Below the pieces are notes generated by a model, which was not told the origin of the DNA, searched no databases, and was given only the letters and a program-made list of their open reading frames with translations. Position numbers and translations under genes: made by a program. Positions 1 to 36,840 of a stretch of 36,840 nucleotides of DNA are shown here, piece by piece; the first letter of the stretch is position 1, and each line of letters opens with the position of its first letter. Location of the stretch: IMG/VR virus record IMGVR_UViG_3300036466_000309, positions 1 to 36,840 of that record. One strand, written 5' to 3'. The stretch comes from a virus.

Positions 1-158
1 TACCTTTTAGTGTATTTGAAACTAAACATAACTCTTTAGCCATATCAATTGAAACTATAAAATCACGCTTACCACTTTTGGTATCCGTAACAATAGTATT
101 ATAATCTTCATTTTCTTTAAAATCATATCTTTCAATAGCTCTTTGTATCCACATTGGA
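1..158. repeat. Direct terminal repeat, left copy
   Basis: These 158 bases recur at the right end (36683-36840) with one difference, C at 32 against T at 36714. In the antirepressor reading frame the change is synonymous (GAG or GAA for Glu). The overlap shows that the sequence is circular, circularly permuted or terminally redundant. The unique length is about 36,682 bases. Confidence 0.95.
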
Positions 159-262
159 TATTGAGTTGCGATTTGCAAATAATCATATATTTCTCTTGAA
201 TTAACTGAATTAATTTCAGTACCATTAATTATATTTTTTGTAATTTGAATTAAAGAATTCAT
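1..262 (-). CDS. Phage antirepressor, N-terminal part (AntA/AntB domain)
   Basis: This is the start of the antirepressor whose remainder lies at 36171-36840; joining the ends across the 158-base repeat gives one 257-residue protein. The ATG is at 262-260, in an AAAGAAATAAA context. The first 36 residues, absent from the right-hand copy, include VNSREIYDYLQIATQYP. They lead into MWIQRAIERYDFKENEDY, the pattern of the AntA/AntB antirepressor domain (residues about 1-95). Proteins of this family relieve lysogenic repression by binding or displacing the phage repressor. A 345-nt folded leader precedes the gene (promoter 615-643). The assignment is strong; the repressor target in this phage is inferred. 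Confidence 0.88.
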   Translation of the reverse strand, partial: MNSLIQITKNIINGTEINSVNSREIYDYLQIATQYPMWIQRAIERYDFKENEDYNTIVTDTKSGKRDFIVSIDMAKELCLVSNTLKG

Positions 263-303
263 TTTATTTCTTTCAGGATTTTAATTAAAGGGGAGTTTTT
301 GAA

Positions 304-610
304 GCTTCCTACATTTCGTAACTCTACAAAGCCCTTTATAGAGTGTTGGTTACAGGTATGTAGGAAGACCTAATCAACACTCAATAAAAAGCTTTTTTAA
401 TTATTAATTTATAACTTTGTAGTAAGTTTACATCTCTTTTCACATAGACTTAAAACTCACTACAAAAAATAAACTTGAACACTTGACATAACTGGATAGA
501 AAGTTAACAAAAAGGATTTTAAAACATGGGAGTTTTATACAAAATCCAGTTAAGCAAATGTTCGAAGGTTTTAAGTAGGAGAAATCAAAAAGAAAAGCCT
601 AAAACCTTGT
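304..610 (-). ncRNA. Structured leader of the antirepressor mRNA (c4-like antisense candidate)
   Basis: No gene is visible in 263-777. Within 304-610 four dyads follow each other. The first is CTTCCTACA 305-313 with TGTAGGAAG 359-367, enclosing GTAAC 318-322 with GTTAC 349-353. The second is TTTGTAGT near 416 with ACTACAAA near 459, extended by AGTTT/AAACT. The third is TAACTGGAT 489-497 with ATCCAGTTA 544-552. The fourth is AAGGTTTTA near 565 with TAAAACCTT near 600. Rival pairings exist: GAGTGTTG 341-348 with CAACACTC 375-382, and GGATTTT near 515 with AAAATCC 541-547. The segment just before the antirepressor start (275-298) repeats the pattern of 513-537 (AGGATTTTAA, then GGAGTTTT). An upstream RNA segment could therefore pair with the antirepressor ribosome-binding region. 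P1- and P22-type phages control their antirepressor this way with c4 RNA; homology to c4 is not shown. Confidence 0.5.
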
Positions 611-614
611 TTGA

Positions 615-643
615 ATTGTAGCTAAAAAATATTTATATTGCAA
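615..643 (-). promoter_or_regulatory. Sigma70-type promoter for the antirepressor leader
   Basis: Read on the minus strand: -35 TTGCAA (643-638), 17-base spacer, -10 TACAAT (620-615). Transcription would start near 607, exactly at the outermost dyad of the folded leader, about 345 nt before the antirepressor ATG. The sequence after the -10 (TACAATTCAA) resembles that of the conserved promoter family, but the spacer lacks its core. Confidence 0.55.
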
Positions 644-697
644 ATGTTTTTATAATTTAGATTTTTTACTTTATGTGTAGTTTTTTATTTGTAGTTT

Positions 698-733
698 TAC
701 ACATACACAACTTTATTTTTTTGTGTATGTGTA
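698..733. repeat. 13-bp inverted repeat, 10-base loop
   Basis: TACACATACACAA (698-710) and TTGTGTATGTGTA (721-733) are perfectly complementary. The dyad lies between the end of the small terminase gene and the antirepressor promoter. On the minus strand no T run follows, so it is a poor terminator; an operator or a replication-related site is possible. It is built from the TGTGTA/TACACA word that is frequent across this genome. Confidence 0.7.
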
Positions 734-749
734 CGTGTATTTTTAAGTA

Positions 750-767
750 TGTGTAATTTTACACATC
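750..767. repeat. Palindrome of TGTGTA type
   Basis: ATGTGTAA and TTACACAT (8-base arms, 2-base centre) form a perfect dyad 11 bases past the small terminase stop. The arms share TGTGTA with the 698-733 dyad and with 11255-11284. The size suits a dimeric DNA-binding protein; no protein is assigned. Confidence 0.55.
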
Positions 768-777
768 ATGTGTATTT

Positions 778-1236
778 TTATTTAAATTCTTGTGGAGGTA
801 GTACTGTAATGATTGTACCAGTTCCTAAATCAATTTCTTTATCAAAGGCTTTTACGCTCGTATGTCTTCCAATCACTTCTAATGCTCTAACTGCTTCTTT
901 CAAGTTTGTTTTATAAACTTCCATAGCAACCGCTTTTCCATCAATAAATCTACTGCTTATATGTGGCCGCTTACCTTTTGCTATTTCATAGAGTTCTATT
1001 GCTTCATTCAATACCCATTCTGCGCTAATGCTAAGCTTTTCTTCTATCACTTGCTTTAATTGTGTTATTTTTTCTTGTATCTTAGGGTTCTTAAGTAGCT
1101 TGTGAGCTTCCACCCCTGCTACTGTTTCACTTTTTGCACTATAACCTGCTCTAATGTAACTTTGTGTAGCATTGAAGTCTATTATATACTCTTGACAAAA
1201 TAAGTCTTGTTTGTGTGTTAGTTTTTTTCTATTCAT
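778..1236 (-). CDS. terS: Terminase small subunit
   Basis: This 152-residue protein opens with LTHKQDLFCQEYIIDFNATQS and continues IRAGYSAKS, then VEAHKLLKNPKIQEKI. That is the N-terminal helix-turn-helix pattern of the Terminase_2 family of small terminases, of usual length. It recognises phage DNA and loads the large subunit (34718-35956) for packaging. Its ATG overlaps the stop of a 41-residue reading frame (ATGA at 1233-1236), so translation is probably coupled. In the circular genome the antirepressor and a small membrane protein lie between the two terminase genes, an unusual order. Confidence 0.9.
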   Translation of the reverse strand: MNRKKLTHKQDLFCQEYIIDFNATQSYIRAGYSAKSETVAGVEAHKLLKNPKIQEKITQLKQVIEEKLSISAEWVLNEAIELYEIAKGKRPHISSRFIDGKAVAMEVYKTNLKEAVRALEVIGRHTSVKAFDKEIDLGTGTIITVLPPQEFK

Positions 1237-1358
1237 TTTTTTATATTACCATCCCTATTTATTCCATTATGCTTTGATACTTTCATTGCTGTTGGGTATT
1301 GAATCTCTTGTATTGTTATGAACATTGATATAAATATCTTTAAATAGTTTTTTCTCAT
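1233..1358 (-). CDS. Small protein of 41 residues, unknown
   Basis: This short frame fills the gap between the metallopeptidase-like gene and terS. Its ATG (1358) overlaps the end of the upstream gene and its TGA overlaps the terS ATG. The upstream AAGAAGA can act as a weak ribosome binding site. The protein begins MRKNYLKIFISMF, mildly hydrophobic, and ends basic (NGINRDGNIKK). No family is recognised. Tight packing at both ends is the main support. Confidence 0.5.
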   Translation of the reverse strand: MRKNYLKIFISMFITIQEIQYPTAMKVSKHNGINRDGNIKK

Positions 1359-1756
1359 TTTACATCTTCTTTTTTCTTTTCTACGCTTACATTATATTTT
1401 TTTAATACTATCTCATCTACGAATGGCATTACTTCTAAATATAGATATTGCAGTGTATAGCTTCTTAGCTCATCACAATTAAATCCGAAATATTCCATCC
1501 ATTGGCTTACTGAGTGGCTTAATTCGTGTACTATTGCACTTTTTAGGATATACACATCACTTATTTTACTTACTCCGACTACTATTTCATAATTTACTTT
1601 TTTTTGATTTAAAAATTCAGTACTTGCTGCGAATGAATCAAATTCATTAATCAAATTAAATCTTTTTTTACAGTACTTTTTATATTCTTTCTTTCCATAG
1701 CAAAATACTATGTTAGTTCCTGTTGTTTGTAGTGTTATTATTTTTGTATTTTTCAT
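1355..1756 (-). CDS. Small HExxH metallopeptidase-like phage protein
   Basis: The 133-residue protein carries a zinc-protease-type motif VHELSHSV at about residues 76-83. A later acidic segment with CDELRSYTLQYLYLEV follows. Short phage proteins with HExxH, then a D-E pair and an AY/SY-LQ-YL helix, are common and of unknown substrate. No signal peptide is seen, so it acts in the cytoplasm if active. It has its own promoter (1790-1818) and heads a small unit with the 41-residue frame and terS. The motif is clear; the activity is inferred. Confidence 0.65.
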   Translation of the reverse strand: MKNTKIITLQTTGTNIVFCYGKKEYKKYCKKRFNLINEFDSFAASTEFLNQKKVNYEIVVGVSKISDVYILKSAIVHELSHSVSQWMEYFGFNCDELRSYTLQYLYLEVMPFVDEIVLKKYNVSVEKKKEDVK

Positions 1757-1789
1757 GTGTAAAATCCTTTTTTTGTTTTTATTATTAGG

Positions 1790-1818
1790 ATTCTAGCATA
1801 TTATTTTAAAAATGTTAA
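1790..1818 (-). promoter_or_regulatory. Sigma70-type promoter
   Basis: Minus strand: -35 TTAACA (1818-1813), 17-base spacer, -10 TAGAAT (1795-1790), about 35 bases before the ATG at 1756. The spacer lacks the conserved TCTCAAAAACTTG core, so this promoter is outside that family. It would drive 1355-1756, the 41-residue frame and terS. Confidence 0.6.
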
Positions 1819-1855
1819 ATTGGTTTTAGTTTTAAGTAGTGTATTACGTAGTTTT

Positions 1856-1876
1856 AAAGAGCCTATCTAAAGGCTC
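1856..1876 (-). terminator. Hairpin, weak terminator candidate
   Basis: GAGCCT (1859-1864) pairs with AGGCTC (1871-1876) around a 6-base loop, directly after the stop at 1888. On the minus strand only TTT follows before A-rich sequence, so intrinsic termination would be inefficient. It marks the end of the early operon before the next promoter. Confidence 0.5.
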
Positions 1877-1887
1877 TGTTAGATTTT

Positions 1888-2124
1888 CTAGTCTAGCTTT
1901 GGTGTTTCCGCTTCACCTTCTTTTATCATAAGCAAAACATCTTCTCTTAGTGGTTTCTCTTCTTTATCAAATTGTGGTTTAGATGTTTTTAAATATCTAA
2001 TTGCTTCATCTTTGATTGTTTCTTCTGCGTCGCTATGTTCAAATGATAATTTAAGATTATTATACTTATCTTGGGTATCAACTCTATTAATTGCAGTAAT
2101 CACTCTATTTGCTAAATTGCTCAT
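1888..2124 (-). CDS. Hypothetical protein, 78 residues
   Basis: An acidic, lysine- and glutamate-rich protein beginning MSNLANRVITAINRVDTQDK, predicted helical, with no recognised family. It is the last gene of the early operon that begins at promoter 4758-4786. Its ATG lies inside the 3' end of the preceding 59-residue frame (20-base overlap), suggesting coupled translation. A weak hairpin follows its stop. Confidence 0.7.
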   Translation of the reverse strand: MSNLANRVITAINRVDTQDKYNNLKLSFEHSDAEETIKDEAIRYLKTSKPQFDKEEKPLREDVLLMIKEGEAETPKLD

Positions 2125-2284
2125 GTTTTTCCTTTAATTCATCTATTCTATTACTTAGATTTACTATTATATTTATTAGTTGATTCTTTGAGTTTTGTTT
2201 TAATCTTTTTTTTATTTCTGCATCACTAAAGTTTTTATTTTCTTCATTATGTACATCTTTTTCAACTTCTACATCATTATTCAT
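2105..2284 (-). CDS. Small helical protein, 59 residues
   Basis: A short frame starting MNNDVEVEKDVHNEENKNFS and ending LSNRIDELKEKHEQFSK. It has GGAGAAAG upstream of its ATG (2284) and overlaps genes on both sides. The charged N-terminus and heptad-like C-terminal half suggest a coiled coil. No family is recognised. The good ribosome binding site and overlapping neighbours support it as a real gene. Confidence 0.65.
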   Translation of the reverse strand: MNNDVEVEKDVHNEENKNFSDAEIKKRLKQNSKNQLINIIVNLSNRIDELKEKHEQFSK

Positions 2285-2477
2285 TATTTCTTTCTCCTAT
2301 TGCTTTGATAATTTTATCTTCATCTAAATTTATATTTAGATTTATTTTAACTTCATCACCATTTCTATTACTGATGCAGTAGTTATCGTTTAGATAGCAT
2401 ACTGCATCGTTCCAGCCCTCTTTATAGTTTTTATCCTGCTTATCTTTTGAATTAAGCATTAACTTATAAATATTCAT
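2277..2477 (-). CDS. Hypothetical protein, 66 residues
   Basis: The best start is the ATG at 2477, which overlaps the TGA of the preceding DUF669-like gene. The frame also offers a TTG one codon upstream. There is no clear ribosome binding site, so coupled translation is likely. The protein begins MNIYKLMLNSKDKQD, contains EGWNDAVCYLNDNYC and ends GERNNE. No family is recognised; by position it is a small accessory of the recombination genes. Confidence 0.65.
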   Translation of the reverse strand: MNIYKLMLNSKDKQDKNYKEGWNDAVCYLNDNYCISNRNGDEVKINLNINLDEDKIIKAIGERNNE

Positions 2478-2920
2478 CAAAAAGGAATTTCATCAAGTTC
2501 TATTTCTACTGTTCTATCTTCATGTGATATTTTTGGCTCTTCTCTCACATAAGTATTTGTAAGGCTTGATGCTTCATATTTTGTTATTTGATAAATAATT
2601 CCACCACTTTGTGTGGGTTTTTCTTCTACTGTTGCAATTACATATCTATCCAAAAACATATCCGTATCTAGTACATTTGGAAGTTTTAAAGCTTTTGTCA
2701 GTAGCTTTAGTTTCCAAAGTGCATTTTTAGTTAATGTAAATTCATCTATTGTGTATCTTCCATGTTTGTCTATAAAGTGAACTTTGATTTTTTTATTACC
2801 ACTTTGTGCTGTTGCTTCTGTAACTTTTACAACTTTTAAAGTAAAATTTCCAGCTTGTTTAATATAAACTCTTTCTTCGTTTTCTGCTTCAATACCTGTC
2901 AAATCTATTTTAATACCCAT
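2477..2920 (-). CDS. DUF669-like phage protein, probable ssDNA-binding accessory
   Basis: The 147-residue protein starts MGIKIDLTGIEAENE and continues with a beta-rich core: GNFTLKVVKVTEATAQSGNK, then KIKVHFID, then a helix LWKLKLLTKALKLP. This order (basic strand pair, KV..A....SG motif, later LL.ALG-like helix) fits DUF669 proteins. Those are often encoded next to phage recombination genes and may bind single-stranded DNA. The ATG at 2920 is preferred over 2923 or 2950 because AAGAGGAG lies 7 bases before it. It overlaps the end of the clamp-like gene by 11 bases. The family call is by pattern only. Confidence 0.6.
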   Translation of the reverse strand: MGIKIDLTGIEAENEERVYIKQAGNFTLKVVKVTEATAQSGNKKIKVHFIDKHGRYTIDEFTLTKNALWKLKLLTKALKLPNVLDTDMFLDRYVIATVEEKPTQSGGIIYQITKYEASSLTNTYVREEPKISHEDRTVEIELDEIPF

Positions 2921-3569
2921 CATGTAACTCCTCTTTGGCTTTGCTTTCAAATTCTCTACCCATAAATACTGCTATAAACTGCGTGTTTAATTCTCCATTT
3001 TCATCTGTTTTTTTTGCGATAATCTTAACAGTTGCCGATTCTAGTTGTTCTTTTTCATTAATCATTTGCGGCTTGTAGTAAATATCGAAAATAGAACAAT
3101 CATTGTAAACAATTACAGGATCTAAATGTAAATCATCAATAAAACAATTTTTTTGAGTTAATTCCCACTGTAAATCTTTTATATCTTCAATTACAAAATG
3201 ATAAGGTAACTGAATATCTATAATTTCACTAATGTCTGGATAATCCTCTGCTCTTGCTCCTATTTTGTGTTTTCCCTCTTCATCTTCAATATAATAAGCC
3301 GTATCAATTTTTAATTTTACATTATCAGTATATAAATAATCATTTTCAAAACGTAATATTTCATCTTTATGAACTATTGCTTCTAATGCTTTAAAAAGTT
3401 TTTTATGTATTAGCGATTTACCTTTAATTTCTTCAAAATTAAATTTTATTGCTTTTCTTGTATCTGTTGCATAAATTGCCCCGTTTTGAATTAATGCAAA
3501 ATTTAACTCTTTGTTTAAATTTTTATTGTCAATAAACGGAGTAATCAGTTTTAAATTATTTTTATTCAT
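2910..3569 (-). CDS. Sliding-clamp-like protein (tentative)
   Basis: The 219-residue protein has a two-part layout. A segment with FALIQNGAIYATDTRKAIKF resembles the 'NG..ATDG.RL' strand-turn of DnaN-type beta clamps. A C-terminal strand FIAVFMGREF is placed like the clamp's final 'MP.R' strand. A clamp would be about 360 residues, so this could be a reduced clamp or an unrelated beta-rich protein. It has a clear AGGAAGTG ribosome binding site and sits between the Gp157-like and DUF669-like genes, a DNA-metabolism setting. The call is inference from weak pattern similarity. Confidence 0.35.
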   Translation of the reverse strand: MNKNNLKLITPFIDNKNLNKELNFALIQNGAIYATDTRKAIKFNFEEIKGKSLIHKKLFKALEAIVHKDEILRFENDYLYTDNVKLKIDTAYYIEDEEGKHKIGARAEDYPDISEIIDIQLPYHFVIEDIKDLQWELTQKNCFIDDLHLDPVIVYNDCSIFDIYYKPQMINEKEQLESATVKIIAKKTDENGELNTQFIAVFMGREFESKAKEELHDGY

Positions 3570-3579
3570 TATTCACTTC

Positions 3580-4086
3580 CTACTTTTGAATTCTGATTGA
3601 AGCTGGTTTATTTGTTTCAACCTCTTCGGTTCTAGTTCTTGTTTTTACACCTAAATTTTTAAGCATTTCCACTAAATCATCTTTTGAAAGTTCTGAAATA
3701 TCTTTATAAGTAGTTCCAACTTTTATTTGTTCATGTAAAATTGCTCCTTTTGTTGTTTTTGATTCTTGTAGAGTAACTGATTTTACCTCTCTACCCTCTA
3801 TTTTTTTGATATTATTATCATGCATCCATTCCGCTAACCACCCTCTTAATCTTTCATTTGCTTCTTTAAGTGGTCTTTGCGTTAAATCAACTACTCTCTT
3901 GATGTCTTTTGCGACTTCTAATTTTTGAGCTATTGTTCTATCAATATCACCAAACGTATCGGCTATGTTTTCAGTTGCTTCCATCATCGCTTTAAAGTTA
4001 TCATAACTTTCAACTGCTACATAAGCACCTATTTTTGATTTTCTTGGAATCTCTATTACTTCTTTTGGATTAAATTCTTTACTCAT
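3580..4086 (-). CDS. Gp157-like phage protein
   Basis: The 168-residue protein is helical in its first two thirds and then has RLRGWLAEWMHDNNIKKIEG followed by REVKSVTLQESK. A helical region ending in a short helix, then 'KIEG' and two beta strands, is the layout of siphovirus Gp157 proteins. These are found beside recombination and single-strand-binding genes. Their molecular role is uncertain. AGGAGAATAG lies before the ATG. The segment TRTRTEEVETNKPASIRIQK at the C-terminus is basic. Confidence 0.55.
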   Translation of the reverse strand: MSKEFNPKEVIEIPRKSKIGAYVAVESYDNFKAMMEATENIADTFGDIDRTIAQKLEVAKDIKRVVDLTQRPLKEANERLRGWLAEWMHDNNIKKIEGREVKSVTLQESKTTKGAILHEQIKVGTTYKDISELSKDDLVEMLKNLGVKTRTRTEEVETNKPASIRIQK

Positions 4087-4090
4087 TTTT

Positions 4091-4300
4091 CTATTCTCCT
4101 AATATATTTTTTATTTTTTCAAAGATCACTAATTTATCTAGTTTTTTATCTAATTTTCTTGATGTGTAAACTGCGTTTAAACTTTTTTTTAGTTCTTTTG
4201 CTACTTCTTTTGCATCAATAACAAATATTTCATTTTCTCCAAACATTTGAGAAACTTTTGTCAATTCTTTTATTTTTTCTAACTTTTCTGAATCCATCAT
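4091..4300 (-). CDS. Hypothetical protein, 69 residues
   Basis: It begins MMDSEKLEKIKELTKVSQMF and contains FVIDAKEVAKELKKSLNAVY, which could be a small helix-turn-helix (a helix, a turn at KKS, then NAVYTSRKLDKKL), but no DNA-binding family is recognised. TAGGAG is 8-9 bases before the first ATG. It lies 4 bases after the next gene's start region in a tight operon. Confidence 0.65.
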   Translation of the reverse strand: MMDSEKLEKIKELTKVSQMFGENEIFVIDAKEVAKELKKSLNAVYTSRKLDKKLDKLVIFEKIKNILGE

Positions 4301-4311
4301 TTTATTAACTC

Positions 4312-4626
4312 CTATTGTAATATTTTTAGTTTTTCGATAACTATATTTATATCTTTTTCAGTTGATTTTATTTCTTTAAAAAATAAATCATTTTCTTTTA
4401 GACCAGGACAATTATCTTTTGCATTTTTTAAGTTGATAATTTCTCCTATTTCTTTAAAAACTCTTACACCATCTTTTGGAGTAATTGCTCCGCTTGATAT
4501 ATATCCTATTGCTTTCTCTGCTAAAGTTGATACCTCTTGCACTTGTTTTGTAAATTGTAAGCATTTTAAATCTGCATTAGCAAATAAACCAACTGTTAAT
4601 ATTCCTAGTAAAATAATCTTTTTCAT
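4312..4626 (-). CDS. Secreted (periplasmic) small protein
   Basis: The 104-residue protein starts with a clear Sec signal peptide: MKKIILLGILTVGLFANA, with likely cleavage after ANA (residue 18). The mature part has two cysteines (LKC and DNC) and is otherwise helical. Leader peptides of this style are common in Campylobacterota. A periplasmic early phage protein could modify entry or exclude other phages, but nothing in the sequence proves that. It follows the 27-residue cysteine-rich frame and shares promoter 4758-4786. Confidence 0.75.
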   Translation of the reverse strand: MKKIILLGILTVGLFANADLKCLQFTKQVQEVSTLAEKAIGYISSGAITPKDGVRVFKEIGEIINLKNAKDNCPGLKENDLFFKEIKSTEKDINIVIEKLKILQ

Positions 4627-4637
4627 ACTTTTTCCTT

Positions 4638-4721
4638 TTATTTTTTATTTGGCATTCCGCAGCAACTACAAACCCACTTACCCTTATGTAAAACTATCTT
4701 TGATTTACAACAACTACTCAC
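4638..4721 (-). CDS. 27-residue cysteine-rich (zinc-ribbon-like) microprotein
   Basis: A GTG start at 4721 is preceded by AGGAGTTTAAG, and the frame ends at TAA 4640-4638. The peptide has two cysteine clusters, SSCCKSK near the start and WVCSCCGMP near the end, separated by a basic strand (IVLHKGKW). The spacing resembles a minimal zinc ribbon. It is the first frame after the conserved promoter 4758-4786, with a 37-base untranslated leader. It is too short for standard gene finders. The ribosome binding site and cysteine pattern support it; its function is unknown. Confidence 0.65.
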   Translation of the reverse strand: MSSCCKSKIVLHKGKWVCSCCGMPNKK

Positions 4722-4757
4722 CTTAAACTCCTGTGTTATTTAATTTTAATATGTTGT

Positions 4758-4786
4758 ATTTTAACAAGTTTTTGAGAATTTGTCAA
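4758..4786 (-). promoter_or_regulatory. Conserved phage promoter, copy 1
   Basis: Minus strand: -35 TTGACA (4786-4781), 17-base spacer containing TCTCAAAAACTTG, -10 TAAAAT (4763-4758). It lies inside the 3' end of the HNH gene: the same bases encode its last residues LDKFSKTC and stop. It would start the operon from the 27-residue frame down to 1888. Confidence 0.85.
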
Positions 4787-5213
4787 GGCTTTTATATTCT
4801 TTTTTATAACTTTCTGCAATTTCTTTAAAGTACTCTTTTATATCATCTACTAAAAGCTTATTTTTCTTTATAAAATCGGCTTTAGTATTTTGATGATAAG
4901 CATTTGAACCCCATGTATGAAGCATTCCAATAAGTGGCACAGTTTCATAATCATTTCTTACTGGGTTTCTTCCATTTATATGGTGTATGTGCATCTCATT
5001 TGCTCCTACACCTCTTTTTGCCAATATTCCAGTTACTACACATGGTTGAGTTCCTAACCACTTTAGATAATCTTCATCAATTACATCGTATTTTTTTACT
5101 TTTGTTTTTTTTATTCCTATATTGTTCCATTTAGTTGGTTTTTTGCCAAATGTACTTTGTTTTTTCTCTTTGTTTTTTTGTAGCTGTTGTTCTTTTGATA
5201 AACCACACATCAT
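4761..5213 (-). CDS. HNH-type nuclease (Ref/DUF968-like)
   Basis: The 150-residue protein has a lysine-rich N-terminus, then DEDYLKWLGTQPCVVTG (Cys58) and HIHHINGR (His77, His78). Then come VPLIGMLHTWGSNAYHQ (His99, His107) and a C-terminal helix. The order of a 'PC..TG' turn, an 'HH' pair before 'G' and an 'H' in the last helix matches the HNH fold of phage Ref and DUF968 proteins. It is likely a DNA nicking or cutting enzyme in recombination. The ATG at 5213 overlaps the previous stop. The 3' end doubles as promoter copy 1. Confidence 0.75.
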   Translation of the reverse strand: MMCGLSKEQQLQKNKEKKQSTFGKKPTKWNNIGIKKTKVKKYDVIDEDYLKWLGTQPCVVTGILAKRGVGANEMHIHHINGRNPVRNDYETVPLIGMLHTWGSNAYHQNTKADFIKKNKLLVDDIKEYFKEIAESYKKEYKSLDKFSKTC

Positions 5214-5455
5214 TTTAACTTTAAATTTAATTCTTCCATTTGAATTGATATTTTTTTATCAACCTTTATAGATTCTTTATTTTGTTCCATATCTGTTGCT
5301 AACATTGAAATATAAACTATTATCAAGCAAATAACCATCGTTTGAAGTAAATTGTCTATTTTCCTTAAATTATTTGATTTTCCCACTTCTTTTTCTAATT
5401 TTTCATATTCATTTGCCATACTAACTTTTATTCTACCCTTGCCTATTTCTATCAT
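5210..5455 (-). CDS. Small membrane protein with one transmembrane segment
   Basis: The 81-residue protein has a charged N-terminal half, a hydrophobic stretch LLQTMVICLIIVYISMLA at about residues 37-54, and a charged C-terminal tail with alternating lysine and leucine. AAAAAGGAAAAAG precedes the ATG. No family is recognised. The topology suggests an inner-membrane anchor with a coiled-coil tail; the role is unknown. Confidence 0.7.
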   Translation of the reverse strand: MIEIGKGRIKVSMANEYEKLEKEVGKSNNLRKIDNLLQTMVICLIIVYISMLATDMEQNKESIKVDKKISIQMEELNLKLK

Positions 5456-5468
5456 CTTTTTCCTTTTT

Positions 5469-5558
5469 TTAATAATATCTAGTTAACAAATTTAACTCTT
5501 TGTATATTTCAATCAATCTTTTCATCATTTTTATTTTTTCTATCTTTTGCTTAGTCAT
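5469..5558 (-). CDS. 29-residue small protein
   Basis: The ATG at 5558 overlaps the stop of the preceding gene (ATGA), with AAAGGAG 8 bases upstream. The peptide is basic and helical: MTKQKIEKIKMMKRLIEIYK, then ELNLLTRYY. No family is recognised. The good ribosome binding site, overlap and lack of any other gene in the gap make it likely to be translated. Confidence 0.5.
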   Translation of the reverse strand: MTKQKIEKIKMMKRLIEIYKELNLLTRYY

Positions 5559-5776
5559 TCTACTAACTCCTTTAAGATTGCAACATCTTCGATAAATCTT
5601 AATTTTATTTCTTTTATCTGCGCTCTGTGACTCGCTTTAAGCTCTAAAAGTTTAATTTGCATGTTATCCTGCATATTCTCTAAATCTTGTATCGCTTCTT
5701 TTATTTGTGCATCTGTGAAGTTGTACGATTGTTGTCTATATGCTAAAATATCTTTTAAAATCTTTTCTGCTTTCAT
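5555..5776 (-). CDS. Coiled-coil protein, 73 residues
   Basis: The protein is almost entirely helical, with heptad-like spacing from QIKEAIQDLENMQDNMQIKL to the end. No family is recognised. Small coiled-coil proteins next to recombination genes are common in phages. Its stop overlaps the 29-residue frame. The start has only a weak ribosome binding site (AAGGTACAGC). Confidence 0.65.
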   Translation of the reverse strand: MKAEKILKDILAYRQQSYNFTDAQIKEAIQDLENMQDNMQIKLLELKASHRAQIKEIKLRFIEDVAILKELVE

Positions 5777-5832
5777 GCTGTACCTTGTATAATTTTTATT
5801 TAATCAAATCTTTTATTGCATCAAAAAATGAA

Positions 5833-6309
5833 TTATCTATCATTTTTTTCTTCTATTGGTATTATTTTTACTAGTTCTAGCTCTTCTTCTTGAGCTTTAA
5901 TAACTGCTTCATCTTCTAAGCCTGTGTAAATATCTGCAAAAAATCCTAATCTACTCAGAGCCTTGCAAATGGTATCTGTTTCGATAGCTTTTCTATAAGT
6001 AAAGTTAACTTTAATTTCTTTATTTTCAGTACTCACAATTGGAGTACTATTTGTTATTTCAAATTCTACACTTAATTTTTTAGCATAAAATACACAGCTC
6101 ATATTATCCAGGATTAGATTGCTAAATATCTTTTGTTCGGTGTGAACTATGTTTTTAATCCCCCAATCGCACCCATAAATCCCTAAAAATTTAGTAGCTT
6201 TTTCTATTTTGTGTATTGCATCAACTAATTTTATTTTTCTTCCATTTTCTTCTTTTTCTACTATTAGCTTTTCATCTGTTTTATTTACATCTTGCCAGTC
6301 GAAACTCAT
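5833..6309 (-). CDS. Probable single-strand annealing protein (Rad52-like superfamily, tentative)
   Basis: The 158-residue protein has KLVDAIHKIEKATKFLGIYG then CDWGIKNI near the N-terminus and TDTICKALSRLGFFADIYTG near residues 117-136. A helix ending in 'ATELWG..G..WG' and a later 'T.A..KALS.LGF.ADVF.G' segment is what I associate with a phage family of Rad52/ERF-like annealing proteins. It would anneal ssDNA produced by the RecE-like exonuclease encoded at 9844. GGAGAAAATAAA precedes the ATG. The call rests on remembered family patterns, so it is moderate. Confidence 0.5.
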   Translation of the reverse strand: MSFDWQDVNKTDEKLIVEKEENGRKIKLVDAIHKIEKATKFLGIYGCDWGIKNIVHTEQKIFSNLILDNMSCVFYAKKLSVEFEITNSTPIVSTENKEIKVNFTYRKAIETDTICKALSRLGFFADIYTGLEDEAVIKAQEEELELVKIIPIEEKNDR

Positions 6310-6575
6310 TTTATTTTCTCCAATTGTTTTTTTATCTCGTTATCTATATTTAATTTTTTACTTTTTATTTCAACTATTGAAATTTCAATGTTAAATCTTA
6401 AAAGCTTTGATTCAGAAATTTCAATATTTTCATTAAGTTCTTTTTTCTTTTTTTTAAAATCTTCAATAGTTTTTTTTGTCATTTTGCCAAAATCAACTAA
6501 ATTGTTTTCTATTTTCAATAGCGCTAAATAAGAGTTTTTTAAAAGACTAATTAAATCACTAATTTCTGTTTGCAT
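6306..6575 (-). CDS. Coiled-coil protein, 89 residues
   Basis: The protein is lysine- and glutamate-rich and helical throughout (for example KTIEDFKKKKKELNENIEIS). It overlaps the start of the annealing-protein gene by 4 bases and the end of the upstream gene by 17. AAGGAGAAAAA precedes the ATG. It may be a partner of the annealing protein; no family is recognised. Confidence 0.65.
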   Translation of the reverse strand: MQTEISDLISLLKNSYLALLKIENNLVDFGKMTKKTIEDFKKKKKELNENIEISESKLLRFNIEISIVEIKSKKLNIDNEIKKQLEKIK

Positions 6576-6900
6576 TTTTTCTCCTTAAAATATTTTTACA
6601 ATCAATTAAAAAACACTGAAATTCATCATCTTCTTTTAAATCATTATCATTTAAACCTAATTCAATAAGTTCCAATAAATAATTTTCTATTTCAAACTCC
6701 ACTTCTATTGTGTCATTTATAATAGGACAATAAATATTTACTAACTTACACCCTTCGCTTTCTCCACTAACAAAATGATCGTATAGCTTTTCAGCTATTT
6801 CTATTCTTTCTTCTTTGGTATCTTCCATTTCAATACTTATCGTACTAACTCCTCTATTCCCGTCTATATCATCCCCATACGTTTCTTGTAGATATTTCAT
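6559..6900 (-). CDS. Hypothetical acidic protein, 113 residues
   Basis: The frame is open up to 6939, but the part above 6900 is the conserved promoter 6930-6958 and its leader. The start is therefore the ATG at 6900, preceded by AAAGGAAAATT. The protein begins MKYLQETYGDDIDGNRGVST, is strongly acidic in the middle and ends RRKNANRN. No family is recognised. It is the first gene of its operon. Confidence 0.7.
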   Translation of the reverse strand: MKYLQETYGDDIDGNRGVSTISIEMEDTKEERIEIAEKLYDHFVSGESEGCKLVNIYCPIINDTIEVEFEIENYLLELIELGLNDNDLKEDDEFQCFLIDCKNILRRKNANRN

Positions 6901-6929
6901 AATTTTCCTTTTTGTTTTTGTTATATTGA

Positions 6930-6958
6930 ATTGTAACAAGTTTTTGAGAACAAGTCAA
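6930..6958 (-). promoter_or_regulatory. Conserved phage promoter, copy 2
   Basis: Minus strand: -35 TTGACT (6958-6953), 17-base spacer with TCTCAAAAACTTG, -10 TACAAT (6935-6930), then TCAATATAACA as in copy 4. The operon from 6900 down to 4761 would start near 6923. Confidence 0.85.
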
Positions 6959-6970
6959 GATATTTTTAAA

Positions 6971-7153
6971 TTACTTTTCAAAATCTTTATAAACTCTTGT
7001 GTAGTTATTAAAATCTAGTTCATTATTATCTATTATTTTAGCATCAACTGAAAAGAAGTTTTCCCAGAACCAAACACCAAAATCATTTGCTACTATTTTT
7101 ATATTATCTTCTAGTTCTAAATATTTTTTTTCTTTAGTTATTATTAATTGCAT
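6971..7153 (-). CDS. Hypothetical protein, 60 residues
   Basis: It begins MQLIITKEKKYLELEDNIKI and contains FGVWFWENFFSVDAKIID, an aromatic-rich segment. AAAAGGAAAATAA precedes the ATG. It lies 11 bases after the CI-type gene and probably shares its promoter. No family is recognised. Confidence 0.65.
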   Translation of the reverse strand: MQLIITKEKKYLELEDNIKIVANDFGVWFWENFFSVDAKIIDNNELDFNNYTRVYKDFEK

Positions 7154-7164
7154 TTATTTTCCTT

Positions 7165-7365
7165 TTATCTCTCTTTGAAAACATAATTTAAATCTAAATT
7201 ATTTTTATTACACAATTTTATAATTGCATAAAAAGGAATACTTTCTCTATTTTTTCTTGAAGCATATGCAATGGCACTATATCCCATAGCATGTACTAAC
7301 TGATAATCTTTCTCTATTTTTAGAAGTTCTTTTAATTTATATTCAATTACTTCAAAATCTAACAT
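7165..7365 (-). CDS. CI-type HTH regulator lacking a peptidase domain
   Basis: The 66-residue protein matches the N-terminal DNA-binding domain of phage CI repressors (Bac_CI_repr type). It has a first helix VIEYKLKELLKIEKDYQLV, then MGYSAIAYASRKNRESIPF, then AIIKLCNKNNLDLNYVFK. In that family the pattern is '.ELA..LG.S.S.LS.WK.R..IP...I...C...G.SLDWL'. It ends right after the domain, so there is no LexA-like dimerisation or autocleavage region. GAGAGGAGTTTAG precedes the ATG. Its promoter is a variant member of the conserved set, suggesting autoregulation. It is the best candidate regulator of those promoters; this is inference. Confidence 0.72.
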   Translation of the reverse strand: MLDFEVIEYKLKELLKIEKDYQLVHAMGYSAIAYASRKNRESIPFYAIIKLCNKNNLDLNYVFKER

Positions 7366-7400
7366 CTAAACTCCTCTCTTTTTTGTTTTAATATAATGTA

Positions 7401-7429
7401 ATGATACCAAGTTTTTGGGAATAAGTCAA
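7401..7429 (-). promoter_or_regulatory. Conserved phage promoter, copy 3 (regulator promoter)
   Basis: Minus strand: -35 TTGACT (7429-7424), 17-base spacer with TCCCAAAAACTTG, -10 TATCAT (7406-7401). It is the most divergent copy: one spacer change (T to C), G instead of T before the -10, and a weaker -10. It drives the CI-type HTH gene. Confidence 0.82.
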
Positions 7430-7462
7430 GATATATTTGAATGAATTTTAAAAATAAGGCAT

Positions 7463-7500
7463 AAAAAAAGGGTTAAGCCCGAAAACTTAACCCTTTTACA
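7463..7500 (-). terminator. Rho-independent terminator (usable in both directions)
   Basis: GGGTTAAG (7470-7477) and CTTAACCC (7486-7493) form an 8-bp stem with an 8-base loop. On the minus strand it is followed by TTTTTTT (7469-7463), so it ends the operon 9516-7529 just before promoter copy 3. TTTT also follows on the plus strand. Confidence 0.9.
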
Positions 7501-7528
7501 CATATCAACAAAATAGATAATTTTGATT

Positions 7529-8110
7529 TTAATTTATTTTTCCTTTGAATTTGCTTAACATATTTATTAAATTTTTATTTTCAATTGTAGTATTTACTTC
7601 TTTATTTTCTATCTTTTCATATTCATCTATCCACACTGGATAATATTCTGCCTTTCCTATTCTGTATTGATGTTCAAAAAGGAATGAATATACTTTTGCT
7701 TTTTCTTCACTATTTAACTTATAATAGTTTCCAGTTTCTAAAGTTTTAAATTTATTTATCAAATTACAATCTTTATCTAATCCTATAACTACATAATCGT
7801 AGTAATGAGCCAATCCGTTTCCTAACTCTTTATTTTTATAATGTGATTCTATAAACTCTATCATTTGATTTATGTTTTCAAAAACTTTTTCATTGTTTCT
7901 TATTCTATGTAATGTTTTTATTTTTTGATACTCAAATAAAGCTTCTTTTGTAATCAGTTCTTTACTTTTGTATTGATCAATAAATTTCATTCTAAATACT
8001 AAAAAATCTTTTAATTTGTCATTTGGTATATCTGTTATTAGTTCACTTATTAGTGATGCTTGAACTTCGTTTAGTTCTAATCCTTGCATTAGGAATTGTA
8101 TTCTATTCAT
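7529..8110 (-). CDS. Hypothetical protein, 193 residues
   Basis: It starts MNRIQFLMQGLELNEVQASL and is largely helical, with aromatic-rich stretches such as HYYDYVVIG and EYYPVWIDEYEK. No family is recognised. It overlaps the preceding gene by 8 bases and is the last gene before the terminator. Its operon holds 8435-8881, which looks replication-related, so a role in DNA replication is possible but unproven. Confidence 0.65.
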   Translation of the reverse strand: MNRIQFLMQGLELNEVQASLISELITDIPNDKLKDFLVFRMKFIDQYKSKELITKEALFEYQKIKTLHRIRNNEKVFENINQMIEFIESHYKNKELGNGLAHYYDYVVIGLDKDCNLINKFKTLETGNYYKLNSEEKAKVYSFLFEHQYRIGKAEYYPVWIDEYEKIENKEVNTTIENKNLINMLSKFKGKIN

Positions 8111-8438
8111 TTTCTAAGCCCTCAATTGGTATTACTGCAGCAAGTTCTTTTTTATATTTTAATCTTAAACTTAATAAATTTTTTCCATACATTGGATAAG
8201 TATTTAAAAATTCAATATCATCAAAGTTTATAAAAGGTGTATTTTTCACTCCAAGGTTAAAATGGAAATAGCCAATATTTGCCCACCAAACTATTTTAAA
8301 TTTTTCGTTAATTGGTGTTGTAAACTTTATTTCTATGTTGAAATTTGTATCATCTTCAAAATCACCTTTTTTAATATCAATTGTTTCTATAGCAACATAT
8401 CGTGATAATTTATTTTTTATTTCATCAAATCCAATCAT
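8103..8438 (-). CDS. Hypothetical protein, 111 residues
   Basis: A beta-rich protein with several aromatic segments (FKIVWWANIGYFHFNLGVKN). It overlaps both neighbours by a few bases (ATGA-type at 8435-8438). No family is recognised. Confidence 0.65.
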   Translation of the reverse strand: MIGFDEIKNKLSRYVAIETIDIKKGDFEDDTNFNIEIKFTTPINEKFKIVWWANIGYFHFNLGVKNTPFINFDDIEFLNTYPMYGKNLLSLRLKYKKELAAVIPIEGLENE

Positions 8439-8881
8439 TTTAACTCCTTTTCATCCTTAATAAATCCAAACTCACTCAAATTGCTATTATTAAAGCTTGA
8501 TTTTGTTTTTACATTTCTAAGCCACTCTTTTTTAATAGTGGACCATTCAGACTCTTTCATTACTCTTATTGCTTCAAGTACTTCCATACCATCATCTTTT
8601 ATTCTTTTCAGTTCGTTTAAATAAATTACTATCGGGGATTCTGTTCTTATTGCTTTTTTTATTTTAGATCTATAAGAAACAAAATCTATAACTAAACTAA
8701 ATCCCAATTCATATCTTGTACATATATCTTTTATTCTTTGTGTACCTTTTCCACCAAATCTATTTTTAAATCTTTCTTCTATTTTATTGGTAGCTATATT
8801 TTCACCAAATAAATATTTATAAAGTTGTGAAATTTCTTCATCACTCATTTTGTTTATAGTTTCTATAATTTTATTTTTCAT
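8435..8881 (-). CDS. Possible replication-related protein, 148 residues
   Basis: The N-terminal part is helical (MKNKIIETINKMSDEEISQL). The second half, FVSYRSKIKKAIRTESPIVI, continues YLNELKRIKDDGMEVLEAIR and VMKESEWSTIKKEWLRN. That resembles the C-terminal 'Y...K.......L..L.......A......G W..I' segment found in phage replication initiators and helicase loaders. No ATPase or initiator core is present. The call is weak, and it is the only replication hint in the genome. Confidence 0.35.
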   Translation of the reverse strand: MKNKIIETINKMSDEEISQLYKYLFGENIATNKIEERFKNRFGGKGTQRIKDICTRYELGFSLVIDFVSYRSKIKKAIRTESPIVIYLNELKRIKDDGMEVLEAIRVMKESEWSTIKKEWLRNVKTKSSFNNSNLSEFGFIKDEKELK

Positions 8882-9182
8882 TTGCTATCCTTATTTCCCA
8901 TTTTGGAATATTAAATTTATATTGAAGATTCATTAGTTCTAGTAAAGTTATAAATCTTTTGGCTTCTACTATTTTTACACCTTCATCTTTTAATATAAGC
9001 ATAAAAGTATTTTGCTCCAATGAATATAGATAATTAAAATCAAGTTTTTCAAATGGATCTAATATTTTTATTTTATTACAGCTTGAACCTATAAAGTCCA
9101 TTTGATTGTCACTAAATTTTATAGTTTTATCCTCGAGTACCATACTTCTTAACTTTAATAAAAAATCTGTTTTTTGATTCAC
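8871..9182 (-). CDS. Hypothetical protein, 103 residues, GTG start
   Basis: The start is GTG at 9182 with AGGAG 7-8 bases upstream; it overlaps the stop of a 22-residue frame (GTGA). The protein begins MNQKTDFLLKLRSMVLEDKT and includes TFMLILKDEGVKIVEAKRF. No family is recognised. Confidence 0.65.
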   Translation of the reverse strand: MNQKTDFLLKLRSMVLEDKTIKFSDNQMDFIGSSCNKIKILDPFEKLDFNYLYSLEQNTFMLILKDEGVKIVEAKRFITLLELMNLQYKFNIPKWEIRIANEK

Positions 9183-9247
9183 TTAGTCACTCCTATAATT
9201 AAGATATAAATGAGAAATATTATCAATCCTAATATTAAATTTTTCAT
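9179..9247 (-). CDS. 22-residue single-span membrane peptide
   Basis: The frame fills the gap between the genes at 9244 and 9182, overlapping both by 4 bases (ATGA and GTGA). The peptide MKNLILGLIIFLIYILIIGV plus TK is almost entirely hydrophobic and fits one transmembrane helix. No strong ribosome binding site is present, so coupled translation would be needed. It could be a membrane peptide or only a linker frame. Confidence 0.4.
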   Translation of the reverse strand: MKNLILGLIIFLIYILIIGVTK

Positions 9248-9516
9248 CCTACAAACCCAACCAAAGTATCATAATCAGCATTTATTAATCTTATTGTATC
9301 TTCAAGTAATTTATCGTTAAACGCTTTTTTTGCAAAATCATAAAATACTACACTATTACTTTTGCTTTGTGTTCCTATTTCAATATAGAAACTAACTTCA
9401 ACGGTCCAACAGTTTTTTACTTTTAACACAGTTACAGATATATCATCTCTATCCACTTTTACAAGTTCATTTATTACTTTTATTGCTATCTCTTCTAGCT
9501 CTTCTTTTGTTGTCAT
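9244..9516 (-). CDS. Hypothetical protein, 90 residues
   Basis: A small alpha-beta protein: helix EELEEIAIKVINELVKVD, then strands DISVTVLKV and WTVEVSFYI. It is the first gene after conserved promoter copy 4, with AAGGAGAATCGAAA before the ATG. No family is recognised. Confidence 0.7.
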   Translation of the reverse strand: MTTKEELEEIAIKVINELVKVDRDDISVTVLKVKNCWTVEVSFYIEIGTQSKSNSVVFYDFAKKAFNDKLLEDTIRLINADYDTLVGFVG

Positions 9517-9546
9517 TTTTCGATTCTCCTTGTTTTGTTATATTGA

Positions 9547-9575
9547 ATTATAACAAGTTTTTGAGAATAAGTCAA
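9547..9575 (-). promoter_or_regulatory. Conserved phage promoter, copy 4
   Basis: Minus strand: -35 TTGACT (9575-9570), 17-base spacer with TCTCAAAAACTTG, perfect -10 TATAAT (9552-9547), then TCAATATAACA. It drives the operon 9516-7529 that ends at the terminator 7463-7500. Confidence 0.88.
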
Positions 9576-9582
9576 GGATTTT

Positions 9583-9816
9583 TTAAACTTTTTCTACAAT
9601 TTCTTCAACTGTTAATTTAAATTTCTTACTACAAGTATGTATAATTTTACTTTTATTCCATAATGAAAATGCTACCAACTCAAGTATTTCCTCACTTAAT
9701 GGAATTAGCGTATCATCTCTCTTTATTCCCATAATCAAACCCATTTCTTCTTCTACTCCTATCTCTTCCAAATCTTGTATTTTTTTACTTAATTTTTTAT
9801 TGCATATAAAATTCAT
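9583..9816 (-). CDS. Hypothetical protein, 77 residues
   Basis: It begins MNFICNKKLSKKIQDLEEIG and ends KFKLTVEEIVEKV, with IPLSEEILELVAFSLW in the middle. AAAAGGAAATAAA precedes the ATG. It lies 27 bases after the RecE-like exonuclease stop and shares promoter copy 5. No family is recognised. Confidence 0.65.
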   Translation of the reverse strand: MNFICNKKLSKKIQDLEEIGVEEEMGLIMGIKRDDTLIPLSEEILELVAFSLWNKSKIIHTCSKKFKLTVEEIVEKV

Positions 9817-9843
9817 TTTATTTCCTTTTTTATTTACTTCTGA

Positions 9844-11181
9844 CTAAAGTCCTATATCTGCAAATTGATATTGTCTATAAGCTGGTATTTCCATTGTTGC
9901 TATTGGTTCAAATTTTAAATTTTTATAATCAAATTTTCCCTCCAAGTAAATATCATTTTCCGTACAATATTTATATTTTACAAATCCTGCTTTCATTACT
10001 TTTTGAGCTTCCGTTTTTGTAGATTGACCCCATTCATAAAAACCTGATTCGCTATAATCTTTTTTACCTACACAATTAAAATAAAAAGCTCTTGGATTTA
10101 TTTTATTTTGTCTTAAAACTTCCATATAAAAAGCCTCTTGCATATCCCAATAAAATCGCCCACCTTGTTTTACAAACATATCTGGTGTTGCAACTTCTAG
10201 CGTTTTTAAGTCAATTACAAACCACACATCATACTTACCACCTAAATTTACTAATATATCAGGTCTTATCTGTACATTTACACTATCTATTTGCCCGTAA
10301 AAGGTTTTTTCTACATAACACTTGTCTAATGCTAGAATGTCCTTTAATTTAGCCTTTAAAATGCTTTTTCCACCGTGTACAATTTCAAATATACTATTAA
10401 GTGCTTTTTGTGATGTTTTTGAAGCGGTTTCAAATTGTGATTTAGTGATGATTGTTTTATTTGATTTTCCGTATAATTCTTGAAGTTTTATTTTAAGCTC
10501 TTCAACTGTATCACTTACTACTATATTACCTCGTGAATCTTCACGAAGGTTTAAATTTCCGTTTAAGGCCTCAATGGCTTTAATTAAATCATCCTTTACG
10601 GCTCTTGATGGTAAATTTATAACTTGATATTCTTCATTAAATTTATGTGGTTCTAATACTAAAGTATGATGCAATTTCCCGATCAACAAAGCTTCGGTTT
10701 CTTCTTGTATTAAATCTCTTTTTACATATCTGTGATAAAATTCTTTGGCATTATCTATTATAACTTTTATTTTAGATACGCTCATGTTTGTAGATGCGTG
10801 ATACTGGTCGTTTGATATGTCTATTCCTACACTTGATTTATTTTCTTGTGTAGGTTTTATTTTTTCTTGCGTGGGTTGTTTTTCTTGTACTTGTGTACTT
10901 TCTTTTACTGCTTTTTGTGTAGGTTTTTTTTGTGTTACTTGTGTAGTTTTTTTTTGTGTAACTTTTTTCTTTTTTTGTGTAGCTTTTATTGGTTCTTGTG
11001 TAGTTTTTATTGAACCTGATTTTATAAACTCTTCAAGTGCTAAGCTCATATTATTTGATATTTCATCATCTAGCTTGTATCTATCTAAAGTTCTTTCATG
11101 ATAGCCTAAATTTTTTATTAGATTTTTAAATCTTGAATAGCCTAAATCTTTTGCTTTTGCTATAAATTCGCTTTTTAACAT
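9844..11181 (-). CDS. RecE-like PD-(D/E)XK exonuclease with TQ-rich linker
   Basis: The 445-residue protein has three parts. An N-terminal helical module (residues 1-55, starting MLKSEFIAKAKDLGYSRFKN) resembles a small DNA-binding domain. A linker at about 57-117 repeats Thr-Gln between lysines. The nuclease domain follows: DISNDQYHASTNMSVSKIK, then LIGKLHHTLVLEP, RPDILVN and VIDLKT. 'H-T-LLEP', 'RPD' and 'DLKT' are hallmarks of the exonuclease VIII/RecE family (DUF3799). It would resect DNA ends for the annealing protein at 5833. The frame is open to 11238, but that part is promoter copy 5. The ATG at 11181 follows AAAGG. Confidence 0.85.
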   Translation of the reverse strand: MLKSEFIAKAKDLGYSRFKNLIKNLGYHERTLDRYKLDDEISNNMSLALEEFIKSGSIKTTQEPIKATQKKKKVTQKKTTQVTQKKPTQKAVKESTQVQEKQPTQEKIKPTQENKSSVGIDISNDQYHASTNMSVSKIKVIIDNAKEFYHRYVKRDLIQEETEALLIGKLHHTLVLEPHKFNEEYQVINLPSRAVKDDLIKAIEALNGNLNLREDSRGNIVVSDTVEELKIKLQELYGKSNKTIITKSQFETASKTSQKALNSIFEIVHGGKSILKAKLKDILALDKCYVEKTFYGQIDSVNVQIRPDILVNLGGKYDVWFVIDLKTLEVATPDMFVKQGGRFYWDMQEAFYMEVLRQNKINPRAFYFNCVGKKDYSESGFYEWGQSTKTEAQKVMKAGFVKYKYCTENDIYLEGKFDYKNLKFEPIATMEIPAYRQYQFADIGL

Positions 11182-11209
11182 TTTATTACCTTTTGCTTTT
11201 TGTTGTTGA

Positions 11210-11238
11210 ATTATAACAAGTTTTTGAGAGTATGTCAA
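11210..11238 (-). promoter_or_regulatory. Conserved phage promoter, copy 5 (consensus -35 and -10)
   Basis: Minus strand: -35 TTGACA (11238-11233), 17-base spacer with TCTCAAAAACTTG, -10 TATAAT (11215-11210). Both hexamers match the sigma70 consensus fully. It drives the exonuclease operon (11181-9583). Confidence 0.9.
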
Positions 11239-11254
11239 GTTTTGTGTAGTTTTT

Positions 11255-11284
11255 AATTACACATCTTTTGAGTGATGTGTAATT
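11255..11284. repeat. 11-bp inverted repeat between lysis genes and promoter copy 5
   Basis: AATTACACATC (11255-11265) pairs with GATGTGTAATT (11274-11284) around an 8-base loop. On the minus strand no T run follows; on the plus strand T-rich sequence follows. It contains the TGTGTA/TACACA word of the dyads at 698-767. It may be an operator next to the exonuclease promoter or a weak terminator of the lysis genes. Confidence 0.65.
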
Positions 11285-11299
11285 TGAGTTTTTATTTTT

Positions 11300-11557
11300 T
11301 TATTTTTTTTCTTTACAAAAAATATTGTTTCTATTCACTTGATTTTCGTAAAACTCCAAATTTGAATCATTTGAAGCTTTATAAGCAATTGCAACATCAA
11401 TATCTTGATTATGTATCCTTATCTTTACAGGTTCAAGTCTTTCTAATTTTTGCTGCTCTATACAAACCATTTTGTCTTTAAAAATAATTTGCGTTTTTCG
11501 AGTGCATCCAGCAAAGATAAAACTAAAAAGTAAAGATAGTAAAATTACTGTTTTCAT
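11300..11557 (-). CDS. Outer-membrane spanin lipoprotein (Rz1-like)
   Basis: The 85-residue protein begins with a lipoprotein signal, MKTVILLSLLFSFIFAGC, with the lipobox ending at Cys18. The mature part is short and basic. It overlaps the 3' end of the Rz-like gene by 35 bases in another frame, the usual o-spanin arrangement. With its partner it would fuse inner and outer membranes at the last step of lysis. AGGAGTGATAAAAGAAG precedes the ATG. Confidence 0.75.
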   Translation of the reverse strand: MKTVILLSLLFSFIFAGCTRKTQIIFKDKMVCIEQQKLERLEPVKIRIHNQDIDVAIAYKASNDSNLEFYENQVNRNNIFCKEKK

Positions 11558-11870
11558 CTTCTTTTATCACTCCTCGTTTTTGTATCTCTTTTGTTAAAAC
11601 TTTATTCTTAATAATTACTTTTTCTTTTTCTTCTATAGAGATAGCTTCTTCTTTTGATATCTCTGCTTGAACTTTTAAAGAGTACTCGTAGGCTTCAATA
11701 ATCTTTGTGTTATTTTCATTTGCTTCTTCTAATTGAAGGCTTTTTTTTTCCAAATCAGACTTTAAACTATTTACATAGTACCCAGTCCAAATCGAAGCTA
11801 AAATCAGAGCTAAAATCAAACCTATTACTATATATATTTTTTTACTAAATCCAGTTAAAGAGCTAAACAT
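11523..11870 (-). CDS. Inner-membrane spanin (Rz-like)
   Basis: The 115-residue protein has one N-terminal transmembrane helix (IYIVIGLILALILASIWTGY, about residues 12-31) followed by a periplasmic coiled coil rich in Glu, Lys and Leu up to about residue 100. This is the i-spanin layout. It follows the transglycosylase and overlaps the lipoprotein partner. AAGGAAAAAA precedes the ATG. Confidence 0.72.
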   Translation of the reverse strand: MFSSLTGFSKKIYIVIGLILALILASIWTGYYVNSLKSDLEKKSLQLEEANENNTKIIEAYEYSLKVQAEISKEEAISIEEKEKVIIKNKVLTKEIQKRGVIKEDENSNFTIFTF

Positions 11871-11879
11871 TTTTTTCCT

Positions 11880-12473
11880 TTACCAAAAAGTATATGAGCC
11901 ATCTTGTCCCATTTTATATTGCTTAGAATATTCATAAATTTTTTGACTATATTCGTAATTTATCAAACATGCGTCAATTTTCTGACCACTATTAAAAGTA
12001 ATTATTTTTCTTTTGCAATACTTGTAAGCTATAGAGTGTGAAACTTCTATAATATCTAGATCTAATCTAGCTCTGGATATCTCTTTGTTTACTAGACCGC
12101 CACCGTTATAAACTTGATATGCAACCCAAAGGTTTTTACTATATGCTTGTTTTTTAGCATCTTGCATAATATATGCTTGAGATAAAAGTTGATTATCTAC
12201 TGAGCCTATATTTGCAATTCCTTTAGAATTTAAAAAAGGCTTCCACCACCGATAAGTAATTTGAGCTAATCCTTGTGATCCTATTCCATCTTTAGATAAT
12301 ATATCTCTACACCCACTTTCCTGCTTTAATTGAGCTACACCATACCAATACGGATAATCTAACCCAAATACCTTATAATGAGCTTTCCTTACTCCTTGCA
12401 CATAACTGCTACATCTGTCATCCGCCCAAAGCGTAACAAATAGGAATAATAATATAAAGACAAATCCTTGCAT
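11880..12473 (-). CDS. Exported lytic transglycosylase (endolysin)
   Basis: The 197-residue protein begins MQGFVFILLFLFVTLWA, a signal peptide probably cleaved near residue 17. The SLT-type core follows: GVAQLKQESGCR, with Glu52 as the likely catalytic acid, then DGIGSQGLAQITYRWW. VAYQVYNGG is the later part of the fold. This pattern is that of goose-lysozyme/SLT transglycosylases that cleave peptidoglycan. The ATG at 12473 is chosen because GGAGG stands 5 bases before it; the ATG at 12485 has no such site. It lies among holin and spanin genes, so it is the endolysin. Confidence 0.85.
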   Translation of the reverse strand: MQGFVFILLFLFVTLWADDRCSSYVQGVRKAHYKVFGLDYPYWYGVAQLKQESGCRDILSKDGIGSQGLAQITYRWWKPFLNSKGIANIGSVDNQLLSQAYIMQDAKKQAYSKNLWVAYQVYNGGGLVNKEISRARLDLDIIEVSHSIAYKYCKRKIITFNSGQKIDACLINYEYSQKIYEYSKQYKMGQDGSYTFW

Positions 12474-12699
12474 AAAAACCTCCATTTTGATTCATAATAG
12501 GTAAGGTCCAGTCAACTTTAACACCAATCAATAATTTCCCAATAATATGAGCATGAATTATACCAATGCTAATCAAGAGTATTTTTAAAGATACTAACTG
12601 TATCGGGTTTGGTAATAATGTATAAATATCCCCAATAAATATAAATAAGATTACAACTGCGATCAGTAGCTCAATAAATATTCTTTTAAAATTTTTCAT
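12418..12699 (-). CDS. Putative holin
   Basis: The 93-residue protein has three likely transmembrane segments: residues about 7-27 (IFIELLIAVVILFIFIGDIY), 34-54 and 75-92. LLPNPIQLVSLKILLISIGI, followed by HAHIIGKLL, resembles a class of phage holins with 'K.LLV..G..HA...GKL'. It overlaps the transglycosylase gene by 56 bases and precedes the spanins, as expected for a lysis timer. AAAAGGAAAAAT precedes the ATG. Confidence 0.7.
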   Translation of the reverse strand: MKNFKRIFIELLIAVVILFIFIGDIYTLLPNPIQLVSLKILLISIGIIHAHIIGKLLIGVKVDWTLPIMNQNGGFYARICLYIIIPICYALGG

Positions 12700-12752
12700 A
12701 TTTTTCCTTTTTTATATTTTATTTTTTAAATTTAAAATTTCCAAAATCTTTT

Positions 12753-13112
12753 TTAATTTCTATCTAGTTTATTTAAAATTTTATCAATTCCATTCTCTAA
12801 TTTGTCGAATTTTTCATCCATGTGTTTTTGCATTTGATTAAACATTTCTTTTGTTACAAAATCTGCTCTTACCTGCTCCATGGTCGGTGCGACTCCTACT
12901 TTTACTTTCAACTCTGCTATTTCTTTATTGAGAAAATCTATTCTTTCAAATAATTTAGTGTGTAGGCCTTCTTCGTCTTTTCTATGACTAGTTGACCCTT
13001 CTTGTAGTTTTTCAATATCTTTGGAATGTTGATCAGTCTTATTTCTAACAGTTACGAATATAGAGATATAAGTGATTAATCCAAATATTGCGCTTAATTG
13101 CCAACTTTCCAT
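12753..13112 (-). CDS. Membrane-anchored coiled-coil protein
   Basis: The 119-residue protein has one N-terminal hydrophobic helix (LSAIFGLITYISIFVTV) followed by a long helical charged region from HSKDIEKLQEG to the end. It sits between a virion-like gene and the holin. Such proteins often accompany lysis cassettes (holin-accessory or Bhl-like). GACAGGAGTTATA precedes the ATG. The function is unknown. Confidence 0.65.
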   Translation of the reverse strand: MESWQLSAIFGLITYISIFVTVRNKTDQHSKDIEKLQEGSTSHRKDEEGLHTKLFERIDFLNKEIAELKVKVGVAPTMEQVRADFVTKEMFNQMQKHMDEKFDKLENGIDKILNKLDRN

Positions 13113-13591
13113 TATAACTCCTGTCCTTGTGCAACAATATAAAATGAATGTAATGAGCTTAAATCATCTCTTATTATTATTTCTACTCCGTTATTTTCTG
13201 CATCAATCATAACACCATTTCCGAATGCTCTATCAAAGCTCCATCTACCCGAAAAACTTCTATCTTCTTTGGCTAGAATTTTAGGACTTGATAAGTCATA
13301 CATTTCTAACGCCATATCTCTATTTGTCTTCCAATTGGTTACGCTAATACCATTTAACTTATTATCAGTTCCATTTACTAAAGCTGGTAAATCTCCGAAT
13401 GTATTAGCACCAAAAGGATTGTTTCCTTCTAAATATACCAAAACTCTTTGAATTTTCCATCTTTTACCAACTGGCGGTACTGCTTTAAATGAAACTGGTG
13501 TAATACTACCGTTTACATTCATATTTTCTTGTGTTTCATTTTTTAGTCGAACCGATACTGCTCTAAATGTATCTATGCTTAATTCTTCCAT
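13112..13591 (-). CDS. Probable virion protein, 159 residues
   Basis: A beta-rich protein with GNNPFGANTFGDLPALVNGT, WSFDRAFGNGVMIDAENNGV and a C-terminal FYIVAQGQEL. The composition, rich in Gly, Asn and beta-forming residues, resembles phage tail or decoration proteins. The last strand looks like those of virion proteins that report radial or binding domains. It lies between the DGR unit and the lysis genes. TTTAGGAG precedes the ATG at 13591. No family is recognised. Confidence 0.6.
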   Translation of the reverse strand: MEELSIDTFRAVSVRLKNETQENMNVNGSITPVSFKAVPPVGKRWKIQRVLVYLEGNNPFGANTFGDLPALVNGTDNKLNGISVTNWKTNRDMALEMYDLSSPKILAKEDRSFSGRWSFDRAFGNGVMIDAENNGVEIIIRDDLSSLHSFYIVAQGQEL

Positions 13592-13594
13592 GTT

Positions 13595-14192
13595 TTAAAC
13601 TCCTAAATTTGAAATAATTACATACCAAAGTGCCACACCTTGAAATGCTCCGTAAATTAATTCTTGATTTTCCCATCCTTTAGAATAATTGACTATCCAA
13701 AACTTACCATTATAATTTAATTTTTTTCCAATTACGCACGCTATCGGAAAAACAATACCTAATAATATTCCAATGATTATTGCTTCAATATAACTTATTA
13801 ATCCGATAAAAGCAAAAAAATAAATATAAAGGAGTCCACCAATAAAAACCTCTTATCGCTAATGCGACTTGACAATATAGCTTATAGTTTTTTCTTTCTT
13901 TTACTATCAAATTGGCTGTTTTGTGAATATATGGAAAATCGTAGCCTTCCAAATCGTCATAATTTTCTGGTGCTTCATCTGCTGTTAAATATCCAACCCA
14001 TTTACCCCAACCCATCGACTCGCCTAATATATATAAAGATAAAGCTATAAATCCGTAGAATGGGTCAAAACTTAAAAATCCAACTACTAAACCGATATAA
14101 AGAGAATAAATCACATTTCCAGTTATAGCAAAACTAAAGATTCTGAAGATATCCCCAGTTCCTCTTAATCTGTTTAAAATTATTTCTAGTAT
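13595..14192 (-). pseudogene. Membrane protein gene broken by a frameshift in a T7 run
   Basis: Two frames together encode one protein. The first gives MIYSLYIGLVVGFLSFDPFY up to WWTPLYLFF. A run of seven T on the coding strand (plus A 13814-13820) then breaks the frame; dropping one T continues AFIGLISYIEAIIIGILLG to YGAFQGVALWYVIISNLGV and a stop at 13597-13595. The N-terminus is also unclear. The frame extends upstream through LNRLRGTGDIFRIFSFAITG without any ATG; a GAGGA site stands 6 bases before an ATA codon at 14192, and a GTG lies at 14114. Three or four transmembrane segments are likely. It may be a real mutation, +1 frameshifting, or a homopolymer reading error. Confidence 0.65.
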
Positions 14193-14536
14193 ATAAAATC
14201 CTCTTTTGTTTTACTAATATCTAATTCAAAAGAATCTGATTGAGCTTTTATATTTGTTATAAATGCTACCATTTCATCTAAATAAGCTTGACCATAAATC
14301 CCTAATTGAGCATTCATTTGCTTAAACTGTGGATATAAATCAATGATTATTTTTCCTGCTTCTTTTTTTATTTCAGAAACTCTATTTTCTTCAATTGCTT
14401 TTTCATTTAATAAAATAGCTTCTTTAATTATTTCTTCTGATACTTCTGTTAAATCTTCAAGAAAAACATATTTCTCACCGTCCATCACCACTACTTTACC
14501 TATAACATCGTAAATATAATCTACTTTCGCTTTCAT
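14186..14536 (-). CDS. Hypothetical protein, 116 residues, last gene of the DGR region
   Basis: It begins MKAKVDYIYDVIGKVVVMDG then EKYVFLEDLTEV, a beta hairpin, and continues helical to SKTKEDFIY. Similar short proteins with 'KVIYIYD..G..V..G..YIF.EDLT' are seen near phage tail fibre genes and may assist fibre assembly. It overlaps the reverse transcriptase stop by 4 bases (14533-14536), so it is co-translated with it. Whether it takes part in the DGR is not known. Confidence 0.6.
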   Translation of the reverse strand: MKAKVDYIYDVIGKVVVMDGEKYVFLEDLTEVSEEIIKEAILLNEKAIEENRVSEIKKEAGKIIIDLYPQFKQMNAQLGIYGQAYLDEMVAFITNIKAQSDSFELDISKTKEDFIY

Positions 14537-15591
14537 GCTGTATACCTTTGCAAATGTAATTTTAGTTTTTTATTATCAGCCCATTGTATATGTCCATGCC
14601 AAGAGCCTAAAAAACTTCTTAATTTTTCTTTTTGATTATATCTTAAATATTTTTTAATTTTTCTTTTTGCATTTGTTAAACTTGATTTTCTTATTAATTT
14701 AGAAGTTTTTCTTATTCTATAACCTAAAAAATTAATTGATTTTTCTTGCACATCCTCAATACTCCATCTGCTAAAATTTAATTTTAAAAATATTCCTATA
14801 AATTTTTTAATTTTCTTTTGTATCATAATTAAATAATTTTTATCATCTGATATTATGATTGAGTCATCTACATATCTAAAATAGTTTTTTACTTTTAATT
14901 TTATCTTTACGAATCTATCGTAAATATGTCCATAAACATTTGCCAATAGTTGACTTAATAAATTCCCTATTTTTACTCCGTATTTTGAAATAAATAAGTA
15001 TATTATTCTAAGTGTTCTATTGTCTTTAATTTTATTTTCTATTTCTTTTTTTAAAACAATTGGATTTATACTTGCAAAATATTTTTTAAAATCCATTTTT
15101 AAGCAATATAGCTTTTTATTTTCAGTAGTTAATCTTCTAATTGTGGCTTGAACTTCAATCACTCCCTTATGAACACCCTTATTTTTTCTGCATCCATAGG
15201 AACAACTATAAAAAGTTCTTTCAAAAATTGGCTCTATTATATTATTTATTGAATGTTGAACCACTCTATCTTTAAAAGGTAATGCGCTTATTATTCTTTT
15301 TTTAGGTTCAAATACTTCAAAAGTATAATAGTTTCCTATTTTGTATTTTTCTTTTATGAGTTCTTGTTGTATTCGATAAAGGTTATATTCTAGATTTTCT
15401 TTAAAAATTAAATGACCTTTAGAATATTTGTTTTTACCTTTGCATGTTTTTAAGTAGGCATCTCTGATGTTATCTATATCAACTATTTTCTCAAAGATGT
15501 TTTTGTATTTTTTTCCCATAATGCTATCTTCTAGTTTCGCTATTGCTACTCTTAGTTTTATAGACCCCTTTAATTTACTTTCGTAAGACAA
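14533..15591 (-). CDS. DGR reverse transcriptase
   Basis: The 352-residue protein has the RT domains in order: PFKDRVVQHSINNIIEPIFE (about residues 105-124), YSCSYGCRKNKGVHKG, LKMDFKKYFASI (motif A, Asp167), KIGNLLSQLLANVYGH and FRYVDDSIIIS (YVDD 240-243). The 'IGN..SQ' form of the fourth motif is typical of DGR enzymes. It copies TR RNA into cDNA with errors at adenines. The start is TTG at 15591, with AAGG upstream inside hairpin 15599-15616; an ATG at 15519 (residue 25) is an alternative, near where family members usually begin. It overlaps the next gene by 4 bases. Confidence 0.95.
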   Translation of the reverse strand: MSYESKLKGSIKLRVAIAKLEDSIMGKKYKNIFEKIVDIDNIRDAYLKTCKGKNKYSKGHLIFKENLEYNLYRIQQELIKEKYKIGNYYTFEVFEPKKRIISALPFKDRVVQHSINNIIEPIFERTFYSCSYGCRKNKGVHKGVIEVQATIRRLTTENKKLYCLKMDFKKYFASINPIVLKKEIENKIKDNRTLRIIYLFISKYGVKIGNLLSQLLANVYGHIYDRFVKIKLKVKNYFRYVDDSIIISDDKNYLIMIQKKIKKFIGIFLKLNFSRWSIEDVQEKSINFLGYRIRKTSKLIRKSSLTNAKRKIKKYLRYNQKEKLRSFLGSWHGHIQWADNKKLKLHLQRYTA

Positions 15592-15598
15592 ATAGACT

Positions 15599-15647
15599 GA
15601 CCTTACTTAATAGGTCGTACCATAGAATCCTTGAATTCTATGAGTAC
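15599..15647 (-). ncRNA. Paired hairpins between TR and reverse transcriptase (part of TR RNA)
   Basis: Two abutting stems lie just 3' of TR on the coding strand. GTAC plus CATAGAAT pair across a 6-base loop (plus 15617-15628 with 15635-15647, one bulged base). GACCT 15599-15603 pairs with AGGTC 15612-15616. The first stem begins 5 bases after the 3' end of TR. In DGRs the RNA between TR and the RT gene folds and takes part in priming of cDNA synthesis, which is the probable role here. The second stem also covers the AAGG in front of the RT start. Confidence 0.65.
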
Positions 15648-15651
15648 AAAG

Positions 15652-15772
15652 TTTGTCACTGCAACAACGCGAACCATTGTTCCAATTCGAGTTGGTCAAA
15701 GTGTTGTTCCAATTCGAACAACGAGAACCCGAAATACCAGCAGCGTTGTCACGATTGCCCCCAAGTTGGGCG
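15652..15772 (-). repeat. DGR template repeat (TR)
   Basis: These 121 bases align without gaps to VR at 16146-16266. There are 19 differences, every one at a coding-strand A (T on the plus strand): 11 A to T, 5 A to G, 3 A to C. The other 92 positions and 10 of the 29 adenines are identical. In the VR frame TR would read AQLGGNRDNAAGIS, then GSRCSNWNNTLTNSNWNNGS, so most target codons are AAC or AAT. TR starts immediately after the Avd stop. It is much richer in GC than its surroundings. It is the unchanging source for mutagenic homing. Confidence 0.97.
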
Positions 15773-15773
15773 G

Positions 15774-16115
15774 TTATCTATTTGCCTTTGTTCTAATCAT
15801 ACTGTTTAATATTTTACCGACTTCCGCAATTAAAATACCTGCATGTTGAGTTTGATTTAAAGAAATTGATTTAATCTCTTTACTTGCAAAGAATCTAATA
15901 TAAAACCTTATTGAAGCTAAATTTGCATCAGCTTCATAAAGTTTTGATATTTGAGATGTTTTAACTGCTTTATACAAACATTCGACTTGTTCAAAAAGAA
16001 GATTTATAAATTTTTGTTTTACAAATCCATCTTTTCTATCTATTGCTTGTATTTTTGGATAAATATATTTTACAAAATCTTCGAACTTCTGGATTATAAC
16101 TAAATTTTCATTCAT
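15774..16115 (-). CDS. avd: DGR accessory variability determinant (Avd-like)
   Basis: The 113-residue helical protein has KFEDFVKYIYPKIQAIDRKD, FVKQKFINLLFEQVECLYKA, LYEADANLASIRFYIRFFAS and a last helix AGILIAEVGKILNSMI. This is the four-helix-bundle pattern of Avd proteins (23S-IVP-like fold), which form a pentameric barrel that binds the RT and RNA. Size and position (between VP and TR-RT) are as expected. The ATG at 16115 is 15 bases after the VP stop; the ribosome binding site is weak, so coupling to VP is possible. Its stop touches TR. Confidence 0.88.
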   Translation of the reverse strand: MNENLVIIQKFEDFVKYIYPKIQAIDRKDGFVKQKFINLLFEQVECLYKAVKTSQISKLYEADANLASIRFYIRFFASKEIKSISLNQTQHAGILIAEVGKILNSMIRTKANR

Positions 16116-16130
16116 GCTCGCTTTCGCTCA

Positions 16131-17600
16131 CTAATCAAGAATCAAGAGGTCACTGCAACAACGCGAACCATAGGCCCAAAACGAGTAGGACAAAGTGTCG
16201 TCCCAAAACGAACAACGAGAACCCGAAATACCAGCAGCGTAGACACGACCGCCCCCAAGTAGGGCGATGTAAGCATTTGTATAAACTTGACCTCTTGAAT
16301 CAGCGATTGAGCTCCATCCTGTAGCTGTTGAATTTCCTATTTCACTAGACCAAATATATTGATTTCCAGTTGCTAACTCCATACCGTATCTGCTTGTTAA
16401 AGCTGGAACATGTCCGTTTTGTCCTAACACTGGCTCAGCTTGCGAAAGTCCTTCTTGAACACCATACGCTATATCTGTAAATTCTTTATAGCTTATTAAA
16501 TCTTTTTTTGATGAAATTGCTAAATCGTAGGCTTGAAATGGGGTTAGCTTTCCATAAGTTACAGTTCCATTTCCGCCGAATTCTAGTGGTATCTTTGGAT
16601 ACCCTCTTCCGAATTCAGTTCCACCGCCTGCAATTTGTGCAAAAGGTCTTGAATATCCATTTATTCCATATTCAATATCATTTAAATAAATGTCATACCA
16701 CTTGACACCATTACAGAACATTCCTTTATTGCCTTTTTTGGCATTAGAAATATATTTTAAATCCCAAAAAGTATAAGAGTTAATTCCTCTTAATTTTACC
16801 ATATCTGATTCTGTTTTATTTCCAGATATTACCTCTGTTTCTGTTGTTAATCCGTAGTGAAAACCACCGATTATCTTATCAGTCAAGGCATCGTTTGAAC
16901 TTAGATAAAAACTTCCATCGGTCTTAGCATAAACATAATAATCTTTGCCTTCTGTTTTTATTTCTGGAATAACTAAATCTGTATTTAGACTAAGATCATA
17001 ATTTGCATCTAAAGATATTCTATTTGCACCAACTGCAACTACAAAACCACTAGGTATTCTTATGGTTGATGGATTTACCTTTGTAAACAATGGTACACGC
17101 TTGTTCGGTTTTACAAATAGATTACTTTCCACTATGATTTCTTTTCGATTAGATATCGAAGCAATAATATCAAATCTGCTTAAACTTACTGAGTACTTTA
17201 TTGTGTAGATTTCATCTGTTTTTAAATCCCCAGCTACCAGTGCTATACCATTTAAAAAAACTGATTTAGTTGCTAAAGTTTTTATTTTAATAGTTGTTGC
17301 GCCCGTATTTTCAACTTTAGGAGTAAACGTTAAAATCATATCATCGAAAAAAGTTTCGCTTTCTGTTATCGTTGAACTTCTACTCAATAGAATATTATTT
17401 ACAGTTCCCGTATCTTTATAATAATTTGACTTAGTCATAATATCTATTGATTTTAACAATTGATTATTTTCTTCTCCATTTAATGCAATAAATGGTGTGA
17501 TTACATTTTTGTTTTCATTAAAGATTGAGTTATACTCACTTGCTCTTACTATTCCTGCATCTGTTTGATCGCCATCTATTTTACTTATAAAATCTAACAT
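16131..17600 (-). CDS. DGR target: variable tail fibre/adhesin with C-type-lectin fold
   Basis: The 489-residue protein begins MLDFISKIDGDQTDAGIVRA, a fibre-type N-terminus, followed by beta-rich repeats such as ENTGATTIKIKTLATKSV. The C-terminal part from about residue 265 (LRGINSYTFWDLKYISNAKK to WSSEIGNSTATGWSS) has the formylglycine-generating-enzyme/C-type-lectin look of DGR targets. VR forms the last 40 residues: GGGRVYAAGISGSRCSFWDD onward to GSRCCSDLL. The variable codons lie on this terminal ligand-binding face, so it is the probable receptor-binding protein. AAAGGTATGAA precedes the ATG. Confidence 0.92.
   Translation of the reverse strand: MLDFISKIDGDQTDAGIVRASEYNSIFNENKNVITPFIALNGEENNQLLKSIDIMTKSNYYKDTGTVNNILLSRSSTITESETFFDDMILTFTPKVENTGATTIKIKTLATKSVFLNGIALVAGDLKTDEIYTIKYSVSLSRFDIIASISNRKEIIVESNLFVKPNKRVPLFTKVNPSTIRIPSGFVVAVGANRISLDANYDLSLNTDLVIPEIKTEGKDYYVYAKTDGSFYLSSNDALTDKIIGGFHYGLTTETEVISGNKTESDMVKLRGINSYTFWDLKYISNAKKGNKGMFCNGVKWYDIYLNDIEYGINGYSRPFAQIAGGGTEFGRGYPKIPLEFGGNGTVTYGKLTPFQAYDLAISSKKDLISYKEFTDIAYGVQEGLSQAEPVLGQNGHVPALTSRYGMELATGNQYIWSSEIGNSTATGWSSIADSRGQVYTNAYIALLGGGRVYAAGISGSRCSFWDDTLSYSFWAYGSRCCSDLLILD
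16146..16266 (-). repeat. DGR variable repeat (VR)
   Basis: These 121 bases form the 3' end of the variable protein gene and stop 12 bases before its stop codon. Compared with TR, thirteen codons differ by one to three adenine substitutions: Q to L, N to G, D to V, N to Y, N to F, N to D twice, T to S, N to Y, N to F, N to A, N to Y and K to L. The 3' side holds GGTTCGCGTTGTTGCAGTGA, unchanged between the repeats, where homing would begin. Beyond 16145 the sequences diverge. Confidence 0.96.
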
Positions 17601-17601
17601 T

Positions 17602-18252
17602 TCATACCTTTACACATAAATTTTTTACTTGACATTGTCCTTTATCCTCGCTTTCATATTGATATATTATTTTAACTTGTGCTGGTTTTATAAAATCATA
17701 AATTTTTATTAACTTTTCTAATTTTAAATCATTTTTTAAAATATGCGGTACAAAATGAGGTAACACATCTGTGCCATCGCTATATATTGTTATTACTACA
17801 ATATTGTTTATATTGTCATATTCATCAAATAAAATATGAGGTATCTTATTTGGTAGCCTACTATTTTTTGAAAATGCTACACCTGTAGCTACATTTACAC
17901 ATATTCCATATTGACTTGCTATTGCTTCATAGTGAAATTTTGTGTTTCCCCACATTAAATACTTAATCACTTTAATATCTGCTGTGTGTTCTTCTATTGT
18001 TGTTTGATAAAAAATTTCATTGGGTATTAAAAAATCTTTTTTAAATTCTTCAATAAAAAAAGAACTTTGACAAATAAATAAACCTTTGAAATATTTATTA
18101 TATTCATTAACTAGCCATTCAAATTGACTGGCTATCCACTTTATTACATTATTAAAGTTAGTTCCGTCTTGATATGCTTTTTTAAACGCTCTACCAGTCG
18201 GTAAATTATTTAAAAGTATTTGCTCTTGTTTTTCATTATTGAAAAATAACAT
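17602..18252 (-). CDS. Mu gp48-like tail/baseplate protein (DUF2313-type)
   Basis: The 216-residue protein starts MLFFNNEKQEQILLNNLPTG and then RAFKKA, which fits the 'LLPPGRAW' segment of the Mu gp48/YmfQ family. It directly follows the baseplate J-like gene and precedes the tail fibre gene, the usual position of gp48. The ATG at 18252 is chosen over 18297 because the extra part lies inside the upstream gene. It joins fibre and baseplate wedge. The last residues are cysteine-rich (GQCQVKNLC). Confidence 0.72.
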   Translation of the reverse strand: MLFFNNEKQEQILLNNLPTGRAFKKAYQDGTNFNNVIKWIASQFEWLVNEYNKYFKGLFICQSSFFIEEFKKDFLIPNEIFYQTTIEEHTADIKVIKYLMWGNTKFHYEAIASQYGICVNVATGVAFSKNSRLPNKIPHILFDEYDNINNIVVITIYSDGTDVLPHFVPHILKNDLKLEKLIKIYDFIKPAQVKIIYQYESEDKGQCQVKNLCVKV

Positions 18253-19435
18253 TTTGAAGCCTATAAAAAGTATTAAACTCTGAAATTTTCCAACCACTAA
18301 CTAAAGTAAAAATTTGTGCTTTCTCTATTCCATTTCTAGTGGCATAAATTACGGCTTCAATATTTTCTTTTGTTACATCTTTTTCATATAAATCTACTTG
18401 AAAAGTATATAGTAAATTTTTCTTTATTTCATTTTTTAACCCTTCACTAACTGGTATTAATCCACTTATCACAATATTAAAGTTTTCAATAATTGGTAGT
18501 TGTGCATTTACTGCTGTTATGTCAAAATTTGCTGGTGCAATAGCTACTGTATTATTTATAATTTCTTGTATTTCAAAAGAAGTTAATCCAAATTCATTAT
18601 TTAAAGCAATTACTAAAACTTCTCCTTCAATATATTCACCTCCTTTTACCCAAACATATTTTAATGTTTTTTGTCTTTTTTTATTTTCATAAATTATATT
18701 TGTTTTATTAAAAGGTGCTTGTGGATTAGCAATAAAATTTTTAACCCTTTGTCTATATACTTCAACTTCTTCCGCATCAACTCCACCGCTTATAATCAAT
18801 ACGCTACAATCTGTGTTTATTCCTTCCTCTGTCTTTTTTAGTTTCATAGCAGTATTCAAAGGTCTGTTTTGTAATACTCCTGGTTCATTTGCTATTACTT
18901 GAACATTTGCGCGATAAACTTCAATAGTTACAAATTGTCCATCTATGAAGTCTTGACTATTAAAAGAAATAGTATTTTCATCTTTTACAGTTATCGTTCT
19001 TGCAACTCCATTTATTAAAGCTGTTGTATTTGTAATATCATTTGAGATTGTTAAAATTGCTTCATTATTAATTATTGAAATATTTCCAGCGTAAGTCGTT
19101 AAAGCTATTTTACTTTCAGATATCACAGTTAAGACACCGTTGTCATCTTGTATTTGTGTATTTTTTGGTACTGCGTAACCATCTACTCCATAACATACTA
19201 CTATTCCAGTTGCAGTTAATGCTGGTTCCGGTGGTAATAAAATTGATGCGTGTAAATATAAATAATCTTTGTCGGCCGTTTCAATAAAAGCTTGTTTTTT
19301 TATAAAAAGCAATTTATCTAAAAATTCTTTTATCCTGCTTGCAAATGCAGTTCCCAACGCTTTTAGAATACCAGCAAAACTGAATCCAGTGAAAAATTGA
19401 TAATCTGTTTTTATTTTTTTTAGTATATCTTCCAT
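18236..19435 (-). CDS. Baseplate J-like protein (Mu gp47-like)
   Basis: The 399-residue protein begins MEDILKKIKTDYQFFTGF. It has LYLHASILLPPEPALTATGI and VVCYGVDGYAVPKNTQIQDD, the 'A.G...PAGT....G' pattern of baseplate J. The central region with VIANEPGVLQNRP and GGVDAEEVEVYRQRVKNFIA ('GGVDAE....R.R') is diagnostic. It forms the wedge of the contractile-tail baseplate. AGGGTTTAAA precedes the ATG at 19435; the longer frame to 19465 overlaps the upstream gene. Confidence 0.9.
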   Translation of the reverse strand: MEDILKKIKTDYQFFTGFSFAGILKALGTAFASRIKEFLDKLLFIKKQAFIETADKDYLYLHASILLPPEPALTATGIVVCYGVDGYAVPKNTQIQDDNGVLTVISESKIALTTYAGNISIINNEAILTISNDITNTTALINGVARTITVKDENTISFNSQDFIDGQFVTIEVYRANVQVIANEPGVLQNRPLNTAMKLKKTEEGINTDCSVLIISGGVDAEEVEVYRQRVKNFIANPQAPFNKTNIIYENKKRQKTLKYVWVKGGEYIEGEVLVIALNNEFGLTSFEIQEIINNTVAIAPANFDITAVNAQLPIIENFNIVISGLIPVSEGLKNEIKKNLLYTFQVDLYEKDVTKENIEAVIYATRNGIEKAQIFTLVSGWKISEFNTFYRLQNVIFQ

Positions 19436-19436
19436 T

Positions 19437-19805
19437 TTAAACCCTAAACTTTCTATCAAGTACAATCATATTCTTATTATAAGCTGTTATTCTTATTGTA
19501 AAAGAAGTGTCATTTTGTGTAACTTGTGTGTTGATTTTATCATAAATTTTATTTTTTACTAATTTATTACATACATTTTGTACATCTTCTCGTATCTCAT
19601 TTGCTGTATCTTGATTTATTCTTGATTGATCATATTGCCAAAGTTCACTTAGTATAATATCATTACCCCAATATCCCCTCTGATTGTTTACTCTATCATC
19701 ACTAAATAAAGCTTGAATAAGTGTACTTTCTCCGTTTTCCTGTGGAATAATTACACCATCTTTTGCAAAAAAATCCAAATCTTCTGTTAATTTTATGTCA
19801 TTCAT
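19437..19805 (-). CDS. Baseplate protein, Mu gp46/W-like
   Basis: The 122-residue protein has LTEDLDFFAKDGVIIPQENG, then FSDDRVNNQRGYWGNDI, which is the 'D.R...RGWWGD' signature of phage GP46. It is part of the inner baseplate wedge. AGGAGTATAAAAA precedes the ATG. The order spike, gp46, gp47, gp48 is the same as in Mu. Confidence 0.88.
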   Translation of the reverse strand: MNDIKLTEDLDFFAKDGVIIPQENGESTLIQALFSDDRVNNQRGYWGNDIILSELWQYDQSRINQDTANEIREDVQNVCNKLVKNKIYDKINTQVTQNDTSFTIRITAYNKNMIVLDRKFRV

Positions 19806-19808
19806 TTT

Positions 19809-20261
19809 TTATACTCCTGTTGGTGGTTCTGTATTAACACCACCACCTGCATCATTCCCGTCATTTTGTAAATGTGTATGTGTTCCGTCAACTGGTACAC
19901 CATCGTTTAACATTACACCTGTATAATTTATTACACTTGTATTAAAGTTTATTTCATCTGCATTAAAATCTATTTTTTTACTTTTTACAGTCATTGTTCC
20001 ATCTTTGAAATGAAAATGAATAAAACTCTTGTCATCAGTCAAATACACATCGTTATCTTGTAAATTTACATCTTTTTGAATTGCTAAAACTACATTTTGA
20101 TTATTTCCATTTGATAGATTTATTACTATTGCTTTTTCATCGACTGGCTTTGAGTACAATCCTTTTGGGCTTATAAGTCTTTCTTGTGTAGTTCCACCAA
20201 TTCCAACTACTTCAACCAAAAAGCTTTTGATTGTTCTTAAAATTTTAGAATGGCTTATCAT
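19809..20261 (-). CDS. Baseplate spike protein, Mu gp45-like
   Basis: The 150-residue protein has an N-terminal OB-like half (RTIKSFLVEVVGIGGTTQER to AIVINLSNGNNQNVV) and a C-terminal beta region rich in short repeats: DGTMTVKSKKIDFNADEINF. It ends with DGTHTHLQNDGNDAGGGVNT. The HxH motif at about residues 127-129 is the metal-binding tip of contractile-tail spikes. AAAGGTCACT precedes the ATG. Confidence 0.85.
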   Translation of the reverse strand: MISHSKILRTIKSFLVEVVGIGGTTQERLISPKGLYSKPVDEKAIVINLSNGNNQNVVLAIQKDVNLQDNDVYLTDDKSFIHFHFKDGTMTVKSKKIDFNADEINFNTSVINYTGVMLNDGVPVDGTHTHLQNDGNDAGGGVNTEPPTGV

Positions 20262-21193
20262 AGTGACCTTTCAAATTTACACAATGTATAATTTTCATAA
20301 TTTCCGTTTAATGATTCTCTTAGTAAAGTAATTGTTTTACAATTCATTGATTCATTTATATTGCATGAATCATCTTTAATATAATACAATTTATTTAATT
20401 CAATTTGTGTATTTATTCTAGCTGTATATTCTAAAGTTTTTCTATAATCTTTTAAAAACTCATATTTTGCTATTTCATCCGCTTCACTTTGTGTAAGACA
20501 ATTTGAAAGTACTTTCGTTTTTTTTCTTTTTCCACTACCATACACGCCATTTATATTTGTGAATTGTTCTTGTTTTGCCAAATAGTTGCTTTGTGTAATT
20601 ATTCTATATTCATCAAATATTTGTGTAATATCATGTGTAAAATTAGATTGTTCAATATTTACACCAAATGTTAAGGTTTTATCCACTTTTTCTTTAGATT
20701 GTAGTTGTATATCTATATTTCCAACTGCATCACTAACTATTATTTTTCCAGCCATATTTGCTATTTCAATAAATTCTAATATCAGGTTATTACCTGCTAA
20801 TATTGTTTTTATTTCCTGTGTAGGTAAAGTTGTGTTTCCAGTTACTTTTATTTGATACTCATTTGCTATTTCACTTAATACTTGTGTAATATTTTGACCT
20901 TGTGAAAATTGTATGGTTCTATTTGCTGTACTATCCACTAAATATTTAGTTTTGTTTCTTCCTGCATAAATAAAATTACTTTGTTTGTCATTTTTATTTG
21001 TGTTTATATACTCAATATCTGCATCAATAAATAATACACCGTAAGAATCATATACTTTTACATTATCGCCTATGTTGTGGTTTAGTGTAGTAGATACATC
21101 AATTAGTGTAAATTGTCTGCACAATTCATCTATTGAAGCTTTAACCTCTACAAAATTAAAGCTTTTTTCTAAATTGTTAATTAATACTTTCAT
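20258..21193 (-). CDS. Baseplate hub protein, Mu gp44-like (gpD family)
   Basis: The 311-residue protein begins MKVLINNLEKSFNFVEVKAS then IDELCRQFTLIDVSTTLNHN, the start pattern of Mu P/gp44 tail hub proteins. DTVKVYDSYG-like strands and VLSEIANEYQIKVTGN match the 'L...I...G.....' segment. It makes the hub on which the spike sits. It overlaps the neighbouring genes on both sides (4 bases with the spike, 17 with the gpN-like gene). Confidence 0.82.
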   Translation of the reverse strand: MKVLINNLEKSFNFVEVKASIDELCRQFTLIDVSTTLNHNIGDNVKVYDSYGVLFIDADIEYINTNKNDKQSNFIYAGRNKTKYLVDSTANRTIQFSQGQNITQVLSEIANEYQIKVTGNTTLPTQEIKTILAGNNLILEFIEIANMAGKIIVSDAVGNIDIQLQSKEKVDKTLTFGVNIEQSNFTHDITQIFDEYRIITQSNYLAKQEQFTNINGVYGSGKRKKTKVLSNCLTQSEADEIAKYEFLKDYRKTLEYTARINTQIELNKLYYIKDDSCNINESMNCKTITLLRESLNGNYENYTLCKFERSL

Positions 21194-22388
21194 ATTCGTA
21201 CACCTTTATTACTCCACTTATATTATCGTTATCAGATAATGCGTTAATATCTCTTATATTGTCATAATTATCTAAATTTCCATAAAGTGAATAAATAATA
21301 CTGATTAATGGTTTTTCTCTTTTAATCTCATAGTCAATAAGCTTTCTTATCGGCTTACTAAGTGAATACTCCTTGACTACGTGTTGTATTTCTACTACAA
21401 AATCATATTCTAATCCACTATATTCTAATCTTTCAATTAATGTATTTACTTGATTTACAAATTCCCTTTGAGTGGTCCATTCTGTTTTTATAACTTGATT
21501 TATTTCTGCTATTGAAACTGTTAGATTTAACAATTCATTTGTTTTTAAACTTTTTAAAATGCTTTCTACTTCAAATTGAGAATATTTTGTATAATCAAAA
21601 TTTCTTCCAACTACTTCATTTTTACTTGTAATGCTTCTAAATAATGACATAGTTTCTTCTGTTTCTATATCAATAAAGCTTTTTACTAAATTTATAAAGT
21701 TACTTGGAATATCTTTTATTAATTTTAAAGTTTGCATTATTGATTGGATCTTATCTACTTTTGACCTAATTTTATTATATGCTGTACTCAATGGCATACC
21801 TTGTAAATCTAATATTTTATTTAATGCTTCACTTGTAGTATCAAGTGTTTCATCTATAAACTTTTCAATATTACTGATACTATCTCTTAAGGTGTCTGTT
21901 GTTTCTACTTGTTCAGCTATTTCAAGTGCTTTTACTTCCTGCTCTTGTATTAGTTCTTCTTTTTTTGTTTCAAGTATTGCTTTTACGTCGGGAATTGGTA
22001 CTTTTTTAATATCTTGTACTATTCCACTTATTTCAATTAGAGTTCTATTAATGTGTTCATCACTATTTGTAATTGAAATATCATCTACATAAATACTTAT
22101 TTTTCCAAAGAATTTATCTGTAATAGTACAATATCTTTGATTGTATAATATTTCGTATAAATCATCTGTTTCATTTCTATCAAATGTATAAACTGTTATT
22201 TTGTGAGTTTTTTTGCCTGCTCCTAAATCTACTGTTTCATTCTCTCCACCATCATCATCATCGAGTGGATTTGCTCCGCTCTTTGATGGTTTTTCACTAT
22301 CACATTTTTTATGTTTAATGTTTAGTGAACTCTTACCAACTTGAATAACTTTAATTTCGTTAATTTTACTTACTAATAAATTTATCAT
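21177..22388 (-). CDS. DNA circularisation/tail protein N-like (Mu gp43-like)
   Basis: The 403-residue protein begins MINLLVSKINEIKVIQVGKS. VDLGAGKKTHKITVYTFDRN and FFGKISIYVDDISITN suit the N-terminal domain of Mu N proteins ('DLG......V.......D'). The remainder is helical. It sits between tape measure and hub, the place of gp43. The run of aspartates at residues about 43-46 (LDDDDGG) is an unusual acidic loop. AAAGGTAAATAG precedes the ATG. Confidence 0.72.
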   Translation of the reverse strand: MINLLVSKINEIKVIQVGKSSLNIKHKKCDSEKPSKSGANPLDDDDGGENETVDLGAGKKTHKITVYTFDRNETDDLYEILYNQRYCTITDKFFGKISIYVDDISITNSDEHINRTLIEISGIVQDIKKVPIPDVKAILETKKEELIQEQEVKALEIAEQVETTDTLRDSISNIEKFIDETLDTTSEALNKILDLQGMPLSTAYNKIRSKVDKIQSIMQTLKLIKDIPSNFINLVKSFIDIETEETMSLFRSITSKNEVVGRNFDYTKYSQFEVESILKSLKTNELLNLTVSIAEINQVIKTEWTTQREFVNQVNTLIERLEYSGLEYDFVVEIQHVVKEYSLSKPIRKLIDYEIKREKPLISIIYSLYGNLDNYDNIRDINALSDNDNISGVIKVYEYESIN

Positions 22389-22392
22389 CTAT

Positions 22393-24162
22393 TTACCTTT
22401 GTGTAGCATTGTTTAAGTTTACTACACCTGCACCTGTTGATTTTACATTATCTACTTGTGCATTTGTTCCACTTACATTTATATTTGCCGTTAGTTCTGT
22501 AGTTGATGTGTTATCAACTGGTTTGTTTTCTTCTCCACTAAATGAAAATAAACTTTTTGCACCTTCCCATGCACCAGCTACGCCTTTTGTTACTGTTGCA
22601 CTAACATCTTTTATACCATCTTTTAAACTATTGTAAATATCCAACTTTGATAATAGATTATCTATTAAATCCAATATTAATGTAATTGGACTTATTAAAT
22701 TTAAAAAAGCTTGTTTTGCTCCATCAATTCCACCTACTAAATAACCCACACCTGCAACTAATGCAGTAACTGCTAAAACTACTAAACCTATTGGATTAGC
22801 TAAAAATACTGCATTAAATAAAAACATTGCAACTTTTGCAACACCTAAAGCCATTGATAAGCCTTGCATTACTAACATATAAGTTTTTATTGCTAAAATA
22901 ACTGGTACTAGCATGGTTTTTATTAATAAAAATCCACCGACTAAGGCTATACTAACTGCTAGTATTTTACCTATAGTAATTATTGTATCTCTGTTTCTTT
23001 CGGCCCATTCAGCCATTTTATCAATTAAAGGGGCTATCATTGTTACAAGTTCGTTAACCTTTGGTAAAAATACATCACCTATTTTTAAAGCTAATCTGTC
23101 AAAACCATTCCGCATAATAATTAATTTATTAGCTGTCGTATTACTTACATTTTCAAATTCTCTTTGCATACTTCCGATTGTATCAGTGCTTAATGCTGTA
23201 TTAAGTGCTTTTTCTAAAACTCCTGTTTGATTTATTAATTTTTCAAACATTCTAGCACCCTCACCTTTGCCGAACATATCCTCAATAGCCTTAGTTCTTA
23301 CAGTTCCTTTAAGTTTTTTAAACTTATTAGCAATTTCAATTAATCCGTAACCGCCTTTTTCTTGTAATATTTTAAGCCCTTTTTCCGTACCTCTTATTCC
23401 TTCCAAAACTTGATTTAATGCAGTAGCTCCAACTTCACTACTTACTGACATTTGGTCGGCAAATGCGGATAATCCTGCAACTGTTCCAATATCAAATTTA
23501 AGAGTACCCATTACACCAGCTGTTCTTTTTGTAATATCAATAATATTTTTTGCATCAGTAGCCATACTATCAGCTAAAGAGTTTACAACATCACCGTACT
23601 GCCTTAATTGTGGAATTGAATAACCTAACTGACTTGATATTTTTCCGAAGGCTTGTGATGCTTCCTCTGCATTTGTAAAGTCAAACGCTGTTGATGCTTT
23701 TGCAACTACATCAGTATATTCAGTAAGTTGTGCTATTGGTATTCCCATTTTTGCCCCTGCTTCTGCTATTTGTGTTAATTCAGTAGCAGTTCGAGGAATA
23801 ACCGAAGTCATATTTATTAAATCATTTTTTAACTTGTTAATCTCTGCATCAGTTCCGGTTACTACTTTTTTTACACCTGCAAATGTTTTTTCAAATTCAA
23901 TAGCTTTATTAATTGGTATACCTAATAGTGCAATATTTGATACTAAACTTGCAATAGACAATCCAATATCTATGGGTTGCTTTGATAAATCTCTTATTTT
24001 GTTTTGTAAACCATTTAATCTTGAAATTGCTTTTTTTGATTCTACATTTACAGATATTTTTTCTCCAACTTTATTTTTTAGCTTAGATAGTTTTGTGTTA
24101 ATAGCTTCTATTTTGGGAGTGATATTGTCAAGGGCTTTTAATTTTATACTAAAATCAAACAT
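22393..24162 (-). CDS. Tail tape measure protein
   Basis: The 589-residue protein starts helical (MFDFSIKLKALDNITPKIEA). It contains FEKTFAGVKKVVTGTDAEIN and MTSVIPRTATELTQIAEAGA, matching the conserved core of TP901-type tape measures. Hydrophobic segments follow at about residues 397-500 (ILAVSIALVGGFLLIKTMLV; NPIGLVVLAVTALVAGVGYL). It sets tail length; by the rule of roughly 0.15 nm per residue the tail would be near 90 nm. AAAAAAGGCAAATAA precedes the ATG. It lies after the chaperone frameshift pair, as expected. Confidence 0.92.
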   Translation of the reverse strand: MFDFSIKLKALDNITPKIEAINTKLSKLKNKVGEKISVNVESKKAISRLNGLQNKIRDLSKQPIDIGLSIASLVSNIALLGIPINKAIEFEKTFAGVKKVVTGTDAEINKLKNDLINMTSVIPRTATELTQIAEAGAKMGIPIAQLTEYTDVVAKASTAFDFTNAEEASQAFGKISSQLGYSIPQLRQYGDVVNSLADSMATDAKNIIDITKRTAGVMGTLKFDIGTVAGLSAFADQMSVSSEVGATALNQVLEGIRGTEKGLKILQEKGGYGLIEIANKFKKLKGTVRTKAIEDMFGKGEGARMFEKLINQTGVLEKALNTALSTDTIGSMQREFENVSNTTANKLIIMRNGFDRLALKIGDVFLPKVNELVTMIAPLIDKMAEWAERNRDTIITIGKILAVSIALVGGFLLIKTMLVPVILAIKTYMLVMQGLSMALGVAKVAMFLFNAVFLANPIGLVVLAVTALVAGVGYLVGGIDGAKQAFLNLISPITLILDLIDNLLSKLDIYNSLKDGIKDVSATVTKGVAGAWEGAKSLFSFSGEENKPVDNTSTTELTANINVSGTNAQVDNVKSTGAGVVNLNNATQR

Positions 24163-24176
24163 TTATTTGCCTTTTT

Positions 24177-24197
24177 TCAAGGGCTCTTTACCCTTGA
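24177..24197. repeat. Hairpin before the tape measure gene
   Basis: TCAAGGG (24177-24183) pairs with CCCTTGA (24191-24197) around 7 bases. The loop holds the stop codon of the frameshifted chaperone product. On the plus strand seven T follow (terminator-like); on the minus strand A follows, so it should not stop the main transcript. Translation modulation or RNA processing is possible. Confidence 0.6.
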
Positions 24198-24762
24198 TTT
24201 TTTTGTTTTTGTTGAGAACTTAATTTATTACACATTTTATTTAATTTTACTATTTCCAATATATCTGCTTTATGTAATGCGTAAAAATAATCTATTGAAC
24301 CTTTCATGTAATAGCATATATTAAAAATTACTTGTTCATACTGTTTAGGATCGAAGTAACTTTTACCAATAAAAAAGATTTTAAAACACCTTCATAAATA
24401 CAATTTAGATCTTCTATTTCTATTTCTTCAATATCTTTAGATGCTAGTTTACTTCCATCAAGTGTTGCATATTCAGATAATGACTTCATTACTTCACTAA
24501 AAATCTTTTCGCTATTTCCTGTTACTTCTAACATCATAAAAGCATCATCTAAAGTAATATTTTTATTTTCTTCTTTTTCTTCTTTTGTGGCTGTTGCTTT
24601 TCCTGATTGTTCCATAAAAGATTTAAAGATTAAATCTTGCATTCTCTTAATAGTAGATAAACCTTTGATACCTTTAAATGATATTAACAAAGTATCTCTT
24701 TTAACATAATCTTTTAATTCTGAATCAAATATCTCAATTTGGTTTTTTAATTTATATTCCAT
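24188..24762 (-). CDS. Tail assembly chaperone, -1 frameshift product
   Basis: The chaperone frame (24328-24762) holds T TTT TTA in register at 24376-24370 and T TTA AAA at 24385-24379, both classic -1 slippery heptamers. After slipping at TTTTTTA, translation continues IGKSYFDPKQYEQVIFNICY, then YMKGSIDYFYALHKADILEI, to a stop at 24190-24188. The product has about 191 residues. There is no independent start for this second frame. Paired chaperones made by frameshifting just before the tape measure gene are conserved in dsDNA tailed phages, including Mu gp41/gp42. Which of the two heptamers is used is not known. Confidence 0.8.
24328..24762 (-). CDS. Tail assembly chaperone, zero-frame product (Mu gp41-like)
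   Basis: The 144-residue protein begins MEYKLKNQIEIFDSELKDYV and contains TLLISFKGIKGLSTIKRMQD. It is helical, lies between tail tube and tape measure, and fits gp41-type chaperones. The ATG at 24762 is chosen because AAAAAGGA is 8 bases upstream; the ATG at 24771 directly abuts that site. The last 13 residues (from LVKVTSILNS) are replaced in the frameshifted form. Confidence 0.8.
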   Translation of the reverse strand: MEYKLKNQIEIFDSELKDYVKRDTLLISFKGIKGLSTIKRMQDLIFKSFMEQSGKATATKEEKEENKNITLDDAFMMLEVTGNSEKIFSEVMKSLSEYATLDGSKLASKDIEEIEIEDLNCIYEGVLKSFLLVKVTSILNSMNK

Positions 24763-24782
24763 GCTTTTCATCCTTTTTATTT

Positions 24783-24801
24783 AAAGGGGCAAAACCCCTT
24801 T
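24783..24801. repeat. Hairpin after the tail tube gene
   Basis: AAAGGGG (24783-24789) pairs with CCCCTTT (24795-24801) around a 5-base loop. On the minus strand AAATAAA follows, so it is not a clean terminator. It lies downstream of the highly expressed tube gene, where RNA hairpins often protect or limit transcripts. Confidence 0.55.
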
Positions 24802-24828
24802 TTGAATTTTGATTATATCAAAACTTTT

Positions 24829-25203
24829 TTAAATTGCCTGTCCACCAATAAAGGTGACTTCAATCTCTCCTGAAAAATCAATTTCACTATCTTCCGAAAC
24901 GGTTAAAAATTTCATTGTTTTAGTGAACCCCGTTTGTGTATCTAAAAACCTCACATTATTTTTACCGATATTATCTTGCCAATTTTCAAATTTTTCAATA
25001 TTTTCTACTGTTGGTTGAAATGAAAACGTTACGTTTCCTACCGCTTCCTCATAGTTTATATTTTCATAAATTTTAACCTCTTGACCTATTGTCGCTGTTT
25101 TTACATCAACCTTAGGCTTTCCTCTTTTATATTTCAATTTGCCTGTAATTGCAATAGGTACTCCATTAACAAGTACTGTATTTGCATCAACTATTAAAGC
25201 CAT
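24829..25203 (-). CDS. Tail tube protein (Mu gpM-like)
   Basis: The 124-residue protein starts MALIVDANTVLVNGVPIAIT. FSFQPTVENIEKFENWQDNI and NNVRFLDTQTGFTKTMKFLT follow in order. A C-terminal strand pair, DFSGEIEVTFIGGQAI, completes a beta-barrel tube subunit. It follows the sheath gene, as in Mu. GATAAGGGGTTAAT precedes the ATG. Confidence 0.88.
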   Translation of the reverse strand: MALIVDANTVLVNGVPIAITGKLKYKRGKPKVDVKTATIGQEVKIYENINYEEAVGNVTFSFQPTVENIEKFENWQDNIGKNNVRFLDTQTGFTKTMKFLTVSEDSEIDFSGEIEVTFIGGQAI

Positions 25204-25217
25204 ATTAACCCCTTATC

Positions 25218-26717
25218 TTAATTAAATTTGTAGCTAATAGCTACTACACCGTTTAATCCTCTAAACTGTGAAACAATAGCAACGGGCGCATATACTGAAT
25301 AAAATCCGCTTTGTGCATCTAAAGTCACAACTAAGTTTTTCTTAAATGCTTTTGTAGCTTCCGAACCACCTTGAACCAAAGCCATATCCACCATATCACT
25401 ATAAAGTCCTGCAATAAATGAACTTACACTTAACGTATTAGTCATTGATACACCCGAAACTAAATCACCATTTGTTGCTCTTGTTTGTCCGAACTCTTTT
25501 TGAGAATTAGAAAACAAATATTCTTGAACTGCTAAAGCCGTGTCAACTGCATTTACATACTTAAAATTTGCATCTTCAATTCCTGTGTTATCTACTTTGT
25601 AAAGTGCAACTACACTTCCTAATACCACACCAATAGTCGCTGGCACAAATAATGATAATCCAACATCATTTAAATCTTGTACTTCTTCGATAATCATTTC
25701 TGCTAATGGCTCATCATAACCCATTGGTGTATTATGATATGGTAAAGATGATTTATTTATCCCCCCGTAAGCTTCAACTGCATCTACAACTAAATCTCCT
25801 AAAACTGCACCATCTGTTAATCTTAATGCTCTTTTTGCTCCAAACTCTGCAGCTGCTAAAATTGGAATAGCGTTAAATTTCATTTTGTCTACATTTCCAA
25901 ATACCGTCATTGTCTTAGAATTTTTAGAATTTGCAAAAGCTTTTAATGTTGCATAATCCCCATTCTTAAAAATAAATCCAGAACCACCTTTAATAGTATT
26001 TGACATGTTAACTCTTGATTCTAGCCATTCTTCAACATCATCAAAACTAGCACATTCATCAAATAAAATAGTTTGGTATCTCTTTGTAATTCCATCAAAT
26101 ATATTAGTACTATCATAAGCACCTGCTCCACCTGTAAACTCTACAAATGAAAAAGTTAACCCTAATACTCTATCTTTTTTATTTTTCTTCTTAGCAATAA
26201 GCTTATTACCCATATCACCAACAAATTCAAAATCAATCAAAACTAAGCCGGGATCTACTCCATCAATTGAAGCAGTAAAAGGACAATCTAAATCATTAAT
26301 AGCTGCTATTAACTTAGTAGTTATTTGTGCTGCTGTTTCTGTTTTTAATACAGTAATTGCGAACTCAAATTCATCATCTCCAATTTTGAAAAACATTGTT
26401 TTATTTTCCGTTGCAGTTCCAGTTACACTAATACCACCTTGTGCTTTAGCACCTCCAACTGGTTCAGCCAATGTAATTACATCAATTTCATTTGCTTTAT
26501 TATATTTTTTAATTCTTTGGTATGCTCTATAAGCCATAGAACCTAAACCTAATAATGTTTCTGCTTCTGTTGGTAAAACATCTTCTAAAACTTCTTTAGG
26601 TGTTGCTGTTCCATTTCCTTGTGCAATTAATAAAATCCTTTGTTCTGCGAATCCTATATCTACATCGCCACTCTTTACCTGCCAGCTTATAATTGGTGCT
26701 TGTAAATCTCCACTCAT
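25218..26717 (-). CDS. Contractile tail sheath protein (Mu gpL-like)
   Basis: The 499-residue protein begins MSGDLQAPIISWQVKSGDVD then IGFAEQRILLIAQ, the 'P....V......G......R.LLIGQ' start of Mu-type sheaths. PAPIAVVSQFRGLNGVVAIS-like C-terminus: YAPVAIVSQFRGLNGVVAIS. Its presence shows a contractile tail. The ATG at 26717 is 6 bases past GGAGGT; the ATG at 26723 touches the same site and is less likely. Confidence 0.92.
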   Translation of the reverse strand: MSGDLQAPIISWQVKSGDVDIGFAEQRILLIAQGNGTATPKEVLEDVLPTEAETLLGLGSMAYRAYQRIKKYNKANEIDVITLAEPVGGAKAQGGISVTGTATENKTMFFKIGDDEFEFAITVLKTETAAQITTKLIAAINDLDCPFTASIDGVDPGLVLIDFEFVGDMGNKLIAKKKNKKDRVLGLTFSFVEFTGGAGAYDSTNIFDGITKRYQTILFDECASFDDVEEWLESRVNMSNTIKGGSGFIFKNGDYATLKAFANSKNSKTMTVFGNVDKMKFNAIPILAAAEFGAKRALRLTDGAVLGDLVVDAVEAYGGINKSSLPYHNTPMGYDEPLAEMIIEEVQDLNDVGLSLFVPATIGVVLGSVVALYKVDNTGIEDANFKYVNAVDTALAVQEYLFSNSQKEFGQTRATNGDLVSGVSMTNTLSVSSFIAGLYSDMVDMALVQGGSEATKAFKKNLVVTLDAQSGFYSVYAPVAIVSQFRGLNGVVAISYKFN

Positions 26718-26719
26718 AC

Positions 26720-27430
26720 TCATACCTCCGTATTTATTGTATTAATTGATGCTTCAAAGTTTTTAAGCCTATTCAACACCGACTCGTTTATTCTCATTTC
26801 TTCTAAAAATGAAAATGACATTTCCACAACATAAGATCTATCCGTGTAAAATCTATTTACAATATTATCAAATCTTATTAGTGTATTGTCTTTATTTTTA
26901 TAATCACTCAATATGTTTGCAAAAATCTTATCAAAAAAATAACAATCTCCCAAAAGTTCCCTATCTTGAATAGCTATTTTAAAAAATAAACCAAATGAAT
27001 TTTGAAGCTTTACAGTATTATCATTGCTGATTGAACCTTTGAATCCATCTTGTGTATTTTGTGTTGCTTTCCAAAATGTAACAATAGAATTACCGCTTTT
27101 TTTATCATTAATAGCAATTAATGCGGATTCTCTTTCAATCATATTAGCTATATTTACATTGTTTAGTTTTACATTTTGGTAATCTGCTACATTTCCTAAA
27201 AAATTATCAGTTATAGCAATACCATCTATAAAATTGTGTAAATTGTTAATACATGATGAACTACATACACCATTGTCAATTGCTCCACTAATCACATGAG
27301 TACCATTTAATTCATTAATATTAATTGTGTTATTAATAGTCATAGCCTGAACCACTTGTGTATCAATATTAAATAATTCTGTAAGGTTCGAAATATTTAC
27401 TTTTATTGTGTTATTAATTTCATTTGTCAT
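26720..27430 (-). CDS. Tail terminator/completion candidate, 236 residues
   Basis: It starts MTNEINNTIKVNISNLTELF and has an Asn-rich N-terminal part. CSSSCINNL contains two close cysteines. The C-terminus (RFYTDRSYVVEMSFSFLEEM) is a beta strand then helix, as in tail terminators. No family is recognised; its place between the gp10-like gene and the sheath suggests a tail completion protein. Its TGA overlaps the sheath start region. The ribosome binding site is moderate. Confidence 0.6.
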   Translation of the reverse strand: MTNEINNTIKVNISNLTELFNIDTQVVQAMTINNTININELNGTHVISGAIDNGVCSSSCINNLHNFIDGIAITDNFLGNVADYQNVKLNNVNIANMIERESALIAINDKKSGNSIVTFWKATQNTQDGFKGSISNDNTVKLQNSFGLFFKIAIQDRELLGDCYFFDKIFANILSDYKNKDNTLIRFDNIVNRFYTDRSYVVEMSFSFLEEMRINESVLNRLKNFEASINTINTEV

Positions 27431-27820
27431 CTAATCTACCACCTTTAGGCTTTTAATTATTGCATCTTCAAGTTTTCTTTCTATATTTTTTCTGTTTTTT
27501 AATATTACTTTTGTGTAATTTGGTCTTTGTGAGATGTGCTCTGTACCTTTTTCAAGATATTTAGCATAATTGATTCTTTCGTTTCCTGCTCCAAATTCTA
27601 ACACATCTTTTTGAATTTCATATCTAATACTATCTTTTAGCTTTCCGCTTAAATTATTAGGACTTTCTCCTGCTTTTGATGCAATATGAATCCTACCACC
27701 TATAACATAAGTCCGACCAAATGATATTTTATTCATATTTTCTTTTGCATCATCTACAAGAACATCTCCTATTTCTTTCAAGGCTTGATTTATAAATTTA
27801 CTAGAATCAAATTTAATCAT
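27431..27820 (-). CDS. HK97 gp10-like head-tail/tail completion protein
   Basis: The 129-residue protein has IHIASKAGESPNNLSGKLKD then SIRYEIQKDVLEFGAGNERI and NYAKYLEKGTEHISQRP. 'SG.L..SI', then 'YA.YLE.GT' and 'RP' are the landmarks of HK97 gp10-like proteins, which complete the head-tail joint. It abuts the next gene's start (27430/27431) and overlaps the adaptor gene by 4 bases. Confidence 0.82.
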   Translation of the reverse strand: MIKFDSSKFINQALKEIGDVLVDDAKENMNKISFGRTYVIGGRIHIASKAGESPNNLSGKLKDSIRYEIQKDVLEFGAGNERINYAKYLEKGTEHISQRPNYTKVILKNRKNIERKLEDAIIKSLKVVD

Positions 27821-28395
27821 AATACTTCAATGCAATTTAATATTAAAAATACATTTTTTTCATTTATATTTTCAATATTTAATATTTCATATTTTTTGTT
27901 ACCCAAAGTATCTACAATCAAAGAATCTATGTTAATATCTTCAATAAATCTTATAATTATCTCATGAGTAGCTACTTTTCCACCTTGAAGTGCAATAGTT
28001 GTGTATCTGTTTGGATTAATAGTTTTAATTCTTGCTTTTATATCATCTAAGCCAGGACCTATCAAAGAGGGTAAGCTACAATTACCTAAGGACTGATTAG
28101 TAATGCTTAGTATATGCTCAAAATCATCTTTAATGACAACTGTTTCAATATAAGATATTTTGCCTGTAGTGTAAACTGGATATGTTTCAAAAACTATATA
28201 ATCCAAATTGTTAATTTTAAAAATACTTTCTAGTGTAACATTTTTAAATGTGTGTAAAACCTCAACGTCAAAACTTGTGTAATCTTTTATTTGTTTTATA
28301 TAATATGTTTTTTTTACACTATCAAAATAAGCTTTTGTTTTTACATTATCTAATAATATTGAACTTCCATATTTTAAAATTAATCTTTTATTCAT
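27817..28395 (-). CDS. Head-tail connector, head closure-like
   Basis: The 192-residue protein is beta-rich. The second part contains GLDDIKARIKTINPNRYTTI, then ALQGGKVATHEIIIRFIEDI, which suits the 'A.V.........G...TH.I.IRY' of head-tail joining proteins (HTJ type). It overlaps the neighbouring connector gene by 8 bases. The family assignment is by order and pattern. Confidence 0.58.
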   Translation of the reverse strand: MNKRLILKYGSSILLDNVKTKAYFDSVKKTYYIKQIKDYTSFDVEVLHTFKNVTLESIFKINNLDYIVFETYPVYTTGKISYIETVVIKDDFEHILSITNQSLGNCSLPSLIGPGLDDIKARIKTINPNRYTTIALQGGKVATHEIIIRFIEDINIDSLIVDTLGNKKYEILNIENINEKNVFLILNCIEVL

Positions 28396-28834
28396 ATTGA
28401 ATACCTGCTAATTTAATTGTTGTTTGTCTAAAAGGTTTTAAAAATACCAAAATATCTTTTTCAACTTCTAAAGCTTCAAAATATTCAGTTTCATGCTTTG
28501 ATATTTTTTCTCTTTTGATGTTCTTAAACGCATCATCATTTGATATTTTAAGCGCTAATATTGCTGTTGCAAATTTAATACCTCTTGGAATAACAAAACT
28601 TTCATCAACTGGGAATCTTAATGTTTGTGTAGCTATTGTTCTTGTACCCTGATAAGGAATAGCGCTATCAACTGCCAATGTTGATTGAATTAATAAAATT
28701 TCTTGTATTTCTACTCCTAAATCTAAAAAATCACTTCCACCATTTTGACCGCTTATTATTTCAATTGCTTCCGCAACCGCTAAGTAAGAGTTTGCTATTT
28801 CTATATCTTCTTGTGTGTATGGTACAAAAATCAT
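28388..28834 (-). CDS. Head-tail connector (DnaT-like/adaptor family)
   Basis: The 148-residue helical protein begins MIFVPYTQEDIEIANSYLAV. IPYQGTRTIATQTLRFPVDE, then FVIPRGIKFATAILAL, correspond to the 'Y.G.R....Q.L.WPR......IP..IK.A...LA' pattern of gp6-like connector proteins, some of which are labelled DnaT-like. It would sit between portal and head closure. AAAGGGTAATAA precedes the ATG. Confidence 0.68.
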   Translation of the reverse strand: MIFVPYTQEDIEIANSYLAVAEAIEIISGQNGGSDFLDLGVEIQEILLIQSTLAVDSAIPYQGTRTIATQTLRFPVDESFVIPRGIKFATAILALKISNDDAFKNIKREKISKHETEYFEALEVEKDILVFLKPFRQTTIKLAGIQYE

Positions 28835-28837
28835 TTA

Positions 28838-29167
28838 TTACCCTTTATTATTAAAGTGTGTTCCGCACTCTTTGGCTGTTGCAAAACCTTTTTTATAATT
28901 ATCTTTTTTACAATACCATTTACTACCGATCATCTTAACATCTTTCATTAATTGTGCGTTAGTCATTGTAGTTTTTTCTTCTTTTTCAACTACACCATTT
29001 TCAATATCTTCTATAACTTTTTTTAATTCTTTATACTCAACACTATTACCAGTAGGCTCTTCTGCTATTTCTAAATTTGCAATTGCATTTTTTAATAAAT
29101 CATTATTTGAATTCGAAGCTAATAATGCACCTGCCGATACTAGTAATATTTCTACTGCTTTGCTCAT
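28838..29167 (-). CDS. Hypothetical head-region protein, 109 residues
   Basis: It starts MSKAVEILLVSAGALLASNS, a mildly hydrophobic helix, and has an acidic centre. It ends GSKWYCKKDNYKKGFATAKE, then CGTHFNNKG, with two cysteines. It lies between the major capsid and connector genes. No family is recognised. AAAAAGGAAAAATT precedes the ATG. Confidence 0.65.
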   Translation of the reverse strand: MSKAVEILLVSAGALLASNSNNDLLKNAIANLEIAEEPTGNSVEYKELKKVIEDIENGVVEKEEKTTMTNAQLMKDVKMIGSKWYCKKDNYKKGFATAKECGTHFNNKG

Positions 29168-29187
29168 AATTTTTCCTTTTTTGTTTA

Positions 29188-29209
29188 TTAGCCCTTTTTA
29201 AAGGGCTAA
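29188..29209. repeat. 10-bp hairpin after the major capsid gene
   Basis: TTAGCCCTTT (29188-29197) and AAAGGGCTAA (29200-29209) form a perfect stem with a two-base centre, just past the capsid stop. No T run follows on the minus strand. A hairpin after the capsid gene may set the high capsid mRNA level by partial termination or 3' protection. Confidence 0.7.
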
Positions 29210-29215
29210 ATATAT

Positions 29216-30229
29216 CTATGCGATTGAAATCCATAAAATAGTAATTGGACTTAGTTTAACATCAACTGCTAAATCATATAATCCGCCAGTTTGTAACTCC
29301 GCTAGTGTTAATCCTGATTTGCTTGCGTACCCAGTTGCTAATACACCAATAAACTTAAAACCTCTTGGGTGTAAAATAAATAGCTTTTTAGTTCCAAAAT
29401 CTTCACTTCCGGCACCGTTACCAGCTTTAGGGTCATTGTTATACATTAAAGGATTTTCAATATTTTCCTTTTCACCCCATGCAAAAGCACCTTTATTGAT
29501 AAACGCAATCTTACCATCTGGCATAACATCATCAATAACTACCTTTACATATCCATCATAAACCCAACCTGTAGGCTCACCTCTTACAATTGTTTCAACT
29601 CCACCTACTACTTGCATGATTGAATTTCCGAATGTTTGTGTAAACATTGTAGGTTCTTTTTTCTTACACGCTACAAATGTCTTAGCATTCATTTGCATTG
29701 TTTCAAGGCCTTTCATCCCCATGTCACCTTTAAGTAACATTGTATCAATCACCAAATTTGACGTAAATGTAGCTAGTCCATCTCCTTGGATAATTTCTGC
29801 AATATCAGCCATACCCGTAATTGTTGCACCAATAATTTTATTATATGTTTCAGCCCAAAATCTACCGATAAACTCGTTAATAGTTGCTTTTGGTGTTGTT
29901 GATTTTAATAAATCTGATTGAATTGCTTTTACATTCCACCATTGATTCACATAAAATGTTTTAACATCTACTTCTGTAAAGTCTGGTGATATAGCTGTTG
30001 CATTTGTTGCACTTGCATCACCTAGGTTACCCTCTGCCCATTGATAATCGACTAACGCAGTTTTAATTACTGATTGTACATTTTGCTCATTAATAGCACC
30101 CAATAAATCAGTTACTTCTTCTCCTGTTGTTGCAATAATTCCACTTGATAACATTGCATTAAGTGAGGTTGATTTTTTAACTGTTGTAGCTTTCCAGTTG
30201 TTATTTAAAATAACGTCTTTAATTGTCAT
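29216..30229 (-). CDS. Major capsid protein (HK97-fold)
   Basis: The 337-residue protein has VKTFYVNQWWNVKAIQSDLL and FIGRFWAETYNKIIGATITG, a long helix typical of this capsid class. AKTFVACKKKEPTMFTQTFG and a beta-rich C-terminus (KLFILHPRGFKFIGVLATGY) follow. Size, the position after a scaffold-like gene and before connectors, and the downstream hairpin support it. AAGGAAAAAAT precedes the ATG. Confidence 0.88.
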   Translation of the reverse strand: MTIKDVILNNNWKATTVKKSTSLNAMLSSGIIATTGEEVTDLLGAINEQNVQSVIKTALVDYQWAEGNLGDASATNATAISPDFTEVDVKTFYVNQWWNVKAIQSDLLKSTTPKATINEFIGRFWAETYNKIIGATITGMADIAEIIQGDGLATFTSNLVIDTMLLKGDMGMKGLETMQMNAKTFVACKKKEPTMFTQTFGNSIMQVVGGVETIVRGEPTGWVYDGYVKVVIDDVMPDGKIAFINKGAFAWGEKENIENPLMYNNDPKAGNGAGSEDFGTKKLFILHPRGFKFIGVLATGYASKSGLTLAELQTGGLYDLAVDVKLSPITILWISIA

Positions 30230-30307
30230 ATTTTTTCCTTATTTATTTTTTATGTTTGTATCCACTAACACATATTTTGAAATCCATCAAATTATGCGTT
30301 ATTATAT

Positions 30308-30991
30308 TTAATCTAATATTAAATCCTCTACTATCTTGCCACTTTGATTATTGCTAGCGCCTGATTGTTGAACTGCAATATCAAAAAACATACTTTCATT
30401 ACTTGTTTTTTCTGTTTCAAACATCTGTTTAATTATATCATCCGCTGTTGCATCTCTTCCATCAATTCTCAATGTAGTTCCATCTTCATTTTTAAAGATT
30501 GTTTTTCCATTTTCATATTGTGCTTTTTTTTGAACTTCTGTAATAATATAATTATATGCATTTTTTTTAGCATTGTGCTTTGGTAAACTAATTGCAACTT
30601 CACTTTTTAAATTTAAACTTAGTAGCTCTTGTGTAGATTTTGTTTCTACTTCTTGTAATTGTTGTGTAAGTTGTGTAATTTCTAATTTTAGATTTTCTTT
30701 TTCTTTTTCTGCTATTTCTAAAGCTTCTGTTTTATCTACACCTTTTTTACTTTTAATTGTTTCAATTGCATCAACAACATTATCAGCATCAACACCTAGC
30801 TTTATACTAATATCTTTTAATTTACCTTTTATTTCATCTCTTGTTTTTATTGCATCAATTTTTAATCTTTCCTGCTCATTTATTTTTAGGTCCAATCCAT
30901 CAATTTTTAATTTAACTGCATCAACTAGCTTTTGTGCTTGTGTTTTTTTTGCTTCGTCAATTAAACTTAATAATTCTAATAATTCATTCAT
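30308..30991 (-). CDS. Scaffolding-like protein (minor structural GP20 type)
   Basis: The 227-residue protein is almost entirely helical and charged up to about residue 125 (for example ALEIAEKEKENLKLEITQLT). A short C-terminal domain follows: HNAKKNAYNYIITEVQKKAQ, ..GTTLRIDGRDATADDIIKQM. The coiled coil followed by a small basic domain, immediately before the capsid gene, is the scaffold layout. TGGAGTTATAAAA precedes the ATG. Confidence 0.78.
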   Translation of the reverse strand: MNELLELLSLIDEAKKTQAQKLVDAVKLKIDGLDLKINEQERLKIDAIKTRDEIKGKLKDISIKLGVDADNVVDAIETIKSKKGVDKTEALEIAEKEKENLKLEITQLTQQLQEVETKSTQELLSLNLKSEVAISLPKHNAKKNAYNYIITEVQKKAQYENGKTIFKNEDGTTLRIDGRDATADDIIKQMFETEKTSNESMFFDIAVQQSGASNNQSGKIVEDLILD

Positions 30992-31011
30992 TTTTATAAC
31001 TCCATATAATT

Positions 31012-31890
31012 TTATTTAATATTTAATCTTTTTCTTATTTCTGCATTCGTGTAAAATCTTTTTTTCTTTAGATCTACAAAGTTTACAAATTTTATTTTTT
31101 TCTCCTGAAATAACCTAAATTTCTCTATACCCATAATTGCTTTTGCTTTATTTGGGTTTTTATTTAAAAATTTCTCTACGGTTTGTTCCTTGTAGTATCT
31201 GATTGACTTACTTTTAAATACTGTTATAAACATACTTCTACAATGTGGGTGTCTAGGTATCTGATAAGGTAAATCGCTTCTAGTTTGGTATAAATCTCCT
31301 TTTTCGTAAAATTGATTGTGTAAGCTTGCACATATTGCACTTGTAGCATTATCAAGTATTGCAATACTAATCCAACCTTTAACCTCTGTCATCATTTTAC
31401 TATCATTTTTTTTATAAGCTACTTCTCTAACATCTTTTAATTGCGTTTGATAGAAGTTATCAATTGAATTTTTATACTTTTCTAATGTTACATTTTTAAG
31501 TGCTGTAATAGCTTTAGGCTCTTCCTTTGCTAAATCTGAAACCTGAACCATAAAGTTTATTAAACTTTTTTGTGTAGTTTGTTTTCTTTGTGCTATTAGC
31601 TCTTTAAATGTGTATCCAAATAATGTAATTTCATTAAAATTTAATTTTGTTTTTTCATCTGTAATATCTTGATATTGTTCATTTGCACGTTTATTTAAAT
31701 TAGATTCTAAATCTTTGTTTATATTTGCTGTACTAATTTCTTTTTTAATTTTTGAAATCGATCTATTATCATTTATCATACTTACTATTAATGCTAATAT
31801 TGAAACATATTCATCAAAACTATTATCTTCATAATCCTGTTGCTCTGTCATCATTTCATAAGTGATTAAATCTTCTAGTTCATAAATCAT
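31012..31890 (-). CDS. Minor head/morphogenesis protein (Mu F/SPP1 gp7-like)
   Basis: The 292-residue protein is helical in its first 170 residues. Then comes AILDNATSAICASLHNQFYE, and later PYQIPRHPHCRSMFITVF. A 'LD..TS..C..L(H)' segment followed by 'P..HP.CR' is the C-terminal mark of the Mu F-like minor head family. The cysteines and histidines (about 194, 224-227) may bind metal. It abuts the portal gene. Confidence 0.8.
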   Translation of the reverse strand: MIYELEDLITYEMMTEQQDYEDNSFDEYVSILALIVSMINDNRSISKIKKEISTANINKDLESNLNKRANEQYQDITDEKTKLNFNEITLFGYTFKELIAQRKQTTQKSLINFMVQVSDLAKEEPKAITALKNVTLEKYKNSIDNFYQTQLKDVREVAYKKNDSKMMTEVKGWISIAILDNATSAICASLHNQFYEKGDLYQTRSDLPYQIPRHPHCRSMFITVFKSKSIRYYKEQTVEKFLNKNPNKAKAIMGIEKFRLFQEKKIKFVNFVDLKKKRFYTNAEIRKRLNIK

Positions 31891-33168
31891 TTAGATCGTA
31901 TCTCTTTCTATTTTTTGATTTTCACTTTCAATTGTAAAGTCTTTAGGTAGCTTTCCATTTTTCCAAACATAATAAAAAGTTTCTCTTGATATTTCATTTG
32001 CCATTCGTAGCTTATAAGCCGTTTCAATATCCATTAATACTAAATCAAAATCCTTATTCATTTCAAAAGTTGCGTCGCTTGGAATTTGTTTGTTTTCCAG
32101 TTCTAGCATCCAATTTAAAATTTTAATAAAATTACTTTCTACTTCTAAAGCGACATCATTTAAAAATGAAGTATTTTTACTTTGGTTCTGTTTCGCATCA
32201 ATTGTTGTTTTTGAATCATCACTTACTAGCATGTTAAAAGTTAATTTATCAATTTGTAGCTCGGTTTCTTTTATATCACCTTGAATTTTTGCAATTCCAT
32301 AGCCTTTAGCTTCTAAATATTCAGCACCTTCCGTTTTCTTATCTTTAAATACCAAAGCATCTTTAACACCTATTGTTAAAATACCTTCTTTTAATTCTCC
32401 AAAGAACATTGCAACGGGATTCGATACTACATTCAAAATATTAGCTAAATTAGAATTCATGTTTACGTGAACTTTATTCATCAATGCAATATCATAAAAT
32501 TTAGGTATAACCTCATATTCACTTAATTCTTTACCCGTTATTGTTGCGATTATTGGAATCTCTTTTAAGCTATTTTCCCAAGTTCCTTTTTCTGTTAATA
32601 CTTCATTTTCCGAATCTGAATACCAAATCGAACCACCTCCAACACTAAATACTGTGTATCTATATTGTTCTTTTGCTCCAAATTTTCCGACTTCAACTTC
32701 TATTGTTTCTTTAAAAACTATTTGTGTAAGTACATTGTTTTTTATTTTATAGCTGCATAACTGGTCGTATTTATAATTTTTTGCGTAGCTTCTGTTTTTT
32801 CCCGTATCTGTTTCAACTGCTGTAAAGACTAAACCCTGAATTAAAGATTGTTTAATTGTTGATTTTATGAATGCGTAAATAGAATTGTTTTTAAGGTCTA
32901 TATCTTCTAAATTAATTGAATCATAGCTTTTTATTGTAGGTTTTTTCTTTGTCACCATACCTACTATACTATCAATAATAGGACTGTATAGATTTACAAA
33001 TTTAGTAGTTGCTAATCTTATATCATAGGCTTCATCCTCACCCTTCCATTTAGGAATATAAGTTTGTGTAAGTACACGAATCGCACCTATGTAAAAATCT
33101 TTACTTAATTTTGTGTAGCTGTGTACATTTTGAAGTTTTTGTATTTTATTATTTGGAGTATCACTCAT
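31891..33168 (-). CDS. Portal protein (DUF4055-like)
   Basis: The 425-residue protein begins MSDTPNNKIQKLQNVHSYTK. It has VNLYSPIIDSIVGMVTKKKP, an exact fit to 'N......V....G.VF.K.P' of DUF4055 portals, and IKQSLIQGLVFTAVETDTG. Towards the end KLRMANEISRETFYYVWKNG is the typical C-terminal helix. It forms the ring through which DNA is packaged. AAAAGGTACTTT precedes the ATG; a possible promoter lies at 33197-33202. Confidence 0.85.
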   Translation of the reverse strand: MSDTPNNKIQKLQNVHSYTKLSKDFYIGAIRVLTQTYIPKWKGEDEAYDIRLATTKFVNLYSPIIDSIVGMVTKKKPTIKSYDSINLEDIDLKNNSIYAFIKSTIKQSLIQGLVFTAVETDTGKNRSYAKNYKYDQLCSYKIKNNVLTQIVFKETIEVEVGKFGAKEQYRYTVFSVGGGSIWYSDSENEVLTEKGTWENSLKEIPIIATITGKELSEYEVIPKFYDIALMNKVHVNMNSNLANILNVVSNPVAMFFGELKEGILTIGVKDALVFKDKKTEGAEYLEAKGYGIAKIQGDIKETELQIDKLTFNMLVSDDSKTTIDAKQNQSKNTSFLNDVALEVESNFIKILNWMLELENKQIPSDATFEMNKDFDLVLMDIETAYKLRMANEISRETFYYVWKNGKLPKDFTIESENQKIERDTI

Positions 33169-33196
33169 AAAGTACCTTTTATGTTATTTATGAGTG

Positions 33197-33202
33197 ATTA
33201 TA
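33197..33202 (-). promoter_or_regulatory. Possible promoter -10 before the portal gene
   Basis: TATAAT on the minus strand (33202-33197), preceded by TTTTTAGC, lies 29 bases before the portal ATG. The -35 (TAGAAA at 17 bases) is weak. A T-rich extended -10 without a -35 is common for sigma70 promoters of Campylobacter relatives. Confidence 0.4.
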
Positions 33203-33212
33203 GCTAAAAAGT

Positions 33213-33785
33213 TTATTTTTTTCTAGCTTTCTTTATTTTTCTTATTTCTTTAACAATATTTGAACTTAAAACTTCTTTTATTGTTTCAAATACACATTTA
33301 CTGTAAGTATTAATTATTGTTCTATCTCTAATCATAGGACCATTTGCAAATCTACTTTCTTTAAATTCTCCTTGAAGATAATCACACTTTTCAATTATTT
33401 CAAGTAGTGTGGTAAAATCAATATCAATAGCTGTCATTCTTAACTTTTGTAGTTCAGTCATCATATAGAATACATAAACAACAGGAATTGCATCTATATT
33501 ATTTGCTACTATATATTTTTTATAAGTAAAAATAGTTTGTTCATAGTGTGCAAAATAAACCGCATATAGTTTTCTATTTGCTTTGTAGTAACTTTCAAAT
33601 ATTTCTTTTACTGCTCCAACTTTTTTACAATATCTTATTATCTCTTCACTTGCTTTTTTGATTATTTGTTTTTGTTCCAAATCTTTTATAATCTCAAAAC
33701 CTTTATTTTCTGCATCTTGTCTTTCCGCTTCAATAAGTTGTGCATGACAAAAAGCCAAAATACACTTTGTCTTAATTGGTATCAT
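33213..33785 (-). CDS. Hypothetical helical protein, 190 residues
   Basis: It begins MIPIKTKCILAFCHAQLIEA and is helical, with a motif IPVVYVFYMMTELQKLRMTA and a basic end, VKEIRKIKKARKK. GGAGAGTTACT precedes the ATG. It lies between the zinc-binding small protein and the portal gene. No family is recognised; a packaging or head role is possible by position. Confidence 0.65.
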   Translation of the reverse strand: MIPIKTKCILAFCHAQLIEAERQDAENKGFEIIKDLEQKQIIKKASEEIIRYCKKVGAVKEIFESYYKANRKLYAVYFAHYEQTIFTYKKYIVANNIDAIPVVYVFYMMTELQKLRMTAIDIDFTTLLEIIEKCDYLQGEFKESRFANGPMIRDRTIINTYSKCVFETIKEVLSSNIVKEIRKIKKARKK

Positions 33786-33976
33786 AGTAACTCTCCTGTA
33801 TCTTCATCTTGGTTTTTATCATTTTCACTTGATATTACACTAAACTTATGCTTACACTCATCAAATTTTATATTTTCATCTTCAAAATGTTTATCATAAA
33901 AATCTGATGTTACGTTAAAACATTTTTCATTGTGTAAAAATCTACATTTTACACAATAAATATTTTCTTTACTCAT
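33782..33976 (-). CDS. Small Cys-rich (zinc-binding type) protein, 64 residues
   Basis: The first part is MSKENIYCVKCRFLHNEKCF, and later DECKHKF occurs. Cys8, Cys11, Cys19 and Cys41-His43 have the spacing of a small metal-binding knuckle. The C-terminal 20 residues are acidic. It overlaps both neighbours by a few bases. The role is unknown. Confidence 0.7.
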   Translation of the reverse strand: MSKENIYCVKCRFLHNEKCFNVTSDFYDKHFEDENIKFDECKHKFSVISSENDKNQDEDTGELL

Positions 33977-34655
33977 TATCTACTCTATAAACATCCGGTA
34001 AGTTTTTATGTGTAGATAAAATAAAATCTTTCCATATATTCCACCAGTTCAAAGCTTTGCCACCTTCCATTCTTTTAATTTCTTCATCATTGAAATTTTC
34101 CCATTGTTCTATTTTATGAAGTTGACAACCTATTTTTATAAAATTTGTAGTTAATATTACTTGATACGTACTTATTGTAATTAATGCGTATTTTTTAGTT
34201 TTTTCACCAAATAAAGATATCCACTCACCAGCTTCAATCGACTTACCAGCTTCAATCGACTTACCAGCTTCAATCGACTTACCAGCTTTAATCGACTTAC
34301 CAGCTTTAATCCACTCACCAGCTTCAATCCACTTACCAGCTTTAATCCACTCACCAGCTTCAATCCACTTACCAGCTTTAATCCACTCACCAGCTTCAAT
34401 CCACTCACCAGCTTCAATCGACTCACCAGCTTCAATCGACTTACCAGCTTCAATCGACTTACCAGCTTTAATCGACTTACCAGCTTTAATCCACTCACCA
34501 GCTTCAATCGACTTACCAATGATTGACTTGCTACTGCATAAAGGTATTGTTACTTCTACATGTGCATTTGGAAAGTTAATATCCACATCGATTTTAAAAT
34601 ACCAATCGCACTTATACACACCCTCATAATTTTCATCTATGATAATCTTTTCCAT
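33969..34655 (-). CDS. Hexapeptide-repeat protein (I-x-A-G-x-S/W array)
   Basis: The 228-residue protein has an N-terminal domain (MEKIIIDENYEGVYKCDWYF, about 45 residues). Sixteen tandem hexapeptides follow (residues about 50-145; for example IEAGEWIKAGKS). The C-terminal domain holds ISLFGEKTKKYALITISTY and ALNWWNIWKDFI. The strict period of 6 with Ile and Ala-Gly suggests a beta-solenoid. Related phage proteins with 'SIKAGWSIEAG' repeats are known but lack a defined role. The frame is open to 34721, but that part is promoter copy 6. The ATG at 34655 follows AGGGAAAAC. Confidence 0.75.
   Translation of the reverse strand: MEKIIIDENYEGVYKCDWYFKIDVDINFPNAHVEVTIPLCSSKSIIGKSIEAGEWIKAGKSIKAGKSIEAGKSIEAGESIEAGEWIEAGEWIKAGKWIEAGEWIKAGKWIEAGEWIKAGKSIKAGKSIEAGKSIEAGKSIEAGEWISLFGEKTKKYALITISTYQVILTTNFIKIGCQLHKIEQWENFNDEEIKRMEGGKALNWWNIWKDFILSTHKNLPDVYRVDNE
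34221..34508 (-). repeat. Sixteen 18-bp tandem repeats varying at three positions
   Basis: Sixteen units of 18 bases run without interruption; the plus-strand unit is c(c/g)act(c/t)accagctt(c/t)aat. All differences fall on three bases, each changing an amino acid: Trp/Ser, Glu/Lys and Glu/Lys. No synonymous difference is seen in 288 bases. Units 1-6 and 11-16 (180 bases apart) are identical except for one base, pointing to segmental duplication. Confidence 0.95.
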
Positions 34656-34685
34656 GTTTTCCCTTTTTGTTTTAATTTGTTTTGA

Positions 34686-34714
34686 ATTATAACAAGTTTT
34701 TGAGAATAAGTCAA
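34686..34714 (-). promoter_or_regulatory. Conserved phage promoter, copy 6
   Basis: Minus strand: -35 TTGACT (34714-34709), 17-base spacer with TCTCAAAAACTTG, perfect -10 TATAAT (34691-34686). It lies directly after the large terminase stop and drives the hexapeptide-repeat gene and possibly the head genes beyond. Confidence 0.88.
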
Positions 34715-34717
34715 TAG

Positions 34718-35956
34718 TCATCTCAACAAAGATGGTTTTTTTATTATATCCACAATACTTGGTGTAATATTTTCAATGAATACTGCATATCTAAAAGAAT
34801 CTACCATATCATCTATTTCTTTAACTGGCTCGTCCAGTGGCTCTCCGTTTTTATCTAATTTCCAACTATAAGTATCCATTTCGTTTATTAAATCTTTTGA
34901 ATCTTTAGTTATAAATACATTCATTGATTTTATTTTATCTATTCCAGCGGTTACCATTTTCAAAGCACCTTTTACATTGAATCCTGCATCTTCAAAATCT
35001 GCTATTCTTGCTGGTTCTGCGCTATCTAGATAACCTCTCAAATCTTGTAGGTAAGGATACTTTGATTTAAGTTTTCTAATTAGTTCGCTGTTTGTCAAGT
35101 GGCTTTCGCATAGTAATTGTTTAATATATAGATTATTTCCTATTATTTTTACTTCACTTACTGCTGTAGGGTGGTTGTATCCAAAATCAATACCATATCT
35201 GTGTATTTCTGCATCACTTGGTAAATCATCAACTAGTGTATATTTTGTGTATATTAAGCCTTTTAAAACTCCCCACTTACCTAATGCGTAAACCTGATAA
35301 TATTCATAGTTTGTTTTCTTTAAACTTTCAAGTACGCCAATGTACACATCATCTAAATATTTATTATCTAAATATGTGGTGTGTGTAACTGTTGCCGATG
35401 GATCTACATTATCAAAAAATCTCTTTTTTAACCAGTGTTTAGAAGATATGGGATTAAAACTTAATATCACTTGTTTATAGTTTATTAAGTGACTTCCTCT
35501 TAGTCTTAAGTCAAGTTGTGTAAAATCATCAAGTGTAAAATCTGATGCTTCTTCCATCCATACACCCGTGATGTCTTTTATCGACTTTAATTTTTCTTTA
35601 TTATCTAAACCTCTAAATAGTATCTTATTCCCATTTACACAAGAAATAGTCATTTCTCCTGTTGGTGCTGTTGTGTACCTAAAAAGAGTTTGTAACCCCA
35701 TAGACTCAATAGCTCCTATTATTTCAGCTCTTGCACTTTCTCTTATAATTACTTCAACTTTTCTAACTACCAAAAACTTATGATTTTTTTCCGTTAACAT
35801 TCGATAAACTATTTTTTGACCTACAAATACACTTTTTCCACTTCCAGCACCACCATATAATACTAAGTATCTATCAGTATTCATATATAGTGGTATATAT
35901 GCGTTGTTTGTAAGCTTTGGTAGATGCTTGAAGTCTACAGTAATGTTTTTACTCAT
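34718..35956 (-). CDS. terL: Terminase large subunit (PBSX/XtmB type)
   Basis: The 412-residue protein has the ATPase Walker A GGAGSGKS (residues 35-42), an acidic Walker B-like GVWMEEASDF (131-140), and the motor coupling segment VILSFNPISSKHWLKKRFF. The nuclease part shows HRYGIDFGYNHPTAV, GYLDSAEPARIADFEDAG and DDMVDSFRYAVF with the acidic metal ligands. It packages DNA into the head and cuts it. The C-terminus ends just at promoter copy 6. The start has AAAGAATAA before the ATG. Confidence 0.95.
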   Translation of the reverse strand: MSKNITVDFKHLPKLTNNAYIPLYMNTDRYLVLYGGAGSGKSVFVGQKIVYRMLTEKNHKFLVVRKVEVIIRESARAEIIGAIESMGLQTLFRYTTAPTGEMTISCVNGNKILFRGLDNKEKLKSIKDITGVWMEEASDFTLDDFTQLDLRLRGSHLINYKQVILSFNPISSKHWLKKRFFDNVDPSATVTHTTYLDNKYLDDVYIGVLESLKKTNYEYYQVYALGKWGVLKGLIYTKYTLVDDLPSDAEIHRYGIDFGYNHPTAVSEVKIIGNNLYIKQLLCESHLTNSELIRKLKSKYPYLQDLRGYLDSAEPARIADFEDAGFNVKGALKMVTAGIDKIKSMNVFITKDSKDLINEMDTYSWKLDKNGEPLDEPVKEIDDMVDSFRYAVFIENITPSIVDIIKKPSLLR

Positions 35957-36169
35957 TTATTCTTTTAGCCAATCTATAAAAGTTAATATACACAAAATAG
36001 GAATCAAAATACACATACACATAAATATAAATATTACAAATAATTTATCTAATGATGTGTAACTACTTTTATAATTATCTATTGTTATTCCTATTAATGT
36101 TTGTTCTTTTTGTGTAAAGTAGATTATTTCAAAGAGAAAATATAAACCTATATAAAAAAATACTATCAT
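35957..36169 (-). CDS. Small two-helix membrane protein, 70 residues
   Basis: It begins MIVFFYIGLYFLFEIIYFTQ and has a second hydrophobic stretch, LFVIFIFMCMCILIPILCIL, at about residues 43-62. AGGTTTTAAG precedes the ATG. It lies between the antirepressor and the large terminase. A holin-like or superinfection-exclusion role can be imagined, but nothing specific is seen. Confidence 0.6.
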   Translation of the reverse strand: MIVFFYIGLYFLFEIIYFTQKEQTLIGITIDNYKSSYTSLDKLFVIFIFMCMCILIPILCILTFIDWLKE

Positions 36170-36170
36170 C

Positions 36171-36840
36171 TTAAAACCTTTTTATTCTGCTGTTTGGAAT
36201 TGATGGTAAATTTGATAATATTTGCATATTGTAATCATTAAAACTTTGTTCACTACATTTGTGTAATGCTTTTTCAAAATTGTTTTTAATCCAGTTCTTA
36301 CCTTTTGAGGTCCATCTTAAAGATAAATATGTTTTATTATCTCTATTTGGTTCACTTTCTTTTAATTCTGTTAATCCGTGGTTTTGATACCTGCTTACAA
36401 GTGCATAAGTTCCATTGTTAAAAAATATAACACCTGCTTCAACTAATATTTTATTAAATAATTTTGCCGATATATTTAAATCTTTTGCTACTTGTGTAGC
36501 TGTGTAAGTATTGTTATTGTGTACTACATTTGTAATAAATTGAGATTGTTTTTTATTTTCTATAAGTAAAGTTTGATTTTGTTTTTCCAAATCTGCTGCT
36601 AAAAGTAAAGCTTCGTGAAAATTTTGTGGAACTTGAAAAGAATTTTGTTTTTCTACTTCAATAAAATATTTTCTAGTTTCTTTACCTTTTAGTGTATTTG
36701 AAACTAAACATAATTCTTTAGCCATATCAATTGAAACTATAAAATCACGCTTACCACTTTTGGTATCCGTAACAATAGTATTATAATCTTCATTTTCTTT
36801 AAAATCATATCTTTCAATAGCTCTTTGTATCCACATTGGA
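36171..36840 (-). CDS. Phage antirepressor, C-terminal part (KilAC domain); cut by the window end
   Basis: This is the main part of the 257-residue antirepressor that begins at 262; the frame is open through 36840. After the AntA/AntB region (MWIQRAIERYDFKENEDYNT, KRDFIVSIDMAKELCLVSNT) comes a linker helix NFHEALLLAADLEKQNQTLL. The KilAC domain follows: YTATQVAKDLNISAKLFNKI and RYQNHGLTELKE, with LRWTSKGKNWI at the end. The KilAC part is a DNA-binding winged helix in related proteins. Its stop is 1 base before the next gene's ATG. Confidence 0.9.
   Translation of the reverse strand, partial: PMWIQRAIERYDFKENEDYNTIVTDTKSGKRDFIVSIDMAKELCLVSNTLKGKETRKYFIEVEKQNSFQVPQNFHEALLLAADLEKQNQTLLIENKKQSQFITNVVHNNNTYTATQVAKDLNISAKLFNKILVEAGVIFFNNGTYALVSRYQNHGLTELKESEPNRDNKTYLSLRWTSKGKNWIKNNFEKALHKCSEQSFNDYNMQILSNLPSIPNSRIKRF
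36683..36840. repeat. Direct terminal repeat, right copy
   Basis: This copy is 157/158 identical to 1-158. It has T at 36714 where the left copy has C at 32. See the left copy for interpretation. Confidence 0.95.

Follow-up and report, generated by a model that had tools for sequence, protein, structure and literature searches.

A G·A-interrupted candidate target hairpin behind the variable repeat of a BPP-1-type phage diversity-generating retroelement

The route by which the cDNA of a diversity-generating retroelement (DGR) enters its target is a standing question, and whether the structure after the variable repeat (VR) is a hairpin on one strand or a cruciform on both was left undecided in 2011 (PMC3240598). 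The locus described here raises this question anew: what marks its VR for rewriting, and on which strand? We analysed the 36,840-nt virus record IMGVR_UViG_3300036466_000309 from IMG/VR (hereafter the window), in which a DGR block occupies positions 14533-17600 of the minus strand (Table 1).

The block runs in the order VP, avd, template repeat (TR), RNA spacer and reverse transcriptase (RT), which is the gene order of the Bordetella phage BPP-1. The VP aligns with BPP-1 Mtd from about residue 160 to residue 488, through the C-terminus, whereas its N-terminal 160 aa do not, and it matches the second domain of Mtd (PF21916, 4e-12), a tail family (phrog_11262, 1e-56) and the Mtd-P1 structure (PDB 1yu0, E 1e-26); a fold prediction from a two-sequence alignment reached a pLDDT of 28 and was discarded. 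Avd matches bAvd (PF22296, 1e-28) and phrog_3206 (4e-15), and the RNA spacer matches its Rfam family over the full model (1-127) with 60.7 bits, above the gathering score of 50 (E 4e-8). The RT shares 43% identity with BPP-1 Brt and has matches to PF00078 (1e-14), phrog_1423 (4e-98) and, as best PDB match, the BPP-1 RT (8ub7, 9e-76). A start of the RT at TTG 15591 was rejected, this position falling within the DGR RNA; we set the start at ATG 15519 because the RNA ends just before it and the resulting N-terminus, MGKKYKN, aligns with MGKRHRN of BPP-1. An earlier note on this DNA had described a complete DGR with VP, an Avd-like protein, TR and RT in one block, and with YVDD and a DGR-type IGN..SQ motif in the RT. 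The block stands at the same positions, on the minus strand, the motifs read IGNLLSQ (DGR-type [I/V/L]GxxxSQ) and YVDD (YxDD), and completeness is borne out by every part testable from sequence. That note mentions neither the DGR RNA nor the target hairpin. Judged by these matches, the element is of the BPP-1 type (Mtd, bAvd, Phage_DGR RNA and Brt-like RT) and not of a new type.

Table 1. Positions of the DGR components and of selected phage genes in the window.
Feature	Position	Strand	Length	Remarks
Terminase small subunit	778-1236			
Small ORF	14186-14536	minus		directly 3' of RT; without Pfam or PHROG match
DGR reverse transcriptase (RT)	14533-15519	minus	328 aa	from ATG 15519
DGR RNA 3' spacer	15523-15646	minus		Rfam RF03022 Phage_DGR, between TR and RT
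IMH*-like 3' end of TR	15655-15677	minus	23 nt	identical to VR
Template repeat (TR)	15655-15772	minus	118 nt	26 adenines
avd (accessory variability determinant)	15774-16115	minus	113 aa	
Predicted target-site hairpin	16116-16131	minus		GT-GA-GC-[GAAA]-GC-GA-GC, fills VP-avd gap
IMH-like 3' end of VR	16149-16171	minus	23 nt	final 23 nt as in TR, no adenine mutated
Variable repeat (VR)	16149-16266	minus	118 nt	3' end of VP
VP (Mtd homologue)	16131-17600	minus	489 aa	
Terminase large subunit	34718-35956			
Tail sheath				phrog_165, 3e-45
Baseplate gene				phrog_6, 5e-24

TR and VR align without a gap over 118 nt at an offset of 494, and all 16 differences between them fall on TR adenines: 16 of the 26 adenines are altered and none of the 92 other bases (P = 2.3e-13), the changes being A>T (10), A>G (5) and A>C (1). 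The earlier note had aligned 15652-15772 with 16146-16266, that is 121 nt, and counted 19 of 29 adenines changed. Its observation of a gapless, adenine-only pattern holds, whereas its length and counts need correction, as the last three bases (AAA in TR, CTC in VR) lie outside the homology and identity beyond it drops to chance; the three extra differences are the mere end of the repeat, where the TR bases chance to be A. Twelve VP codons within VR differ from the residue encoded by TR (residues 447, 451, 453, 454, 465, 467, 468, 471, 472, 474, 476 and 477). The 36,840-nt record holds one VR only, and a search for a near-identical relative with the same TR, in which variation of VR could be viewed, found none. 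From the TR/VR pattern we infer present-day activity of the DGR, and in the source phage we infer that it diversifies the VP as a receptor-binding tip protein.

The uncultured source phage is supported as contractile-tailed and terminase-packaging by its gene content, which comprises, besides the genes in Table 1, tape measure, baseplate hub and wedge, portal and head genes, an AntA/KilAC antirepressor, exonucleases, and spanin-like and endolysin-like genes. The terminase small subunit lies at one end of the window and the large subunit at the other, which suggests a circularly permuted, nearly complete genome. The earlier label of a Mu-like myophage thus survives in its second half, the contractile tail being supported by the phrog_165 tail sheath and the baseplate genes, and lacks support in its first: a scan of 40 ORFs for MuA/MuB-type transposition genes returned no transposase family, and both terminase subunits and the AntA/KilAC antirepressor are present. 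A contractile tail is common to Mu and non-Mu myophages. A Campylobacterota host is plausible, since kin of the RT occur in Campylobacterota (L003, L008). RF03022 was found in 3 of 397 Campylobacterota genomes; portal matches there are weak (7 of 298 genomes, best 31% identity), and no relative of the portal protein was found among viral_contigs.

Directly 3' of the VR-bearing VP lies the predicted hairpin GTGAGC-GAAA-GCGAGC, with a GAAA loop, a 2-bp inner stem, tandem G·A pairs and two outer pairs, of which one is T·G and one G-C, making the outer stem weak. The final base of the VP stop codon is also the first base of the hairpin, whose end directly abuts the ATG of avd; with both strands of the window scanned, a core of this kind whose inner bases are complementary is present at this site alone. 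No perfect GC-rich stem of 7-10 bp with a GRNA loop, a usual though not strictly defining trait of the BPP-1 subtype, was found within 75 nt after VR. Tandems of 5'-GA/3'-AG are unusually stable in DNA. The nearest-neighbour DNA energy of the hairpin is unfavourable (+1.3 kcal/mol, against -0.8 for the inner 2-bp hairpin alone), under parameters that score GA/GA and AG/AG alike and are thereby blind to sheared pairing; DNA energy models are too insensitive and neither favour nor refute a sense-strand hairpin.

Using an RT-profile search, we collected 80 relatives from IMG/VR and located VR and TR in most of them by adenine-tolerant self-comparison. With hairpin classes defined post hoc and TR flanks used as control, a GNNA-loop hairpin followed VR at 48 of 50 distinct sites and TR at 0 of 49, the 50 sites comprising 25 with a two-nt G·A tandem, 3 with a three-nt form, 20 with a perfect stem and 2 with neither. 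Many relatives share the plan GA-GC-GNNA-GC-GA, flanked by outer arms such as GT/AC, GG/CC, AGTG/CACT and ATAGTG/CACTAT; their inner pairs vary too (GC/GC, GT/AC, AC/GT), and their loops include GACA and GATA as well as GCAA and GTAA, the last two being GNNA but not GRNA. Leaving the flanks unconstrained, we also tallied GC-GRNA-GC behind a conserved VP end in a sample of at least 71 distinct sites, and among the 71 listed found 42 Watson-Crick, 16 GA/GA, 2 with G·T and 11 other combinations; of the 18 listed sites with two non-Watson-Crick pairs, 16 are GA/GA. Going by the 50 sites after VR, about half of the relatives examined have the G·A design. In the open literature searched we came upon no DGR hairpin described as interrupted by G·A pairs, and the target hairpin of the window is apparently a new variant design, widespread among relatives.

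Covariation was examined in 65 distinct sites selected by GAGCGNNAGCGA alone, with the two outer pairs left free. Pairs 1 and 2 were Watson-Crick at 58 and 57 of the 65 sites, against shuffle means of 22.8 and 20.1 (maxima 36 and 33), and the covariation runs through C-G, G-C, T-A and A-T exchanges. The motif is also polar: pattern scans found GA/GA in 95 contigs, its reverse complement TC/TC in 5 and AG/AG in 13. Of 49 loci that only the GA pattern had brought up, 38 carried a DGR RT in the same orientation no more than 1.5 kb downstream (85 of 100 once RT-selected loci are counted in), against 0 of 5 for TC/TC and 0 of 9 for AG/AG. L027 (perfect) and L028 (G·A) align across the whole block with RTs 95.7% identical, and a quick RT tree with several long branches gives 7 changes between designs, 5 of them forced by starred branches. 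Within the window's RT clade of 8, all classified members are G·A. The same DGR machinery appears to accept both designs.

We put at about 0.8 the probability that this is a BPP-1-type DGR diversifying the tip protein of the phage, with a G·A hairpin, most likely folded on the sense strand alone, marking VR for rewriting. As in BPP-1, which self-primes cDNA synthesis in the 3' spacer of the DGR RNA, an RNA of TR and spacer would bind RT and Avd, cDNA would be copied from TR with random bases opposite A, and this cDNA would then replace VR. The hairpin directly after VR would mark the site. In the proposed design, a GNNA loop, a stem of 2-3 bp, an invariant 5'-GA/3'-AG tandem and a variable, covarying outer stem, the sheared G·A pairs would carry on the stacking of the stem, and the sense strand alone would most likely fold while single-stranded, during replication or transcription. 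The hairpin may hold the sense strand open or be bound by the homing complex, upon which antisense cDNA would anneal to the IMH. BPP-1 homing favours targets in which the sense strand serves as lagging-strand template, and the stem-loop has been proposed to keep the BPP-1 target open (PMC12875486, 2026); the strand polarity of the G·A motif fits this lagging-strand preference. In BPP-1 the hairpin is required for efficient homing, which is nearly abolished when the stem is disrupted or shortened (PMC3240598), so a broken stem would not be expected to work unless its G·A pairing were special. Broader, and favoured with less assurance, is the reading that there exists a widespread second class of DGR target elements, a strand-specific hairpin with an invariant tandem G·A that only the sense strand would form well.

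Does the structure have to be one-stranded? A symmetric cruciform on both strands, with the G·A pairs as tolerated mismatches, was deemed likely for BPP-1, where T7 endonuclease I cleaved the supercoiled target on both strands (PMC3240598). For the G·A design we think it unlikely: the G·A positions become T·C mismatches in the antisense strand, the polarity is strict, with the few TC contigs lacking DGR linkage, and the sense strand has the lower computed energy at 59 of 61 sites, by a mean of only about 0.8 kcal/mol. The strand-polar motif thus points to a DNA hairpin on the sense strand and speaks against a symmetric cruciform as an obligatory form.

The same bases might act in RNA, either as a hairpin in the mRNA of VP and avd or as a ribosome-binding site, rich in purines, that serves avd: the motif occupies the space from the VP stop to the avd start, its coding strand is rich in purines, and tandem G·A pairs and GNRA loops are stable in RNA as well. 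We hold this to be improbable, as a ribosome-binding site would not predict base-pair covariation, GACA and GATA loops lie outside GNRA, and the motif takes the place of the BPP-1 hairpin, which acts as a structure of the target DNA (PMC3240598). Perfect and G·A designs, moreover, swap between the close relatives L027 and L028. Least credible of all is decay of a BPP-1-type inverted repeat under relaxed selection in an otherwise ordinary DGR, for although homing persists at a residual level after stem deletion or disruption (PMC12875486; PMC3240598) and the window's outer pairs are weak, decay should leave mixed mismatches rather than nearly uniform GA/GA, the outer stems covary, the design is kept in deep RT clades, and the reverse-complement and AG/AG versions lack linkage to DGRs.

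If the sense-strand hairpin is real, DGR target recognition would work through a single-stranded sense-strand hairpin and not a cruciform, probably in BPP-1 too, and a natural strand-asymmetric hairpin, covarying on either side of its invariant tandem G·A and interchangeable with a perfect stem, would offer a direct test. Programs that demand an uninterrupted inverted repeat would overlook some half of the BPP-1-type elements studied here, and the G·A hairpin could serve as an alternative recognition element in laboratory DGR systems.

Compared with the BPP-1 DGR (mtd-avd-TR-brt), the window shares the gene order, Mtd-type VP, bAvd, DGR RNA family and related RT, the adenine-only differences in the body of TR and VR, and a GAAA-loop structure directly after VR. 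It differs in its contractile-tail gene cluster and VP N-terminus, in the shared 3' end of TR and VR, which is identical in the window whereas the annotated BPP-1 repeats differ at four non-A positions, and in the stem, which in BPP-1 (GCGGGGCC-GAAA-GGCCCCGC) has 8 perfect bp and here is interrupted by the tandem G·A. A Sulfurimonas MAG prophage (L003, its RT frameshifted in the assembly), a Campylobacterota genome (L008) and IMG/VR elements (L009-L014, RTs 55-61% identical to that of the window) carry the same DGR type in different phage backgrounds, and the G·A hairpin is present in all of them for which a VR was identified, in L003 as a three-nt form. The hairpin/cruciform structures of Guo et al. 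2011 (PMC3240598) likewise follow VR, are missing after TR and have a 4-nt sense-strand loop with G first and A last, but their stems are uninterrupted, GC-rich and 7-10 bp long and their loops GRNA, whereas the G·A design combines 2-3 bp, a G·A tandem and an outer stem, and the relatives here have GNNA loops including GCAA and GTAA. The hairpins of the nanoarchaeal DUSEL4 DGR (PMC4372165) are another departure from that of BPP-1, with a GRA trinucleotide loop and a position within the target gene, whereas in the window it is the stem that differs.

The two terminase subunit genes lie at opposite ends of the window record and almost every gene is on the same strand, which together suggest that the record represents a circularly permuted, near-complete phage genome.

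Coordinates of features in the window and in other loci
Locus	Feature	Position	Strand
Window	Terminase small subunit	778-1236	
Window	Terminase large subunit	34718-35956	
Window	Variable protein (VP)	16131-17600	-
L003, Sulfurimonas MAG prophage DGR	RT split by a frameshift	6001-6956	
L268, Marinomonas phage P12026	Two hairpins 3' of the Mtd gene	~4841-4890	
L030	G·A hairpin after VR	~3190	

In Marinomonas phage P12026, a three-nt G·A hairpin comes first and is followed shortly downstream by a GCAA loop on a perfect stem of 7 bp; an RT annotation was absent within the stretch examined. L030 carries the G·A design with an inner stem of 3 bp (TT-GA-GGC-GATA-GCC-GA-AA), within a clade whose other members have perfect stems.

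Two of the compared loci, L058 and L103, are on the same contig (IMGVR_UViG_3300049574_000329), where two VP-like ends are each followed by a three-nt G·A hairpin (GAA/GAA and GTA/GAA), suggesting a single DGR with two targets. L015 is a DGR from a contig of jumbo-phage size (368,758 bp) that has a duplicated stretch of 774 nt, probably corresponding to repeated VP genes.

In the Sulfurimonas MAG prophage, TR/VR differences are confined to adenines despite the split RT, whose frameshift reflects either decay or an assembly error. Residues 1-160 of the window VP showed no homology to the Mtd N-terminal domain, and the attachment domains joined to Mtd-type tips seem to differ between tail types; L003, for instance, has a fibre of 979 aa.
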